Source: Oscillospiraceae bacterium
Lineage (GTDB): Bacteria; Bacillota; Clostridia; Oscillospirales; Acutalibacteraceae
Assembly (NCBI GenBank): GCA_015066565.1
Contig: SVOB01000001.1
Location: 372,001-436,000, forward strand
DNA: 64,000 nucleotides
Direction of reading: 5' to 3'
The notes under the pieces are model-generated. The model made no database searches. It was not told where the DNA came from and saw only the letters and a program-made list of their open reading frames with translations. Both the position numbers and the translations under genes were made by a program. Below are positions 1-64,000 of the stretch, piece after piece (position 1 is the stretch's first letter; every line of letters starts with the position of its first letter).

Positions 1-30
1 TTCCCGAGAACTACAGGCTCGCTCGTATAA
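1..30 (+). CDS. asnS: Asparaginyl-tRNA synthetase, C-terminal tail only (partial)
   Basis: The first ten codons of the window read FPRTTGSLV followed by a TAA stop at 28-30. Class II asparaginyl-tRNA synthetases end in a motif-3-proximal stretch of the type FPRTPG plus a few residues, so this fits the end of AsnRS. Its position 23 bp upstream of asparagine synthetase asnA supports the call. Only nine residues are visible, so the assignment rests on the short motif and the neighbour. Confidence 0.55.
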   Translation, partial: FPRTTGSLV

Positions 31-53
31 AATAAACAGAAATGAGTGATTAA

Positions 54-1061
54 ATGTCGAAAACTTATATTCCCGACGGTTATTCGCCGTCATTGGGACT
101 CTATGAAACTCAAAAGGCGATTGTTTTAATTAAAAGAATATTCGAGGACGTTTTTTCAGGCGCGCTTAATTTAAGGCGTGTTTCGGCTCCCCTCTTCGTT
201 TCCGAGGAAAGCGGTCTTAACGACAACCTTAACGGTGTTGAAAGACCGGTTGAATTTGACGTGCCCGCAACAGGCGAAAACTCACAGATAGTCCACTCGC
301 TTGCAAAGTGGAAAAGACTTGCCCTTCACACCTACGGCTTTGAAATCGGCAACGGTCTTATTACGGATATGAACGCAATCCGCCGTGACGAAGAGCTCGA
401 CAATCTTCACTCTGTATATGTTGACCAGTGGGACTGGGAAAAGGTTATAAGCGAAAGCGACAGAAACCTTGATTACCTTAAGGAAACGGTTAAAAAGATA
501 GTCAGCGCTATCTGTGACACGCAGAAAACGCTTATGAACATCTACCCCGTTCTTAAATACCCGATTGACCGAAACGTCAGCTTTATTACGAGCCAGGAGC
601 TTGAAGATATGTACCCTTCCCTTACGCCTAAGGAAAGGGAAAACGAATATCTTAAAGAGCATAAAACAGCGTTTATTATGCAGATAGGCAAGGTATTGAA
701 AAGCGGTCAGATTCACGACGGAAGAGCCCCCGACTATGATGACTGGGACTTAAACGGAGATATTATGATTTATAACGAGGTTTTAGGTCAGGCGTTTGAG
801 ATTTCGTCAATGGGAATCCGTGTTTCGCCCGAAAGCCTTTCAAGGCAGCTTAAAATCAGAGGTAAAGAGGAATACGCTTCTCTTCCGTTCCATAAAATGC
901 TTTTAAACGGCGAGCTTCCCTATACTATCGGCGGAGGAATCGGTCAGTCAAGGCTTTGTATGCTGTTTTTAAACAAGGCTCATATCGGCGAGGTTCAGTC
1001 GTCGGTCTGGGATAAGGAAACTCTTGAAACGTGTCGGGAAGCGGGCGTTTCGCTTCTTTAA
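54..1061 (+). CDS. asnA: Aspartate--ammonia ligase (asparagine synthetase A)
   Basis: Makes asparagine from aspartate, ammonia and ATP in the cytoplasm. The 335-residue length is typical of AsnA, which is a class II aminoacyl-tRNA-synthetase-like fold. Family hallmarks are visible: the N-terminal ETQKAI helix, the LNGVERPVEFD segment near residues 60-70, the FEIGNGLITDMNAIRRDEELDN region near 95-115 and the C-terminal GGGIGQSRLCML motif near 290-302 (motif 3, ATP binding). It follows a probable asnS tail by 23 bp, so tRNA charging and asparagine supply are likely co-transcribed. The ribosome binding site is weak (GAGTGAT just upstream). A hairpin at 1074-1110 probably ends the transcript. Confidence 0.97.
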   Translation: MSKTYIPDGYSPSLGLYETQKAIVLIKRIFEDVFSGALNLRRVSAPLFVSEESGLNDNLNGVERPVEFDVPATGENSQIVHSLAKWKRLALHTYGFEIGNGLITDMNAIRRDEELDNLHSVYVDQWDWEKVISESDRNLDYLKETVKKIVSAICDTQKTLMNIYPVLKYPIDRNVSFITSQELEDMYPSLTPKERENEYLKEHKTAFIMQIGKVLKSGQIHDGRAPDYDDWDLNGDIMIYNEVLGQAFEISSMGIRVSPESLSRQLKIRGKEEYASLPFHKMLLNGELPYTIGGGIGQSRLCMLFLNKAHIGEVQSSVWDKETLETCREAGVSLL

Positions 1062-1073
1062 TCAGCTAAGAAT

Positions 1074-1110
1074 AAACGGTCGGCAGCTCACAACAGGCAG
1101 CCGACCGTTT
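1074..1110 (+). terminator. Hairpin after asnA
   Basis: An 11-bp perfect inverted repeat (AAACGGTCGGC at 1074-1084, GCCGACCGTTT at 1100-1110) starts 12 bp after the asnA stop. The T-tract is poor (TTTAAGGTTTT), so this is a weak or imperfect intrinsic terminator. Confidence 0.6.
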
Positions 1111-1180
1111 AAGGTTTTAAAAATGACCAAAAAAGTGATTTTTTGACCCGCTTATTTGGTAATGTTTTTTTTAAATTCAA

Positions 1181-1209
1181 TTTACTTTTTATTTAAAAAG
1201 TAATAGAAT
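1181..1209 (+). promoter_or_regulatory. Promoter of the atp operon, with a dyad in the spacer
   Basis: A -35 box TTTACT (1181-1186), a 17-bp spacer and a -10 box TAGAAT (1204-1209) precede the first atp gene. The spacer holds a 9-bp perfect inverted repeat (TTACTTTTT at 1182-1190, AAAAAGTAA at 1195-1203) that could be an operator. The ribosome binding site AAGGAG sits at 1225-1230, 8 bp before the ATG at 1239. This is a sequence-based prediction. Confidence 0.6.
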
Positions 1210-1238
1210 GTAGATATTAAATTTAAGGAGAAAATCCT

Positions 1239-1529
1239 ATGAAATACCTGTTTGTTATATTCGGTATTACGGTCGGTCTTATTCAGTTATTCTTACTTAA
1301 AAAAACCGCTGATTCGCTTACCGCAGGGAAAAAGGATTTTCTTCTTTTTGTTCTTATTAAGCTGGTTATTTATGCCGGCGCAATAAGTCTTTTACTTTTA
1401 TTATTCCGTGAATTCATTCTGTTCGCAGGCATAGGTCTTGCGGCAGGAATGATTTCGGGGGCGTTTATAAACTTCTTTATAACGCTTCAAAAGGGAAAAA
1501 ACAATGATAAGGGAGATGATGCTCCTTGA
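1239..1529 (+). CDS. ATP synthase subunit I-like small membrane protein
   Basis: A 96-residue protein with about three hydrophobic helices (roughly residues 3-20, 35-56 and 60-82) and a charged C-terminus. It is the first gene of the F-type ATP synthase operon, where AtpI/AtpZ-type accessory proteins usually lie. Family knowledge suggests a role in c-ring assembly or Mg2+ supply, but sequence conservation is low and I assign it by position and topology. Its TGA stop overlaps the TTG start of atpB (TTGA). A clear AAGGAG site precedes the ATG. Confidence 0.65.
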   Translation: MKYLFVIFGITVGLIQLFLLKKTADSLTAGKKDFLLFVLIKLVIYAGAISLLLLLFREFILFAGIGLAAGMISGAFINFFITLQKGKNNDKGDDAP

Positions 1530-2416
1530 GCACGGCAAGTATAATAAAGCTTATAGTTTCAGCCGTTGCAGCTGTCGGATTCTTTATTGCAAAAAACTAT
1601 GTCAAGCATAAACCGGACGACAGCATTGAACCAAAAAAGAAGAAAAAACTCAACAGGCTGTTTTTCTTTGGACTTGTTTTATCGGTATGGTATTTTATTG
1701 CATGCGTAATCAATGAAATATCAGGCGGTCCGAACGGAATTCATGTGGAATTCGACCTGTTCTCAAATCGGGTAAGCTTATTCGGCTTTTCCGTTTCGCA
1801 GACGACAGTCACAACCTGGTGTATTGTGGCAGTTATCACACTGCTTTCACTTATTTTCAGGTTGTTTGTTTTCCCGAAGTTCAAGGACATTCCGAAGGGC
1901 ATACAGAATGTTGTTGAAATTATGGTAGAGGCTGCAGACAATTTTACTTCTTCGCAAACCCACAATCTATCCCCTGTTCTCGGCGAATATATTTTTTCAC
2001 TTGCGCTTATGATTGTCGGTTGCGCCGCAGTTGAGCTGTTCTCGGTGCGTCCGCCGACATCAGACCTTATTTTTACTTTTTCGTTAGGTCTTGTTACATT
2101 TATTCTTATTAACTATTTCGGAATAAAAAAGAAAGGTTTCGGCGGAAGGATAAAGGCTCTTGCCTCGCCTAACCCGATTATTATGCCGATGAAGATTCTC
2201 AGCGACATTGCAGTTCCCGTATCGCTTGCCTGCCGACTTTTCGGTAATATGCTCGGCGGTATGATAGTAATGGATTTGTTAAAAACATCTCTCGGCGGAT
2301 ATGCAGTCGGTATGACCTCACTTGCGGGTTTGTATTTCAATCTGTTCCACCCGCTAATACAGGCTTATATTTTCATTGTATTAACATTAACTTTTATAAA
2401 CGAAGCTACTGAATAA
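1526..2416 (+). CDS. atpB: ATP synthase Fo subunit a
   Basis: The membrane stator subunit that carries ions to and from the c-ring. The 296-residue protein has about six membrane segments. The segment PVSLACRLFGNMLGG near residue 230 contains the essential arginine (equivalent to E. coli aArg210), and FNLFHPLIQAYIF near 270 is the conserved last helix. The N-terminus is longer than usual, with a basic KKKKK stretch near residue 38 after the first hydrophobic helix. The start is a TTG that overlaps the stop of the preceding gene, with GGGAG upstream, so translation is probably coupled. It is followed 15 bp later by atpE. Confidence 0.95.
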   Translation: MSTASIIKLIVSAVAAVGFFIAKNYVKHKPDDSIEPKKKKKLNRLFFFGLVLSVWYFIACVINEISGGPNGIHVEFDLFSNRVSLFGFSVSQTTVTTWCIVAVITLLSLIFRLFVFPKFKDIPKGIQNVVEIMVEAADNFTSSQTHNLSPVLGEYIFSLALMIVGCAAVELFSVRPPTSDLIFTFSLGLVTFILINYFGIKKKGFGGRIKALASPNPIIMPMKILSDIAVPVSLACRLFGNMLGGMIVMDLLKTSLGGYAVGMTSLAGLYFNLFHPLIQAYIFIVLTLTFINEATE

Positions 2417-2431
2417 AACGGAGGTATATTT

Positions 2432-2644
2432 ATGAACGCAATCGCAGCAGCACTCGCACTTCTTCCTGCACTGGGCGCAGGCCTCGGCATGGGACTTGCA
2501 ACCGCAAAAGCCGTTGAAGCAACAGCACGTCAGCCTGAAGCATCAGGTAAAATCAATGCAATTCTTCTGCTTGGTCTTGCTCTTGCCGAATCAACCGCTA
2601 TTTACGGCTTTGTTATAGCGCTTATTCTTCAGTCAAAGGTCTGA
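2432..2644 (+). CDS. atpE: ATP synthase Fo subunit c
   Basis: A 70-residue two-helix hairpin that forms the rotary ring. Helix 1 carries a glycine-rich stretch (residues 15-21), the polar loop is ARQPEA (32-37) and helix 2 holds the ion-binding carboxylate E53 in the sequence AESTAIY. The E-S-T-x-x-Y pattern (E53, S54, T55, Y58) is the helix-2 part of the signature known from Na+-driven rings such as Ilyobacter tartaricus. However, the helix-1 position occupied there by Gln32 is Met20 here, so the coupling ion is uncertain. A GGAGG-type site precedes the ATG. Confidence 0.96.
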
Positions 2645-2656
2645 TAAGGAGATATT

Positions 2657-3154
2657 ATGGAAGGTTTAGATGTTTCAAAGCTCCCTATTGATTTGCTGCT
2701 TAATATTCTCAATATTATTCTTCTTTTCGTTATTACAAGATTTCTTGTATATAAGCCTGTTAAGAAATTTTTACAGGAGAGAAAGGATAAAATTGAAGCT
2801 CAGAAGCAGGAAGCTGCCGACAAATTAAAGGAAGCTGAAGATATTAAGGCTCAATATTCCTCTCTTATTGCCGAGGCTGAAACTAACGCAAGACAAGCCG
2901 TACTTAACGGTGAAGCAGAAGCCAGAAAGCAGGCGACGGAAATAATCGACAGGGCTAACAGAGAAGCCGAAGATATTAAAAAGACCGCTTCGCTTGAAGC
3001 TCAGAAGGAAAAAGAAGCGACGCTCGGCTCTATGAAGAACGACGTTGCGGCTCTTGCCGTTTCAATTTCGGAAAAAATCCTTTCAAGAGAGATTACCGAC
3101 AAGGACAACGAGAGAATTGTCGAGAGCTTTTTAAATAGCGGTGATAACGAATGA
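2657..3154 (+). CDS. atpF: ATP synthase Fo subunit b
   Basis: The peripheral stalk subunit, 165 residues, a normal length. One N-terminal membrane helix (about residues 12-30, NILNIILLFVITRFLVYKPV) is followed by a long Lys/Glu/Ala-rich coiled coil that dimerises and reaches up to F1. The C-terminal segment ISEKILSREI matches the region that binds delta in other species. The gene ends with a 4-bp overlap with atpH (ATGA). Because b is of normal length, it does not carry the N-terminal domain that atpH lacks. Confidence 0.95.
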   Translation: MEGLDVSKLPIDLLLNILNIILLFVITRFLVYKPVKKFLQERKDKIEAQKQEAADKLKEAEDIKAQYSSLIAEAETNARQAVLNGEAEARKQATEIIDRANREAEDIKKTASLEAQKEKEATLGSMKNDVAALAVSISEKILSREITDKDNERIVESFLNSGDNE

Positions 3155-3369
3155 AAAAGGCTGTAATCACCGTTTGTGAGAGTATGTCCGAAAACACATA
3201 TTCCACGCTTTTAAACGGTATAAAAAAGAAATTCGGTGAGGATATTTCCGTCACAAAACAGGTTGACCCCTCGCTTATAGGCGGGTTTATTCTGACAGTT
3301 GACGGCGTTGTTTACGACAACAGCGTTTCCTCTTTCTTAAATGAAATCAAAAAAGAACTTATTGATTAG
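3151..3369 (+). CDS. atpH: ATP synthase F1 subunit delta, C-terminal domain only
   Basis: Delta/OSCP links the b stalk to the top of the alpha-beta hexamer. This protein has only 72 residues, against about 175-185 in the family. What is present matches the C-terminal domain: the motif VDPSLIGGFILTVDGVVYD (residues 38-56) is the family's best conserved stretch. The N-terminal six-helix domain, which binds the alpha N-termini in E. coli, is missing. The preceding atpF is intact and overlaps by 4 bp, so there is no upstream sequence that a frameshift could have cut off. It lies 10 bp before atpA, as delta genes do. Confidence 0.85.
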   Translation: MKKAVITVCESMSENTYSTLLNGIKKKFGEDISVTKQVDPSLIGGFILTVDGVVYDNSVSSFLNEIKKELID

Positions 3370-3379
3370 AGGATAGACA

Positions 3380-4875
3380 ATGAATAATAATTTAACCGAA
3401 AACATAAGTTCATATCTTAAAAGAATAATCGACGAATACGAGGTTAAGCCTATCTCCTACAGATACGGCTCGGTTGAAAAATTAGGCGACGGCGTTGTGC
3501 GCGTCGCTAATCTTCCCGACTGCTGTTACGGAGAGCTGCTTGAATTTGAAAGCGGCGCTTACGGAATGGTTCTCGACCTCGAAGAAAACCGCGTCGGCGC
3601 TGTTTTGCTTGAAAAATCAAACCTTGTAAGAGTCGGCGAAACGGTTAAGGGTACGGGAAGAGTTGTACGTGTACCCGTCGGCGACTGCTGTCTTGGAAGA
3701 GTTCTTGACCCAATCGGAAGAACCTTTGACGGCGAAGAGTTAAAAGCTTCGGAATACTACCCCGTTGAAAGACCCGCACCAAAGCTCATTGACAGACGTC
3801 CCGTTGACACTCCCCTTCAGACAGGTTTTATTTCAATCGACAGTATGATTCCTATCGGCAGAGGTCAGCGAGAGCTTATTATCGGCGACAGACAGACGGG
3901 TAAAACCTCGATAGGCATTGACACTATTATTAACCAGAAGGGACAGAACGTAATCTGTATCTACTGCGCCATAGGTCAGAAGGCTTCAACCGTTGCGGGC
4001 GTTATAAAAACGCTTCGTGATAACGACGCTATGGACTATTCCATAGTCGTGTCCGCAACAGCGGCTGACAGCCCGGCTATGCAATATTTAGCTCCGTATT
4101 CAGCCTGCGCAATAGGCGAATATTTTATGGAACACGGAAAAGACGTTCTTATAGTCTATGACGACCTTTCAAAGCACGCTATCGCTTACAGAACAATGTC
4201 GCTTCTGCTTCACAGACCACCCGGACGCGAAGCTTATCCGGGCGACGTATTCTACCTTCACTCAAGGCTTCTTGAAAGAGCAGCCTGCCTTTCTAAAGAA
4301 AAGGGTGGCGGTACGCTTACAGCTTTACCGATAATCGAAACTATGGGCGGAAATATTTCAGCGTATATTCCGACTAACGTTATTTCAATAACGGACGGTC
4401 AGATTTACCTTGAAAGCGAGCTTTTCCACAGCGGTGTAAGACCTGCGGTAAACACGGGCCTTTCGGTTTCGCGTGTCGGAAGAAGCGCACAGAGAGAGGC
4501 TATGAAAAAGGTTTCGGGTTCTCTTCGCATTGAGCTTGCGCAATACCGTGAAATGGCTGTATTCGCCCGTTTCGGCGCCGATATTGACGACACGACAAAG
4601 GCTTTGCTTGAACGCGGCGAACATCTTACCGCCCTGTTTAATCAGGGAAGACTTGACACCTATTCATTAAGCGAAATGGTTATTATGCTTTACGCATTTA
4701 ATAAAAAGGCTTTTGCCGGCGTTGAAAACAGTCAGCTTGACGAAAAGAGTCACGAATTATATGAGTTTGTTAAGAAAAACTATCCTGCGGCAGTAAAAAA
4801 TATTGAAACGACCTATGACCTTGACGACTCAACAAAGGAAACGCTCAAAAAGGCCATTAAAGAGTGGGTGGCGCT

Positions 4876-4879
<4 letters not shown>
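3380..4879 (+). CDS. atpA: ATP synthase F1 subunit alpha
   Basis: The non-catalytic nucleotide-binding subunit of the F1 head, 499 residues, close to the usual 500-510. The Walker A motif GDRQTGKT is at residues 169-176 and the signature PGREAYPGDVFYLHSRLLER lies near 280-300. The N-terminal amphipathic helix (ENISSYLKRIIDEYE), which in other species docks on the N-terminal domain of delta, is retained although that domain is absent here. The gene ends with an overlap (GTGA) with the proposed atpG start. Confidence 0.98.
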
Positions 4880-7577
<2,698 letters not shown>

Positions 7578-7595
7578 ATAAAAAACATTAAAAAA

Positions 7596-7633
7596 ACAGC
7601 GGATAAGACAAGTTCTTATCCGCTGTAATTTTT
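7596..7633. terminator. Bidirectional terminator between atpC and galT
   Basis: A perfect 13-bp stem (ACAGCGGATAAGA at 7596-7608, TCTTATCCGCTGT at 7614-7626) with a 5-nt loop is followed by AATTTTTTT on the plus strand and preceded by an A-rich tract that gives T residues on the minus strand. It serves both convergent operons. Confidence 0.92.
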
Positions 7634-7638
7634 TTATT

Positions 7639-9126
7639 TTAAACCTGTGCAATAAATTTAAGGAACTGCTCTTTTCCCTTTTCGTTTCGGTCAAACACAC
7701 CGCACTGACCGAGGATAGCCGTAAAGATAATTCCGATTTCCTTTTTGAGAATACCGTCGCAGTTTTCTTCGGTTATTTCATATTTTTCTTTAAGCATCTT
7801 CGCCCATTCGGCGTGCTTTGAAATCTTCTCGTCGGAAGAAATATCGAGATTATTTACAAGAGCGTTCTTAAGTAACGCCATTTCTTCCTTAAGTCTTGAG
7901 GGAAGAACTGCAAGTCCCATAACCTCAATAAGACCGATATTTTCTTTCTTAATGTGGTGATATTCGCTGTGGGGATGATAGAAGCCCAGAGGACACTCGT
8001 CGGTTGTGATATTATTTCTTAAAACGAGGTCCATTTCAAATTTTCCGTCCCTCATTCTCGCAATCGGAGTTATCGTATTATGAGGTACGCCGTCGGTTTC
8101 GGAATAGATAAAGGCTTCTTTATCCGTGTACTTTCTCCATGAAAGAAGAATTCTATCCGAAAGCTCAACGATAGCCTTTTTATCGGTTCCCTTAAGCCTT
8201 ATAACGCTCATGGGCCACTTGACTATTCCCGCTTCTACATTTTCAAAGCCGTCAAAATGAACCGTAGTTTCAACGGGAGCCTTCGCCATAGCGAATTCGT
8301 AGTTACCGCCCTGGAAATGCTCATGAGTTAAAATCGAGCCGCCGACAATAGGCAGGTCGGCGTTAGAGCCGACAAAGTAATGAGGGAATTTTTCAACGAA
8401 ATCAAGAAGCTTTTCAAACGCTCCCCTGTTAATCGTCATCGGTATATGCTTGCTGTTAAAAACAATACAGTGCTCGTTATAATAAACATAGGGCGAATAC
8501 TGAAGGAAGAAGTCCTCGCCTGCAAGAGAAACGGGAATAATTCTGTGGTTCTGTCTTGCGGGGTGATTAACCCTACCCATATAGCCCTCGTTTTCCTTGC
8601 AAAGCATACACTTGGGGTAAGAGCTTTGTTTCATCGTAAGAGCCGCGGCAATAGCCTTCGGGTCCTTTTCGGGCTTTGAAAGGTTAATTGTGATATCAAT
8701 ATCGCCGTACTCTGTTTCGGTAACCCATTTGATATCGTTTTTAATTCTGTATTCTCTTATGTAATCGCTCTTTCGTGAAATGTGATAATAATAATCGGTA
8801 GCTTCTTTCGGTGAAACAGCATACTTTTCATTGAATTTCTTAATCACATCTGACGGGCGGGGCGTTAAAAGACCCATAATCTTAGTGTCAAAAAGGTCAC
8901 GGTAAACAACGCTGTCCTCGCAAAGTCCGTTTTCAACGGCATAGGAAAGTATAGCCGAAAGTATTTCTTCAAGCGAAGCGTTTTCAACCGCTCCGACCTC
9001 TTCAAAGGTATCAAGATTTAACGCCTGGCAAATCTGGTTAATAATGAAAATTCTGTCCACTTTTTCAATAAGAGAATTTTTTTCGGCATAATCTGCCAGG
9101 GCGGAAATAGCCTGAAAAATGTTCAT
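7639..9126 (-). CDS. galT: UDP-glucose--hexose-1-phosphate uridylyltransferase, class II
   Basis: The Leloir pathway enzyme that exchanges galactose-1-phosphate and UDP-glucose. At 495 residues it belongs to the longer class II GalT family of Bacillota (the class I enzyme is about 350). Family segments include KYAVSPKEATDYYYHISRKSDYI near 105-130, CMLCKENEGYMGRVNHPARQ near 180-200 and the motif GGSILTHEHFQGG near 270, which takes the place of the class I HPH active site. It is read away from a GPH-family sugar symporter with its own promoter at 9156-9184; galK and galE are not in the window. GGAGGG lies just before the ATG. Confidence 0.95.
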   Translation of the reverse strand: MNIFQAISALADYAEKNSLIEKVDRIFIINQICQALNLDTFEEVGAVENASLEEILSAILSYAVENGLCEDSVVYRDLFDTKIMGLLTPRPSDVIKKFNEKYAVSPKEATDYYYHISRKSDYIREYRIKNDIKWVTETEYGDIDITINLSKPEKDPKAIAAALTMKQSSYPKCMLCKENEGYMGRVNHPARQNHRIIPVSLAGEDFFLQYSPYVYYNEHCIVFNSKHIPMTINRGAFEKLLDFVEKFPHYFVGSNADLPIVGGSILTHEHFQGGNYEFAMAKAPVETTVHFDGFENVEAGIVKWPMSVIRLKGTDKKAIVELSDRILLSWRKYTDKEAFIYSETDGVPHNTITPIARMRDGKFEMDLVLRNNITTDECPLGFYHPHSEYHHIKKENIGLIEVMGLAVLPSRLKEEMALLKNALVNNLDISSDEKISKHAEWAKMLKEKYEITEENCDGILKKEIGIIFTAILGQCGVFDRNEKGKEQFLKFIAQV

Positions 9127-9155
9127 AAAGACCCTCCAAAAAACATATTGAATAT

Positions 9156-9184
9156 ATTATACTACATTTCTTTTTTCGTGTCCA
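9156..9184 (-). promoter_or_regulatory. galT promoter
   Basis: On the minus strand: -35 TGGACA (9179-9184), a 17-bp spacer and -10 TATAAT (9156-9161), followed by GGAGGG and the galT ATG. Between this promoter and the divergent one lies an imperfect inverted repeat (GGATTA at 9203-9208, TAATCC at 9231-9236) that could bind a regulator; this last point is speculative. Confidence 0.7.
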
Positions 9185-9268
9185 TAAGATAAAAGTCGTG
9201 TCGGATTATTTATTTTTCCAAATAACAGGCTAATCCTTTGTGTAAAACTCCCAATTTTTTATCAGTGC

Positions 9269-9297
9269 TTGAATAATTTATTTGTATATGGTATAAT
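9269..9297 (+). promoter_or_regulatory. Promoter of the GPH symporter gene
   Basis: -35 TTGAAT (9269-9274), a 17-bp spacer and a perfect -10 TATAAT (9292-9297) with an extended TGG just before it. The distance to the chosen ATG at 9358 leaves a leader of about 55 nt. Confidence 0.8.
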
Positions 9298-9357
9298 TTT
9301 CAGGTACTAAAAATAAGCGACGTCGGGCTTTCCGACGTCATGAAAAGGAAGGTTAAG

Positions 9358-11226
9358 ATGAGTAAAAACAAACAGGCTGAAGCTGCAAGCGCAATAGCTC
9401 ACAACACTTATACTAAAAAAGAGCTTGCGGGTTATCTTACCGGTCTTGCAGGTCAGAACATCATTTACAACATCATTGCCACAGGTCTTGCGTTCTATTT
9501 CCAGAGCGTTATCTTCCTGCCGGCAATCGCCGTTTCCCTTATTTTTGCTCTCGCAAGAGTATGGGACGCTATCAACGACCCGATGATGGGTACTATCGTT
9601 GATAAAACAAGAACTAAATGGGGTAAATGTAAGCCCTATCTTATGTTTGTTCCCGTTGTAATTCTTGTTACAACAATTCTTCCGTTCCTCAACGGAATGT
9701 ATGCTGAGCCGAATAATCTTCACGAAGTTACTCTTCAGGATTCAGCGGCTTATGTTGATTATGTTGACAGCGACCTTACAAAAGAACTTGAATATGACGG
9801 CGTTAAATATCTCTTCGTTCCCGCAGGCGGAACATGGGAGCTTCAGAAGGACGCTGACGGCAGAGTTCTTACAGACGAAGACAATAACATAATCAAGAAT
9901 AAGGTTATGATTTACACCGCTTCCGATAAGGCTCCCGTTACGGATAAGGCTCTTGCGGAAACAGTTCTTCAGGAATTCCAGAGCGAGCTCGGTTTTGAAA
10001 AGAAGACCGGCGGCGCGGCTATCGGCATTATCGCCTGGGCTGCTATTTCCTATGTTCTCTGGGGTATGACCTACACAATCGGCGATATTCCGCTTTGGGG
10101 CGTTACCTCCCTTATGACAGAGGACCAGAACGACCGTGCGAAGATTCTCACCCTTGCCCGTGCAGTTGCAAACGTAGGTATGATAGGCACTCTCTTTACT
10201 ATGATAGCTCCCGCTTTCCAGGGAATGTTTAAGGCAAAGGGTATGGACGAGGCTCATTCGTTACAGGCGGCTTACATAACGCTTTCAGTTGTTATGACCC
10301 TCTTCGCTTCAATACTCTTCCAGTTTGCAGGTCTTTCGGTTAAGGAAAGAGTTTCTTCAAAGAACGAAAAGACTTACACAATCAGAGAGAACTTCAAAAT
10401 TATGTTCGGCAACAAGCCGTTCAGACAGATTCTTATTTCCGGTATTCTCAGAAGCCCCATTCAGCTTCTCGGTATCGTTGCCATGACGCTTATTATGTAC
10501 TATTTCTTCAATAACGACATCGGCAAAACGCTCTTTGTTAACAACGCGCTTAACGTAAATCTTGTTCTTAAAATATTAATTCTTGTTGTCGGTCTGTTCG
10601 GCGGTATGATTGGCTTCCCGCTGTTCGTTCCGAAGCTTATCAACAAGTTTGAAAAGAAAACTCTTTACAACTTCTTCACTCTTGTAGGCGCTATCCCCTT
10701 CGCATTCATTTTCATCTTCTTTATTCTTTCTAAGGGCAATATTCTCACATGGGGCGGAATGATCGTTATGAGCATTCTCTTCTTCATGGCAGGCGCTTCC
10801 ATGGGTTCGCTTAACGTTCTTCAGTCAGTTATGATTGCTGACTGCGTTGACTATGAGGAATACAACAACGGAATTCGTCCTGACGGCGTTTTCTTCTCAG
10901 GTCAGAGCTTCATTACAAAGCTTTCGGCAGGTATCGCTTCTCTTATCTCGGGCGCAGTTTACGCTTTCGTAGGCTTCTCGGATAAGAACGTTGCTCTTCT
11001 TAACAACGCGCTTATTAACGGCGCTGACTTCAAAGTTTATAACGACGGTAAATTTGCCGCGGCTATGTTCTTCCTTATTTCCATCCCGCCGGCAATCGGT
11101 ATGGCTCTTGCTGCTATCCCGACCATCAAGTACGCTCTTACCGATAAAGAGCATACAAGAATCCTTGATGAGCTTGTCGAAAGACGCGCAGCTGCAGCCG
11201 AAGCTAAAGCAGAGACAGAAGAATAA
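9358..11226 (+). CDS. GPH-family Na+/sugar (galactoside-type) symporter with a large loop insert
   Basis: Probably carries a galactoside or related sugar into the cell with a cation. The N-terminal half has the GPH pattern: a first pair of helices, then the NDPMMGTIVDKTRTKWGKCKPY loop near residues 73-95, which matches the melibiose-permease-type motif. The 622 residues exceed the usual 450-500 because about 100 hydrophilic residues (roughly 110-215) are inserted between two membrane helices. The start at 9358 is preferred over 9340 because AAAAGGAAGG lies 5 nt upstream. It is divergent from galT, which suggests a galactose-containing substrate. A strong terminator follows. Confidence 0.88.
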   Translation: MSKNKQAEAASAIAHNTYTKKELAGYLTGLAGQNIIYNIIATGLAFYFQSVIFLPAIAVSLIFALARVWDAINDPMMGTIVDKTRTKWGKCKPYLMFVPVVILVTTILPFLNGMYAEPNNLHEVTLQDSAAYVDYVDSDLTKELEYDGVKYLFVPAGGTWELQKDADGRVLTDEDNNIIKNKVMIYTASDKAPVTDKALAETVLQEFQSELGFEKKTGGAAIGIIAWAAISYVLWGMTYTIGDIPLWGVTSLMTEDQNDRAKILTLARAVANVGMIGTLFTMIAPAFQGMFKAKGMDEAHSLQAAYITLSVVMTLFASILFQFAGLSVKERVSSKNEKTYTIRENFKIMFGNKPFRQILISGILRSPIQLLGIVAMTLIMYYFFNNDIGKTLFVNNALNVNLVLKILILVVGLFGGMIGFPLFVPKLINKFEKKTLYNFFTLVGAIPFAFIFIFFILSKGNILTWGGMIVMSILFFMAGASMGSLNVLQSVMIADCVDYEEYNNGIRPDGVFFSGQSFITKLSAGIASLISGAVYAFVGFSDKNVALLNNALINGADFKVYNDGKFAAAMFFLISIPPAIGMALAAIPTIKYALTDKEHTRILDELVERRAAAAEAKAETEE

Positions 11227-11243
11227 TCTTCATAATAAAGAAA

Positions 11244-11276
11244 CCCCCGATTCGTTTGAATCGGGGGAATTTTTTA
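11244..11276 (+). terminator. Intrinsic terminator after the GPH symporter
   Basis: A perfect 10-bp GC-rich stem (CCCCCGATTC at 11244-11253, GAATCGGGGG at 11258-11267) with a GTTT loop, followed by AATTTTTTATT. Confidence 0.93.
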
Positions 11277-11286
11277 TTGTCTTTTT

Positions 11287-11805
11287 TCAGATGAACTTAT
11301 AATAAATGTTTCTTTCAAGTCCGCCGTATTTTTCAGTCGTGCTGTCGTAGGTGTAGCCCATTTTCTTCATATTGTTCATACTGTATTTATTCTTAGGCGA
11401 AACCGTAGCGCAAAGCAGGTCTATCCCCTTTTCCTTTGCATATTTTTCAAGCATAAGACCGAGAGTTGACTGTAAGCCGTTGCCACGGAATTTATTTTTA
11501 ACAATGCAGAGCTTATTGTTTGCGTCCTTTTTACCCTTTGCGTCAACCGTCTTTAAATAAGGCGCTAACGCCTCGCTTTCCTCGGGAAAATACAGAACCG
11601 AAAAAGCGGCTAACTCGCCCTTATAAAAAGCGCCGAGCGTAATCTGCGGTTCGTTAAGGCAGGAAAGAAGCATATCATTTGTGTTCTTCCTTAAAATATC
11701 GGAGTCGTCAAGAAGGGCAAACGCCTCGTCCTGAAGCGAAAGAATTTCTTCAAAATCCTCAGGCGTACAAAGCCTGAATTCAAAATCACTTTTATTAAGC
11801 TTCAT
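11287..11805 (-). CDS. GNAT-family N-acetyltransferase
   Basis: A 172-residue acetyltransferase of unknown substrate. The acetyl-CoA-binding region is recognisable as NKFRGNGLQSTLGLMLEKYAKEKG (about 105-128), a variant of the Q/R-x-x-G-x-G/A motif, followed by the typical beta-bulge strand LLCATVSPKNKYSMNNMKKMGY, which places a late-arriving Tyr. A longer frame starts at a GTG at 11814, but that GTG is inside the ribosome binding site (AGGTGAT), so the ATG at 11805 is chosen. It overlaps the 3' end of the upstream membrane protein gene by 11 bp and is probably co-expressed with it. Confidence 0.85.
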   Translation of the reverse strand: MKLNKSDFEFRLCTPEDFEEILSLQDEAFALLDDSDILRKNTNDMLLSCLNEPQITLGAFYKGELAAFSVLYFPEESEALAPYLKTVDAKGKKDANNKLCIVKNKFRGNGLQSTLGLMLEKYAKEKGIDLLCATVSPKNKYSMNNMKKMGYTYDSTTEKYGGLERNIYYKFI

Positions 11806-12547
11806 TTTTATCACCTGTTAAAACGGCATACCGGCTTTCGCTGACAAGCGATTTAAGAAGCCTTGCCTCGTAAACATTATTCCAACTGATTTCCGGCTTT
11901 TCCTTTTCGCCCGTGATAACCTTTCTGTAGTCGTCACAACATTCCTTAAGCCTTTCGGGGCTGTTTTTACCGATTTTAACCCTGTAGGAAAGCCATTCCT
12001 TTTCAAGAAGGAAGATATTTCTGAAATTCTCGGGCTGGGGAAGAAGCTTTTGCTTCTGGATAGCCCTTGAATGAACTACCAGGAAAAACCTGTATGCAAA
12101 AAGGTCGTCGATAATATCAAAGGAAATAACTCCGCGGCGATAAAGAATGTAAAGGGTTTCAAAGAATGTAAGATAATTTGAAATGTCGGATTTACTTAAG
12201 GAAACCTCGCAGTTATCGTTTTCGTAATAATTATTTTCGTCGCAATTATGGTCAACGCTCGCCTGAAGAATATCGTAAACCCTTTTATAGTCCTCGTTCT
12301 CGACAAAGGATTTATTAAGTTCAACTATGAACGAAGCTCGGGAAATCTCTTTTGAATCGCTTAACTGGGCTATAGCAAGAGCAATAGTTATTAGAACGCC
12401 TATTGCTTCGCAAATTGAAATATAAAGGTTTATATCTCTTTCTGCCGCATTGAAAACGTCGCGGAGAAGTCCTGCAACGATTACTATGAGCAGGCACGCC
12501 GCAAGACAGATTAGCACGCCGACATTTTTGCTTTTAATTCTTTTCAT
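11795..12547 (-). CDS. Two-helix membrane protein of unknown function
   Basis: I do not recognise a named family with confidence; the pattern of two N-terminal membrane helices (about residues 10-28 and 38-60) followed by a cytosolic helical domain is like DUF4760-type proteins. The soluble part (about 75-250) is rich in aromatic and charged residues (for example ISNYLTFFETLYILYRRGVI near 135-155). It has its own promoter at 12573-12601 and overlaps the downstream GNAT gene by 11 bp, which suggests a two-gene unit. Confidence 0.7.
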   Translation of the reverse strand: MKRIKSKNVGVLICLAACLLIVIVAGLLRDVFNAAERDINLYISICEAIGVLITIALAIAQLSDSKEISRASFIVELNKSFVENEDYKRVYDILQASVDHNCDENNYYENDNCEVSLSKSDISNYLTFFETLYILYRRGVISFDIIDDLFAYRFFLVVHSRAIQKQKLLPQPENFRNIFLLEKEWLSYRVKIGKNSPERLKECCDDYRKVITGEKEKPEISWNNVYEARLLKSLVSESRYAVLTGDKNEA

Positions 12548-12572
12548 TTTTGCACCCTCTTTTTCTCAAAGA

Positions 12573-12601
12573 ATTATATCACAACCTGAAAATCAAGTCA
12601 A
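12573..12601 (-). promoter_or_regulatory. Promoter of the membrane protein/GNAT pair
   Basis: Minus strand -35 TTGACT (12596-12601), a 17-bp spacer and -10 TATAAT (12573-12578) with a TGA extension. The -35 box overlaps the addA stop codon, so this promoter sits at the very end of the upstream gene. Confidence 0.75.
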
Positions 12602-15600
12602 ACGCTTATAATCTCGTCCAAGGTAAACGAATAGAGCAAAACCTCTTTGACTTTTTTGCCCGTAAACTGCTCTACGGCGTTTTTATAGACCTCCATCTGC
12701 ATTGTGTATCTTTCTTTGAGTTCCCCGGCTGACTTTACATAATCAGTTTTATAATCAACTATGACGGCGTTGCCGTTTTCAATAAAGAAGCAGTCAATTT
12801 TACCCTGAACAACCACGCTTTCGTCTGTTGAAACGTCGCTTTCAAAAAAGGAAGCGGGAACGGTAACTGTAAACTGTTTTTCACGGAAAAGCCCGTCGGA
12901 ATTGACCATTCGCTTAAACAAGTCGCTGTTAAAGAAGAACCTTAACGTCTTGATATTCACCGCTTTAGCCTGTTCGGGAGTAAAAAGTCCGTCGGCAGTA
13001 AGCCTTTCAAGCTCGCTGTCAACGCTTTGGGCAGCCTTAAGAAAATCGCATTTTTCCATAAACAGATGGGTAAACGTTCCCCTCTGGGCGGGAGTGAAGC
13101 TGTCCTTTCCCATAAAGGCGGGCTTTTCGGAAGCGAAATATTCGTCATTTATCTTCTGTTCGTTAAGCCCCGACGCCGTCCTTTTTGCGGCAATAGCAGT
13201 AAGCGCCGAATACGGATAAACATAGTTTATTCTCTCTTCAAGCTCTTTTACAAAGCTTTCGTCAACCTCAAAGTCTGCTTGTTCGTCTTCTTCGGTTTCT
13301 TCCTCAACCGTTTCGGGATAGAAGGATTTATAAGTGATATAATCGGTATTTTCTTCAATAAAGTTATCGAGGTCGCAACCCGCTTCGTCACGCAAAGTCT
13401 TACAGCCGGAAGCAGTAAACGCACAGGCTAAAATCCACTTTGCGAAGTTTGACATACCGATTATGCTTGCAGGGTGAAGAACGCCGTTTGCAATAAGAGC
13501 TTTTGAAATACTTTCAAGGTTAATTGAATTAGCAACATTTCCGTCGGAAATAACGAAGAAAAGCCTTTCTTTTGCCCTTGTCATAGCGACATAGAGAATT
13601 CTGATTTCTTCGGAAATATCGTCAAGATAATTTTTAAGTCCCGTTCCTACATACTGAACGGTCGGATAACGGTATAAAAGCTCTCTGTCCTGACGCTTTA
13701 CTCCGAGCTTTGTTTCGGGATTAAGCTCGACATTCGATGGGTTTTTGCTGACAGACTGAATCGACTCGTTACACTTTGCGATAAAGACAACCGGAAATTC
13801 AAGCCCCTTGCTCTTATGAATCGTCATAATCTGAACGCTGTTGCCGACTGAGCCTGAAGAAGAATCAACACTTATATCTCTTCCTGACGAGGTGACCCTG
13901 TCAATAAATCTCAGAAACTCGTTAAGCCCGAAATTGCCGTTCTTTTCAAAGTTTTCGGCAAAATCAAGCAAGTGCATAAGATTTGAAGCCCTCTTTTCGC
14001 CGTTTGGCATAGCTCTGACGATTTCGTCAAAGGCGGTTTCTTCAAAAACACGTCTTAACAGCTCGCTTGTTGAATAAATAACGCTGTACTTTTTGAACTC
14101 GGAAATTTCGTTCAGGAATTTCTGAGCCTTTTCATTATGGGAAGCGTATTTTTTAAGGCAGGAATAAAAGCGTTTATCCTCGCCTTCAAGCCTTATTAAA
14201 GCAAGCTCGTCTGGCGTAAAGCCGTAGATAGGCGAAAACAGGGTTGTAAGCAGCGCCATATCGTTAAGCGGGTTATCAACTGCCTTTAAAAGCGAAAGGA
14301 TAACCGACACCTCATAGAGATTGCAAAAGCTTTCATTCGCCTCGCAAACGGCGGGAATACCGTGCTTTTTGAACTCGTTGACAAACTGAGGCCCGTATTT
14401 TTTCTTACGGGTAAGAATACATATATCCGAATATCTTATATCACGCATATTCTCCCCGTCCTTAACCTGAACGCGAGAGGAAATAAGCTTTTCAATTTCA
14501 CGGGCGATATGCTCGGGCTCGGAAACAACATTCTTTTCGGCGTCTTTTCTTAAAAAGTGAATTTCACAGGGAATGTTCTCATTGTCATAATCGGCGCTGT
14601 AATTTAGGTATTCATCCTTCCCGTAGTCAATGTCGCCCGTTTCCTTTTTCATAATTCTTTTGAAAACGAAATTAACGCTGTCGATAATACCCTTTCGGCT
14701 TCTGTAATTGGAATCGAGGAAAATCTTTGACGGGTAATTATCTGTCTTTCTGTCATATTTTTCGTATTTCTCACGCCTGCCGATAAAAATTTCGGGCATA
14801 GCCTTTCTGAAACGGTAAATACTCTGCTTCACGTCGCCGACGATAAACAGGTTGGTTTCATCCTTTGAAATAGCCGAGAAAAGCATATCCTGAGCCTTGT
14901 TCGTATCCTGATACTCGTCAATAAGAATTTCACAGAATCTTTCGGACAGCTCTTTCGCAAGGTCGGTTTTGTTTCCGTTTTCATCAACCAACAGATTTAA
15001 GGCAAAATGGCTGATATCCGAGAAGCTATAGGCGTTTTCTTCTTTTTTAAGCTTCAGAAGCTCTGAGAAAAACTCCTTGATTATAGAAACAAAGCAGGTA
15101 AGCGCAGGCGTAAGGCTTAAGCAATCTTCTCTGTACTGCGCTTCGTCAAGAGGCATTTTCTTCCAGAGAGAACGCACCTTATCCCTAACGGTATTGCGAA
15201 GCGTCATAGCCACGCCTTTTTCCTTAAGCGATTGGCTTTCCTTACTGACCCTCGGCATTGATCCGAATTTTTCGCCGACTGTGTCAAGCTCGTTTTTAAG
15301 TAAATCCCATTCGCCGTTTTTACAAAGAAGCAAAAGAGACGAGCAAAGCTCTTTTTTATCCTCAAGTTCGGGGATATACTTTTCTTCAAGCTCGTCTATT
15401 CCGAGGCAATTTTCAATTGCGCTGTCAAGACATTTAATACAGTAGTCAAGTTCAAGAGAAATATTATTGAGAATAACCCTGCCCGAAGCTGTGTCGCCCA
15501 CTCTCGTTTCGGGATTGTATTCAGTTAAAAGCGAGTCAATCCACTTTTCGGGGAACGGATATGCAATAGCGTATTTATAACACTCAAAAACGTTATTAAT

Positions 15601-16113
15601 TAAGGCGTAATCGTTTTTGTCGGAGCCGAACAGCTCTAATAAATCAATAAAACCGTCGGGCTTTTCGTCATAGTATTTTTCAAGCACCGAGTCAACGGCA
15701 TTATTCATAAGAAGCGCCTCTTCGGTGTTATCGAGAATTCTGAAATCGGTTTCAATATCCGAAAGGAAAAAGTTTTCACGCACAAGCGAACCGCAAAAGC
15801 TGTCCATAGTTCCTATAACTGCGCTTGACAAAAGCCTTTGCTGGCGTGAAAGATATTCGTTATTTGGGTTTTCTTTAATCTTTTCGCCCAAAGCCTTGTT
15901 GATTTTATGGCGAAGTCCCGAAGCGGCGGCGTTAGTAAAGGTTACAATCATAAGCGAATCCGCGGGACATTTATTCGTTTCGTCACAGAGCCTTTGGATT
16001 ACTCTTTCAACAAGCACCGCCGACTTACCGCTTCCGGCGGCGGCGGAAACGAGAACAGTTCCGTTACGGGATAAAATGGCTTCCTCCTGCCGTTCATTCC
16101 ATTTCACTGCCAA
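12598..16113 (-). CDS. addA: ATP-dependent helicase/nuclease subunit A (AddA)
   Basis: One half of the AddAB helicase-nuclease that resects double-strand breaks for RecA loading. From the chosen TTG start it has 1171 residues, normal for the family. A UvrD-like helicase core is clear: Q-motif WNERQEEAI (5-13), Walker A AAAGSGKS (24-31), and the IDEYQDTN Walker B and VGDVKQSIYRFRKA motifs in the middle. The RecB-type nuclease motif VIVDYKTDYV lies near the C-terminus. The open frame extends up to 16239, inside addB, but the TTG at 16113 has AGGAGG at a proper distance and the family's N-terminus. It overlaps addB by 20 bp. Confidence 0.96.
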   Translation of the reverse strand: MAVKWNERQEEAILSRNGTVLVSAAAGSGKSAVLVERVIQRLCDETNKCPADSLMIVTFTNAAASGLRHKINKALGEKIKENPNNEYLSRQQRLLSSAVIGTMDSFCGSLVRENFFLSDIETDFRILDNTEEALLMNNAVDSVLEKYYDEKPDGFIDLLELFGSDKNDYALINNVFECYKYAIAYPFPEKWIDSLLTEYNPETRVGDTASGRVILNNISLELDYCIKCLDSAIENCLGIDELEEKYIPELEDKKELCSSLLLLCKNGEWDLLKNELDTVGEKFGSMPRVSKESQSLKEKGVAMTLRNTVRDKVRSLWKKMPLDEAQYREDCLSLTPALTCFVSIIKEFFSELLKLKKEENAYSFSDISHFALNLLVDENGNKTDLAKELSERFCEILIDEYQDTNKAQDMLFSAISKDETNLFIVGDVKQSIYRFRKAMPEIFIGRREKYEKYDRKTDNYPSKIFLDSNYRSRKGIIDSVNFVFKRIMKKETGDIDYGKDEYLNYSADYDNENIPCEIHFLRKDAEKNVVSEPEHIAREIEKLISSRVQVKDGENMRDIRYSDICILTRKKKYGPQFVNEFKKHGIPAVCEANESFCNLYEVSVILSLLKAVDNPLNDMALLTTLFSPIYGFTPDELALIRLEGEDKRFYSCLKKYASHNEKAQKFLNEISEFKKYSVIYSTSELLRRVFEETAFDEIVRAMPNGEKRASNLMHLLDFAENFEKNGNFGLNEFLRFIDRVTSSGRDISVDSSSGSVGNSVQIMTIHKSKGLEFPVVFIAKCNESIQSVSKNPSNVELNPETKLGVKRQDRELLYRYPTVQYVGTGLKNYLDDISEEIRILYVAMTRAKERLFFVISDGNVANSINLESISKALIANGVLHPASIIGMSNFAKWILACAFTASGCKTLRDEAGCDLDNFIEENTDYITYKSFYPETVEEETEEDEQADFEVDESFVKELEERINYVYPYSALTAIAAKRTASGLNEQKINDEYFASEKPAFMGKDSFTPAQRGTFTHLFMEKCDFLKAAQSVDSELERLTADGLFTPEQAKAVNIKTLRFFFNSDLFKRMVNSDGLFREKQFTVTVPASFFESDVSTDESVVVQGKIDCFFIENGNAVIVDYKTDYVKSAGELKERYTMQMEVYKNAVEQFTGKKVKEVLLYSFTLDEIISV

Positions 16114-19100
16114 TTTCAGCCACCTCCTCGTAAGCCTCGGTTCTAACCTCGTCATTTTCGTCAATTCCGCATACGGCATAATAATCGCAGTATTCACAGG
16201 CGAGCTTGTGACTGCCGTTATCAGTAGGATAAATCGCAATATCGCCCTCGTGAAGCTTCAACGCCATTCGGGAAATTGACTTTTCGATAATCGCTTTGAA
16301 TTTTTCAAATTCTTCAAGACTTAAAGCGCCCTTTTTGTCGGTTGTTGTAACGGGAATATGTATTCCGCTGTCGGATTTATCCATAGCGAGAATAACCTCG
16401 TCATCATTTAAAACGACGCCGCTCATTTTCGTCTTTTTAGCCTTTTCAAGCTCTTTTTGTTCCTCGTCCATAGTCAGATTAACGTTTGAGAAAAGGTCGT
16501 TAGCCTTAAAATAAAGCACGCCCGACGGAACAAAATTCGGGAAAAGCTCTTTGCCGTTTTTCCAGAGGGCGAAAAGGTAAATAAACATCTGACAGTTAAG
16601 TCCGAATTTAATATCATTTCTGTCAAATTCCTTTGTACCGCTTTTATAATCGACAACGCGAACAAAGCTCTTTTCATCCTTTTTCATAAGGTCAACACGG
16701 TCAATATATCCCGAAATTTTAACCTTGCTCCCGTCATCCGCTTCAATTTCATAGGGCTTAACCTGTGAGTCCTCACGGATAGGCAGCTCAAATTCAACGG
16801 GCGTAAACTCGCTGAATTCAAACTCCTTTACAAGACGGTCAACAAGCCTTGAAATAATATCGACATGATAGTTATAGTTATAAATAAACTTTGCGCTCTG
16901 ACCCCTGTTGGAGTCCATATTATCCTTTGCAAAGTCCTCAAGAATCTGTCTTATTTCAATTCTTCTCTGTGAAGAAGGAATTTCGCCTATTGCCCTGCCG
17001 TGCTTTTTGATAAGCACCTCAAGGCAGTGGTGAATTATTATACCGCTTAACGCCGCGTCAATTTCAGCCTTTTTCATAGCGGTCACGTTAAGACCGTAGC
17101 GACAGAAATAACGGAACGGACATTTATGGTATTCCTCAACTCTTGACGCAGAGAGATACATATTCTTTTTGAAAAGTCGAACAGCAACGTCCTTATCCTT
17201 AATTGAGGTTTCTTTCTTATTCGACCCCGAAACTCTTTTCATAGATTCAAGAACTCCGCTGTATTCGGCTTTTGAACCGAAAAAGCTCTTTAACTGATAA
17301 GAATAATCTGTTTTATCGTTCCAGGTAGAAGCAAGAGCCGAAAAGGCGCACTGTTCGCTTTCAACAGAGCTTAAATCGCTGTTTTCTTCAAAGCTTTTTT
17401 CTTCAACCGACGGGAAAACAGCTTTGACGTTTTCAATAACCTCTGACGGAGAATCCGAACCGGTTTCTTTTGAACCCGAATTATAGAGAAGATAAAGCTT
17501 CTTTGAAGCGCTTGTAAGGGCGTGGTAAGCGATATATCTCTCCTCGGCAAATCTTCCGTCGCAGGCGGGAAGAATACCAAGTCCGCTTTCGATTAAAAGT
17601 CGTCTTTCGCTTTCAGAGAAAACGCCGTTATTCGGACTGTCTTTTGGAAACTCGCCCTCGTTAAGACCTAAAACGAAAAGATATGACGGTGAAGAAAGAC
17701 GGCTTCGCTGAGCGTCGGCTACGGCGACGTTATCAAGTCCCTGAGGAACAGCGCCGAGGGTTTCGGCTGAAATAATAATTTCAAAAAGCTCGGCGAACTG
17801 TCTGTCGCCTATATCCCCGTTACCCGTAATATTCGCAAGAGTATCAAGCACCTGCATAAGCTTTTCCCATACTCTCGCCTGCTCAAGGGCAACTGCGCTT
17901 TCGCCCTTGTCCTCAAGAAAACGGGCGAGCGAATGAAGCTTGGTATCGGCGCCGATATCAATTAAGAATTTATAAACAGCCTCGCTTTTCTGTTTTCCGT
18001 CGCCGTTTTTAAAGGCGAAAACAAAATCGCTTATCCATTTATTAACTGTTTTTCTCAGGTCATTAAGACGGGACAGCGTTTCTTCATCCTCTTCCGAAAA
18101 ATCGGAATTAAAGCCCGAGGGGTTTTTATACCACTCGTTTTTCCATTCGCCCGACTTTACGCTCCAGACGAAGCAATAGGTTTCAAGAAGCGAAATATCG
18201 TCGTCATTAAGCGAGGTTAAATCGGTTTTTAAAATCGAGAGAATACTGTCGGTGCTGTTTCCCTTTGAAGCGATTTTAAGGGCGTATCTTACCGCCATAA
18301 CGAGCGGATTTCTTGAAATCGGCGTGCGGTTGTCCTCAAAGAAGGGAATACCGTATTTTTTAAACATAAACGAGAGAAGCTTGTCATAAGTTCCCGAAGA
18401 GCGTTCAAAGACGGCTATATCACGGCAACGGACATTCTCTTCACGCATAAGCCTTTTAATTTCACACGAAACCGCCCGACATTCGTCAAGCCTGCTGTCG
18501 CATCTGAAAATGCTTATACTGTTTTCATTTCCGTCATATTCTTCGGGTGAAGAAGCGTAAAGATTTTTTTCAAGGAAACGAAGGTCGTCTGTAAAACGCT
18601 CTTTACCGCCGTTTACAAGAACTGTTTTCTTTGTTTCAAGATTGTTGGTCTTTGCAAGCGACAGAAGCTTTTTTGCTGTTTCGTTAATAAACGCAAAGGG
18701 AGAATATTTTGAATAAGCGTCAAACGAATCGGTGCAAAGGGTAATATAAACGTCCTTCGCCTGTTTAAGAACGGTATCGACAATCTTCATCTCCTGAGCC
18801 GTAAAGCCCGTAAAAGCGTCAAGAAAAACAGTTTTTCCGACAAAGGTATTATCCTTTATCATCTGTTCATTAGCGACGGAAAGAAGATTATAGTCGTCGA
18901 AATAACCTTTGTTCATAAAGGCGTCATACGCTTCAAAAACAAGGGATAATTCCTTTAACTTTTCAGAAAGAATACCGCTTGTTTCCCCGGCTTTTTCGTT
19001 TAATTCGGACGGAACAACCGAGCACTGTTTCATCTCCTGAATAAAGGAAAGAAGCGTTGAAAGACCGCTGTAGTTTGACTTGCACTTTTTATAAATACTA

Positions 19101-19411
19101 AGCTTTTCGCCGAGAGAATCGAGAGCAAGGCGAAGAATAACAGCCCTGCCGCCGTCGTCAATTCGGGGTAAGGAAAAATAAGGCGTGTTTTCAATAGCCG
19201 AATTTGCAAGACGGGTAAAGCTCAACACCTCAACGCCCATCATATTTTTTGCGCCGACCGACTGAAGAATGGTTTTTTCACTTTCAAAAGAAAACTGCTC
19301 GGGCACTAAAAGCAAAAGATTTTTTTCGCCGTTTTTAAGCCTTTCGGAAATCATCTGACGGACATAATCGGTTTTACCGCTTCCTGCCCTGCCGAGTATA
19401 AATTCAAGCAC
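16094..19411 (-). CDS. addB: ATP-dependent helicase/nuclease subunit B (AddB)
   Basis: The partner of AddA, 1105 residues. Walker A GRAGSGKT is at residues 7-14. The C-terminal nuclease domain has VVDYKSGTKEFD, and four cysteines of the expected iron-sulfur cluster are seen: one in YHKCPFRYF and three in CEYCDYYAVC near residue 1070-1080. The helicase part is degenerate, as is normal for AddB. The start is GTG with AAAGGGG upstream. It has a promoter at 19439-19467 and is co-transcribed with addA. Confidence 0.96.
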   Translation of the reverse strand: MLEFILGRAGSGKTDYVRQMISERLKNGEKNLLLLVPEQFSFESEKTILQSVGAKNMMGVEVLSFTRLANSAIENTPYFSLPRIDDGGRAVILRLALDSLGEKLSIYKKCKSNYSGLSTLLSFIQEMKQCSVVPSELNEKAGETSGILSEKLKELSLVFEAYDAFMNKGYFDDYNLLSVANEQMIKDNTFVGKTVFLDAFTGFTAQEMKIVDTVLKQAKDVYITLCTDSFDAYSKYSPFAFINETAKKLLSLAKTNNLETKKTVLVNGGKERFTDDLRFLEKNLYASSPEEYDGNENSISIFRCDSRLDECRAVSCEIKRLMREENVRCRDIAVFERSSGTYDKLLSFMFKKYGIPFFEDNRTPISRNPLVMAVRYALKIASKGNSTDSILSILKTDLTSLNDDDISLLETYCFVWSVKSGEWKNEWYKNPSGFNSDFSEEDEETLSRLNDLRKTVNKWISDFVFAFKNGDGKQKSEAVYKFLIDIGADTKLHSLARFLEDKGESAVALEQARVWEKLMQVLDTLANITGNGDIGDRQFAELFEIIISAETLGAVPQGLDNVAVADAQRSRLSSPSYLFVLGLNEGEFPKDSPNNGVFSESERRLLIESGLGILPACDGRFAEERYIAYHALTSASKKLYLLYNSGSKETGSDSPSEVIENVKAVFPSVEEKSFEENSDLSSVESEQCAFSALASTWNDKTDYSYQLKSFFGSKAEYSGVLESMKRVSGSNKKETSIKDKDVAVRLFKKNMYLSASRVEEYHKCPFRYFCRYGLNVTAMKKAEIDAALSGIIIHHCLEVLIKKHGRAIGEIPSSQRRIEIRQILEDFAKDNMDSNRGQSAKFIYNYNYHVDIISRLVDRLVKEFEFSEFTPVEFELPIREDSQVKPYEIEADDGSKVKISGYIDRVDLMKKDEKSFVRVVDYKSGTKEFDRNDIKFGLNCQMFIYLFALWKNGKELFPNFVPSGVLYFKANDLFSNVNLTMDEEQKELEKAKKTKMSGVVLNDDEVILAMDKSDSGIHIPVTTTDKKGALSLEEFEKFKAIIEKSISRMALKLHEGDIAIYPTDNGSHKLACEYCDYYAVCGIDENDEVRTEAYEEVAEIGSEME

Positions 19412-19438
19412 GTTTTCACCCCTTTTCCAATTAAGATA

Positions 19439-19467
19439 ATTGTATCATATTTCGTATTATAATACAA
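19439..19467 (-). promoter_or_regulatory. addBA promoter
   Basis: Minus strand -35 TTGTAT (19462-19467), a 17-bp spacer and -10 TACAAT (19439-19444) with a TGA extension, about 28 bp upstream of the addB GTG. No LexA-type operator was noticed. Confidence 0.65.
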
Positions 19468-19490
19468 TAATATATCTTTTTGTGGTTCAA

Positions 19491-19520
19491 AAAACGGACA
19501 GTCAAATGACTGTCCGTTTT
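19491..19520 (-). terminator. Terminator of the ior operon
   Basis: An inverted repeat AAAACGGACAGTCA / TGACTGTCCGTTTT (19491-19504 and 19507-19520) is followed on the minus strand by a T-run. It ends the leftward transcript from the symporter/ior genes before the addB promoter. Confidence 0.85.
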
Positions 19521-19530
19521 TATTATTATT

Positions 19531-19560
19531 TGCGGGACGTCGGGGACGCCGTCCCCTACA
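19531..19560. repeat. Short GC-rich palindromic element
   Basis: About 30 bp of much higher GC than the AT-rich surroundings. On the minus strand it reads GTAGGGGACGGCGTCCCC followed by GACGTCCCGC, so it holds GGGGAC-GGC-GTCCCC and the palindrome GACGTC. It lies between the terminator and the last gene of the ior operon. Its composition and form are like the small interspersed palindromes found in many gut Clostridia genomes, but I see only one copy here, so repeat status is inferred. Confidence 0.45.
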
Positions 19561-19585
19561 AAAGCACAAATACAACTTATATTAC

Positions 19586-20017
19586 TTATTCTTTTGTCAA
19601 GGTTAGAGTTTTGTCGCCCGAAACAAAAGTTACAGTGTTATCCGTTATTTCAGAAACAACCCAATCAGAATCTCCTAATGTATCGCCTTCATATACCGTA
19701 TATGTTTTTCTTGTTGTTTGAATTGTAGCGGATTTATTACCGTAAGTATCGTATATACCTATAACCTTTGCGCCATCAAGTATATTTTCATCAAACGGGT
19801 CTTTACCCTCGTATTCTTCGCCTTTGTCTCTTTCAATTTGCGGAAGAGTTTCAACTAAATTGTTAGAATTAGTAGTAATATTTGTATCTATTTCCGGTTT
19901 ATTCTTTTTGAAAATAGAAATGCTTCCGAGAAACACAAAAGCAAATATCAACGCAAGAATAATAATTGTAGCTGAAATGATTGAAACTACAATAATAATT
20001 GTTTTTTTATTATCCAT
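19586..20017 (-). CDS. Membrane-anchored protein with a PilP/GspC-like HR domain
   Basis: A 143-residue protein with one N-terminal membrane helix (about residues 5-32), a low-complexity linker rich in Asn/Thr (40-60) and a small C-terminal beta domain (about 78-143). The end has the spacing typical of secretin-partner HR domains: an Ala-x-Ile strand, KTYTVYEGDTLGDSDWVV, then TVTFVSGDKTLTLTKE. This similarity is by eye only, and no secretin or pilus gene is nearby. The ATG at 20017 overlaps the iorB stop by 8 bp, so it is translationally coupled to the oxidoreductase operon, which is unexpected for an extracellular protein. Confidence 0.6.
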   Translation of the reverse strand: MDNKKTIIIVVSIISATIIILALIFAFVFLGSISIFKKNKPEIDTNITTNSNNLVETLPQIERDKGEEYEGKDPFDENILDGAKVIGIYDTYGNKSATIQTTRKTYTVYEGDTLGDSDWVVSEITDNTVTFVSGDKTLTLTKE

Positions 20018-20585
20018 TGTTATACCCCAGTTCAAACGCCTTTAAATTCATTTCAAGGAATTTTTCGGGGACGGTTTGCTTTATTGCCTCTATCCAGGTT
20101 TCCTTCGGTAAATCCATTTTAGAAGCCATAACGCCGATTAAAACAACGTTTACCGCCTTAGGAGAGCCTGCTTCAACGGCAAGTGACAAAGCGTCAATAG
20201 AGGTCAGTTTAACGCCTGTTTTCTCAATCGCTTCAAGAACACCGTCAGGATAAACCGCCGTGCCGATTACAACGGGCATAGGGTCTATCTTCTGGGTATT
20301 GGCGATAATATTACCGTCCTTTTTAAGATAGGGCAGCCATCTCGCCGCTTCAAGCTGTTCAAAGGCTAAAATCAAATCCGCTTCACCTGGTCCGACAATA
20401 GGCGAAGAAACTTCATCGCCGTATTTGACGTAGGTTACAACCGAACCGCCGCGCTGGCTCATACCGTGAACCTCGCTGACCTTAACCTCAAAGCCTGAGT
20501 TAAGTAACGCCGCGCCGAGAAGTCGGGATGCAAGTAATGTTCCCTGACCGCCGACGCCGACAATCATTACGCTTTTAGTCTGCAT
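20010..20585 (-). CDS. iorB: Indolepyruvate ferredoxin oxidoreductase, beta subunit
   Basis: The gamma-type (KorC-like) subunit of the thiamine-diphosphate enzyme that oxidatively decarboxylates aryl pyruvates to aryl-acetyl-CoA with ferredoxin, a reversible reaction. The 191 residues are typical. The glycine-rich N-terminus MIVGVGGQGTLLASRLLG (7-24) and the SEVHGMSQRGGSVVTYVKYG segment (37-56) are diagnostic. Its start overlaps the iorA stop by one base. It is co-transcribed with iorA, a CoA ligase and a symporter. Confidence 0.93.
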   Translation of the reverse strand: MQTKSVMIVGVGGQGTLLASRLLGAALLNSGFEVKVSEVHGMSQRGGSVVTYVKYGDEVSSPIVGPGEADLILAFEQLEAARWLPYLKKDGNIIANTQKIDPMPVVIGTAVYPDGVLEAIEKTGVKLTSIDALSLAVEAGSPKAVNVVLIGVMASKMDLPKETWIEAIKQTVPEKFLEMNLKAFELGYNNG

Positions 20586-22318
20586 TACTTAACACCTCCT
20601 TCAATAGCGTCAAATTTGCACATCTGGGTGCAAACGCCGCAACCTACGCACTGGGTAAAGTCGATTACGCTCTTTTTCTCCTTAATGCTGATTGCGGGAC
20701 AGCCTATCTTCATACACATTTTACAGCCCGTGCATTTATCGGTATTGACCTTTAAAGGTGGATTATGCTTGACATATTTAAGAAGAGCGCAGGGTCTTCT
20801 TGAAATTACTACGGACGGTTCGGGGGTGTTGATTTCTTCCCTTATAACGTCCTCGCACTCCTTAAGATTATACGGGTCAACTACCCTTACCCTGTCGATG
20901 CCAACGGCGTTACAGAGCTTTTCAAGGCTTACGGCTGTTGTCGGGTCGCCCTTAATTGTCTTACCCGTTGTCGGGTTATCCTGATGACCCGTCATACCCG
21001 TAATGCTGTTATCAAGAATTATAACGGTTGAATTTGACTGATTATAGGCAATATCAATAAGTCCCGTTACGCCCGAGTGCATAAAGGTCGAGTCGCCGAT
21101 AACCGCAACTGACTTCGTTTCATTTTCGGGGTTAGCCTTATTTCTTCCGTGAAGTCCCGAAACGGAAGCGCCCATACAGACGCAGGTATCGACCATACCG
21201 AGCGGCGGCAAAGCGCCGAGAGTATAACAGCCGATATCGCCGCTAACGGCAACCTTTAACTTCTTGAGTGCATAGTAAAGTCCCCTGTGAGGACAGCCAG
21301 CGCAAAGCACGGGAGGACGTCCCGGTATTTCAAGGTCGGTCTTTACGTTTTCAACGTCCTTACCGAGAATAACCTTGCGAATAAGTCCCTGGGAATATTC
21401 GCCGAGAAGAGTGAATTTTTCCTTTCCGATAACATTAATGCCGTTAATTTTGCAGTGTTCTTCAATAAACGGGTCTAATTCTTCAAGAACATAAACGGTT
21501 TCGCAATTATTTACGAAATCCTTAATTTTCTGTACGGGAAGAGGATAAACACAGCCGAGCTTTAAATATGATGCGTTTTTGCCGAGAGCTTCCTTTGCAT
21601 ACTGATAACATATACCCGAAGAAATAATACCGATTTTCTTATCGTTATATTCAACCGTATTAAGCTCGGTTGTTTCAGCCCATTCGGTCTGGTCCTTTAT
21701 TCTCTGTTCAACGACAACGTGCCTTTTTATAGCCATAGCGGGCATCATAACATATTTCTGTGGGTCCTTGACGCACTCTTTAAGCCCGTTATCAACTCTC
21801 TCGCTGATTTCAGCGGCGCTTCTTGAATGGGCAATTCTTGTTGTCAGCCTTAAAATTACGGGCGTATCGAATTTTTCGGAAAGCTCGTATGCCTTTTTTG
21901 CAAACGAAAGACATTCGCCCGAGTCTGACGGCTCAAGCATCATAATCTTTGAAGCCTTGGCGTAGTGGCGTGAATCCTGCTCATTCTGCGAGGAATGCAT
22001 ACCCGGGTCGTCGGCTACGGCTATAACCATACCTGCATTAACGCCCGTGTACGAAACGGTGAAAAGCGGATCAGCCGCAACGTTAAGACCGACGTGCTTC
22101 ATAGCGCAAAAGCTTCTTGCGCCCGCAATTGAAGCGCCTATTGCCGTTTCCATAGCGACCTTTTCATTAGGCGCCCACTCGGAATAAATTTCGTCATACT
22201 TCGCAACGCACTCGGTTATTTCCGTGCTCGGAGTGCCGGGGTAGCTTGAAGCGACCCTGAGTCCCGCTTCATAAAGTCCGCGGGCAACCGCTTCGTTGCC
22301 TAACATTAGTTTTTTCAT
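20585..22318 (-). CDS. iorA: Indolepyruvate ferredoxin oxidoreductase, alpha subunit
   Basis: The catalytic subunit, 577 residues. The N-terminal pyrimidine-binding domain begins NEAVARGLYEAG with SSYPGTPSTEI near 25-35. The thiamine-diphosphate domain has GDIGCYTLGALPPLG near 360 and GDSTFMHSGVTGLIDIAYN, with the family's NSITGMTGHQDNP loop. Two [4Fe-4S] ferredoxin motifs lie at the C-terminus: CTGCKMCMKIGCP and CVGCGVCTQMCK. Such enzymes act on indole-, phenyl- and hydroxyphenylpyruvate and are oxygen-sensitive, so this supports an anaerobic lifestyle. The gene lies 19 bp after the CoA ligase gene. Confidence 0.95.
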   Translation of the reverse strand: MKKLMLGNEAVARGLYEAGLRVASSYPGTPSTEITECVAKYDEIYSEWAPNEKVAMETAIGASIAGARSFCAMKHVGLNVAADPLFTVSYTGVNAGMVIAVADDPGMHSSQNEQDSRHYAKASKIMMLEPSDSGECLSFAKKAYELSEKFDTPVILRLTTRIAHSRSAAEISERVDNGLKECVKDPQKYVMMPAMAIKRHVVVEQRIKDQTEWAETTELNTVEYNDKKIGIISSGICYQYAKEALGKNASYLKLGCVYPLPVQKIKDFVNNCETVYVLEELDPFIEEHCKINGINVIGKEKFTLLGEYSQGLIRKVILGKDVENVKTDLEIPGRPPVLCAGCPHRGLYYALKKLKVAVSGDIGCYTLGALPPLGMVDTCVCMGASVSGLHGRNKANPENETKSVAVIGDSTFMHSGVTGLIDIAYNQSNSTVIILDNSITGMTGHQDNPTTGKTIKGDPTTAVSLEKLCNAVGIDRVRVVDPYNLKECEDVIREEINTPEPSVVISRRPCALLKYVKHNPPLKVNTDKCTGCKMCMKIGCPAISIKEKKSVIDFTQCVGCGVCTQMCKFDAIEGGVK

Positions 22319-22337
22319 TTAATCTATCTCCTGAAAA

Positions 22338-23975
22338 TTAAGATTCGTTTTCTCTTGCGACAAGATTATCTACGCAATACATTTTACGAAGCACGGGCTT
22401 TTCAATTTTACCCGTCGGGTTTCTCGGAATATCGGCAAAAATAATCTTTCTCGGTCTTTTATATCTTGCGATTTTAAGACAGAAATCGTTGACCTCGTCC
22501 TCGGTGAGCGTATAGCCCTCTTTAACCTCGATAATCGCCGCCGAAATCTCGCCGAGTCTCGGGTCGGGCATACCGATAACGGCAACGTCCTTAATCTCAT
22601 TCATCTGTCTGAGGAAGTCCTCAATCTGAACGGGATAAATATTCTCGCCGCCGCTTATGATAACGTCTTTTTTACGGTCAACAAGGAAGATAAAGCCGTC
22701 CTCATCCTCCTTAGCCATATCGCCCGTGAAGAGCCAGCCGTCCTTTAAGCATTCGTTCGTGGCTTCCTCGTTTCTGTAATAACAGGTCATAACGCCGGGT
22801 CCTTTTACGCAAAGCTCGCCGATTTCGCCTCGCGGAACGGTATTTCCGCTCGGGTCAACAATCTTAGTCTGCCAGCCGTAACCTGCAACGCCGATAGCGC
22901 CGACCTTATTGATATTTTCAACGCCGAGATGAACGCAACCAGGTCCGATTGATTCGCTAAGTCCGTAGTTCGTATCGTACTGATGGTGCGGGAAAACCTT
23001 TTTCCAACGCTTAATAAGCGAGGGCGGAACAGGCTGTGCGCCGATATGCATTAATCTCCACTGAGAAAGCTCATATTTTGAAAGGTCAATTTTTCCGCTG
23101 TCTATATCGTCAAGAATATCCTGCGCCCACGGTACAAGAAGCCAGACAATAGTGCATTTTTCCTTAGAAACGGCGTCGAGAATATACTCGGGCTTTGTTC
23201 CCTTTAAAAGGACAGCCTTTCCGCCGACAAGAAAGCTTCCGAACCAGTGCATTTTAGCGCCCGTGTGGTAAAGCGGAGGAATACAAAGGAAAACGTCGTC
23301 GTGGGTCTGACCGTGATGCGCCTGCTCGCATTTAGCGGAGTGCATAAGGCTTTCGTGATTATGTAAAATCGCTTTCGGGAAACCCGTTGTACCCGACGAA
23401 AAATAGATAGCCGCGTCGTCCAAATCGGTTAATTCCACCTCGGGATTCTTGCTCGAAGCGTTAGCCGTAAGCTCGGCGTAGCTATCGGCAAAAGACGGGC
23501 AATTGCCCTCTCCCGCATAGAGAAGAAGGCATTTTTTACTAAGCTCGTCCGCAATAGGCTCAAGTCTGCCTATAAACACGGAGCCGAAAACCATAATATC
23601 AACCTCGGCAAGCTCGGCGCAATATTTTATTTCATCGGTATCGTATCTGAAGTTAAACGGAACGGCGACAGCGCCCGTTTTGAGAATTCCGAAATAAATC
23701 GGAAGCCACTCAAGGCTGTTCATCATAAGTATAGCGACCTTATCGCCTTTGCCGATTCCCCTGCTTAAAAGAAGATTGGCAAAACGGTTCGCCTTTTCGT
23801 TAAAGACGCTCCAGGTAATTTCACGTCTGTAAGCCGACGAGTTCTGGGGTTCAATAAGAGAAAACTCTTTCCAGGTTACTCTGTGCTTTTCGTGAATTTC
23901 GGGATTAAGCTCTACAAGACAGACCTCGTTTCCGTAAAGTTCACTGTTTTTTTCAAGTATTTTAGTAATAGGCAT
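22338..23975 (-). CDS. AMP-forming acyl/aryl-CoA ligase
   Basis: An ANL-superfamily adenylating enzyme of 545 residues that joins a carboxylic acid to CoA through an acyl-AMP. Motifs are YFSSGTTGFPKAIL (P-loop like, near 190-205), YGLSESIG (A5 region, near 338), GWLFTGDMAKEDEDGF and the hinge DRKKDVIISGGENIYP (near 428-443), with the catalytic lysine in NPTGKIEKPVLR close to the C-terminus. The substrate cannot be read from sequence. Its place between a symporter and iorAB suggests an arylacetate or similar acid. GAGGT precedes the ATG. Confidence 0.9.
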   Translation of the reverse strand: MPITKILEKNSELYGNEVCLVELNPEIHEKHRVTWKEFSLIEPQNSSAYRREITWSVFNEKANRFANLLLSRGIGKGDKVAILMMNSLEWLPIYFGILKTGAVAVPFNFRYDTDEIKYCAELAEVDIMVFGSVFIGRLEPIADELSKKCLLLYAGEGNCPSFADSYAELTANASSKNPEVELTDLDDAAIYFSSGTTGFPKAILHNHESLMHSAKCEQAHHGQTHDDVFLCIPPLYHTGAKMHWFGSFLVGGKAVLLKGTKPEYILDAVSKEKCTIVWLLVPWAQDILDDIDSGKIDLSKYELSQWRLMHIGAQPVPPSLIKRWKKVFPHHQYDTNYGLSESIGPGCVHLGVENINKVGAIGVAGYGWQTKIVDPSGNTVPRGEIGELCVKGPGVMTCYYRNEEATNECLKDGWLFTGDMAKEDEDGFIFLVDRKKDVIISGGENIYPVQIEDFLRQMNEIKDVAVIGMPDPRLGEISAAIIEVKEGYTLTEDEVNDFCLKIARYKRPRKIIFADIPRNPTGKIEKPVLRKMYCVDNLVARENES

Positions 23976-24041
23976 TTTATATCTACCTCTTTAAAATAGT
24001 ACAATTAATTTATCACAAATAACGCTTACAGTCAACCGAAA

Positions 24042-25556
24042 TTACTCATTTTCGACTGTACCGTTATAGAAGAAATCATTTACTTTTTTGTCAGTTGTTT
24101 TTCCTGTGAAAAGGCTGACAACAAAGCACATACAAATCGAAGCAATCATAGCGATACAAGCGTAAAGCGGGCCCTGAGCCATAAGCTTTAAAACAGCTTC
24201 GCTTGTGTTTCCGCAAAGATTCAACACCTTACAGGTTGCGGGAACGAGAGCGATAAAGAAGCCCGTAAGAATACCGGCCCAGGCGCTGATTTTATTGAGC
24301 TTTTTATAATAGAGGGCTAAAAGATAAGGAGCGAGGAACGAGCCTGAAATTATACCCCAGGAATAGCTCATCATATCAAGAATCGGGGTTTTTGTATTCG
24401 CAACAACATAGGAGAGAACAATAAACAGAACACAGAAGACTTTTGTTAAAACGCCTTTTTTCTTTTCGGGTATTTCCTTCTTTGCCTTTTGGCTTATAAG
24501 GTCAATGCTTACAGCCGACGAAGCCGAAAGAGTTACCGAACAGAGAGTTGAAACAGAGGCTGAGAGCAAAAGCACGATTATAACGCCTAAAAGTATAGCG
24601 GGGAGCGCCGAATCCCTTAACATTGAGGGAACAATATAATCGGCATTTTCCGGCATATCCTGACCGACGGTATAAAACCTGTGGCAGAGAGAACCGATAA
24701 AGTATCCGCCGCCTGCAACAAGGAAAGCAAAGAAGGTTGAAATGATAATTCCCCTTTTAGCCTGCTTGTCGTCTTTTATTCCGAAATATTTTGAAATCAT
24801 CTGAGGAAGTCCCCAGGTGCCGAAGCTCGTCATTAATACGGTAGCCATAAGCGAAACCCACTGACTGCCGTTAAGCGTAGGCAAACCGCTGTCGGAATTG
24901 AGATATTCCCTTAAGCCCTCAAGTCCGCCGACCTGCTTGCTGCGTACAACGCAGACAATAAGAAGAGTAACGCCGACCATCATAACTATTCCCTGAACGA
25001 AGTCGGCTCTCGCCTGAACAAGATAACCGCCGAAGAGAATTATAAGCATAGCGAGAACAGCGATTATTATAAGGAAAAGGTCATCATTAATACCTAAAAG
25101 CACGTCGGCTATTGAAGCAAGACCCGTATAAACGGAAGCCGAATAAGGGATAAGGAAAATAAAGATAACAGCCGCCGCAAAGGTGCGCATAGCCTTTGAG
25201 CCGTAACGGGTCTCGAAGAACTGAGGCATAGTCTGAATTTTAAGGCGGGCGGAAACGTCACGGGTTTTGCGCGCCAGAACAAGCCAAGCAAGAAGCGAAC
25301 CGAAAACGGCGTTGCCTATACCTGCAAGCACGCCCCATACGCCGAAGGAAAGACCGGTTTTGCCTGCATAACCGACAAACATAACCGCCGAAAAATAGGC
25401 TGTTCCGTAAGAGAGAGCCGAAAGCCACGCGCCCGCGTTTCTTCCTCCTACGGTAAAGTCGGAAATACTTTTACTTCTTCTACCCGTAACAATACCTATA
25501 ACAACAAGCGCGGCAATATAAACCGCAATAGTAATCCATACGCTCAAGTGTTCCAT
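24042..25556 (-). CDS. Sodium:solute symporter (SSS family)
   Basis: A 504-residue Na+-driven permease with about 13 membrane helices. The N-terminal SSS signature is clear: GRRSKSISDFTVGGRN (about 26-41) followed by LSALSYGTAYFSAVMFVGYAG. It is the first gene of the five-gene ior operon and has a good promoter at 25617-25645. The substrate is unknown; related proteins carry proline, pantothenate and organic acids. Context with a CoA ligase and IOR favours an organic or aromatic acid. Confidence 0.92.
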   Translation of the reverse strand: MEHLSVWITIAVYIAALVVIGIVTGRRSKSISDFTVGGRNAGAWLSALSYGTAYFSAVMFVGYAGKTGLSFGVWGVLAGIGNAVFGSLLAWLVLARKTRDVSARLKIQTMPQFFETRYGSKAMRTFAAAVIFIFLIPYSASVYTGLASIADVLLGINDDLFLIIIAVLAMLIILFGGYLVQARADFVQGIVMMVGVTLLIVCVVRSKQVGGLEGLREYLNSDSGLPTLNGSQWVSLMATVLMTSFGTWGLPQMISKYFGIKDDKQAKRGIIISTFFAFLVAGGGYFIGSLCHRFYTVGQDMPENADYIVPSMLRDSALPAILLGVIIVLLLSASVSTLCSVTLSASSAVSIDLISQKAKKEIPEKKKGVLTKVFCVLFIVLSYVVANTKTPILDMMSYSWGIISGSFLAPYLLALYYKKLNKISAWAGILTGFFIALVPATCKVLNLCGNTSEAVLKLMAQGPLYACIAMIASICMCFVVSLFTGKTTDKKVNDFFYNGTVENE

Positions 25557-25616
25557 TTGTGATTTACCCCTTTAAAGCTTTTATCTTTTAACGCTTTTAA
25601 TCGCTAAAGTGAATTT

Positions 25617-25645
25617 ATTATACATTATACTCCCCCTTTCGTCAA
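25617..25645 (-). promoter_or_regulatory. Promoter of the symporter-ligase-ior operon
   Basis: Minus strand -35 TTGACG (25640-25645), a 17-bp spacer and -10 TATAAT (25617-25622). A second TATAAT-like hexamer lies inside the spacer. The leader of about 55 nt has repeated TTAAAAG-like units that might be an operator; nothing firm can be said. Confidence 0.75.
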
Positions 25646-25788
25646 GTATTTCGCCTGTTTTTATAATTGATTTTTCTTCGGATTTTTTTATTGAAAAAGG
25701 TGTTATGTTAGATTGTTAAAAAAATATATAACTTTTTTGATAAATTATGTTAAACACTACAAAAGTTTGTTAAAAGTTTGTCAATTCG

Positions 25789-25818
25789 TTGACTTTTATG
25801 TTTTTGAGTTGGTATAAT
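25789..25818 (+). promoter_or_regulatory. serCA promoter
   Basis: -35 TTGACT (25789-25794), an 18-bp spacer and -10 TATAAT (25813-25818) with a TGG extension. AGGAGG at 25837-25842 precedes the serC ATG at 25849. An open frame in phase with serC reaches back across this promoter, but cannot be translated from a transcript that begins here. The 292 bp between the divergent operons hold only these two promoters and AT-rich DNA. Confidence 0.85.
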
Positions 25819-25848
25819 TTTGATGTAATAAAAAATAGGAGGCATATT

Positions 25849-26931
25849 ATGTCAAGAGTTTACAATTTTTCGGCAGGTCCTTCAATGTTGCCTGAAGAGG
25901 TTTTAAAGCAGGCGGCGGCAGAAATGTTAGACTACAACGGCAGCGGTCAGTCCGTTATGGAAATGAGCCACCGTTCAAAGGTCTACGACGAAATCATTAA
26001 GGGCGCAGAAGCGCTTCTTCGTGAGATTATGAATATTCCCGATAACTACAAGGTGCTTTTCCTTCAGGGCGGCGCTTCGGCTCAGTTTTCGGCTATTCCC
26101 CTTAACTTTATGAACGGCAGCGGTAAGGCTGACTATGTTATCACGGGTCAGTGGGCTAAAAAGGCTTTTCAGGAGGCTCAGAAGTACGGCGAAGCAAAGG
26201 CTGTTGCTTCTTCGGCAGACAAAACCTTCTCCTACATTCCGAAGCTTGACAAAAGCGAGTTTACTCCCGACGCTGACTATTTCTATATCTGTATGAACAA
26301 CACGATTTACGGAACGGTTTATCATGAGCTTCCCGACACGGGCGACGTTCCGCTTATCGCCGATATTTCATCCTGCTTCCTTTCGGAGCCTATTGACGTT
26401 ACAAAGTTCGGTATGCTTTACGGCGGCGCTCAGAAGAACGTTGCTCCCGCAGGTCTTGTAATTGCGATTATCCGTGAGGATTTGCTCGGTAACGCAAGAG
26501 ATATTACGCCGACAATGCTTAACTATAAAATTCAGGCAGACGCAGAGAGCCTTTATAACACTCCCCCCTGCTATACAATCTATATCTGCAAGCTCGTTCT
26601 TGAATGGATTAAGAGAACAGGCGGACTTGAGGCTATGAAGGAGAGAAACGAAAAGAAGGCGAAGCTTCTTTACGATTATCTTGACGAAAGCAAAATGTTC
26701 CGCGGCACTGTTGTAAAAGAGGACCGTTCGCTTATGAACGTTCCCTTTGTCACCGACAGCGAAGAGCTTAACGCAAAGTTCGTTAAGGAAGCGACTCAAG
26801 CGGGTCTTGTAAACCTCAAGGGTCACAGAACCGTAGGCGGTATGAGAGCTTCAATCTACAACGCTATGCCTTACGAGGGCGTTGAAAAGCTTGTTAACTT
26901 TATGAAAGAATTTGAAAAGAATAATTCGTAA
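25849..26931 (+). CDS. serC: Phosphoserine aminotransferase
   Basis: The second step of serine synthesis: 3-phosphohydroxypyruvate plus glutamate gives phosphoserine. It uses pyridoxal phosphate and has 360 residues, as expected. The N-terminus MSRVYNFSAGPSMLPEEVL is diagnostic, and YGGAQKNVAPAG (near 190) carries the Schiff-base lysine. The ATG at 25849 is chosen because of AGGAGG upstream. It is followed 12 bp later by serA; no serB is in the window. Confidence 0.97.
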   Translation: MSRVYNFSAGPSMLPEEVLKQAAAEMLDYNGSGQSVMEMSHRSKVYDEIIKGAEALLREIMNIPDNYKVLFLQGGASAQFSAIPLNFMNGSGKADYVITGQWAKKAFQEAQKYGEAKAVASSADKTFSYIPKLDKSEFTPDADYFYICMNNTIYGTVYHELPDTGDVPLIADISSCFLSEPIDVTKFGMLYGGAQKNVAPAGLVIAIIREDLLGNARDITPTMLNYKIQADAESLYNTPPCYTIYICKLVLEWIKRTGGLEAMKERNEKKAKLLYDYLDESKMFRGTVVKEDRSLMNVPFVTDSEELNAKFVKEATQAGLVNLKGHRTVGGMRASIYNAMPYEGVEKLVNFMKEFEKNNS

Positions 26932-26943
26932 GAGGTAAGAACA

Positions 26944-28104
26944 ATGTATGATATTTTAACTTTAAACAAGATTTCTCAGAACGGTCTTGACAAGTTTGAC
27001 GAAAAATATAATTGCAGTACGGAAATTGAAAATCCCGACGCAATACTTGTCCGTTCGGCTTCAATGCACGAAATGAAGCTCAGCGACAAAACCCTCGCAG
27101 TAGCGAGAGCAGGCGCAGGCGTAAACAACATTCCCGTTAAGGATTTCAGCGAGCAGGGCGTTGTTGTTTTCAACACCCCCGGCGCTAACGCAAACGCAGT
27201 TAAAGAGCTTGTACTCTGCGGTCTTTTCCTCTCTTCAAGAAAAATCGTCAACGGCATTGAATGGGCTCAGACCTTAAAGGGCGAGGAAGAAGTCGGCAAA
27301 AAGGTTGAAAAGGGCAAATCGGCTTTTGTAGGCCCTGAAATCAAGGGCAAAAAGCTCGGCGTTATAGGTCTCGGCGCAATAGGCATTCTCGTCGCCAACG
27401 CCGCTGAAAAACTCGGCATGAAGGTTTACGGCTATGACCCGTATCTTTCGGTCGACGCCGCATGGAACCTCTCGCGTTCAATTATTCACGCCCCGTCGGT
27501 TGAAGATATTTATAAAGAATGTGACTACATTACAATCCACATTCCGCTTCTTGACAGCACAAGGGATTTCATCAACGCAGCGGCAATCGCTCAGATGAAG
27601 GACGGGGTAAGAATTCTTAACTTCGCAAGAGACGCTCTTGTTAATTCAAAAGATATTATCGAGGCTCTCGGCACCGGTAAGGTCGCTTCATACGCAACCG
27701 ATTTTCCGACTGAAGAACTGCTCGGCGTTTCGGGAGTTATAGCTATTCCCCACCTCGGCGCCTCAACACCCGAATCCGAAGAAAACTGCGCAATAATGGC
27801 GGTTAAACAGCTTCGTGATTTCATTGAAAACGGCAACATCAAAAACTCGGTTAATCTTCCCAATGTAGAAGCTCCGAGAACCCACAGAACAAGAGTAGCG
27901 ATTATTCACCGCAACATTCCCAACGTTCTCAGCACAATTCTTCCCGCTGTTTCGGCAGGCGGAATTAACATTGACAATATGGTCAATAAATCGAAGAACG
28001 AATACGCCTACACGCTTATCGACGTTGACGGCGAAGTTACCGACGAATCGCTCACAGAGCTTAAAAAGGTTCCCGGCATTATCCGTATCCGTATAATCAA
28101 ATAA
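26944..28104 (+). CDS. serA: D-3-phosphoglycerate dehydrogenase
   Basis: The first step of serine synthesis, NAD-dependent oxidation of 3-phosphoglycerate. At 386 residues it is the short form. The NAD-binding motif GVIGLGAIG is near 138-146, and the conserved NFARDALV (near 226) and IPHLGASTPESEENCA (catalytic His, near 274) segments are seen. A C-terminal ACT-like domain (about 315-386, RNIPNVLSTILPAVSAGGINI) may give serine feedback. GAGGTAAG lies just before the ATG. It forms an operon with serC. Confidence 0.95.
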   Translation: MYDILTLNKISQNGLDKFDEKYNCSTEIENPDAILVRSASMHEMKLSDKTLAVARAGAGVNNIPVKDFSEQGVVVFNTPGANANAVKELVLCGLFLSSRKIVNGIEWAQTLKGEEEVGKKVEKGKSAFVGPEIKGKKLGVIGLGAIGILVANAAEKLGMKVYGYDPYLSVDAAWNLSRSIIHAPSVEDIYKECDYITIHIPLLDSTRDFINAAAIAQMKDGVRILNFARDALVNSKDIIEALGTGKVASYATDFPTEELLGVSGVIAIPHLGASTPESEENCAIMAVKQLRDFIENGNIKNSVNLPNVEAPRTHRTRVAIIHRNIPNVLSTILPAVSAGGINIDNMVNKSKNEYAYTLIDVDGEVTDESLTELKKVPGIIRIRIIK

Positions 28105-28115
28105 AAAATAAAACA

Positions 28116-28153
28116 AAAAACAAGCAGTGAATTAATTTTCACTGCTTGTTTTT
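28116..28153. terminator. Terminator between serA and the convergent exonuclease gene
   Basis: A stem of about 12 bp (AACAAGCAGTGAA near 28119-28131 pairing with TTCACTGCTTGTT at 28138-28150) with a T-run on both sides. The right arm is inside the last codons of the minus-strand exonuclease gene, so the 3' ends of the two genes are packed into one structure. Confidence 0.88.
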
Positions 28154-29061
28154 ATTTCCGCCTTTTTTCTCGGTTTATAATAATGGCGTTTTCTTTTTTT
28201 ATTCTTATTTTCCTTATCCTTTTCGGTGATTTCGCTGGTTGTGTACCTTATATCAAGGTGGTCGTAGTATTTTTTAAATCTTACTGCGTAATGAAGCTCT
28301 GCGCCGCAATTTTCACATTTGAAATCCGCCTTGAAATACTGATTTGAGTATTTCCAATCGGTCTGTCTGACGGTCATTTCACCGCATTTTATACATTTAC
28401 ATTCAAGCAACTGCTTATCGACAAGCGGATGGTTAATGTTACTGATTGCGTGGGGCTTAAACTCAAGCCTGTGGTAAAACTGACTGTCGCAGATTTTAAT
28501 GTAGGTGTTCAGTTTTTCCTGTGAAAACACCTTTCTGAAACAATCGGCAGAAAGAACGCTGTCGTCAAGCGCTCTGTGATGGGGATACAAATCGGGGTTG
28601 ATTCCGAGCTTTTCAGCCGCCATACTCAAGCCCACCTGCTGTGACGAGGGAACGTCGATAAAGCTCTGGCAGTATTTCTGTAAGTCGGCATATTTCCCCG
28701 CAAATGGAAGAACCGAGGTTCCGAAATAATACCTGTAATTGCTTATAAGCGTTCTTATGTCGCCGTCTGCCCAGGTAAGCACCGTTGTCGGCTCATCGCC
28801 TATCCAGTCGCCGAACTGTTCAATAACGTTCTGAAAAAAGTCGCCCGTATTAATTTCTTCATTCGTAAGGTTTGTGAGCTTTTTAACCCTGCCCTGAAGC
28901 TTTCGGCCTATCTGCGGCTTAACGAGTTCCGAAAAGGTATCGACTGTTTTAAGCTTTTCGTCAAGCTTAACCGCGCCAATCTCAATTATCTCGTTAATAA
29001 AGCCGCCGAGTCGCTTGCAGTAGGTGTTATTCCACTCCAAATCCATAATAATATATTGCAT
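28132..29061 (-). CDS. DnaQ-like DEDDh 3'-5' exonuclease with a C-terminal zinc ribbon
   Basis: A 309-residue protein. The RNase T/DnaQ-type exonuclease domain has the first acidic motif MDLEWN (6-11), the third in NPDLYPHHRALDDSVLSA with the catalytic His and Asp near 160-170. The C-terminal part has two CxxC pairs (CIKC and CENC, about residues 222-258) that likely bind zinc, followed by a basic tail (KKRKRHYYKPRKKAE). This form is like KapD-type exonucleases of Bacillota; the nucleic acid target is unknown. It has its own promoter directly after folK. Confidence 0.85.
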   Translation of the reverse strand: MQYIIMDLEWNNTYCKRLGGFINEIIEIGAVKLDEKLKTVDTFSELVKPQIGRKLQGRVKKLTNLTNEEINTGDFFQNVIEQFGDWIGDEPTTVLTWADGDIRTLISNYRYYFGTSVLPFAGKYADLQKYCQSFIDVPSSQQVGLSMAAEKLGINPDLYPHHRALDDSVLSADCFRKVFSQEKLNTYIKICDSQFYHRLEFKPHAISNINHPLVDKQLLECKCIKCGEMTVRQTDWKYSNQYFKADFKCENCGAELHYAVRFKKYYDHLDIRYTTSEITEKDKENKNKKRKRHYYKPRKKAEIKTSSEN

Positions 29062-29105
29062 ATTAAACCAGCTTTATATAGGAATTAATTTAAAATGTTA
29101 AAAAA

Positions 29106-29134
29106 AATATACCACAACGGAAGTGAAAGTTCAA
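29106..29134 (-). promoter_or_regulatory. Promoter of the exonuclease gene
   Basis: Minus strand -35 TTGAAC (29129-29134), a 17-bp spacer and -10 TATATT (29106-29111) with a TGG extension. The -35 box touches the folK stop codon. Confidence 0.72.
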
Positions 29135-29611
29135 CTACAATATGGCAATAATTGTATTTTTATCGACATTTTTTAAGGCAAGAGAAAAATCGAAGGAGTT
29201 GAATTTTTCATCCTCGAATAAATCCTTTAAAGGACATAGGACAAACGACCTATCCTTTATTCTCGGGTGAGGAACAGTCAGTTCTTCGCTTTCGATTTTT
29301 TCGTCGTCATAGAGCAAAAGGTCAAGGTCAATTATACGAGGGCCGTTTTTAAACTCCCTTATTCTGCCGAGCGCCGCTTCAATACCAAGAAGCGCGCCGA
29401 GAAGCGCGTGAGGGCTGAATACAGTTTCGATAAGAATACAGCAGTTATAAAAATTCTGCTGGTCCTTATATCCCCATGGCTCGGTTTCATAAAGACGCGA
29501 GCATTTAAGTATTTCGGTTTCAGGCAAGAGCGACAAAGCTTCAAGGGCTTCTCTGATATTCTTTTCCCTGTCGCCGATATTGGTGCCTATTCCTATAACA
29601 GCCTTACTCAT
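29135..29611 (-). CDS. folK: 6-hydroxymethyl-7,8-dihydropterin pyrophosphokinase
   Basis: Transfers pyrophosphate from ATP to hydroxymethyl-dihydropterin in folate synthesis. The 158-residue length fits. Diagnostic segments are IGIGTNIGDREKNI at the N-terminus, the YETEPWGYKDQQNFYNC loop near 42-58, and PRIIDLDLLLYDD near 91-103, which contains the catalytic Asp pair, then VPHPRIKDRSFVL. It overlaps folB by 8 bp and is the last gene of the fol operon. Confidence 0.96.
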   Translation of the reverse strand: MSKAVIGIGTNIGDREKNIREALEALSLLPETEILKCSRLYETEPWGYKDQQNFYNCCILIETVFSPHALLGALLGIEAALGRIREFKNGPRIIDLDLLLYDDEKIESEELTVPHPRIKDRSFVLCPLKDLFEDEKFNSFDFSLALKNVDKNTIIAIL

Positions 29612-29969
29612 TTCCTGACCTTTCTATCTTAACGCTTACATAGCCGAAATCCGCTTTAATAGGCGCGTCGGGCTTTTTAACCTCGACCGTTACCCTTTTG
29701 ATTTTCGGGAAAGAATTGAGAAGCTCGTCCGCTACCCTCTGCGCCGCGCGTTCAATTAAATCGTCCGTCTGTGAAGTGAAAACGGCAGTCGCGGTTTTAA
29801 TAATTTTAGCATAGCTTACCGTGTCGTCAACATTGTCGCTCTGACACGGCAGGGATAAATCAAGAAACGAGTCAATATCCAGAACAAAATACTGACCGTC
29901 TCTTTTTTCAAAATCGTTTACGCCGTGCGAGGCAAATATTTTTAAATTTTTAACCGAAATGCAGTCCAT
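29604..29969 (-). CDS. folB: Dihydroneopterin aldolase
   Basis: Makes 6-hydroxymethyl-dihydropterin from dihydroneopterin. It has 121 residues, the usual size. The N-terminus DCISVKNLKIFASHGVNDFEKRDGQ has the conserved Glu region, and the DDTVSYAKI segment (about 46-54) and the C-terminal KPDAPIKADFGYVSVKI strand are typical. It is packed between folP (2 bp) and folK (8-bp overlap). Confidence 0.93.
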   Translation of the reverse strand: MDCISVKNLKIFASHGVNDFEKRDGQYFVLDIDSFLDLSLPCQSDNVDDTVSYAKIIKTATAVFTSQTDDLIERAAQRVADELLNSFPKIKRVTVEVKKPDAPIKADFGYVSVKIERSGNE

Positions 29970-29971
29970 AT

Positions 29972-30802
29972 TTACCTCCTGAAAATTGCGTCCGCCGTTC
30001 TTGCGGCAAGGACGTTTTCCTTAACGTGATGAACCCTGATAAAATCGGTTTTGCCCATTATTGCGGCTGTGTTCGCAGAAATAGTTCCGTAAACTAAATC
30101 CTCGCCCTCGCAAAGGGAGGTGTTTTTGATTACCCGTTTACATGACAGGGCTGTCATAAGTGCAATTCCGTCACGTTTAAGAAGATTTATATTTCTTATT
30201 AATTCAAGGTTGTCGTCATTCCCTTTACCGAAGCCTATTCCCATATCGAGCATTATCTGATTTTTGTAAATCCCGAAAGAAAGGCATTTTGAAATTGTTT
30301 CGTCAAAAAATCGGTTTACGCTTTCAACGACCTTTCCGCCGTAGTCAAGCTCGGTAGACGAATCACTTTCGCCCGTATGGGTTATAATCCAGCCTGCGTT
30401 GTATTTTTTAACAACCTCAGCCATTTTTTCATTGAAAACCCCGCTGACGTCATTAATGATTTTCGCCCCGTTTTCAAGGGCAAATTCAGCGACTGACGGG
30501 TAAAACGTATCAACCGAAACGGGAATATCAACTCTCTCGGTAATTCTTTTAAGTACGGGCGACAAAAGGCTTATTTCTTCTTCAGCGGTCTTTTCTGTGT
30601 GACCCGGTCTTGTGGACTGAGCGCCTATATCAATAATATCAGCGCCTTCAAGACAGATTTTGTCAGCCCTTTTTAACTGAGAAGCTTTATCAACATACCT
30701 CCCGCCGTCAAAAAAGGAATCCTCGGTGATATTCAATATTCCCATTATGTAGGTTTTTTCGCCTAAGGGAAACGAAAAGCCTTTACCGCCGAAACAGTTC
30801 AT
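29972..30802 (-). CDS. folP: Dihydropteroate synthase
   Basis: Joins p-aminobenzoate to the pterin pyrophosphate and is the sulfonamide target. It has 276 residues. The pterin-binding signature is present in altered form: MGILNITEDSFFDGG where MGIxNVTPDSFSDGG is usual, and DIGAQSTRPG where DIGGESTRPG is usual. The remaining strands (PVSVDTFYP, IINDVSG, IMLDMGIGFGKG, RVHHVKE) match well. The gene lies 1 bp after folE. Whether the loop changes affect drug binding cannot be judged from sequence. Confidence 0.93.
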   Translation of the reverse strand: MNCFGGKGFSFPLGEKTYIMGILNITEDSFFDGGRYVDKASQLKRADKICLEGADIIDIGAQSTRPGHTEKTAEEEISLLSPVLKRITERVDIPVSVDTFYPSVAEFALENGAKIINDVSGVFNEKMAEVVKKYNAGWIITHTGESDSSTELDYGGKVVESVNRFFDETISKCLSFGIYKNQIMLDMGIGFGKGNDDNLELIRNINLLKRDGIALMTALSCKRVIKNTSLCEGEDLVYGTISANTAAIMGKTDFIRVHHVKENVLAARTADAIFRR

Positions 30803-30803
30803 T

Positions 30804-31364
30804 TTATTCGCCTCCGAAAAGACTCATAACCTCTGCCCTTGTTCTCGCGTCGCTTCTCATACAACCTCTTAAAGCGGAGGTTCTTGTAACAGCGCCCGCC
30901 GCGCGGATACCGCGCATAGTCATACAAAGATGCTCGGCTTCAACAAGAACGGCAACGCCCTTCGGGTGAAGATTATCTTCAAGAAAAACGGCTATCTGGG
31001 AAGTAAGCCTTTCCTGAAGCTGAGGACGTTTTGAATAAAAGTCAACTATTCTCGCGAGCTTTGAAAGCCCGAGGACCTTTCCGTCGGACGGGATATAGGC
31101 AATATGAGCCTTTCCGATAAACGGAAGCAGATGATGCTCGCACATTGAGTAAAGAGGAATATCCTTAACGATTACCATTTCGTCGTTTTTGCCCTCGTTA
31201 AAGAGCTTTAAATGCTTTTCGGCGCTTCCCTCAAGCCCTGCAAAAACCTCTTCATACATTCTCGCAACTCTTGCCGGAGTTTCCTGTAAGCCCTCTCTGT
31301 CGGGGTCCTCGCCGATAGCTATAAGAATTTCCCTTACTGCGTTTTCAATTCGCTGTTTATCCAT
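30804..31364 (-). CDS. folE: GTP cyclohydrolase I
   Basis: The first step of tetrahydrofolate synthesis, GTP to dihydroneopterin triphosphate. It has 186 residues. Zinc and active-site residues are visible in [19 protein letters not shown] (about 73-91; Cys and two His) and in [10 protein letters not shown] (about 142-151; second Cys). It starts with an 8-bp overlap with the upstream LCP-like gene and leads the fol genes. Confidence 0.97.
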
Positions 31365-32226
31365 TATCTGTCACCTCCGAATAAGAAACACAAACTGTTT
31401 TATTGCGTGAACTGTCGTTTATAAAAGCGTTTGCGGTTTTGCTGACAAGACTGAAATCCTTTGCGGAAATATTAGTATTTACGAGATTGATAAGTGAATC
31501 AAAGCTGTCCTGGTCGGCAGAGAGCTTACCGCTGTTGAGATAATAGTCAATTATCTCGGCGGTCAGGTTTCCCCTGCCGTCACTATCAAGATATTTATAA
31601 TAACTTAAAACCGTTTCGCCCGTAGCCGACTGAACTCCCTCTTCAAGAAAAAGAACAAAGTCCTTTCCCTTGTAGTTGACTTTTTCGTCCGAGGTTATTT
31701 CAACGTCACCGAGATATGACATAACACGTTTGAAATTGCTTTCGGTTACGTCTATAAAACGGTCAACCTTTATACCGTAGCTTTTTTCAATCGCCTGCCC
31801 TATTCCGAGAGCGCCGCCCGTAAGATAAATATCGGAAAACGATTTAGTCTTTCCGTCAAAGCTGACAACCGTTTCGTTGTCGAAGGGAATTACCGATATC
31901 TGTTTTTCATCCATATTGAGATTGAGAACCGAGAAAAAGTCGAGTTCCCTGTCGCTTGTTGAGCAAACGGCAAGCACAGTCGCTTTTCCCGAGTAATTTT
32001 CAGGTGAAGTTACGCTTTCGGACGAGGTTTCTTCGGTAGTTGCGGTGGTTTTTCTGTCAACGAGATTGCTTAATTTAAAGTTGACCTTTTTAAGCAATAT
32101 CAAAAAAGAAATAGCCGCAAGCACCAGAGAAAACGATAAAAACGCTATAATAAAGGTGGCGACGGTTTTTTTATGCTTTTTTCTCTCCTGATTAAACTGC
32201 AAGGAGGTTTTCTGTCTATTATTCAA
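31357..32226 (-). CDS. Divergent LytR-CpsA-Psr (LCP) family membrane protein
   Basis: About 289 residues with a basic cytosolic start, one membrane helix (about 20-45) and an extracellular domain. The domain keeps the LCP order: a strand then [58 protein letters not shown]. Catalytic LCP proteins, which attach glycopolymers to peptidoglycan, have an Arg-Asp in the motif that reads PFDNET here, so an essential arginine is replaced and activity may be lost. The start is uncertain: TTG at 32226 has AAGGGG at a good distance; GTG at 32235 is the alternative. It overlaps folE by 8 bp. Confidence 0.72.
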
Positions 32227-32248
32227 GCCACACACCCCTTTTCAAATT

Positions 32249-32277
32249 ATTATACCATACAAATAAATAAAACTCAA
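32249..32277 (-). promoter_or_regulatory. Promoter of the LCP-fol operon
   Basis: Minus strand -35 TTGAGT (32272-32277), a 17-bp spacer and -10 TATAAT (32249-32254) with a TGG extension. The -35 box is part of the 3' arm of the clpX terminator hairpin. Confidence 0.8.
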
Positions 32278-32299
32278 TGCACTAAACGCACTGAGTTTT
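32269..32299 (-). terminator. clpX terminator, overlapping the next promoter
   Basis: On the minus strand ACTCAGTGC pairs with GCATTGAGT (32288-32296 and 32272-32280; one G-U pair), extended by A-T pairs, then TTTATTT. The descending arm contains the -35 hexamer of the following operon. Confidence 0.8.
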
Positions 32300-32321
32300 A
32301 TTATTTGAAAATATTTAAGAA

Positions 32322-33581
32322 TTATCCTGCGTTACTCTTTGACCTGATAATCTTCGGCTCGCTTTCGCCCCTGACGCACTCGGCTGTAATAACAACCTTT
32401 GTTATAGACGCGTCGGACGGAGCCGAATACATAGTCGGCATCAAAACAGACTCCATAATTGAGCGAAGTCCCCTTGCGCCCGTGTTCTTTTCAAGCGTCA
32501 AATCAGCAACCGCTTCAAGCGCTTCGTCGGTAAATTCAAGCTCAACGCCGTCCATATCCAGAAGCGCCTCAAACTGCTTTACAATAGCGTTTTTCGGCTC
32601 TTTAAGAATTCGTACCAAAGCGTCTCTGTCAAGCGGCGAAAGAGCCGTTATAACGGGAATTCGACCGACAAGCTCGGGTATAAGCCCGAATTTGACCAAA
32701 TCCTGCGGAATTACCTGAGAAAGCAATTCTTCGGTATTCTGATTTTTAGTTGTATCAACGTCACGGTTGAAGCCGAGCGAGGAATTATGAACCCGTTTTT
32801 CAACTATTTTTTCAATCCCGTCAAACGCACCTGCGCAGATGAAGAGAATATTTGACGTGTCAACCTGAATGAAATCCTGCTGAGGATGCTTTCTTCCGCC
32901 CTGGGGAGGAACGTTTGAAACAGTACCCTCAAGAATTTTGAGAAGCGCCTGCTGAACACCCTCGCCGCTTACGTCACGGGTAATGGATGTGTTTTCGCTC
33001 TTCCTGCCGATTTTATCAATTTCATCGACATAGATTATTCCGCGTTCAGCCTTTTCAATATCGTAATCCGCCGCCTGAATAAGACGAAGAAGAATGTTTT
33101 CAACGTCCTCGCCGACATAGCCCGCCTCGGTAAGAGTTGTAGCGTCGGCAATAGCGAACGGTACGTCAAGAATTTTGGCAAGCGTCTGGGCAAGCATTGT
33201 TTTGCCGACGCCCGTAGGTCCTAAAAGCAGGATATTGCTCTTCTGCAAATCGACCTTGGTCTGAGAGCCTCGGTATATTCTTTTGTAATGGTTATAAACC
33301 GCAACGGAAAGCGCAACCTTAGCGTTATCCTGACCGATTACATATTCGTCAAGCTTTTCCTTTAACTCTTTCGGAGTAGGAAGGTTTTTGAAATCGGTCT
33401 TATTTCTGGAACTCTTAACCTTCTGAGGCACTTCTTCTTCAATAATCGACATACAAACGCCGATACATTCGTCACAAATGCAGACGTTCGGGCCTGCTAT
33501 GAGCTTTGAAACCTGATTCTGCGTTTTGCCGCAGAACGAGCAGTGAAGCGTCTTTTCTTTATTGTCATTATCTCTTGCCAT
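32322..33581 (-). CDS. clpX: ATP-dependent Clp protease ATP-binding subunit ClpX
   Basis: An AAA+ unfoldase that feeds ClpP, 419 residues. The N-terminal zinc-binding domain has C14, C17, C36 and C39. Walker A is [14 protein letters not shown] near 117-130, Walker [11 protein letters not shown] near 181, and the ClpP-contacting IGF-type loop reads SLGFNRD near 268. The conserved pore loop GYVGEDVE is also seen. It lies 24 bp after clpP. Confidence 0.98.
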
Positions 33582-33605
33582 TGAGCATTCTCCTGAAGAA
33601 AATAA

Positions 33606-34196
33606 TTATCTCTTTTCAATAACCTTGTCAACCAGACCGTATTCAAGAGCTTCTTTAGCTGTCATAAAATTATCTCTTTCGGTATCAGCCGCAATAACCT
33701 CAAGGGGCTTGCCTGTGTTTTCGGCAAGAATTCTGTTGAGATTGGCCTTGATGCGAAGGATATGGTTAGCGGTTATTTCAATATCGGTAGCCTGACCCTG
33801 AGCGCCGCCTGACGGCTGGTGAATCATAATTTCACTGTTGGGAAGAGCAAATCTTTTACCCTTTGCGCCCGAAGAAAGCAGGAACGCGCCCATACTTGCG
33901 GCAAGACCGATACAAATAGTAGAAACATCACATTTGATGTACTGCATTGTATCGTAAATCGCCATACCTGCGGTAACAGAGCCGCCGGGAGAATTGATAT
34001 AAAGGCTTATATCCTTTTCGCTGTCCTGTCCCTCAAGGTATAAAAGCTGGGCAACTACAAGAGAAGCCGTAGCGTCGTTTACCTCGTCGGATAAAACGAT
34101 AATTCTGTCATTGAGAAGACGTGAAAAAATATCGTAGCTTCTTTCGCCTCTGTTAGTCTGTTCAACTACGTAAGGAACTAATGCCATAATTTTCAC
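33606..34196 (-). CDS. clpP: ATP-dependent Clp protease proteolytic subunit
   Basis: A 196-residue serine protease that forms the two-ring chamber. The catalytic triad is S101 (in AASMGAF), H126 (in MIHQPSGG) and D175 (in DTERDNF), with the spacing of E. coli ClpP. It is placed between tig (54 bp) and clpX (24 bp), the usual order. An AGGAGTG-type site precedes the ATG. Confidence 0.98.
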
Positions 34197-34250
34197 TCCT
34201 TTAAATATAATCGTACTAATTATTGGTTAAAACCCGAAGAAATAATCAGA

Positions 34251-35765
34251 TTATTTCTTCTCCTCGGTCTTTTTTGTTGTCTTTTTTGCAGGAGCCTTTT
34301 TCTCGGCTGCTTTCTTTTCAGCGGGCTTCTTTTCAGCAGCGGCTGCTTTCTTTGCAGCAGGCTTCTTTTCGGCGGCAGGCTTCTTTTCAGCGGCAGCCTT
34401 CTTAGCGGGAGCCTTCTTTGCGGCAGGCTTCTTCTCTTCGTCAGCCTTTTCAGCCTTTTCAGCAGTCTTCTTTGCCGCTGCGGGTTTATCGGCAACTGCG
34501 TTTTCTTTGATAAGGTCGATAGCAGTAGCTCTTACGATATCGCCGGTGATATTCTCGGCGGGAAGAGCCTTCTTAATCTGCTCAACGTCCATATTATACA
34601 TTTCGGAAAGCTTTTTGTATTCAGCTTCGATTGCTTCCTCGGTAGCTTCAATCTTTTCTTTCTTAACGATTTCGTCAAGAGCGAGGTTGAGCTTAACCTC
34701 CTTAAGAGCCTTTTCCTTGAAGCTGTCGCGAAGAGCGGCGTTATCCATACCTGTATACTGGAGGTATGTGTCAAGGCTCAAGCCCTGCATTGAAAGACGG
34801 TAACCGAAATCATTGATATCCGAATCAATCTGGCTGTCAACCATCTGCTCGGGGATTTCAGCCTTAATGCCCTCGGCAACCTTTTCGAGAAGCGCGTTTG
34901 TAAAGTCAATATCAGCGTTCTCTTCACGGCGCTTTTTAATATCTTCCTTGATGCTCTTCTTGAGTTCGTCAAGAGTATCGAACTCGCTTACGTCCATAGC
35001 GAAGTCGTCGTCAAGAGCCGGAAGCTCTTTCTTCTTGATTTCGTGAAGCTTAATCTTGAAAACAGCTTCCTTGCCTGCAAGCTCGGCTGAACCGTAGTCA
35101 CCGGGGAAGGTAACGATAACGTCAAATTCTTCGTCAGCCTTATGGCCGATAACCTGGTCTTCAAAGCCGGGGATGAATGTATTTGAACCGATTTCGAGTT
35201 CATAGTTTTCGCCCTTGCCGCCCTCGAAAGCCTTTCCGTCCTGGAAGCCTTCAAAGTCGATTACGGCGATATCGCCCTTCTTAACGGCGCGGTCTTCGAC
35301 AGTAACTGTTCTTGAATTCTGTTCACGAAGTCTTTCAAGCTCAGCCTTAACGTCCTCAGCGGTGACCTTAACAGCCTTTTTCTCAGCCTTAACGCCCTTA
35401 TACTTACCGAGCTTAACCTCGGGCTTAACAACAACCTTAAGTGAAAACTCAACGCCCTCCTTGCCGATTTTTTCAACGTTTACATCGTAGGGAGAAGCAA
35501 CAATTTCAAGCTTCGCTTCATCAATAGCGGCTGAAACAACCTCGGGATAAAGCTCGTCAAAAGCGTCCTCATAAAATACGCCCTGACCGTAAACCTTTTC
35601 GATTAACGCTCTGGGAGCCTTGCCCTTTCTGAAGCCCTGAACGGTGATTTTCTTTCTCTGCTTACGGTATGCCTTTTCAACGGCAGCCTCAAACTGCTCG
35701 GCGTCAACCATAATCTCAAGCTCATAGACGTTTGTTTCAACGTTCTTTGATGATTTTAAACTCAT
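34251..35765 (-). CDS. tig: Trigger factor with a Lys/Ala-rich C-terminal extension
   Basis: A ribosome-bound chaperone and prolyl isomerase. The N-terminal ribosome-binding domain contains the signature GFRKGKAPR (near residue 45), the FKBP-like domain runs about 155-240 and the helical chaperone domain to about 424. The last 80 residues are of low complexity, with about 29 Lys and 27 Ala in repeated AEKKPA/AAKKA units, and are not part of the normal 430-residue protein. They resemble histone-H1-like tails. The start at 35765 is chosen since GGAGG precedes it; the ATG at 35780 overlaps that site. It heads the tig-clpP-clpX cluster. Confidence 0.95.
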   Translation of the reverse strand: MSLKSSKNVETNVYELEIMVDAEQFEAAVEKAYRKQRKKITVQGFRKGKAPRALIEKVYGQGVFYEDAFDELYPEVVSAAIDEAKLEIVASPYDVNVEKIGKEGVEFSLKVVVKPEVKLGKYKGVKAEKKAVKVTAEDVKAELERLREQNSRTVTVEDRAVKKGDIAVIDFEGFQDGKAFEGGKGENYELEIGSNTFIPGFEDQVIGHKADEEFDVIVTFPGDYGSAELAGKEAVFKIKLHEIKKKELPALDDDFAMDVSEFDTLDELKKSIKEDIKKRREENADIDFTNALLEKVAEGIKAEIPEQMVDSQIDSDINDFGYRLSMQGLSLDTYLQYTGMDNAALRDSFKEKALKEVKLNLALDEIVKKEKIEATEEAIEAEYKKLSEMYNMDVEQIKKALPAENITGDIVRATAIDLIKENAVADKPAAAKKTAEKAEKADEEKKPAAKKAPAKKAAAEKKPAAEKKPAAKKAAAAEKKPAEKKAAEKKAPAKKTTKKTEEKK

Positions 35766-35812
35766 TAATAATTCCTCCATATTTGTATATAATTATATAT
35801 ATGCAAATTAGT

Positions 35813-35841
35813 ATTATAACAGATAGTTACAAATATTTCCA
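35813..35841 (-). promoter_or_regulatory. tig promoter
   Basis: Minus strand -35 TGGAAA (35836-35841), a 17-bp spacer and -10 TATAAT (35813-35818). The leader contains an AT-rich imperfect palindrome (ATTTGCATATA...TATACAAAT, about 35782-35808) just before the GGAGG. No CIRCE or CtsR box was recognised. Confidence 0.6.
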
Positions 35842-35852
35842 CCATTTTTTTA

Positions 35853-36548
35853 TTATTTTATTTTTTCTATCAATTTCGGGCAGAATTTAAGGTAGTCGCC
35901 CGAGATTAACGAGAAAGCTATTCCGTCGCTTTCGCCCTGAAAAGCGTATTTATGCGCCTCGCCGTGAAGGTGGGCATAGTAACAGCGACTTACTCCCCTT
36001 TTAACAAGGGTCTGATAGATTTCTTCACACCTTGCGTTTCTTGTAATCGGCGGATAATGAAGAAACACGATAGGCTCTTTTCCCGTCTTTTCGGCTTCGT
36101 CAATGGATTTATTAAGCCTGCCGACTTCTCTCTGAATAAGCTTTTCCTGTTCGGGGCTTTCGTCGTCAAAAAACCAGCCTCTTGTTCCGCAGACGCAAAA
36201 ATCGCCGACCTCGAAGGCGTTGTTGAAAAGAATACTTATTGTGTTGAGCGAATTTTCGCTTAAAAATTTTTCCATTTTCGTTTTTGTTTCCCACCAGTAA
36301 TCGTGATTGCCCTTTAAAAAGATTTTTTTACCCGGCAAGGAATTGATAAACGAAAAATCCTTTACCGTATCTTCAAGGTGCATTTCCCACGAAATATCGC
36401 CCGCAATAACAACCGTATCCTCATCCTTTACGAGAGCGCGCCAGTTCTTCTCCAACCGACTGACATAATCGTTCCAGCCGTTGAAGATATCCATAGGCTT
36501 ATTTGTGCGAAGCGACAGATGAGTGTCGCCTAAAGCAAATAATGACAT
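35853..36548 (-). CDS. Calcineurin-like metallophosphoesterase
   Basis: A 231-residue phosphohydrolase of unknown substrate. The five metal-binding motifs are in order: GDTHLS (about 6-11), GDISWEM (about 47), GNHDYWW (about 77), HYPPI (about 172) and the final AHLHGEAH (about 200), the GHxH equivalent. A longer open frame with a hydrophobic start runs to 36695 but crosses the divergent DUF1540 gene; the ATG at 36548 has CGGAG upstream and gives the family's N-terminus. Confidence 0.9.
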   Translation of the reverse strand: MSLFALGDTHLSLRTNKPMDIFNGWNDYVSRLEKNWRALVKDEDTVVIAGDISWEMHLEDTVKDFSFINSLPGKKIFLKGNHDYWWETKTKMEKFLSENSLNTISILFNNAFEVGDFCVCGTRGWFFDDESPEQEKLIQREVGRLNKSIDEAEKTGKEPIVFLHYPPITRNARCEEIYQTLVKRGVSRCYYAHLHGEAHKYAFQGESDGIAFSLISGDYLKFCPKLIEKIK

Positions 36549-36596
36549 AAATAAACTCCGAAAAAGAAAGAATAATAAGAGTGCGGAGGTGAAAAA

Positions 36597-36779
36597 ATGA
36601 AAAGCAACAATAAAATAAGCTGTGAAGCCGAAAACTGCCTTTACCACAAGGGAAAAACAACCTGCACCGCAGAGGAAATCAAGGTGGGCTGTCACAGCGC
36701 CTGCTGTTGTGACGATACAAGATGCTCAAGCTTCAAAATAAGGGAGCCTGTTACCCGCAACTACGTCACACCCACCTGA
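36597..36779 (+). CDS. DUF1540-type cysteine-rich small protein
   Basis: A 60-residue protein with seven cysteines. The layout ISCEAENCLYHKGKTTCTAEEI followed by GCHSACCCDDTRCSSF matches the DUF1540 pattern (C-x-NC-x-Y, then C-x-A-x-x-I). Its function is not known; a metal-binding role is likely from the spaced cysteines. A strong site (GCGGAGGTGAAAAA) precedes the ATG. It is divergent from the metallophosphoesterase with only 48 bp between the start codons. Confidence 0.85.
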   Translation: MKSNNKISCEAENCLYHKGKTTCTAEEIKVGCHSACCCDDTRCSSFKIREPVTRNYVTPT

Positions 36780-36790
36780 TAATAAAAGCT

Positions 36791-36814
36791 GAGGACGCTA
36801 AGCGTCCTCTTTTT
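36791..36814. terminator. Terminator between the DUF1540 gene and thrC
   Basis: GAGGACGCT / AGCGTCCTC (36791-36799 and 36801-36809) with a single-base centre, followed by TTTTT. It lies between convergent genes and can act for both, with the thrC stop 4 bp away. Confidence 0.85.
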
Positions 36815-36817
36815 CAG

Positions 36818-38311
36818 TTATATTCCGAGCATATCGAGAACAACCTTCGGCATATCCTCTTTATTCGCCACGTTATTGAATCTCGGCGTTTTGTTTTTAA
36901 GAGAAGCCAGCTGAGACGGAACCTCAACGCCGGTAAACTCGTTTAACTCCTCAACCATTGAGAACTCGTCGGTTGAGCTTATTTCGCTTTTAACGGCGCT
37001 TAAAACCGCTTTTGAGAACTTATAGGGGTTAGCGGTCGAAGCGATAACCATAGGCGTTTTATCGCCCGTTTTTTCAATATAGGCGTTCGCTACGTTCACC
37101 GCAACGGCAGTATGCGTATCGCACAGATAATTATATTTTTCGTAAAGCTCTTTAATGGTTTTGAGTGTTTCTTCGTCATCACAGCAGCCCGCCGCAAAAT
37201 CACTCTGCAAAGCGGAAAGGACTTCTTCCGAAACCTTATATTTTCCGTCAGCGCTTAACTGCTTCATAAGAGAAGCAATCTCTTCGTCATTCTTACCCGA
37301 AAGCAGGAACAGAAGCCTTTCGAGGTTTGAGGAAATAAGAATATCCATTGACGGCGAAGAAGTCATAAAGAACTCGCGGTTTCTGTCGTAAACGCCCGTG
37401 TTGATAAAGTCGGTAAGAACTCTGTTTTTATTTGAAGCGCAGATGAGCTTATTAATCGGAACACCCATCTGTTTAGCGTAATAAGCGGCAAGAATATTAC
37501 CGAAATTACCCGTCGGAACAACAACGTTCATCTTTTCGCCGAGTTTAATTTCACCGTTTTCAATCATATCGCAATAAGCGGATACATAATAGACAATCTG
37601 AGGAACAAGACGTCCCCAGTTGATTGAATTGGCGGACGAGAACGAAAGAGAATTCGCCCTGAACTTTTCTTCAATTTCCTTATTCGTAAAGATAGCCTTT
37701 ACGCCGTTCTGCGCGTCGTCAAAATTACCTCTTATAGCGCAAACGCTTACGTTATTACCCTCCTGAGTTGTCATCTGGAGCTTCTGCATCGGGCTGACTC
37801 CGTCAACGGGATAGAAAACAAGAATTCTTGTATTCGGAACATCTTTAAAGCCCTCAAGAGCCGCTTTACCCGTATCACCCGAGGTTGCGACAAGAATAAC
37901 AATCTCCTCGTCGGGACAAGCCTTTTTAGCGGAAACGGTTAAAAGATAAGGAAGAAGCTGAAGCGCCATATCCTTGAAAGCGCAGGTCGGCCCTCTCCAG
38001 AGCTCTATAAGGCTGACGTTGTCGTAAACCTTAACCGTCGGCGCAACCTTTTCGGACGAGAATTTGCCCGCCTTATACGCATTATCAACGCAGAAATCAA
38101 GTTCATCCTCGGAAAAATCGGTGAGATAAAGCTTTAAAATTTCCTTTGCCCTTGAAATATAGTCAAGGGAAATAAGCTCTTCGATTTTTTCAAGCGACAG
38201 ACTCGGTATGGTTTCGGGTACGAAAAGTCCGCCCTCGGCGGAAATGCCCTTGGCTATTGCCTGCGATGAAGAAAGGCTTATGCTCCTGTCTCTCGTGCTG
38301 ATATACTTCAT
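36818..38311 (-). CDS. thrC: Threonine synthase
   Basis: A PLP enzyme that makes threonine from phosphohomoserine, 497 residues (the longer, fungal/E. coli-like type). The PLP lysine is in the segment GPTCAFKDMALQ near 109-120, and VATSGDTGKAALEG (about 151-164) binds phosphate. The N-terminus YISTRDRSISLSSSQAIAKG is typical. It follows yraN by 23 bp and is probably the last gene of a run that starts with lepB. No other threonine genes are nearby. Confidence 0.96.
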   Translation of the reverse strand: MKYISTRDRSISLSSSQAIAKGISAEGGLFVPETIPSLSLEKIEELISLDYISRAKEILKLYLTDFSEDELDFCVDNAYKAGKFSSEKVAPTVKVYDNVSLIELWRGPTCAFKDMALQLLPYLLTVSAKKACPDEEIVILVATSGDTGKAALEGFKDVPNTRILVFYPVDGVSPMQKLQMTTQEGNNVSVCAIRGNFDDAQNGVKAIFTNKEIEEKFRANSLSFSSANSINWGRLVPQIVYYVSAYCDMIENGEIKLGEKMNVVVPTGNFGNILAAYYAKQMGVPINKLICASNKNRVLTDFINTGVYDRNREFFMTSSPSMDILISSNLERLLFLLSGKNDEEIASLMKQLSADGKYKVSEEVLSALQSDFAAGCCDDEETLKTIKELYEKYNYLCDTHTAVAVNVANAYIEKTGDKTPMVIASTANPYKFSKAVLSAVKSEISSTDEFSMVEELNEFTGVEVPSQLASLKNKTPRFNNVANKEDMPKVVLDMLGI

Positions 38312-38334
38312 ATATTCCTCCTATGCCCTTAAAA

Positions 38335-38688
38335 TCATTCAAAGGCGTTTTCAATCAAGTTAATACTTTTAACCTCGCCGTTATCCATTATGACCTCCGC
38401 AATATCGAAACGCGGCTGAAGCGAAGTCGGATTTTGGGATAAAAAGACCTTTGCGGTTGAAATAATCTTATTCCTTTTTGAAACCGTTACCGAATCGGCA
38501 GGGTTGAACATCTGACCCGGCGCTCTTGTCTTGACCTCGACGAAGCAAATATACTTTTTATTCTCCGAAACAATATCAATTTCGCCGAAGCGCGAATGAA
38601 AATTAGCGGCGACGATATTGTAACCGTTCTTTCGTAAGTACCTTGCGGTTTCAAGCTCGCCGAGCTTTCCCGTATCCGAGCTATTCAT
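38335..38688 (-). CDS. yraN: YraN family (UPF0102) nuclease-fold protein
   Basis: A 117-residue protein of the restriction-endonuclease fold. The signature GKLGELETARYLRKNGY is near 7-23, FGEIDIV (about 38-44) and FVEVKTR (about 53-59) give the D...ExK pattern. The function is unknown, but the gene is widely conserved next to rnhB. The open frame extends much further upstream inside rnhB; the ATG at 38688 overlaps the rnhB stop by 8 bp and gives the family's length. Confidence 0.92.
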   Translation of the reverse strand: MNSSDTGKLGELETARYLRKNGYNIVAANFHSRFGEIDIVSENKKYICFVEVKTRAPGQMFNPADSVTVSKRNKIISTAKVFLSQNPTSLQPRFDIAEVIMDNGEVKSINLIENAFE

Positions 38689-39289
38689 TGTTATCACCGA
38701 GAATCTTTTTAAGAAAGCTTCTTCTGTGTACGGGCGAAACGCCGTATTTTTCAATACATTCGTAATGAAGCTTTGTTCCGTAGCCCTTATGGCGGGCGAA
38801 CTGATATTCGGGGTATTTTTTATCAAGCTCAAGCATATATCTGTCACGGCTGACCTTCGCAAGAATTGAAGCCGCCGCAATAGACGGAGAAATTGAATCG
38901 CCCTTGACAATACAAAGCTCTTTAATACCGGTATTCGGATACTGATTTCCGTCAACAAGAGCAAAATCCGCTTTAACCGAAAGGTTTTCAACAGCCTTTC
39001 TCATAGCGACAAAATCAGCCTGAAGAATATTGATTTCGTCAATCGTTTTTTCGTCGACGGAAGCGACTGAATAAGCAATCGCCTTTTCTTTTATAACGTC
39101 AAAAAGCTTTTCACGCTTTTTTTCGGTAAGCTTTTTTGAATCGTCAAGACCCTCGATTTCACAGTCCACAGGCAAAATAACAGCGGCGGCAAACACGGGT
39201 CCCGCAAGAGGTCCCCTGCCCGCCTCGTCAATTCCGCAAACTGTCTTTGCGCCGTTTTCAATTGCCTGCTTCTCATAAGAATAATCCAT
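38681..39289 (-). CDS. rnhB: Ribonuclease HII
   Basis: Cuts RNA-DNA hybrids and misinserted ribonucleotides. It has 202 residues. The signature GIDEAGRGPLAGPVFAAAVILP (about 20-41) holds the DE catalytic pair, and further acidic residues are in LVDGNQ (about 110) and ILAKVSRDRYM. It lies 3 bp after rbgA and overlaps yraN by 8 bp, a common order. Confidence 0.97.
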   Translation of the reverse strand: MDYSYEKQAIENGAKTVCGIDEAGRGPLAGPVFAAAVILPVDCEIEGLDDSKKLTEKKREKLFDVIKEKAIAYSVASVDEKTIDEINILQADFVAMRKAVENLSVKADFALVDGNQYPNTGIKELCIVKGDSISPSIAAASILAKVSRDRYMLELDKKYPEYQFARHKGYGTKLHYECIEKYGVSPVHRRSFLKKILGDNNE

Positions 39290-39292
39290 AAT

Positions 39293-40156
39293 TCAAGGTC
39301 TTTCAAACGTTATTTTACCGAGCTTTCCGCCTCGGAATTCATCAAGCAGCATAACCGATACTCTTTCATAGTCGATTTCGCCGCCTGAAATGAGCATACC
39401 TCTTTTTTTACCAATCATATCCATAATTTCAAAGATTTGTTTATCTTCAAAATCGGTTATTTTATATCTTTCGGCGAGTCTGTCGGGATAATCTCTTTTA
39501 AGAACCTCAATAAGCCTTGCGGCAAGCGATTCAAGGTCAATTACCGTATCCTTAACCGAGCCGATAAACGCTAATTTATCGCCTACGGCGGGGTCGTCGA
39601 ATTTAGGCCATAATACGCCGGGAGTGTCAAGTAACTCAAGTCCGTTGCCGATTGCGAACCACTGGTTGCTTCTCGTTACGCCCGCCTTATCGGCAACCTT
39701 AGCCTTCTGGGCGCCCGCCATTCGGTTTATAAACGAGGACTTACCCGTGTTGGGAATACCGACAACCATAACTCTCAAAGGTTTTCCGACCATTCCCTTT
39801 GCACTGTTTTTTTCTATTTTTCCCTTTAGTAATTCCTTAACCTTGGGGGCGAACTTATTTAAGCCCTTTCCGCTTCGGCAGTCAACGGGAATGGCGGCAA
39901 TATTCTGCTTTTCATAAAATGAAATCCATTTGTCCGTCGCCCTGTCGTCCGCCACGTCGCATTTATTAAGCAAAATGATATGAGGCTTTGAGCCTATCAT
40001 CTCTTTTATTTCGGGATTGCGGCTGCTCTCGGGTATTCTTGCGTCAACGAGCTCGGCTACAAGGTCAACCTGTGAAAGACATTCCTTGATAAGCCGCCTT
40101 GTTTTTGCCATGTGCCCGGGAAACCACTGAACAGTCTGCTTCTGAAAATCACTCAT
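39293..40156 (-). CDS. rbgA: Ribosome biogenesis GTPase (YlqF/RbgA)
   Basis: A circularly permuted GTPase needed for late 50S assembly, 287 residues. The N-terminus has VQWFPGHMAKTRRLIKE; then G4 LLNKCD (near 66), G1 GIPNTGKSSFINRM (near 125-138), and G3 DTPGVLWPK (near 176). The open frame reaches 40195, but the ATG at 40156 overlaps the lepB stop by 8 bp and gives the standard N-terminus. Order lepB-rbgA-rnhB is typical. Confidence 0.96.
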   Translation of the reverse strand: MSDFQKQTVQWFPGHMAKTRRLIKECLSQVDLVAELVDARIPESSRNPEIKEMIGSKPHIILLNKCDVADDRATDKWISFYEKQNIAAIPVDCRSGKGLNKFAPKVKELLKGKIEKNSAKGMVGKPLRVMVVGIPNTGKSSFINRMAGAQKAKVADKAGVTRSNQWFAIGNGLELLDTPGVLWPKFDDPAVGDKLAFIGSVKDTVIDLESLAARLIEVLKRDYPDRLAERYKITDFEDKQIFEIMDMIGKKRGMLISGGEIDYERVSVMLLDEFRGGKLGKITFERP

Positions 40157-40700
40157 AATCCTTACCCGCAACCTTTTTGAAGCCGAAGCCGTCAAGCTTT
40201 AAAACAGCCTTGCCGACTATGTAATCGGTCTGAATAAAGCCGACCGAATTAAAACGGCTGTCAGTTGAGTTATTACGGTTATCGCCCATAGCGAAAACGC
40301 AACCCTCGGGAACAGTTACGGGGTAATTCAGGTCGCCCGTAACATAGGTCGGTTCAAGAGTATAGGGTTCGTCAAGGGCAACGCCGTCCACATAGACCTT
40401 TCCCTCAAGCGGGTTAATATCCACCTGCTGACCCTCGGTTGCGACAACTCTTTTTACAAGATTTAAGTGCATGGCGTTGGGCTGTGAAATGATTATAACG
40501 TCGCCCTGCTCGGGGGTATAGGCGAAAACCCTTACAATGACCTTTTCACCGTCAAGAAGATTCGGGTTCATAGAGTCGCCTCTGACTACGCTCGTTCTGA
40601 AAAGAAAGGTAAATATAACGAATATGATTAAAAAAGCGAGCACTAAAACCGAAACGATATAATAAGCCTTGTCAACAATAAAACTTTTAGTCTTTTCCAT
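40149..40700 (-). CDS. lepB: Signal peptidase I (second of two)
   Basis: Cuts signal peptides outside the membrane. It has 183 residues with one membrane helix (about 13-34). Catalytic S43 is in GDSMNPN and K83 in NLVKRVVA, followed by GDNRNNSTDSRF, the last conserved box. It lies 3 bp after the other lepB copy, which shares the same motifs but differs widely elsewhere, and overlaps rbgA by 8 bp. Confidence 0.95.
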   Translation of the reverse strand: MEKTKSFIVDKAYYIVSVLVLAFLIIFVIFTFLFRTSVVRGDSMNPNLLDGEKVIVRVFAYTPEQGDVIIISQPNAMHLNLVKRVVATEGQQVDINPLEGKVYVDGVALDEPYTLEPTYVTGDLNYPVTVPEGCVFAMGDNRNNSTDSRFNSVGFIQTDYIVGKAVLKLDGFGFKKVAGKDYE

Positions 40701-40703
40701 TTT

Positions 40704-41291
40704 TTACTCCACTCTGAAATCGCCCAGGGGATAAAGTCGAGCCTCGGCGGTTCCGAGAATATAACCGTATTTTATGAAGCCGACAATATTTGAACGGCTG
40801 TCTATAGAATTGTTTCTGTTATCGCCCATTACGAAATAGCAGTTGTCGGGAACAGTAATCGGGAAAGCGATATCGAACTGTCTCTGGGTCGGTTCGGCAA
40901 TAAAAGGCTCGTGAATGACCTCGCCGTTAATCGTTACAATGCCCTCGGAGAAATTGATGTCAACCGTATCTCCGCCGACGGCGATAACTCTTTTAACAAG
41001 CGGCTCGTTAAGGGCGTTAGGTTGTGTAATTATTACGATATCCCCTCTTTTGATATTCGTGCTTATTGACTTTACGGCAAGCCAGTTTCCGTCCTTTAAG
41101 GTCGGTTGCATTGAATTACCCTCAACAGCGGCAATTCTGAAAACAAAAGCGAATACAAGGAACACGAAAATAATAGCCAGTATGAGAGAATCACTCCACT
41201 CATAAATGACTTTCCAGAAGCGTGAAACCCTGACGATATCCTCGTCCGAAACGCTTTCAAAAGAAACGATTGTATCCTTCGTCCTTCTCAT
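40704..41291 (-). CDS. lepB: Signal peptidase I (first of two)
   Basis: A 195-residue signal peptidase. It has a longer cytosolic N-terminus (about 35 residues) than its neighbour, one membrane helix (about 35-55), catalytic S60 in GNSMQPT and K100 in PLVKRVIAVGG, then GDNRNNSIDSRS. Tandem, unequal SipS-type enzymes are common in Bacillota with large secretomes. It heads the run lepB-lepB-rbgA-rnhB-yraN-thrC. A TATAAT box with a poor -35 lies about 30 bp upstream of the start. Confidence 0.95.
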   Translation of the reverse strand: MRRTKDTIVSFESVSDEDIVRVSRFWKVIYEWSDSLILAIIFVFLVFAFVFRIAAVEGNSMQPTLKDGNWLAVKSISTNIKRGDIVIITQPNALNEPLVKRVIAVGGDTVDINFSEGIVTINGEVIHEPFIAEPTQRQFDIAFPITVPDNCYFVMGDNRNNSIDSRSNIVGFIKYGYILGTAEARLYPLGDFRVE

Positions 41292-41360
41292 TTTTAATCA
41301 CAACCTTTCAAACTATCATTATATACTATATTATTGAAAAATAAAAGAGAAAAAATCAAA

Positions 41361-41390
41361 AAAAGGACAGATTTTTCAATCTGTCCTTTT
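41361..41390 (-). terminator. Terminator of the dockerin hydrolase gene
   Basis: A perfect 13-bp stem (AAAAGGACAGATT at 41361-41373, AATCTGTCCTTTT at 41378-41390) with a 4-nt loop, followed by a T-rich tract on the minus strand. Confidence 0.9.
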
Positions 41391-41406
41391 GAATTTTTTA
41401 TATATT

Positions 41407-43050
41407 TTATGCAAGGCGGGCAACCATATACATAATTGCCGTTGCGTCGTCCTCGGTTATTTCCTTATCGCCGTTGAAATCGGCAAGCATTAAGGCAAGT
41501 TCGTCAAACTCGCAAAGTCCTTTTGAATACCTGAGAACCTGTCTTGCATCAATGAGGTCAACATAGCCGTCATGGTTAACATCGCCGGCTTCCATATCAA
41601 GCGGATGAAGAAGCTTGATATCCTCTTCGTAAATATTGAACTGAGGATAAAGCGGATTGGAGTCAATATCCATCTGCTTATCAGCAGTCATAAGCCAGAT
41701 ATAAATATTATTATTGTTGCTTTCGATATCAAAACCGACGTGATACATATCCTTTATAAACCAGGTGTTATCGGGAAGAAGACAGGTTGAAGCGTCGATT
41801 ATGCCGTCGGAGGAAAGATAATTCTTATCCGACTCAACCGCCTGCTCATAAAAGCCCTCCTCTTCTGCGAGGACCGTACCGAGATTCGCAACCGTAGCAA
41901 AGCCCGAGGTATGTCTTGTTTCGATAACCGTATCGGCGCTGTAGTTCGCTTTCGGAGTAATAGGCGCAATCTGGAGGTTGTAGTTTGAAACAATCGCAAC
42001 CTTAACGCCCGAAGCCTTTGCCGCCTTTAAGATATCGCCGATTTTACTCTGAACGTTATAATGATAATTATCAATTACGCCCTCAAACGACGGGTCGGCG
42101 CCTGCAAGCATAGTCTGTTTCGCTTCTTCATATACATCGTCGGCAACGAACGACCAGATTGACGGGTTGTAAGCGAAAATCGGAATAAGAACCTCGTCAT
42201 AAACTCTGTCAAGCTGTTCTTCGATGACAGTTCCGAGAAGCGGAACGAGCTGCTTGAGAAGACCTGTCATTTCAATAACCTTGGCAACGCCGGGAACGGT
42301 AATAAGCTGGTCAATAAGTCTCTGAGCGCCTTCTTCATCAAGAACAACTCTTTTACAGAAGAGCTCGCCTACCATATCAACGCCCGTGAATGCCGAAGAA
42401 ATCATCGTTACGTTACTTACATCAGCATAGCCGTACTTTGCAAGATAAGCCGATACCATAACGCCGCCCATTGAGATAGCCGCAATAGAAACCTTATCAT
42501 AGCCCGTTGTTACTTTGATATGCTGAACATATTCGTTAATTTCGTCCGCAATTACCAACGGGTCAAGACGCCAGTCAAGTCCGTAAACATAGACCTTTTC
42601 GGCGCCGACAGCGTCAACGGTTGCGAGAAGCAAATCCTTATCCATAGCGTCAGCGCAGTTGACATTCTCTATGCCCTCAACCGCAACTGACTCCTTAAAC
42701 TGATATTTAAGGTGAACGCCATGGTCGGCTACGCTTCCGTCGGGGTTACAGGTAAGAGGCGAAAGCCAATCCTGGAACGCGGGAATAAGCGAATCCATAA
42801 GAGCGTCAGAATCCCTGTCAACAAGGAACTTCGCAACAGAGGGAAGAACCTTTGTTACAAGAGAGGTTGTCTGACTGTTGTCAAGCGGGAAAACGTTCTG
42901 CTCGTTACTGTCAACGAGAGTGAACTCCGAAATACCGTTAACGATTAAAACGGGATTTGCGTTGCTCTTCGCTTCAGCGGCAAATGCGGGAAGCATAAGC
43001 GTAGCGAGAAGAACAACCGTAAGCAAAACACTGATTATTTTTTTACTCAC
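41407..43050 (-). CDS. Secreted alpha/beta-hydrolase with a C-terminal type I dockerin
   Basis: A 547-residue exported protein. The signal peptide is about residues 1-24 (ends PAFA-A). The body looks like a lipase/PGAP1-type alpha/beta hydrolase: the nucleophile box is IAAISMGGVMVS with S193, preceded by VYVYGLDWRLDP. The last 60 residues (about 486-547) form two Ca2+-binding dockerin repeats: DVNHDGYVDLIDARQVLRY and DFNGDKEITEDDATAIMYM. Dockerins bind cohesins in cellulosome-type complexes, but no cohesin gene is in the window. The start is GTG with AAGGAGGAG. It has its own promoter and terminator. The substrate is unknown. Confidence 0.85.
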   Translation of the reverse strand: MSKKIISVLLTVVLLATLMLPAFAAEAKSNANPVLIVNGISEFTLVDSNEQNVFPLDNSQTTSLVTKVLPSVAKFLVDRDSDALMDSLIPAFQDWLSPLTCNPDGSVADHGVHLKYQFKESVAVEGIENVNCADAMDKDLLLATVDAVGAEKVYVYGLDWRLDPLVIADEINEYVQHIKVTTGYDKVSIAAISMGGVMVSAYLAKYGYADVSNVTMISSAFTGVDMVGELFCKRVVLDEEGAQRLIDQLITVPGVAKVIEMTGLLKQLVPLLGTVIEEQLDRVYDEVLIPIFAYNPSIWSFVADDVYEEAKQTMLAGADPSFEGVIDNYHYNVQSKIGDILKAAKASGVKVAIVSNYNLQIAPITPKANYSADTVIETRHTSGFATVANLGTVLAEEEGFYEQAVESDKNYLSSDGIIDASTCLLPDNTWFIKDMYHVGFDIESNNNNIYIWLMTADKQMDIDSNPLYPQFNIYEEDIKLLHPLDMEAGDVNHDGYVDLIDARQVLRYSKGLCEFDELALMLADFNGDKEITEDDATAIMYMVARLA

Positions 43051-43091
43051 AAAAACTCCTCCTTAAAGAGAAATCATACTTTAACATTATG

Positions 43092-43120
43092 ATTATAACA
43101 AATAATAATAAAAAATACAA
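43092..43120 (-). promoter_or_regulatory. Promoter of the dockerin hydrolase gene
   Basis: Minus strand -35 TTGTAT (43115-43120), a 17-bp spacer and -10 TATAAT (43092-43097). It lies 9 bp inside of the hairpin that forms the left end of the inverted-repeat element. Confidence 0.72.
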
Positions 43121-43128
43121 GTAAAAAA

Positions 43129-43176
43129 GTCCGTTTAGGGCGACACCGATAAGGAGGTTTAAGCCCTAAAACGGAC
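43129..43176 (-). terminator. Terminator-like hairpin at the left end of the element
   Basis: GTCCGTTTAGGGC (43129-43141) pairs with GCCCTAAAACGGAC (43163-43176), with one bulged A. On the minus strand it is followed by TTTTTT, on the plus strand by ATTTTT. It is the last of three hairpins downstream of mazF. Confidence 0.65.
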
Positions 43177-43416
43177 ATTTTTCCGCTATAACGGCTTCAA
43201 AAACGGGGTTAAGGCACAAAGCATTAACCCCGTTTTATTCATTGTTCTAACGAAAAACTGTCTCATTTTAGGGTGCGAAGCAGTTTTGGCAAAGTAATTT
43301 TAGTTCATAAAGTGATTACAAAATCCCCTGCATACTTGCGTATTCAGGGGATTTTTAATTGCTTTAGGGACAAAAGGACAAAGCCAAAACCTAAACATCC
43401 TTATCGGTGTCGCCCT
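43137..43416. repeat. 280-bp structured element with 25-bp terminal inverted repeats
   Basis: This covers most of the 393-bp gap between the dockerin gene and mazF. The ends, 43137-43161 and 43392-43416, are inverted copies that match at 24 of 25 positions. Inside are three strong hairpins, each with a T-run: 43129-43176 (a 13-bp stem that starts just outside the repeat), 43200-43236 (13-bp stem) and 43321-43354 (10-bp stem). An 8-bp pair GTTTTGGC/GCCAAAAC (43283-43290, 43383-43390) is nested within the terminal repeats. No open frame with a protein-like sequence or a ribosome binding site was found inside. It could be a MITE, the trace of a mobile element, or a structured RNA. Confidence 0.6.
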
Positions 43417-43443
43417 TTTCAACGAGCTTTATTAAATATATTT

Positions 43444-43797
43444 TTAATATGCGTTTCCGAGACCGATACTTATTGAAAGAGCGTGGTTAATTCTCGCCAT
43501 ATCGTTCGTTTCAAGAGCGCCGATTTTCTCCTTAAGACGCTGTTTGTCAAGCGTTCTTACCTGCTCAAGAAGAACTATCGAATCCTTTTGAAGCCCGCAA
43601 TTATCGGCGTTTACGCTGATATGAGTCGGCAAGGGATTTTTTGTTTTCTGACTTGTAATCGCAGCCGCAATTACGGTCGGGCTGAAGCGGTTTCCGACAT
43701 CGTTCTGGACTATAAGTACGGGTCTGATTCCTCCCTGCTCGCTGCCGACAACGGGACTTAAATCCGCGTAATAAACCTCTCCTCGTTTTACGTTCAT
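43444..43797 (-). CDS. mazF: MazF/NdoA-type mRNA interferase (no antitoxin gene beside it)
   Basis: A 117-residue endoribonuclease toxin of the PemK/MazF family. The N-terminus VKRGEVYYADLSPVVGSEQGGIRPVLIVQND and the strand TVIAAAITSQKTKNPLPTHI are close to B. subtilis NdoA. The start at 43797 has AAAGGGGAA upstream; the longer frame to 43893 adds no family sequence. A MazE-like antitoxin would be expected directly upstream, but the 160 bp there hold none. In some Clostridia the ndoA gene is likewise detached. Confidence 0.92.
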   Translation of the reverse strand: MNVKRGEVYYADLSPVVGSEQGGIRPVLIVQNDVGNRFSPTVIAAAITSQKTKNPLPTHISVNADNCGLQKDSIVLLEQVRTLDKQRLKEKIGALETNDMARINHALSISIGLGNAY

Positions 43798-43914
43798 TTT
43801 GTATTCCCCTTTCAGTTTTTTCATTTTTATTGTTGCCATATTTTTTAATAAATAATCGCTTTGACAAAAATAAAACGAAAAATTAAAGAGCAATACATTT
43901 TATGCTAAAAAAAT

Positions 43915-43941
43915 AAAGATGCCAGTCCAACTGACATCTTT
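43915..43941 (-). terminator. Terminator of the DUF2238-like gene
   Basis: On the minus strand AAAGATGTCAGT pairs with ACTGGCATCTTT (12 bp, one G-U) around a 3-nt loop, followed by ATTTTTTT. Confidence 0.87.
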
Positions 43942-43957
43942 ATATGTTTGAATTTAA

Positions 43958-44758
43958 TTATTTAGCTTCAACAGCAGCCTTTTCAGCCGTTTCAACTTCC
44001 TTTGAAGAACCGTCAAAAAGCTTATTGACATCGTTCTTTCCTCTGTGGCGATAAGGGAAAATCTTAAGAATTATATATCCTACAATACCGCCGGCAGCGT
44101 TGCAGACAGTATCGCTCATGGTATCCATAAGAGCCATACGAAGCATATAGAGCGTGTTGTAATTCGGGTCTGCAGTGTCAAGGTTTCTCGGCATAAAGAG
44201 ATTTCTGTAGCCGTCGTGGAACATAAGAACATTCCAGTGCTGAGTGTCGCTTCCGTCAAGAATCTGGTCGCAGGTGAACTCGAAAAGCTCCCAGGCAACG
44301 CCGAAAACAAAGCAAAGACCGACAGAAGCTATAAGCATAATCGAAACATTCATCTTAACCTTATCACGCTTCTGAATAGCGGTCAGCACCTCATAGCAGA
44401 GAATTACGCCGATAAGCGAGCCGAACGCATGAAGAGCCGCGTCCCACCACCAGATGCTGTAATAGAAGCCGAGATATGCGCCGCCGAAAGCGCCAAGCCA
44501 GATAAACGGGATTGAAATATTCTGAATTGACGAGGGAAGATTGCGCACAAAGGTCTTTTCGGGGAAAAGCTGGAAAATTTCCCACATAAACATGGCTACA
44601 AAATTCGCACCCATCTGAGCCATATTCTGTTTAGGATTGATTTCTGATGTTTTTGAAGGGAAGAACATTGCGACAAACATCATAATGCGGAATATCCACC
44701 AGAATACAAGCTGCCACCATTTAACGTTATCAAAGATACGCTTGAAATATTCTTTCAT
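43958..44758 (-). CDS. DUF2238-like polytopic membrane protein
   Basis: A 266-residue protein with about six membrane helices. It has the features of the DUF2238/YjdF-type group: WWWDAALHAFGSLIGVI (near 110-125), GVAWELFEFTCDQ (near 155) and DTMSDTVCNAAGGIVGYIIL near 220-238, giving a pattern of conserved W, D, H and E residues in helices that could bind metal or lipid. Its role is unknown. The ATG at 44758 has GAGGTT upstream, so the longer frame to 44803 is rejected. The C-terminal 30 residues are charged. Confidence 0.75.
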   Translation of the reverse strand: MKEYFKRIFDNVKWWQLVFWWIFRIMMFVAMFFPSKTSEINPKQNMAQMGANFVAMFMWEIFQLFPEKTFVRNLPSSIQNISIPFIWLGAFGGAYLGFYYSIWWWDAALHAFGSLIGVILCYEVLTAIQKRDKVKMNVSIMLIASVGLCFVFGVAWELFEFTCDQILDGSDTQHWNVLMFHDGYRNLFMPRNLDTADPNYNTLYMLRMALMDTMSDTVCNAAGGIVGYIILKIFPYRHRGKNDVNKLFDGSSKEVETAEKAAVEAK

Positions 44759-44843
44759 AATAACCTCACAAAATGTTTTTTCTAATTCTACCTTAAAATT
44801 CAAATTAAATCAACAGGAAAAAGTTTTCTTAACTCTTTCTTAA

Positions 44844-45842
44844 TTATCTCTCCTCACGGAAATATGCAAGTCCGAGGCTTGCGGGAGGAAGATTTTCACG
44901 CTTTTTACGGGCGGAAACAATTACAAGAACAATAATCGTTACAAGGTAAGGAGCGATTTTTATAATCTCCTGCTTCGACATTGTCATATTCGGAATAATA
45001 TCGTTCATATAGTTGTGAACAATATAAAGTCCGCCGAAAAGGATTGAGCCGAAAATGCTCAGATTCGGGCGCCAAACAGTGAAGATAACAAGAGCAATTG
45101 CAAGCCAGCCTCTGTCGCCGAAAGCGTCGTTTGACCAGATGCCCGTAGCGTAGTCCATTACATAGTAAAGACCGCCGAGACCTGCTATCATACTGCCTAT
45201 GCAGGTTGCAAAATACTTGTTACGGCTTACGTTGATACCCGCCGCGTCTGCTGTTGCGGGGTTTTCGCCTACTGCTCTCAGGTTAAGACCCGCCCTCGTT
45301 TTATTAAGGAAGAACGAAACTGCTATAGCGCAGATTATAGCAACATAAGCTAAGAAGCTGTATCTTAAAAATACCTCGCCGAACCAGCCGAGCTTTGAAG
45401 CGAAGGGAAGCGTTTTTGAATAAAAACCGCTTGTAACCGTAAGAGTGATTGACGGAACGGCTGAACCTGTAATTTTAATAAGAGAGCCGCCGAAGAAGTT
45501 ACCGAAGCCGACGCCGAAGGTTGTAAGCGCAAGACCCGTAACGTTCTGATTTGCCCTTAAGGTCGTTGTAAGGAACGAATAGATAAGTCCCATAATTAAC
45601 GAGCCGAGAAGGCAGGAAAGAAGCGGAATAATTATCGCAAGAAAAGCGTTTGCCTGGCTTTTATCGGCAAGCGAATTTTCATAAAGGAAAGCGCCTATAA
45701 CGCCCGAAATACCGCCTACATACATAATACCGGGAATACCGAGGTTAAGGTTACCCGATTTTTCGGTGAGAATTTCACCCGTTGAACCGAACAAAAGAGG
45801 AATACCCTGCATTACCGCACGGTGAATAAACGAAACTAACAT
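44844..45842 (-). CDS. nupQ: Nucleoside ABC transporter permease (NupQ/YufQ type)
   Basis: A 332-residue BPD_transp_2-type permease of the BMP nucleoside importers. It begins with the typical FIHRAVMQGIPLLFGSTGEILTE, and has the NLGIPGIMYVGG and LRAVGENPATADAAGINVSRNKY segments (near 190-210) that contact the ATPase. It overlaps nupP by one base (TAATG). Confidence 0.9.
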   Translation of the reverse strand: MLVSFIHRAVMQGIPLLFGSTGEILTEKSGNLNLGIPGIMYVGGISGVIGAFLYENSLADKSQANAFLAIIIPLLSCLLGSLIMGLIYSFLTTTLRANQNVTGLALTTFGVGFGNFFGGSLIKITGSAVPSITLTVTSGFYSKTLPFASKLGWFGEVFLRYSFLAYVAIICAIAVSFFLNKTRAGLNLRAVGENPATADAAGINVSRNKYFATCIGSMIAGLGGLYYVMDYATGIWSNDAFGDRGWLAIALVIFTVWRPNLSIFGSILFGGLYIVHNYMNDIIPNMTMSKQEIIKIAPYLVTIIVLVIVSARKKRENLPPASLGLAYFREER

Positions 45843-46942
45843 TACGCATTCTCCTCCTTTTTATTAAACTTGATTCTGTAGTTGATAAAGAACTCGCTGC
45901 CGATAATGAAGAAGATAATAATACCCGTAATAATATCGGAGAACGAATCGTTAAGCTCGAATACCGACGCTATCTCAACAGCGCCCTTCTGAAGAAAGAC
46001 GATAAGAAGCGAGGTAAGAACCATATAAATCGGGTTGAACTTCGCAAGCCACGAAACGATAATCGCCGTAAATCCTCTGCCCGCCGCGGTGTCCTTGGTA
46101 AGAGTGTGGTCTGTTCCCGAAACGAGAAGGAAGCCCGCGATACCGCACAAAGCGCCCGAAAGAAGCATAGTTCTTATAACTACCTTTTTAACGTTTATGC
46201 CTATGTATTTAGCTGTGTTCTCGCTTTCGCCGACTACCGAAATTTCATAGCCGTGCTTACTGTAACGAAGATATATGTAAATAATTACCGTAAGAACAGC
46301 GACAATAAGGATATTCATAAAGTATTTCTGTCCGAAAACGCTCGGCAGCCAGCCCTTCTGGGTAACTCCGTTGATAACGCCGATAGCGCCCGAGCCTTTC
46401 GGCACAGACCAGATATAAGCGAAATACGAAACAATCTGAATAGCTATGTAGTTCATCATAAGCGTAAAGAGGGTTTCGTTAGTGTTCCACGTTGCCTTGA
46501 AAACGGCGGGAATAAACGCCCAAACCGCGCCTGCGAGCATACTTGTTATGATAATAAGCGGCATAAGAATATAAGTGGGAAGCGAATTGCCGAGTAAAAT
46601 CATACAAGCCGTTGTAGCGAGTCCGCCCATAAGAACCTGTCCCTCAGCGCCGATATTCCAGAATTTCATTCTGAAAGCGGGAGTAACCGCGAGAGAAACA
46701 CAAAGGAGCATAGCAACGTTCTGTAAAAGACCCCAAACTCTTCTCGGAGAGCCTACGGCGCCCTTAATCATAGTTCCGTAAATGCTTATCGGGTTTTCAT
46801 GAGTTAACAGTACAATTATTACAGCGCAGAATATAAGAGCCGCAACGATTGAGCCTATTCTGATTGACCAGGACTGAACCATGGAGAGAGCGTCCCTTTT
46901 GACAATATGAAATTTAGGCTCTTTAACCTTTTCATTTTTCAT
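45842..46942 (-). CDS. nupP: Nucleoside ABC transporter permease (NupP/YufP type)
   Basis: The 366-residue partner permease. The conserved segments RMKFWNIGAEGQVLMGGLAT (near 90-110) and ISVVGESENTAKYIGINVKK (near 232-251, coupling region) are visible, and about eight to ten membrane helices can be counted. It overlaps nupO by 11 bp and nupQ by one base, so the three are translated together. Confidence 0.9.
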   Translation of the reverse strand: MKNEKVKEPKFHIVKRDALSMVQSWSIRIGSIVAALIFCAVIIVLLTHENPISIYGTMIKGAVGSPRRVWGLLQNVAMLLCVSLAVTPAFRMKFWNIGAEGQVLMGGLATTACMILLGNSLPTYILMPLIIITSMLAGAVWAFIPAVFKATWNTNETLFTLMMNYIAIQIVSYFAYIWSVPKGSGAIGVINGVTQKGWLPSVFGQKYFMNILIVAVLTVIIYIYLRYSKHGYEISVVGESENTAKYIGINVKKVVIRTMLLSGALCGIAGFLLVSGTDHTLTKDTAAGRGFTAIIVSWLAKFNPIYMVLTSLLIVFLQKGAVEIASVFELNDSFSDIITGIIIFFIIGSEFFINYRIKFNKKEENA

Positions 46943-48473
46943 CAGTTTCGCCTCCGTTCGCGTGTCCCTTAGTCATAAGCAGACCGATTTCTTCTTTCTT
47001 AGCCTCTCTTGCGTTGAGAAGGCCCGTAACTCTTCCGCCGCAGATAACGAGGATTTTATCGCATAAATCAATAAGCACGTCAAGGTCCTCGCCGACAAAA
47101 ATTACGGCTACGCCCTTTTCTTTCTGCTCATTGAGAAGATTGTAAATAGTGTATGACGAGTTAATATCAAGTCCTCTTACGGGATAAGCCGCCATAAGAA
47201 CAGTAGGCGAAGACGAAATCTCACGTCCTACAAGAACCTTCTGAACGTTACCGCCAGAAAGACGGCGTACAGGCGTTTTAGCGTCGGGAGTGACAACCTG
47301 TAAATCCTTGATAATTCTGTCGGCGAGCTCTCTTGGCTGTTTTCTCTGAAGAAAAGCTCCCTTACCCTTCCTGTAGGAACGGAGCATCATATTGTCGATA
47401 ATATCCATATTGCCGACAAGTCCCATACCGAGTCTGTCCTCGGGAACGAAAGAAAGCCTTACGCCGAGGTTTCTAATCTGCATAGGAGTTTTATCCTTAA
47501 GACTTTCGGTTTCTTCGGTTTTGGGGTTATTATAGAGAATATCGCCGCCGCTTATTTTCTGAAGTCCGGCAATAGCTTCAAGAAGCTCTCTCTGACCGCT
47601 GCCCGAAATACCCGCTATACCGAGGATTTCGCCTGATTTTGCGGTAAAGGAAATATCCTTAAGAACCTGAACTCCCTCACGGTTATAGTAATCAACGCCC
47701 TTGACGATAAGTCTGTCAACCGAGTTTTTCGGGTCGCTTCTTTCAATATCAAGGCTGACCTTTTCGCCGACCATCATTTCGGTAAGCGTTGCTTCGTCGG
47801 CATCTGCGGTATTGATTGTTCCTATATATTTACCCTTGCGGAGGACTGAAACTCTGTCGGAGATTTCAAGAACCTCGTTAAGCTTATGAGTGATAATAAT
47901 AATCGACTTTCCGTCCTCCTTCATTTTACGAAGGACATTGAAAAGCTTTTTGGTTTCCTGGGGAGTGAGGACTGCCGTAGGCTCGTCAAGAATGAGGATA
48001 TCGGCTCCCCTGTAAAGCACCTTGACGATTTCTACTGTCTGTTTTTCGGAAACCGACATTTCATATATTTTCTTGTCGAGGTCGATTTCAAAGCCGTATT
48101 TTTCACAGGTTTCCTTGATTTTCTTTGCGGAAGCCTTTATATCGTATTTGCCGTCCTCAATACCGAGAACTATGTTTTCGGTTGCGCCGAAGACGTCAAC
48201 AAGCTTGAAATGCTGGTGAATCATACCGATTTTAAGGTCAAGCGCATCCTTAGGCGACGAGATTGAAACCTCTTTGCCGTCAATGAAAATATGACCTTCA
48301 TCGGGATAATAAATGCCCGCAATCATATTCATAAGCGTTGTTTTACCGCTTCCGTTCTCACCGAGAATTGAAAGAATTTCACCGCGGTTAACAACGATAT
48401 CGACATCCTTGTTCGCTATGATATGACCAAAGGTTTTTGTAATTCCCTTTAATTCAATTGCAGGAACACTCAT
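46932..48473 (-). CDS. nupO: Nucleoside ABC transporter ATPase (NupO/YufO type)
   Basis: A double ABC ATPase of 513 residues, as in sugar and nucleoside importers. The first domain has Walker A LGENGSGKTTLMNM (near 36-49), signature MSVSEKQ (an altered LSGGQ) and Walker B ILDEPTA. The second has GISGSGQREL as a changed Walker A and RRLSGGNVQKV as its signature. One domain is degenerate, as usual in this family. It is separated from bmpA by a terminator-like hairpin. Confidence 0.93.
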   Translation of the reverse strand: MSVPAIELKGITKTFGHIIANKDVDIVVNRGEILSILGENGSGKTTLMNMIAGIYYPDEGHIFIDGKEVSISSPKDALDLKIGMIHQHFKLVDVFGATENIVLGIEDGKYDIKASAKKIKETCEKYGFEIDLDKKIYEMSVSEKQTVEIVKVLYRGADILILDEPTAVLTPQETKKLFNVLRKMKEDGKSIIIITHKLNEVLEISDRVSVLRKGKYIGTINTADADEATLTEMMVGEKVSLDIERSDPKNSVDRLIVKGVDYYNREGVQVLKDISFTAKSGEILGIAGISGSGQRELLEAIAGLQKISGGDILYNNPKTEETESLKDKTPMQIRNLGVRLSFVPEDRLGMGLVGNMDIIDNMMLRSYRKGKGAFLQRKQPRELADRIIKDLQVVTPDAKTPVRRLSGGNVQKVLVGREISSSPTVLMAAYPVRGLDINSSYTIYNLLNEQKEKGVAVIFVGEDLDVLIDLCDKILVICGGRVTGLLNAREAKKEEIGLLMTKGHANGGETDEK

Positions 48474-48558
48474 TTCAATACCTCCCCTTTCTTAAAGTTC
48501 ATAAACGCGTTTTTAAAGGAAAAACACATTTATCAGCCTTAAGACTTAAAAAAGACAA

Positions 48559-48582
48559 GCGGGGCAAACTGGGTTGCCCCGC
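48559..48582 (-). terminator. Attenuating hairpin between bmpA and nupO
   Basis: A 9-bp GC-rich stem (GCGGGGCAA at 48559-48567, TTGCCCCGC at 48574-48582) with a 6-nt loop. On the minus strand it is followed by TTGTCTTTTTT. It probably lets only part of the bmpA transcripts continue into the transporter genes. Confidence 0.85.
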
Positions 48583-48609
48583 CGTATTCACTTTAATTTA
48601 ATTTCGGAA

Positions 48610-49848
48610 TCAGTATTTCTCGTTGAGAAGCTTAATGCCGTCAATTCTCAAATCAAAGTAAGGAGCCGAACGGAAGTTGGACTCAAGGAAAGCGCCGTCC
48701 TTAATAACTTCTGTGTCGCCTTCGTATGCTTCATCAGTATCAACGTCAGCCTGGTAGCTTTCAACTGCCTTGCCGTCAACTGTGAATGTTGAAGTGTCAA
48801 ACACTTTAACTGTGCCTGCTTCGATAGCAGCCTTAACTTCGTCAATCTTAGCCTGTGTGCCTTCAGCAGCAGCCTTTTCGTTGACCTCTGTAAGAACTAC
48901 CGAACCTGTAGCGATAGTGCCTGTCCAGTCAGTGTCAATAGCTTTGCCGTCAGCAACGCAGCCGATGATGTATTCGAAATAGGGTTCCCAGTTAATTCTT
49001 GAGGAAACGATGAAGGTGTTCGGGCACTGCTCTGCTGTGCTTCCGTTGTAGGAAACGTCGGGAACGCCTGCTGTTTCACAAGCTGTGGGAGCGCCCATTG
49101 AGTCAGCGTGCTGGCTGATGAGGTTACAGCCGTTGTTGATAAGAAGAGTAGCAGCCTCTTTTTCAGCTGTCTCGTCATACCAAGAACCTGTGAACTGAAC
49201 TTCCATTGTAACTGTCGGGCAAACTGAACGTGCGCCGAGGAAGAAGGAAGTATAACCTGAAATAACTTCTGCATAGGTGAAAGCGCCTACATAACCGATT
49301 TTGGCGTTATCAGCAGTAACCTTTGTACCGTTGATTTCAGTGCCCTTTTCGATCATTTCGTTGAGCTTCATACCTGCAGCAACGCCTGCAAGATATCTGC
49401 CTTCATAGATTGAAGCGAAAGCGTTGTGATAGTTGTCAAGACCTTCTGTGTGAGCCTTTGTACCTGTAGCGTGGCAGAACTGAACATCCTTGTACTCCTT
49501 AGCAGCCTGGATGAGGAAATCCTCATGGCCGAAAGAGTCAGCGAAAACGATGTTACAACCCTGGTCAGCAAGGTCAGCAGCTGCTTCGTAGCAGTCGTTG
49601 CTCTCGTCGATGTTTGTCTTAAGAACATACTCTACGCCGAGCTTTTCACAAGCTGCCTTTGCGCCGTTAAGGAAGTTAAGGTCATAAGTCGAGTTCTCGT
49701 CGTGAAGGAAGATGAAGCCAACCTTTACCTTAGCCTTTTCGGGCTCGTTGTTGTTGTTAGTGGGCTCTTTCTTAGCGCAAGCAGCGAAAACGCCGATTGC
49801 AAGAGCGAGTACAAGAACAACAGCAAGGATTTTTGTTACCTTTTTCAT
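48610..49848 (-). CDS. bmpA: BMP-family nucleoside-binding lipoprotein
   Basis: The extracellular substrate-binding part of the importer, 412 residues. The N-terminal signal has a lipobox ending VFAAC (Cys about 25), then a Asn/Glu-rich linker. The PBP fold starts KVGFIFLHDENSTYDLNFLNGAKAA; GCNIVFADSFGHEDF and KIGYVGAFTYAEVISGYTSFFLGA are BMP/Med family segments. It belongs with the nupOPQ genes and xpt, so guanosine or another purine nucleoside is likely. GGAGGT precedes the ATG. The gene uses a narrower set of favoured codons than its neighbours, typical of high expression. Confidence 0.93.
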   Translation of the reverse strand: MKKVTKILAVVLVLALAIGVFAACAKKEPTNNNNEPEKAKVKVGFIFLHDENSTYDLNFLNGAKAACEKLGVEYVLKTNIDESNDCYEAAADLADQGCNIVFADSFGHEDFLIQAAKEYKDVQFCHATGTKAHTEGLDNYHNAFASIYEGRYLAGVAAGMKLNEMIEKGTEINGTKVTADNAKIGYVGAFTYAEVISGYTSFFLGARSVCPTVTMEVQFTGSWYDETAEKEAATLLINNGCNLISQHADSMGAPTACETAGVPDVSYNGSTAEQCPNTFIVSSRINWEPYFEYIIGCVADGKAIDTDWTGTIATGSVVLTEVNEKAAAEGTQAKIDEVKAAIEAGTVKVFDTSTFTVDGKAVESYQADVDTDEAYEGDTEVIKDGAFLESNFRSAPYFDLRIDGIKLLNEKY

Positions 49849-49909
49849 TGTGTTTGACCTCCAACAAAAATATTTTTGTTATTTTTACGGGTAAACCCCG
49901 TTTTTAACC

Positions 49910-50485
49910 TTAGTCTTTAAAAGTGAGCGAGGAGTCGGTCATTGAATCGATTATTGCGAGGGATTCAACCCTGACGCCCTTGCCTCTGATTAAATCGCCG
50001 CCCGGCTGAAAGCCCTTTTCGATAACGATACCCGCGCCGATAAGAGTTGCGCCCGAATCCTCAACAAGCCTTATAAGCCCCTCGAGAGCGCTTCCGTTAG
50101 CGAGAAAGTCGTCGATAATAAGAACTCTGTCCTCGGGTTTGAGGTAATCCTTGGAAACGATTATGTCATATTCCCTGCCGTGAGTGAAGGAAACGACCTT
50201 GCTCGTATAAACGTCGCCTGCGATATTTTTCGTCTTGTTCTTTTTGGCGAAAACTACGGGAATATTATTAAAAGACTGCGCCGTTACACAAGCAATCCCT
50301 ATTCCGGACGCTTCGATAGTGAGTATCTTCGTAACATTACAGTCTTTAAAACGATTATAAAATTCTTTACCTATTTCAGAGAAAAGGGCAACATCCATCT
50401 GGTGATTAAGGAAGCTGTCAACCTTTAAGACATTTCCTGCCTTCACCACACCGTCTTTTAAAATTCTCTGTTTTAACAATTCCAT
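49910..50485 (-). CDS. xpt: Xanthine phosphoribosyltransferase
   Basis: Salvages xanthine to XMP with PRPP. It has 191 residues from the ATG at 50485 (B. subtilis Xpt has 194, with the same N-terminal pattern). Core segments are KVDSFLNHQMDVALF (about 20-34), ILTIEASGIGIAC and the PRPP-binding VLIIDDFLANGSALEGL (about 121-137). A longer frame from a TTG at 50500 is rejected. It lies 61 bp before bmpA with no clear promoter in between, so xpt and the importer are likely one operon. Confidence 0.95.
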   Translation of the reverse strand: MELLKQRILKDGVVKAGNVLKVDSFLNHQMDVALFSEIGKEFYNRFKDCNVTKILTIEASGIGIACVTAQSFNNIPVVFAKKNKTKNIAGDVYTSKVVSFTHGREYDIIVSKDYLKPEDRVLIIDDFLANGSALEGLIRLVEDSGATLIGAGIVIEKGFQPGGDLIRGKGVRVESLAIIDSMTDSSLTFKD

Positions 50486-50536
50486 GTTAATGCGCCCCAA
50501 ACAAAAGTATTACTAAAAACGACAAATTTATATTAC

Positions 50537-50565
50537 TATATTATCGTCATTTTTTCAATTGTCAA
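50537..50565 (-). promoter_or_regulatory. xpt-bmpA promoter
   Basis: Minus strand -35 TTGACA (50560-50565) and a -10 region TAATAT or AATATA at about 50537-50543 (16-17 bp spacer). The predicted leader is only about 45 nt, too short for a purine riboswitch, which often controls xpt in Bacillota; no such aptamer was found. A PurR-type site could not be recognised. Confidence 0.68.
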
Positions 50566-50629
50566 AACTACTAACAAAAAGTATTTTGTAATTGAAAAAA
50601 ATAGCAATTTGACAAATTTCAACAAAAAC

Positions 50630-50683
50630 TCCCCACCATATAGATGTGTAAGCAGAAGTTTCCACAACTTATTGTGGCGGGGA
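50630..50683. terminator. Structured hairpin after the alpha-mannosidase gene
   Basis: TCCCCACCA (50630-50638) pairs with TGGCGGGGA (50675-50683; 9 bp, one G-U) around a 36-nt loop. On the minus strand it is followed by GTTTTTG, on the plus strand by TTTTTT. A second hairpin, CCACAA-CTTA-TTGTGG (50662-50677), uses part of the same right arm, so the two are mutually exclusive. Confidence 0.65.
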
Positions 50684-50690
50684 TTTTTTA

Positions 50691-53615
50691 TTATAATCCG
50701 ATTGTAACAATTTCAAAAGGCTTATATTCAATTACATTTGTTTCTCCGATTTCATCCTCGAGAAGATTAAGAATTTTAACGGGTTTCGGGAGGGTCAGTT
50801 TGCCGTGTTTTCCGTCCTGTTCAACAAGGCGGATAACCACTCTCTTGCCGTCCTCGGAAAGCTTCATTGACTGCAAGAACAGTTCGCCGAAATCGTTAGC
50901 CATATTCAAGTCTGCCTTTGAAAGCGGAATATTGAATTCAAACGCGGTTTTGTTTATACCCGCTTCAACGGGCGAGCCGGAGTGAGGCATAATGAGATAG
51001 CAGAAATCGTGCGTTCCCATATCGCTTTCAATATCGGGACGGATAGTTGAACGAAGCAGGCTTAATGACATTTTGTTTTCGTCAAAGCCGACGCCGTATT
51101 TATTTTCGTTAATCAGGGCTACTCCCCCGTCGGCGCCCGACAAATCGCACCATTTATGGTGACAGACCTCAAAGCGAGCCTGCTGCCACGAGGTATTTTT
51201 GACCGTATCTCTGACAATATAGCCTGCGCCGATATCGCAGGTTGCGTGGCGGGTTGTTACGTTACAGTCGAACTGAGCCTTCGCCAGAACGTGCTTTTCG
51301 TGCCAGTCAACCTGATTTTCGACCTCAATGCCCTTTGAGCGACGGAAAAGACGGATATATCTTACCCACTCGCTCTTTTCGCTTTTGAGAATAACCTTGA
51401 AGGTGACCGCTTCGCTTGTCTTTTCACAGACCTTAAAAGGCGCGGCAACCTTAAACGGAACCTCAATATCCTTGTAATTCGGCAGAATATCCCACGCGTC
51501 ATAAACGCCGGGCTTATCAACATAGAATTTCATTTTATTGAATTCGCCGTCGACCCATTCCCTGTCAAGCTCCTTGTCGTAAAGGGACGAGAAGCTTCCG
51601 TCGTCATTATACTTTATTCTGTAAAACGGGGTTTCGATTTTATTCGGGAAAATATAACACCACTCGCCGAAAAATTCTTCTCTTTCAATGTCTCCGCTTG
51701 AGAGCGCGGGAAGATTGGGAACAGCCCAGTAGCCGTGCTCCCCCTTCCTTGTAGCAGAGCCGGTTTTACTCGGTATAAAGGTGACGTTTTTTCTGTCGAA
51801 ATTAAGCGAATTGAAGAAATGCTTTCCGCTTCCGATAATTTCGTCAAGCTCCTTTTCCGCCTCGGCGTAGTCAGCCAAAGCGTCGTGATAAACGGGATTG
51901 ATATGACTTCCCGGAAGAATATCGTGGAACTGGTTGAGAAGAACCTTTTTATAGCAGTTGCGTATTTTTTCGGCGGGATATTCCTCCCCCTTGAAGAAAC
52001 GGAGAAGAGAGATGATTTCGGCTTCTCTCAGCTTCCATTCAAGGCGGCGGTTAAGCATTTTGAGGTTGGATTTCGTTGTAAACGTTCCCCTGTGCATTTC
52101 AAGGTAGAGCTCCCCGTCCCAGACGGCAAGGTTTTTATTGCCTTTGAGATTCTTTTCAAGGAACTCGCTTCCGCCGACGTGCTCGGTTTTGGGCATAACG
52201 GAAATCTTATCGAAACGCTTCATCATTTCAAGCATTTCTTCAGTAACTCCGCTTCCGCCGTCGCCGTAGCCGAACATCTGCATTGTTTTTCCGCCGGTAA
52301 TCTTATCCTGATATGCTTCCCAGTTTTCCTGAATCTGACTTGGCATATTCCAGGTTATAAAATGCGTAGGCGGAACGCAGGCATAGACGTCGGTGCCGTC
52401 GATGCCTCGCCATATAAAATTGTTATGCGGAAAACGGTTCGTATCGTTCCAGGTTGACATTTTATTGGAAACGAAATAGTCAATTCCGCTTTTCTTTAAA
52501 ATCTGAGGTAAAATCCAGCTGTTGCCGAAAACATCGGGAAGCCAGCAATTATTAACTGTTTTGCCGAATTTCTCACGGAAATAGGACTGGCCGTAAAGGC
52601 ACTGTCTTATAAGGCTTTCGCAGGACGGAATATTGCAGTCAGGCTCGACATACATTCCGCCTACAGGCTCAAACTGACCGTTTTCAACCTTTTCCTTAAG
52701 CTCCTCAAAAACCTCGGGATAGTATTTTTCAAGCGTTTCGTAGGTATAGCTCTGGGTATGGGTATATTTGAATTCGGGATACCTGTCCATTAGTCGAAGC
52801 TGAATAAGAACTGTTCTCAGATTCTTCTGAACAGTGTGAATTCTTCGCCAGTAATAAGCTAAATCGAGGTGGGAATGAGCGATAAGGCTGACCTCGCCGC
52901 TGCCCCCGAAAACCTTATTGGAATATATTGTTTTTTCAATATATTCGCTCGCTTTTTCTATTCCGTCAAAGGTATCGTAATCAATTAAATTAAGAGCATT
53001 ATTCAGTTCACGGTAAACAAACGACCTGTAATCCTCGTTAAACAGTTCGCTGTCGGCTATGTCAAGAAGCACCTCAAGGTCATAGACAAGGTCAAGAACA
53101 CCGTGGTCGACAACCGAGAGATAAGCGCCCTCAAAAATCTGACGGCATCCCCTTACGGAAAGGCTTTCGGGATTTCTTTCATCATCGGGCTTTGAACGGT
53201 TATAGCCCTGCATTTCAAATTTAAGAACATTTGAATTAATATAGGGCGAAAGCAGAATTCTTTCACGGTTCGGGTCAACTCCGCCGACCCAGACGCTGTT
53301 CACCTTAACTATAATTTCAGCCGCCGTTTTAAGCGTCAGCCAAAGCTCTTTACCCCTCATTTTTTCGGGCACGACGACCTCGCCCCTGATAAACGCAGTT
53401 CCGTCGGGAGTAAAATACATATCGCCCTTTTTAAGCGGACGGTAAGACTCCGAATAAAACTCGTATTCGTTCTCACCCGTCTGCCTTGCGTCACGGATTT
53501 CAAGGGAGTCTATTTCATATTTTTCGCTGTATATTCTCTGCTTTAACCAACCGTAGCGGAGTTTAACGTACTCCTCGGGTCGCATACTTCTTCTGACAAC
53601 CTTTATATGAGCCAT
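50691..53615 (-). CDS. Alpha-mannosidase, GH38 family
   Basis: Removes alpha-mannose from glycans; 974 residues, a usual length for bacterial GH38. The catalytic domain starts with the zinc site HSHLDLAYYWR (H247, H249, D251). The nucleophile is D361 in WLPDVFGNSW. The later GYGDGGSG and FHDILPGSHINPVYHDA segments carry further active-site and zinc residues. No signal peptide is seen, so it acts in the cytoplasm on imported oligosaccharides. It lies 12 bp after the Nfu-like gene and is co-transcribed with the phosphohexomutase gene. Confidence 0.94.
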   Translation of the reverse strand: MAHIKVVRRSMRPEEYVKLRYGWLKQRIYSEKYEIDSLEIRDARQTGENEYEFYSESYRPLKKGDMYFTPDGTAFIRGEVVVPEKMRGKELWLTLKTAAEIIVKVNSVWVGGVDPNRERILLSPYINSNVLKFEMQGYNRSKPDDERNPESLSVRGCRQIFEGAYLSVVDHGVLDLVYDLEVLLDIADSELFNEDYRSFVYRELNNALNLIDYDTFDGIEKASEYIEKTIYSNKVFGGSGEVSLIAHSHLDLAYYWRRIHTVQKNLRTVLIQLRLMDRYPEFKYTHTQSYTYETLEKYYPEVFEELKEKVENGQFEPVGGMYVEPDCNIPSCESLIRQCLYGQSYFREKFGKTVNNCWLPDVFGNSWILPQILKKSGIDYFVSNKMSTWNDTNRFPHNNFIWRGIDGTDVYACVPPTHFITWNMPSQIQENWEAYQDKITGGKTMQMFGYGDGGSGVTEEMLEMMKRFDKISVMPKTEHVGGSEFLEKNLKGNKNLAVWDGELYLEMHRGTFTTKSNLKMLNRRLEWKLREAEIISLLRFFKGEEYPAEKIRNCYKKVLLNQFHDILPGSHINPVYHDALADYAEAEKELDEIIGSGKHFFNSLNFDRKNVTFIPSKTGSATRKGEHGYWAVPNLPALSSGDIEREEFFGEWCYIFPNKIETPFYRIKYNDDGSFSSLYDKELDREWVDGEFNKMKFYVDKPGVYDAWDILPNYKDIEVPFKVAAPFKVCEKTSEAVTFKVILKSEKSEWVRYIRLFRRSKGIEVENQVDWHEKHVLAKAQFDCNVTTRHATCDIGAGYIVRDTVKNTSWQQARFEVCHHKWCDLSGADGGVALINENKYGVGFDENKMSLSLLRSTIRPDIESDMGTHDFCYLIMPHSGSPVEAGINKTAFEFNIPLSKADLNMANDFGELFLQSMKLSEDGKRVVIRLVEQDGKHGKLTLPKPVKILNLLEDEIGETNVIEYKPFEIVTIGL

Positions 53616-53627
53616 CGGTTACCCTCC

Positions 53628-53861
53628 CTACACGTTCCAGAAAAACGGACGTTTTCTTTCGTATTCGATTTTCACCTTTTCGCCCAAATCCTTCTCGACC
53701 TGCTCTTTAATCCAGTCAACGCAACGCTCAAGGATAAGGCATTTTGAACATTCGCCCCGAAAAACGACTCTGAGGACCCCGTTTTCAAAAGAAACGAAGT
53801 CAATCCATCCGCCGTCGCCCTGTAATTTTGGCTTTATAATCTTTTCGATATAATCCTGCAT
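53628..53861 (-). CDS. Small Nfu/NifU C-terminal-domain-like protein
   Basis: A 77-residue protein with the NifU C-terminal domain pattern: IIKPKLQGDGGWIDFV (8-23, the DGG motif) followed by RGECSKC with C38 and C41 in CxxC form, and a third cysteine C47. Nfu domains carry and deliver iron-sulfur clusters. The usual CPxS after the CxxC start is altered (CSKCLILERC). It lies between a phosphohexomutase and an alpha-mannosidase, which are not Fe-S enzymes, so the context does not explain it. Confidence 0.75.
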   Translation of the reverse strand: MQDYIEKIIKPKLQGDGGWIDFVSFENGVLRVVFRGECSKCLILERCVDWIKEQVEKDLGEKVKIEYERKRPFFWNV

Positions 53862-53865
53862 AGTT

Positions 53866-55515
53866 TTACCCGTTAATTATGTTATCAAATACTTTTCTTA
53901 TTTCTTCAAGTCTTTCAGCCGCTTTCTGTCTGTCATTAGACCTGATTGAATAATAAACCTTCAGCTTAGGCTCCGTACCTGACGGACGGACTGCGGCGAA
54001 GCTCTTATCCTTAAAATAGAACTTCAGTACGTTTTCTTTCGGCAGACCCCTGAAGCCATCCGAATAATCCTCAATATAGTCTATATCGCTGAAAAGCTTT
54101 TCGCTGTTATTTCGGAACCCCGTCATAAGCCGCTGAATTTTTTCAGCCCCGTCCTTGCCCTTTAATACGAATGGCTCGAGCGCGTCAAGATAGTAGCCGA
54201 ATTTTGAATAGATTTCGTCAAGCGCGTCAACAAGGGTCATTCCCCTGTCTTTATAGTAAGCGGTCATCTCGGCGACAAGCATACTCGAAACAACGGCGTC
54301 CTTATCTCTTGCGTGAGAGCCGACAAGGTAGCCGTAGCTTTCCTCATAACCCATTACAAATTCATTTTCGCCCGTCTTTTCGTAATCTTCAATTCTTCCG
54401 CAGATATTTTTGAAGCCGGTCAGAACAAACTCGGTTTTAAGTCCATAGCTTTTTGCAATTTCAGCGCCGAGCGGGCTTGTAACTATTGTAGTTACGAGCG
54501 TGCTTTTTTCGTTGAGAAGTCCTCTTTGCTTTTTCTGTGAGAGAACAAATTCGGCAAGAAGCGCGCCGACCTGGTTTCCCGAAATCAGCGGATATTCGCC
54601 GTTATGACGGACTGAAATACCGATTCTGTCACTGTCGGGGTCGGTTCCGATAACAAGGTCTGCGTTTTCTCTTTTAGCCTGTTCGATAGCGAGGGTTAAG
54701 GCGTCCTTTTCCTCGGGATTCGGCGAACGGACCGTCGAAAAGTTGCCGTCGGGCAATTCCTGCTCCTTAACTACGGAAACGTCAAAGTTTTCAAGAATTC
54801 TTCTCACGGGGATATTGCCCGTTCCGTGAAGAGGCGTATAGACAATTTTTATATCGCTTTTTTTGTTATAAAGGCTCTGGGTTTTAACCTCGGAGATAAA
54901 CGCGTCAAGGACATCCTTTCCCATATATTCAAAAAGCCCTTTTTCAATAGCCTCTTCCTTCTCCATATGGGCAATATTTTTAATATCGGTGACGGCGTTC
55001 ACATATTCAATAACCTCGTTAGCCTCATAAACGCTCAACTGACAGCCGAGCCTGTTATAAGCCTTATAGCCGTTGTATTCCTTCGGGTTATGGCTGGCGG
55101 TGAGAACTATACCTGCGTCACAGTTTTTATATTTAACCGCAAATGAAAGAACGGGAGTAGGCATAACGGTATCGAATACATAGGTCTTTATTCCGTTAGC
55201 GTTAAGCACCGAAGCCGCCGTGTGAGCGAAAAATGAAGAGTTGTTTCTCACGTCATAGCCGAGAGCTACGGACACCTGCCTGCCTTTATACTTACTTAAA
55301 AGGCAGTCGGCAAGTCCCTTTGTCGCCTTGCTTACGGTATAGTAATTCATCCGGTTGGCGCCCGCGCCCATAATGCCGCGAAGTCCGCCCGTACCGAAGG
55401 CTAAATCCTTATAGAACCTGTCCTCAATTTCCTTTTCATCGGTTATTCCAAGCAGTTCCCTTTTCGTTTCTTCATCAAAGGAAAGCCACTGCTCATACCT
55501 TTGTCTGTAATCCAT
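53866..55515 (-). CDS. pgcA: Phosphoglucomutase/phosphomannomutase
   Basis: Interconverts hexose 1- and 6-phosphates; 549 residues, alpha-D-phosphohexomutase family. The phosphoserine is S141 in LTASHNPKEYNGYK, the Mg2+ loop is GTDPDSDRIG and the sugar loop is GYEESYGYLVG; the C-terminal phosphate-binding motif is VRPSGTEPKLKVY. The N-terminus DLAFGTGGLRG is typical. The ATG at 55515 has GGAGG upstream; the more upstream start at 55533 is rejected. It leads the operon with the Nfu-like gene and GH38. Confidence 0.93.
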   Translation of the reverse strand: MDYRQRYEQWLSFDEETKRELLGITDEKEIEDRFYKDLAFGTGGLRGIMGAGANRMNYYTVSKATKGLADCLLSKYKGRQVSVALGYDVRNNSSFFAHTAASVLNANGIKTYVFDTVMPTPVLSFAVKYKNCDAGIVLTASHNPKEYNGYKAYNRLGCQLSVYEANEVIEYVNAVTDIKNIAHMEKEEAIEKGLFEYMGKDVLDAFISEVKTQSLYNKKSDIKIVYTPLHGTGNIPVRRILENFDVSVVKEQELPDGNFSTVRSPNPEEKDALTLAIEQAKRENADLVIGTDPDSDRIGISVRHNGEYPLISGNQVGALLAEFVLSQKKQRGLLNEKSTLVTTIVTSPLGAEIAKSYGLKTEFVLTGFKNICGRIEDYEKTGENEFVMGYEESYGYLVGSHARDKDAVVSSMLVAEMTAYYKDRGMTLVDALDEIYSKFGYYLDALEPFVLKGKDGAEKIQRLMTGFRNNSEKLFSDIDYIEDYSDGFRGLPKENVLKFYFKDKSFAAVRPSGTEPKLKVYYSIRSNDRQKAAERLEEIRKVFDNIING

Positions 55516-55550
55516 TCTAAAACCTCCGAGCAAAGATTTTTACAAGAAAA

Positions 55551-55579
55551 ATTTTACCATATTACACAAAGTTAGTCAA
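55551..55579 (-). promoter_or_regulatory. Promoter of the phosphohexomutase-GH38 operon
   Basis: Minus strand -35 TTGACT (55574-55579), a 17-bp spacer and -10 TAAAAT (55551-55556) with a TGG extension. On the plus strand an extended -10 (TGGTATGAT at 55622-55630) serves the divergent GH36 gene, with a poor -35. Confidence 0.75.
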
Positions 55580-55670
55580 CGAAGTTTGGCGGAAAAATGA
55601 ATATCTTTTAACCCTTGTTTATGGTATGATTTATAAGTATTATTTTGCCAGAACCTTAAGGAGGTATTTT

Positions 55671-57305
55671 ATGGAAAAATTCAGATTAAGAATGGAATAT
55701 AAGGCTGACGGCAAGACCTTTATTACTAATCTTCTTGAAACGGAACATTTCACAATGGATGTAAAGAACGCCGTTGACCATATTAAACTCGTAATCAATC
55801 CCAAAACTCAGATTACGGTTGACGACCTTACGGTTACCTTCCCCGTTGACATTACGGCGGACAGCAGAATTTTTGCAAACGGCTATCAGTCCTGGACAGA
55901 CTGCCGCGAATATTTTACAAACGAATCCCAGTCGGCAATCGTTCATAAGTACAACGTACTCGCCCACAAGACGAGAATCGGCGCCTCGGGCGACTACGGC
56001 TTTACAAAATACTCTTCCGACGCAGGCGTTTTCCAGGGCTATTCGTACGCTTATATCAGAAACGACAAGACCTTTGACCTTATCGGCTCTATAGACGAGA
56101 GAACGGGCTTTACGTTCATAACGGTTGACAGTAACAAAAAAGAGGTTTCGGCTAAAAAGGACCTTGAGGGCGTTATACTCGACCATCCTTACGCTGTAAT
56201 GGATATTATTGAATTCAAGGGCGGCGAGGACGAGGTATTTGACAAATACTTCGCAGTTATGGGTATCGAAAAGCCCCGTGTTAAGAAATCAACGGGCTAC
56301 ACAACCTGGTATAACTACTACTCAAAGGTTACTCAGAAAATTGTTGAGGACGACCTTGAGGCTATGTCGGGTCTTAACCTCGATATTGATTTCTTCCAGA
56401 TTGACGACGGTTATCAGACCGCTGTCGGCGACTGGCTTTCAATCATCAGTGAAAAGTTCCCCGACGGAATGAAGCATTGCGCAGACGAAATTCACGCAAA
56501 GGGAATGAAAGCAGGTCTCTGGCTCGCTCCCCTCGGCGCTCAGTTCAATTCACAGATAAGAAAAGAGCATCCCGACTGGATTATCAAGGATAAAAAAGGC
56601 AAGCAGGTTCTCGCGGGCATCAACTGGGGAACATTCTATGCTCTCGATATTGAAAATCAGGAATGCGCCGACTATATCCGCCACTGCTTTGACGTTATTC
56701 TCAACGAGTGGGGCTTCGATATGGTCAAGCTCGACTTCCTCTATTCAGCCTGCATTATCCCCCGCAACGGCAAGTCAAGAGGTCAGCTTATGTGCGAGGC
56801 TATGGACTTTATCCGTGATTGCGTTGGCGATAAATTAATTCTCGGTTGCGGCGTTCCGCTCTGGCCGTCATTCGGTAAGGTTGACTTCTGCAGAATCGGC
56901 GCCGATATGGGTCTTAAGTGGAAGGATTTCCACTACATCCGTGAATTCGTTTCAACCGAATACACGCTTGCAAACTCAATCTTCCGCCGTCAGCTCGACA
57001 ACAGAGCCTTCTGTAACGACCCCGACGTTTTCCTCCTTCGTGACAACAACATTAAGTTGAACGAGGAGCAGAAAAAGATTATTGCAACCGTCAATAACGT
57101 TTTCGGCTCGCTTCTCTTCGTTTCGGATAACGTTTCGGCTTACACACCCGAGCAGATGGAGCTGTTCAAATGGGCGGTTTCAAAGAGCGATATAAAGGTT
57201 AAGAGCGCTGAATTTATAAAGCAGGATGTCATAAGAGTTGACTACACTGACGACGGCGCTGACAAGAGCCTTACATTTGATATTAAGAACGGTATCCTCG
57301 CTTAA
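55671..57305 (+). CDS. Alpha-galactosidase-like glycoside hydrolase, GH36 family
   Basis: A 544-residue retaining glycosidase. The N-terminal beta domain has the conserved NGYQSWTDCREY (70-81). The barrel holds FFQIDDGYQTAVGDW (241-255), GLWLAPL (282-288), the nucleophile D355 in VKLDFLYSA and the acid/base D412 in CRIGADMGLKW. It lacks a signal peptide and acts in the cytoplasm. It is shorter than classic GH36 (about 720), as clostridial subgroup members are. AAGGAGG precedes the ATG at 55671; the frame that starts at 55626 is rejected. It is divergent from the GH38 operon and ends at a strong terminator. Confidence 0.9.
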   Translation: MEKFRLRMEYKADGKTFITNLLETEHFTMDVKNAVDHIKLVINPKTQITVDDLTVTFPVDITADSRIFANGYQSWTDCREYFTNESQSAIVHKYNVLAHKTRIGASGDYGFTKYSSDAGVFQGYSYAYIRNDKTFDLIGSIDERTGFTFITVDSNKKEVSAKKDLEGVILDHPYAVMDIIEFKGGEDEVFDKYFAVMGIEKPRVKKSTGYTTWYNYYSKVTQKIVEDDLEAMSGLNLDIDFFQIDDGYQTAVGDWLSIISEKFPDGMKHCADEIHAKGMKAGLWLAPLGAQFNSQIRKEHPDWIIKDKKGKQVLAGINWGTFYALDIENQECADYIRHCFDVILNEWGFDMVKLDFLYSACIIPRNGKSRGQLMCEAMDFIRDCVGDKLILGCGVPLWPSFGKVDFCRIGADMGLKWKDFHYIREFVSTEYTLANSIFRRQLDNRAFCNDPDVFLLRDNNIKLNEEQKKIIATVNNVFGSLLFVSDNVSAYTPEQMELFKWAVSKSDIKVKSAEFIKQDVIRVDYTDDGADKSLTFDIKNGILA

Positions 57306-57321
57306 AAGAAATAAAAAAAGG

Positions 57322-57355
57322 CACTGCATACTCACCGAGTATGCAGTGTTTTTTT
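57322..57355. terminator. Terminator between the GH36 gene and the convergent surface protein gene
   Basis: A perfect 12-bp stem (CACTGCATACTC at 57322-57333, GAGTATGCAGTG at 57337-57348) with an ACC loop and seven T residues. The T-run overlaps the stop codon of the minus-strand gene. Confidence 0.93.
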
Positions 57356-58667
57356 ATGCGCATTTACTGCAAGGCGTCAAGCCCTTTTCTTTTGCTTCAA
57401 GCAAGGTCACCTGCTTAGCGGTTGAGCCTGCGCAGTTCTTATTAAGATGATATTTCTTACCCGTCGGGGTGATATAAACCTTTTTAAGTAGCGACGAGCC
57501 CGGCTCGACATATCTTCCGTTAGACTGAAAATACTCGGTCTTACCGTTAATTGAAGCCTTGCCCGTGACCATAATACCGTTAGTTTTAAAATAGTATTTA
57601 TAGGTCTTTCCGCTTAATAGCTTTATCTTCTGCCAGCCCTTTCTCATAACGCCGTCAGTACCGAAGTAGTACTTATGGCTGACCCCGTTTTCGTTCTTGA
57701 TATTTCTCCAGCCGGTACGCATAACGCAATCCGAGCCGAAATAATACTTTTTACCGCTTAACGAGGCGAATTTACTCTTGTATGCCGTACAGTCGGAGCC
57801 GATATAGTATTTCTTGTTTTTAACCGAAATCAGACGGCTTTTATATGCAACCCCGTCAGAGCCGAAGTAATATTTCTTACCGTTAATTGAAGCAAGCCTG
57901 CTTTTATAGGCTATTCCGTCGGACCCGAGGTAATATTTCTTACCGCTTAAAGAGATAAGTCGGCTTGTATATGCCGCGCCGTCAGAGCCAAGATAATACT
58001 TTTTGGAATTGACCGAGATAAGACGTTTTTTATACATTTTTCCGTCCGAGCCGAAATAGTATTTCTTACCGTCGATTGTTACAAGCTCTTTTTTAACCTG
58101 CTCGCCGTCACGGTAATAATACTTATCGCCGTCAACCGTTTCCCACCCTTTATAATCGGACGAGAATTCGCTGTCGATTACTCTCAGCGTTAAATCGGAA
58201 TCCTTCAGATAATTATAAACAAAGGAATCCTTTACAACGATATATTCAACAGGCTCCTCCGTATATAAACCGCCGTCCTCAATAACCTCAATGCTTTTCG
58301 GAAGCACAACGCTTTTCAGGTTCGGAGCAGTTACAAACGCATAACGTTTAATGCTTTTAACGCCCTCGGGAACAATTATCTTTTCAACTGTTTCGCAACC
58401 GCAAAAGGCATAAGTACCTATTTCAACAATCGGGTACGAATCAATTGATTTCGGAATATAAACAACCTTTTCTTCGCCCTGATAGGACGGCATATTGGAA
58501 ATTCCCGCGCAAAGCGAAGCTGTGCCGTCGCCTAAATCAAAACACCGCCAGACGCCGTCACTGCTTACAAAAGCAAAAGAATCGGATTGAGCGGATACAA
58601 AGGCAGCCGCAATTATAATTAGTGAAACAACAATAAAAACCGTGAGAATGAGTTTGGCTTTTCTCAT
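57354..58667 (-). CDS. Secreted LRR and cell-wall-binding-repeat protein with a Cys-containing C-terminal motif
   Basis: A 437-residue exported protein. Signal peptide about 1-26 (ends VSAQS). Residues about 50-170 form BspA-type leucine-rich repeats (for example EKIIVPEGVKSIKRYAF). Residues about 178-385 are around nine cell-wall-binding-type repeats with the unit GKKYYFGSDGxxYKSRL. The last 40 residues (TPTGKKYHLNKNCAGST then LTPCSKCA) match a His/Cys motif often attached to secreted nucleases and adhesins. It lies 19 bp after a paralogous gene and shares a nearly identical repeat block with it. Likely surface-attached; the binding partner is unknown. Confidence 0.85.
   Translation of the reverse strand: MRKAKLILTVFIVVSLIIIAAAFVSAQSDSFAFVSSDGVWRCFDLGDGTASLCAGISNMPSYQGEEKVVYIPKSIDSYPIVEIGTYAFCGCETVEKIIVPEGVKSIKRYAFVTAPNLKSVVLPKSIEVIEDGGLYTEEPVEYIVVKDSFVYNYLKDSDLTLRVIDSEFSSDYKGWETVDGDKYYYRDGEQVKKELVTIDGKKYYFGSDGKMYKKRLISVNSKKYYLGSDGAAYTSRLISLSGKKYYLGSDGIAYKSRLASINGKKYYFGSDGVAYKSRLISVKNKKYYIGSDCTAYKSKFASLSGKKYYFGSDCVMRTGWRNIKNENGVSHKYYFGTDGVMRKGWQKIKLLSGKTYKYYFKTNGIMVTGKASINGKTEYFQSNGRYVEPGSSLLKKVYITPTGKKYHLNKNCAGSTAKQVTLLEAKEKGLTPCSKCA
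57603..58125 (-). repeat. Paralogous repeat block, copy 1 (copy 2 at 59527-60049)
   Basis: About 523 bp that encode the cell-wall-binding repeats of both neighbouring surface protein genes, as direct repeats 1924 bp apart. By hand count there are roughly 36 differences overall, but only 7 in the 240 bp at 57841-58080, so identity is uneven. This points to recent duplication plus gene conversion. Confidence 0.88.
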
Positions 58668-58686
58668 CTTAACACCCCGGAAATAA

Positions 58687-60210
58687 TTAACCTATAAGTT
58701 TTATCGCTCCTTCAGTATAACCTATGGCTCTTAAATAACTCTTTGCAAAAGTCCTGTCAACAATCACCTTTCCCGAAACCTCGTGAGAATATGAAGCCGT
58801 TCCGCTGTCGCCGGGCTCGGTAATGCCGAGAATTGCGGAATAGGTTGCGTAATCGTCGGTTGATTTTTTACCCGAGTTTCCGATTAAAAGACAACCTGCC
58901 GAGCTTATCTGCTCATTTGCATTTTTTGCAACATAGTCTCTGTTACGGCGGTGGATATTAATCGACGTACTTGTTGAAGAATAATAGTCGGTCTGATTCC
59001 TATGTCTGACTACATTCGCACCCTCAACCTTAAGTCCCGCGCACTGGGTAGTTGCGCTTGAATGATAGATTGTATGGAAGCCGTAAATTCCGCTTTTAAT
59101 AGTCGGCATAGGCGTATCGTAGTTTCTCGCAGGGTCGAACGGACAGTCGGGAATCGTTGAACAGTTGATATTCGTATAAATAATCTTACGGTTTCTCACA
59201 AGAACTCCGAGAGCATTTTTCCTTACCGAAATATCGCTTGTTCGTCCTGCACCCTCCATAAGAATAAGCAAAGTCCCCTTCTTTGAAGACTCGGAAAGCT
59301 TTTCGGAATACTTGATATTGATTTTTATAAGCGCAAGATAGGAATTGGTATCGGCTTTAAAGGAATTATCCTTGCATGCCTTTTTAATCTCGCTGACGCT
59401 GAACACCTGATTTGCGGTAGTCCAGCCGCCGTAATATCTTCCGCTTTGCTTGAAATAATAGGTCTTTTCGCCGAGAGTCAGGAAGCCCGTAACCATATTT
59501 CCGTTTGACTTGAAATAATAGCTGTAGGTCTTTCCGCTTGCAAGCTTTATCTTCTGCCAGCCCTTTCTCATAACGCCGTCAGTACCGAAATAATACTTAT
59601 GGCTGACCCCGTTTTCGTCCTTTATATTTCTCCAGCCCGTTCTCATAATACAGTCTGAGCCGAAATAATATTTTGTTCCGCTTAACGAAGCGAATTTACT
59701 CTTATAAGCTGTACAGTCGGAGCCGATATAGTATTTCTTATTATTAACCGAAATCAAACGGCTTTTATATGCAACTCCGTCAGAGCCGAAGTAATATTTC
59801 TTACCGTTAATTGAAGCGAGCCTGCTTTTATAGGCTATTCCGTCGGACCCGAGATAGTATTTCTTACCGCTTAAAGAGATAAGTCGGCTTGTATACGCCG
59901 CGCCGTCTGAGCCAAGATAATACTTTTTGGAATTGACCGAGATAAGACGTTTTTTATACATTTTTCCGTCCGAGCCGAAATAGTATTTCTTACCGTCGAT
60001 TGTAACAAGTTCTTTTTTAACCTGCTCGCCGTCACGGTAATAATATTTATCTTCGTCAACAGTCAGCCAACCGTCTGTTATCGGCTGTTCCTCAATAATT
60101 TCGGCGTCGCCTAAAATGTCGGTGTCATCTGCCGACGAAACAGTCGTCAGTGAAACGACGGTAAAAGCCAAAACAATTGTCAGAAAAAGTATACCTAAAA
60201 AGCGTTTCAT
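58687..60210 (-). CDS. Secreted cell-wall-binding-repeat protein with an L,D-transpeptidase-like C-terminal domain
   Basis: A 507-residue exported protein. Signal peptide about 1-28 (ends VSSA-D). Cell-wall-binding-type repeats run about 40-270, nearly the same as in the next gene. The C-terminal domain (about 280-507) has a histidine in INIHRRNRD and, about 15 residues later, SSAGCLLIG, with an upstream SGIYGFHTIYHSS. The H...SxGC layout is like L,D-transpeptidases (YkuD fold), in which Cys is the nucleophile, but similarity elsewhere is slight. The ATG at 60210 has AAAGGG upstream. It may remodel or bind peptidoglycan. Confidence 0.75.
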   Translation of the reverse strand: MKRFLGILFLTIVLAFTVVSLTTVSSADDTDILGDAEIIEEQPITDGWLTVDEDKYYYRDGEQVKKELVTIDGKKYYFGSDGKMYKKRLISVNSKKYYLGSDGAAYTSRLISLSGKKYYLGSDGIAYKSRLASINGKKYYFGSDGVAYKSRLISVNNKKYYIGSDCTAYKSKFASLSGTKYYFGSDCIMRTGWRNIKDENGVSHKYYFGTDGVMRKGWQKIKLASGKTYSYYFKSNGNMVTGFLTLGEKTYYFKQSGRYYGGWTTANQVFSVSEIKKACKDNSFKADTNSYLALIKINIKYSEKLSESSKKGTLLILMEGAGRTSDISVRKNALGVLVRNRKIIYTNINCSTIPDCPFDPARNYDTPMPTIKSGIYGFHTIYHSSATTQCAGLKVEGANVVRHRNQTDYYSSTSTSINIHRRNRDYVAKNANEQISSAGCLLIGNSGKKSTDDYATYSAILGITEPGDSGTASYSHEVSGKVIVDRTFAKSYLRAIGYTEGAIKLIG

Positions 60211-60246
60211 AGAAATTGCCCTTTTCAAAAATATTTGTAAATCAAA

Positions 60247-60275
60247 CAAACGACAGTTCGACGAACTGTCGTTTG
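60247..60275 (-). terminator. upp terminator
   Basis: A 14-bp near-perfect palindrome (CAAACGACAGTTCG at 60247-60260, CGAACTGTCGTTTG at 60262-60275) after upp. The T-run on the minus strand is modest (TTTGATTT). Confidence 0.72.
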
Positions 60276-60290
60276 AAAGAAAGAAAAAAC

Positions 60291-60920
60291 TTATTTTGTG
60301 CCGAAAATTCTGTCGCCGGCGTCGCCGAGACCGGGAACGATATAACCGTGGTCGTTGAGATGGTCATCAAGAGCCGATACGAAAATATCAACATCGGGAT
60401 GAGCTTCTGCAAGAGCCTTGATTCCTTCGGGAGCGGCAATAATGCCCATAAACTTAATTGACTTCGGCTTGAACTCCTTAATCTTGTCAACAGCGTCTAT
60501 AGCAGAACCGCCTGTAGCAAGCATCGGGTCAATAACGAAAACCTCACGCTCGGAAATATCAGCAGGAAGCTTGCAATAATAAGTAACGGGCTTAAGAGTT
60601 TCGGGGTCACGGTAAAGACCGATATGACCGACCTTAGCCGACGGAACAAGCTCAAGAACAGCGTCAAGCATACCTGTACCTGCCCTGAGGATAGGAACGA
60701 AAGCGAGCTTTTTACCTGCGATTACCTTTGTGTCCGCAAAATCAACGGGCGTCTTAACCTTTTTAGGCTCAAGCGGAAGGTCACGGGTTGCTTCGTAGCA
60801 AAGAAGCATGGTTATTTCGCCGATAAGCGCTCTGAACTCTTTTGTGCCTGTTCTTTCATCTCTGAGGATTGAAAGCTTGTGCTGAATAAGCGGATGGTCC
60901 GCAATAAATACTTTTCCCAT
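60291..60920 (-). CDS. upp: Uracil phosphoribosyltransferase
   Basis: Salvages uracil to UMP with PRPP. 209 residues, the standard length from the ATG at 60920. The PRPP loop is [16 protein letters not shown] (about 129-144), the N-terminus [18 protein letters not shown] is typical, and the uracil-binding end is [18 protein letters not shown]. It has its own promoter (60953-60981) and terminator. Confidence 0.98.
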
Positions 60921-60952
60921 AGTTATAAGTCCTCTCATAGTAATTTAAAAAT

Positions 60953-60981
60953 ATTATACGACTAAATTCTCCCTTTTTCAA
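60953..60981 (-). promoter_or_regulatory. upp promoter
   Basis: Minus strand -35 TTGAAA (60976-60981), a 17-bp spacer and -10 TATAAT (60953-60958). It lies directly behind the rpiB stop codon. No PyrR-type leader hairpin is seen. Confidence 0.75.
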
Positions 60982-60983
60982 GG

Positions 60984-61424
60984 TCAATTTGAATTTTCTA
61001 TTTCGGTTATCTGGTCAATACGGCGCTGATGTCTTCCACCCTCAAAGCCCGTGTCAAGAAAAACGTCAACGATTTCAAGCGCAAGACCTACACCGACAAC
61101 TCTTCCGCCCATGCAAAGAGCGTTCGCATCATTATGAAGCCTTGTAAATTTAGCCGAAAAATAATCGGAACAGCAGGCGGCGCGGATGCCCTTGACCTTA
61201 TTCGCAGCCATAGAGATACCTATGCCCGTTCCGCAACAGAGAATTGCCTTTTCACATTCGCCGCTTATAACCCTGTCACAGGTTTTTTTGGCTATAGGAG
61301 CGTAGTCAACAGACTCGGCTGAATATGTTCCGCAATCGACATATTCTATTCCCCTGTCTTCAAGATGTTTTTTAATGGCTTCTTTAAGTTCAAAGCCGCC
61401 GTGGTCGGCACCTAATGCAATCAT
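60984..61424 (-). CDS. rpiB: Ribose-5-phosphate isomerase B
   Basis: Interconverts ribose-5- and ribulose-5-phosphate; 146 residues. LacA/RpiB family features are ALGADHGGFELKEAI (3-17), the active-site cysteine in ILCCGTGIGISMAANKVKGIRAA (about 61-83) and NDANALCMGGRVVG (about 97-110). Its start overlaps the tsaB stop by 4 bp (ATGA), so the two are translated together. Confidence 0.96.
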   Translation of the reverse strand: MIALGADHGGFELKEAIKKHLEDRGIEYVDCGTYSAESVDYAPIAKKTCDRVISGECEKAILCCGTGIGISMAANKVKGIRAACCSDYFSAKFTRLHNDANALCMGGRVVGVGLALEIVDVFLDTGFEGGRHQRRIDQITEIENSN

Positions 61425-62113
61425 TTTTCATCTTCCTTTGCTTTTTTATTATTTAATTCCCTCTGCGCCTGAGGAAGCCTCAGATACACGGGAACAATTT
61501 TAGAACAGGAAACCGCCTTTTCGGTTCTTGCTTCGGCTATAAGCGCTGCTGACGAAGCGTGAGGAAACTCATTTTCGGGTTTCGCTCTTTGACAGTCGAG
61601 CCTGTCCTGAAGCTGTTCAAAGACAAGCCTTGCGCCGTCACCGACAAACGTAATCTTTTCATCGTATTCTTTAAGAGCCGAAAACAGTTCTTCAATTAAA
61701 ACAGCCTTATCCTCAAAAAGCCTTTCGCCCTTTTTAAAGGCGGCGCAATAGACCTGAGAACAACGCGCGTCCATAACCGAACAGACAATTCCGTCGCTGT
61801 CCCTGTAAGGAAAGGCTATAGCTTCAAGGCTTGAAACACCAATACATTTTTTATCCTGCGCCTGCGCCATACCCTTAACCGCCGCCGCGCCGATACGGAT
61901 TCCCGTAAACGAGCCGGGGCCGACTGTCAGCGAATAAAAATCAATATCGTCAGGCTTTGTTTTCGTATTATTAAGAACAAACTCGATAGCGGGCATAAGG
62001 GTTTCGCTGTGGGTTAAGCCGACATTTAAAAACGACTCGCCTATTACAACGCCGTTTTCCGTAAGCGCAACGGAAGCCGCCTTTGCGCTGCTGTCAATCG
62101 CTAAAATCTTCAT
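61421..62113 (-). CDS. tsaB: tRNA threonylcarbamoyladenosine biosynthesis protein TsaB
   Basis: A scaffold partner of TsaD in making the t6A base at position 37 of tRNAs. It has 230 residues with an ASKHA-type N-terminus ILAIDSSAKAASVAL (3-17) and the conserved LTVGPGSFTGIRIGAAAVKG segment (about 63-82). It overlaps tsaE by 20 bp and rpiB by 4 bp. tsaD is not in the window. Confidence 0.95.
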   Translation of the reverse strand: MKILAIDSSAKAASVALTENGVVIGESFLNVGLTHSETLMPAIEFVLNNTKTKPDDIDFYSLTVGPGSFTGIRIGAAAVKGMAQAQDKKCIGVSSLEAIAFPYRDSDGIVCSVMDARCSQVYCAAFKKGERLFEDKAVLIEELFSALKEYDEKITFVGDGARLVFEQLQDRLDCQRAKPENEFPHASSAALIAEARTEKAVSCSKIVPVYLRLPQAQRELNNKKAKEDEK

Positions 62114-62531
62114 TTTCAGCCCCCGTTATAACAATTTTTCTGTCGTTTTCGTTTTCAAGCTTTGAAATGTCAATACGGATATATTTATCGGGCAGAGCGT
62201 TGACAATGTTTTCGCTCCACTCAACGCAGATAATACTTCCCCGTTCAAGATAATCGAAATAACCCGTCGATTCAAGGTCGTCCCAGGTTGAAATTCGGTA
62301 CATATCGAAATGAATAAGCGGGATTTCGCCGCCGTAATCGTTTACTATAGCAAAGGTCGGGCTATAGGCGTCCGAACAGCCAAGTCCCTTTGAAATACCG
62401 CTTACAAAGGCGGTTTTGCCCGCGCCGAGGTCACCGAAAAAAGCGATTAAGTCGCCCTTTTTCAGTGTTTTTGAAAACTTTTCGGCAAGTAAAACCGTTT
62501 CTTCTCTTGAATGGGTAATAAATTCCTTCAT
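62094..62531 (-). CDS. tsaE: tRNA threonylcarbamoyladenosine biosynthesis ATPase TsaE
   Basis: The small P-loop ATPase that drives the TsaBD complex. 145 residues. Walker A is GDLGAGKTAFV (about 33-43); IHFDMYRI (near 73) and ICVEWSENI (near 105) are typical. The ATG at 62531 has AAGGA upstream; the GTG two codons earlier is rejected. A TGATATAAT box at 62560-62568 (minus strand, extended -10) is its likely promoter. Confidence 0.95.
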   Translation of the reverse strand: MKEFITHSREETVLLAEKFSKTLKKGDLIAFFGDLGAGKTAFVSGISKGLGCSDAYSPTFAIVNDYGGEIPLIHFDMYRISTWDDLESTGYFDYLERGSIICVEWSENIVNALPDKYIRIDISKLENENDRKIVITGAENEDFSD

Positions 62532-62595
62532 TTTCACATTTCCTTGAACAATTTAATTTATTATATCATAAAAAAACGACAAGTTAAAGTAACTC

Positions 62596-62623
62596 TTGAA
62601 AAAAACATCAAAATATATATAAT
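62596..62623 (+). promoter_or_regulatory. Promoter directly before the SEDS gene (possible leaderless start)
   Basis: -35 TTGAAA (62596-62601), a 16-bp spacer and a perfect -10 TATAAT (62618-62623). Transcription would begin about 62629-62631, and the ATG is at 62631. No Shine-Dalgarno sequence is present between them. Confidence 0.65.
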
Positions 62624-62630
62624 AAAAAAT

Positions 62631-63806
62631 ATGAAAAAGATATTTCCGTTTATAAGAAACTTTATAAAAGAGACGGACAAGCTCCTTCTGGGGCTTTGTT
62701 TTCTTGCGTCCGCTTTCGGTTGCTTAATGGTTTTCAGCGCGACAAGATTCAAGCTTGAAGAAGGTCAGTTTATCTCCCGTGACGCTCTGGTAATGGGGCT
62801 TGCGGTGCTTGCGGGTATTGTAATTGCGCTTATTATTTCGGCTATTGACTATGAGGTTGTCGTTAAGCTCTGGCCGATTGTCGCCGCCGTTTCGGTAGTT
62901 CTTATGCTGCTTCTTTTCGTAATAGGCGTCGGACCCAACGAAAGAAGCGACGCTAAAACATGGATTCCACTCGGACCTGTTTATTTTCAACCGTCAGAGC
63001 TGCTTAAAATCGCCTTTCTTATAACGTTTTCAATTCATCTCGACTTTTTAAAGGAAAAAATCAACAAAATAAAAAGTATAATATTACTCGGTATTCACGC
63101 TATGATTCCCGTTGGACTTGTCGCCGTATCGGGCGATATGGGTTCGGCGGTTGTTTTCGTAATAATTACAATTTTTATGCTCTTCTCGGCAGGGCTCCAC
63201 TGGGGTTATTTTGCTGGCGGAGTTGTGCTTGTAGCCGCCGTTTCCCCTCTCGTATGGCTTTACGGCTTTTCGACCATTCAGCGTGAAAGGTTTTTAGCCC
63301 TTATCTATCCCGACCTGTACCCTGATATTATTTATCAGCAGGAAAGAGGTATGAACGCTCTCGGCTCGGGCGGATTTTTCGGTCAGGGACTTTTCAAAGG
63401 CGTTTACACCCAGGGCGGACTTGTTCCCGAAAGAGAAAACGATATGATTTTCTCGGTTATAGGCGAAGAGCTCGGCTTTGTCGGTTGCGCGGCGGCGCTG
63501 CTTCTGCTTGTGCTCATAGCGGTTGAAATACTCAGGGTCGGAAAGAAATCAAGAGATGACGCGACAAGATATATGTGCGCAGGCATGGCGGCTATTATAA
63601 TCGGTCAGGTAATAATCAATATAGGAATGGTTTTAAAATTCCTTCCCGTTATCGGTATTACGCTCCCGTTCTTCAGCGCAGGCGGTTCTTCTAACCTTTG
63701 TATCTATATAGGAATCGGCTTGATTTTAAGTATTTACAGATACAACCAGACCCGTGACGCATATAATTTCACCCTGACAAGAGTTTCAACCCCGTTTTCG
63801 GAATAA
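62631..63806 (+). CDS. rodA: SEDS-family peptidoglycan glycosyltransferase (RodA/FtsW/SpoVE)
   Basis: A 391-residue membrane enzyme with about ten helices that polymerises lipid II. Conserved segments are FQPSELLKIAFLI (near 117), ALGSGGFFGQGLFKG (near 240-254), ENDMIFSVIGEELGF (near 268-282) and the C-terminal LPFFSAGGSSNL (near 347-358). The NIGMVLKFLPVIGITLPF run is more like RodA than FtsW, but the split is not certain. The open frame extends to 62511 across the divergent tsaE start; the ATG at 62631 is where homology starts. It ends at a terminator shared with spo0A. Confidence 0.88.
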   Translation: MKKIFPFIRNFIKETDKLLLGLCFLASAFGCLMVFSATRFKLEEGQFISRDALVMGLAVLAGIVIALIISAIDYEVVVKLWPIVAAVSVVLMLLLFVIGVGPNERSDAKTWIPLGPVYFQPSELLKIAFLITFSIHLDFLKEKINKIKSIILLGIHAMIPVGLVAVSGDMGSAVVFVIITIFMLFSAGLHWGYFAGGVVLVAAVSPLVWLYGFSTIQRERFLALIYPDLYPDIIYQQERGMNALGSGGFFGQGLFKGVYTQGGLVPERENDMIFSVIGEELGFVGCAAALLLLVLIAVEILRVGKKSRDDATRYMCAGMAAIIIGQVIINIGMVLKFLPVIGITLPFFSAGGSSNLCIYIGIGLILSIYRYNQTRDAYNFTLTRVSTPFSE

Positions 63807-63820
63807 AGAAATAAAAATTT

Positions 63821-63857
63821 ACACCCTACGGAAAACTTCTCCGCAGGGTGTTTTTTT
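63821..63857. terminator. Terminator between the SEDS gene and spo0A
   Basis: ACACCCTACGG (63821-63831) pairs with CCGCAGGGTGT (63841-63851) with one A/C mismatch, followed by seven T residues that run into the spo0A stop codon. Confidence 0.87.
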
Positions 63858-64000
63858 ATGAAGATTTCAGTTTTAAACGGAGGCGGTCGCTTATCATAGC
63901 AATAAATTCACTGTTGGTGGGCTTTCCTCTCGAATTCTGGATTGTATAGCCGAAATATGAGCTGAGAACGTCCACGTCGCCTCTGTCCCAGGCAACCTCG
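63856..64000 (-). CDS. spo0A: Stage 0 sporulation protein A, C-terminal end (partial)
   Basis: The last 47 codons of a minus-strand gene cut by the window edge. The translation begins [19 protein letters not shown] and ends [22 protein letters not shown] plus stop. This matches the end of the Spo0A DNA-binding domain (B. subtilis has EVAWSRGNID and [18 protein letters not shown] at the same places). Spo0A is the master response regulator of sporulation, so the organism is from a spore-forming lineage. The stop TAA (63856-63858) overlaps the terminator's T-run. Confidence 0.93.

Follow-up and report, generated by a model that had tools for sequence, protein, structure and literature searches.

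The analysed window is a stretch of 64,000 nucleotides from the genome of an Oscillospiraceae bacterium (G000), and it carries an operon for an ATP synthase on the + strand. The operon opens with a small reading frame for a membrane-protein-like product of 96 amino acids (1239..1529), which bears the label atpI from its position alone and has no significant match in Pfam. This is followed by atpB for subunit a (1526..2416, 296 aa, TTG start; PF00119, E 3.6e-37), atpE for subunit c (2432..2644, 70 aa; PF00137, E 1.1e-16) and atpF for subunit b (2657..3154, 165 aa; PF00430, E 9.6e-21). The start of atpH (3151..3369, 72 aa, ATG start; OSCP family, PF00213) overlaps the stop of atpF by 4 nt. Ten nucleotides past the atpH stop codon begins atpA for subunit alpha (3380..4879, 499 aa), with a score of 681 bits against TIGR00962 (cut-off 484) and matches to PF00006, PF00306 and PF02874. 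The remaining genes are atpG for gamma (4876..5745, 289 aa; PF00231, E 2.1e-73), atpD for beta (5762..7168, 468 aa; PF00006, E 4.8e-72) and atpC for epsilon (7161..7577, 138 aa; PF02823, E 2.7e-22).

All eight subunit genes match their own Pfam families. The gene order (a c b delta alpha gamma beta epsilon) and the F-type alpha make this an F-type ATP synthase. It is not of the V/A type: alpha falls far below the cut-offs of the V-type B models, and the proteins of the operon belong to F-type families. Nor is it an N-ATPase, as shown by its F-type gene order and by subunit b, which scores 44.3 bits against TIGR03321, where the cut-off is 224.7.

The unusual member of this operon is the delta subunit. 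Its residues 3-70 match positions 104-172 of the 172 positions of the Pfam OSCP model (E 2.2e-14). With 54.3 bits against a gathering cut-off of 22.3 the protein belongs to the delta/OSCP family, and it stays under the cut-offs of the NCBIfam delta models. Delta of the two-domain kind has a helical N-terminal domain (NTD) ahead of the C-terminal domain (dCTD). Here the match is confined to the end of the model, and therefore the N-terminal 100 residues or so are missing, as a sequence-only reading of this DNA had proposed. That reading also described atpF as normal in length with a 4 bp overlap, and the alpha N-terminal helix as retained. Subunit b indeed has 165 residues, and alpha, itself of normal length, keeps the N-terminal segment that precedes the beta-barrel (about residues 1-27).

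A separate gene for the NTD was considered and rejected. The genome is 99.25% complete in 3 contigs, and a search of it with the whole OSCP family gave no second match at E <= 10. A profile of the NTD alone, built from 18 rows, was likewise silent in this genome and in the other NTD-less genomes searched (12/12 in all), while all four controls were positive (4/4).

A dCTD without an NTD recurs among relatives of the window, where it occurs in several arrangements. In an order-wide sample of 394 genomes, OSCP matches at E <= 0.001 occur in 204. Going by the best match of each genome, the NTD is lacking in 57 of these 204 and wholly or mostly present in 144, and 3 are other cases. In six of the 144, a delta that retains its NTD wholly or for the most part is fused to alpha (G180, G326, G388, G362, G236, G257). 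Three weak matches were excluded from the 57: one is FliH by Pfam (G154), one lies at a locus without an ATP synthase operon (G234, locus L162), and one at a locus without any ATP synthase match (G311, locus L154).

The commonest arrangement, class II, joins the dCTD to the N-terminus of alpha (32/57, open frames of 579-668 aa). In class III (15/57) a second stalk subunit, b', precedes the dCTD and alpha in a single chain, and b has a gene of its own; the open frames span 736-784 aa, that of G177 being cut at 521 by the contig end. Class I, split as in the window, accounts for 8/57 with the window included. Two classes have one member each: class V carries the dCTD at the C-terminus of b (G315, locus L109), and class VI has tandem dCTDs ahead of alpha (G133, locus L107). 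In total, the dCTD is fused to alpha in 48 of the 57 genomes (32 of class II, 15 of class III, 1 of class VI). Pfam confirms the domain orders in five examples from classes II, III, V and VI.

The genus of the window adds one split case (G027) and three triple fusions (G017, G028 and G013, the last 9% contaminated). Among its 36 genomes, window included, 2 have the split dCTD, 3 the triple fusion, 6 a full delta, and 25 no OSCP match over the cut-off, so that the ATP synthase seems to have been frequently exchanged or lost in this genus. In a sample of the phylum (199 genomes, 172 with an OSCP match), the 11 weakest besides the window were re-examined. In five of them (G441, G483, G574, G498, G527) the dCTD match lies in an open frame 612-659 aa long, and these are read as dCTD-alpha fusions by frame length alone. 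In another, G598, the dCTD lies in a frame of 246 aa close to a contig end. The split form was not seen among these 11.

Split genes in the order b, dCTD (71-74 aa), alpha are thus found in the window and in 8 other genomes. One of these belongs to the same genus (G027), one to the same family (G382) and six to the same order (G051, G092, G062, G277, G231, G093). In G062, b is cut by the contig start. Concerning the number of alpha genes, G000 has a single one, and the split-type genome G093 has an additional alpha fragment of 260 aa on another contig.

Some information on how these arrangements arose comes from a maximum-likelihood tree of 111 alpha cores. It was built in quick mode with SH-aLRT support only and is unrooted, drawn at the midpoint, with several long branches, so that its details are uncertain. 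The window alpha falls in a clade of 13 rows (SH-aLRT 99), of which 9 are split, 3 alpha-fused (L132, L099, L131) and 1 b-fused; all 13 lack the NTD. The 18 class III alphas form a single clade (support 100). Another clade (37 rows, 98) holds 29 of the 32 class II alphas, and its other members are the tandem form, one row with a full delta that is unfused, and the 6 fusions of full delta to alpha. The canonical alphas (43/44) are on a separate branch with support 91. From this distribution it follows that the NTD was probably lost more than once, and in at least one lineage after delta had been fused to alpha.

The tree also bears on the close relatives, where an intact atpH had been named as a possible refutation. 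Full-length delta does occur in 6 of the 35 other genomes of the genus. However, the alphas of all six are on the canonical branch, apart from that of the window. These genes belong to another ATP synthase lineage, not to an intact version of the window gene, and do not refute the loss.

A structural explanation for the missing domain is available from the FoF1 of Bacillus PS3. According to Ueno et al. (2025; PMC12229609), this enzyme has one delta, whose NTD lies on the threefold axis, in the central concavity. One alpha N-terminus touches the C-terminal region of delta, the other two touch the NTD, and the NTD restricts the enzyme to one stalk; all F-type ATP synthases studied to date have one a-subunit per complex. 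Ueno et al. deleted the delta NTD of the PS3 enzyme and fused the dCTD to alpha (PDB 9jc1). The resulting enzyme is described as having a maximum of three stalks and three a-subunits, at an H+/ATP ratio of 5.8. Its cryo-EM particles had no stalk in 15%, one stalk in 51% and three stalks in 8% of cases. The average was 1.26 stalks per particle by cryo-EM against about 2 by biochemistry, an apparent loss in preparation. The authors worried that an unfused dCTD would bind unstably.

The window and the engineered enzyme are alike in the missing NTD, the retained dCTD and the retained alpha N-terminal segment, and they differ in that the dCTD of the window is a separate protein. A covalent dCTD-alpha link is present in 51 relatives (32 of class II, 18 of class III, 1 of class VI), and some relatives depart from the engineered design by adding b' to the chain, fusing the dCTD to b, or having two dCTDs. 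PMC12229609 names a likely natural case, a dCTD-alpha fusion without NTD in the FoF1 of Acidaminococcus fermentans and in two UniProt entries (G4Q3K6, A0A1I2C5T3). It shares the NTD-less dCTD with the window group, and the available text of the paper is silent on the split, b'-dCTD-alpha, b-dCTD and tandem forms. A literature search over titles and abstract openings, with subscription papers and preprints outside its range, met a natural NTD-less delta-alpha fusion in this paper alone. Within the same range, and in passages of text, it met no description of the split, b'-dCTD-alpha or tandem forms, nor of b-dCTD outside the N-ATPases. As far as this search and the available parts of the paper reach, these four forms have not been described, and dCTD-alpha has been noted.

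The triple-fusion chain of locus L166 allows a direct comparison with the engineered protein. Its residues 189-734 align without interruption to residues 30-574 of 9jc1 chain I, from the second half of the dCTD through the end of alpha. An AlphaFold2 model of this chain (pLDDT 73.7, medium) has a helix at residues 2-19, which by its position is a predicted membrane helix, a stalk helix at 64-120, the dCTD at 158-228, an alpha N-terminal helix at 240-254, and then the alpha barrel. The top three Foldseek matches of this model are the three engineered chains of 9jc1; in VIA-align, 9jc1 was not among the best 50 rows. The dCTD may lie on alpha as it does in 9jc1.

One consequence of a fusion to alpha is that it fixes stoichiometry, provided that the fused chains are real and no free alpha exists beside them. 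A contig scan with the N-terminal region of class III confirmed 134 loci, and the best 80 of these were studied. Their titles point to the guts of ruminants, rabbits and horses and to Christensenellaceae, among other origins. Among these best 80, all of the triple-fusion frames that are uncut by a contig end (77/77) are open from b' through the end of alpha; as the 134 loci were picked by similarity to a fused query, this count speaks for intactness and not for frequency. A census of alpha by its C-terminal domain (PF00306) covered the 51 genomes with dCTD-alpha fusions. A match was found in 50 of them, with exactly one alpha in 48, three in G013 and two in G406, all in fused frames. No unfused alpha was met among the 51, the frame of G177 being interrupted by the end of its contig and some of the genomes being incomplete. 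In 50 of the 51, no additional alpha that could loosen the 1:1 ratio of dCTD to alpha turned up.

Every F1 contains three alphas. If only fused alpha is present and the chain stays uncut, there will be three dCTDs per F1, and in class III three b' stalk helices with their membrane anchors as well. The fused chain could be cleaved after translation, or an internal start could give free alpha. A methionine is present in the scanned stretch of linker and alpha N-terminus in 20 of 33 class II/VI chains and 9 of 18 class III chains, three chains (L152, L097, L096) having been misparsed; judged from these sequences, such a possible start is not conserved. The spacing from the YD motif of the dCTD to the GE motif of alpha is 65-74 in class II (n=32) and 70 in 18/18 of class III. 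In the window it sums to 67 over the two proteins (18+49). Since this value lies within the range of 65-74 for fused chains, the split form looks like a fused chain cut at the linker, though the agreement may be trivial, the comparison being with fused chains alone.

Taken together, the window enzyme is probably a natural F-type ATP synthase capable of holding several stalks, in unfused form, with a stalk number that we infer. Its dCTD most likely holds the C-termini of b in a clamp and attaches directly to the N-terminal segment of alpha. Fusion of the dCTD to either partner within the window clade is what would be expected if it bridges b and alpha. Once the threefold axis is free of the NTD, the N-termini of the three alphas would become equivalent sites, and nothing known would keep the dCTD from binding each of them. 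Since the NTD is what limits the enzyme to a single stalk, losing it makes several possible. F1 could then hold two or even three peripheral stalks, each with its own a-subunit. Several stalks would raise the number of H+ per ATP, so that ATP could be made at a low proton-motive force, as would suit a fermenting anaerobe. In the unfused form of the window, stalk number would be set by the amounts of b and dCTD that are produced.

The sequence-only reading had concluded that the stator must be joined to F1 in another way. This stands, in that an alpha N-terminus already contacts the dCTD in PS3, according to PMC12229609, and relatives fuse the dCTD to alpha, to b, or to both; the joining therefore needs no unknown part. 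The conclusion was incomplete, as the wider pattern and the multi-stalk consequence were missing from it.

The fusions of the relatives mirror the engineered design, and nature may thus already make multi-stalk ATP synthases. A broader proposal, which we advance tentatively, is that there is a large radiation of mostly gut Clostridia with three-stalk ATP synthases. Three stalks would be obligatory in the b'-dCTD-alpha forms, because every alpha there comes with a stalk helix and a membrane anchor of its own. One c-ring would then be served by several a-subunits, with H+ (or Na+) per ATP set by stalk number and ring size, and the window would be an unfused member whose stalk number is adjustable by expression. 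The H+/ATP ratio is a basic constant of bioenergetics. If natural enzymes have two or three stalks and a-subunits, this ratio gains a second genetic control besides c-ring size, and gut anaerobes would show ATP production at low proton-motive force. The natural designs, with an unfused dCTD or b'-dCTD-alpha chains, may also keep their stalks better than the engineered enzyme.

Another model for the window enzyme is a single stalk with a minimal delta. Here one dCTD and one b dimer would serve each F1, two alpha N-termini would stay empty, the NTD would be dispensable, and H+/ATP would be ordinary. The split genes of the window are also compatible with one dCTD per enzyme, as a separate dCTD gene permits a ratio of 1:3. 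In addition, a single alpha interacts with the dCTD in the PS3 structure, and most particles of the engineered enzyme had no stalk or one (15% and 51%), as given in PMC12229609. However, the clade of the window includes dCTD-alpha fusions (L132, L099, L131) that force dCTD and alpha to 1:1 if uncut, and with that ratio nothing known breaks the threefold symmetry. The single-stalk model is possible and, on this evidence, rather unlikely.

Alternately, the role of the NTD could be filled by some other protein that went unrecognised, or by a diverged domain within one of the other subunits. A very diverged domain can escape a profile search. Even so, the NTD profile was silent in 12/12 NTD-less genomes with 4/4 controls positive, and the genes from b to epsilon, which overlap or lie at most 16 nt apart, leave no room between them, the gene downstream of the operon being on the opposite strand. 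Such a substitute is very improbable. (The operons of relatives were mapped for ATP synthase matches alone.)

It might also be supposed that the ATP synthase carries little weight in a fermenting organism and that atpH is a degenerating remnant. The 25 of 35 other genomes of the genus without an OSCP match above the family cut-off, some of them incomplete, would agree with this, and the enzyme may hence be non-essential in the genus. In G277, moreover, one of two split-type copies has a broken alpha. Against decay, the dCTD compared with that of G027 has pN 0.18 and pS 0.57, similar to b, which indicates purifying selection. The split order is shared by 9 genomes, each of the eight subunit genes in the window matches its family, and 77/77 of the uncut triple fusions keep an open frame. 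Decay is thus very improbable. The two operon copies of G277 (L128 and L129) lie in a single-contig genome, the alpha of the second being in two frames.

An assembly or read error as the cause of the short atpH is very unlikely and deserves next to no weight, as no point in its support was found, the identical order is present in 8 other genomes, G027 of the same genus among them, and the 4 nt overlap between b stop and dCTD start recurs in 5 of 9 split operons.

Related joinings of stalk and delta parts are known from other systems. The b model of the N-ATPases (TIGR03321, 246 positions) matches the window dCTD at positions 178-244 (1.6e-05), and describes a b chain that ends in a dCTD. In N-ATPases delta is absent or fused with b, according to PMC11738941. 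Their gene order (beta epsilon X X a c b-delta alpha gamma) and the fusion itself are unlike the window, and the multi-stalk question may extend to them, given the dCTD at the end of their b model. The E subunit of V/A-ATPases and FliH differ from the window, where b is in the F-type b family and the other subunits are all F-type.

The mycobacterial b-delta fusion retains the NTD. Its stalk and delta parts are joined in one chain, with a dCTD match at residues of about 374-445, as they are in L109. Unlike it, L109 has no NTD, and the window is unfused. The fusion in L109 (5492-6178, - strand) is a b-dCTD chain of 229 aa with a separate alpha, found in the alpha clade of the window, and its layout resembles the N-ATPase b chain and FliH.

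Further variants were seen at single loci. In L107 (3240-5261), the tandem dCTDs stand ahead of alpha, and by eye each copy is followed by a stretch resembling the alpha N-terminal segment; the repeat unit may be a dCTD with an alpha-N helix. In G170 (C94:24916-25644), one open frame of 261 aa holds a delta of full length along with another dCTD match. In L092 and L094 (same genus), L166 and other class III loci, a separate b of about 141 aa accompanies the b' that opens the b'-dCTD-alpha chain. This suggests that class III stalks are b/b' heterodimers, one for each alpha.

Phmmer maps had left the triple-fusion operons without epsilon. That absence was rejected, as a short epsilon-like frame of 96-128 aa is present by eye after beta in five class III loci (L166:10376-10738, L184:10425-10712, L201:10420-10716, L241:10445-10774, L232:10352-10735). 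By eye these frames correspond to the N-terminal sandwich, like the C-terminally deleted epsilon in the engineered enzyme. The epsilon frames of L164 and L165, canonical operons of the same genus, are 94-98 aa long.
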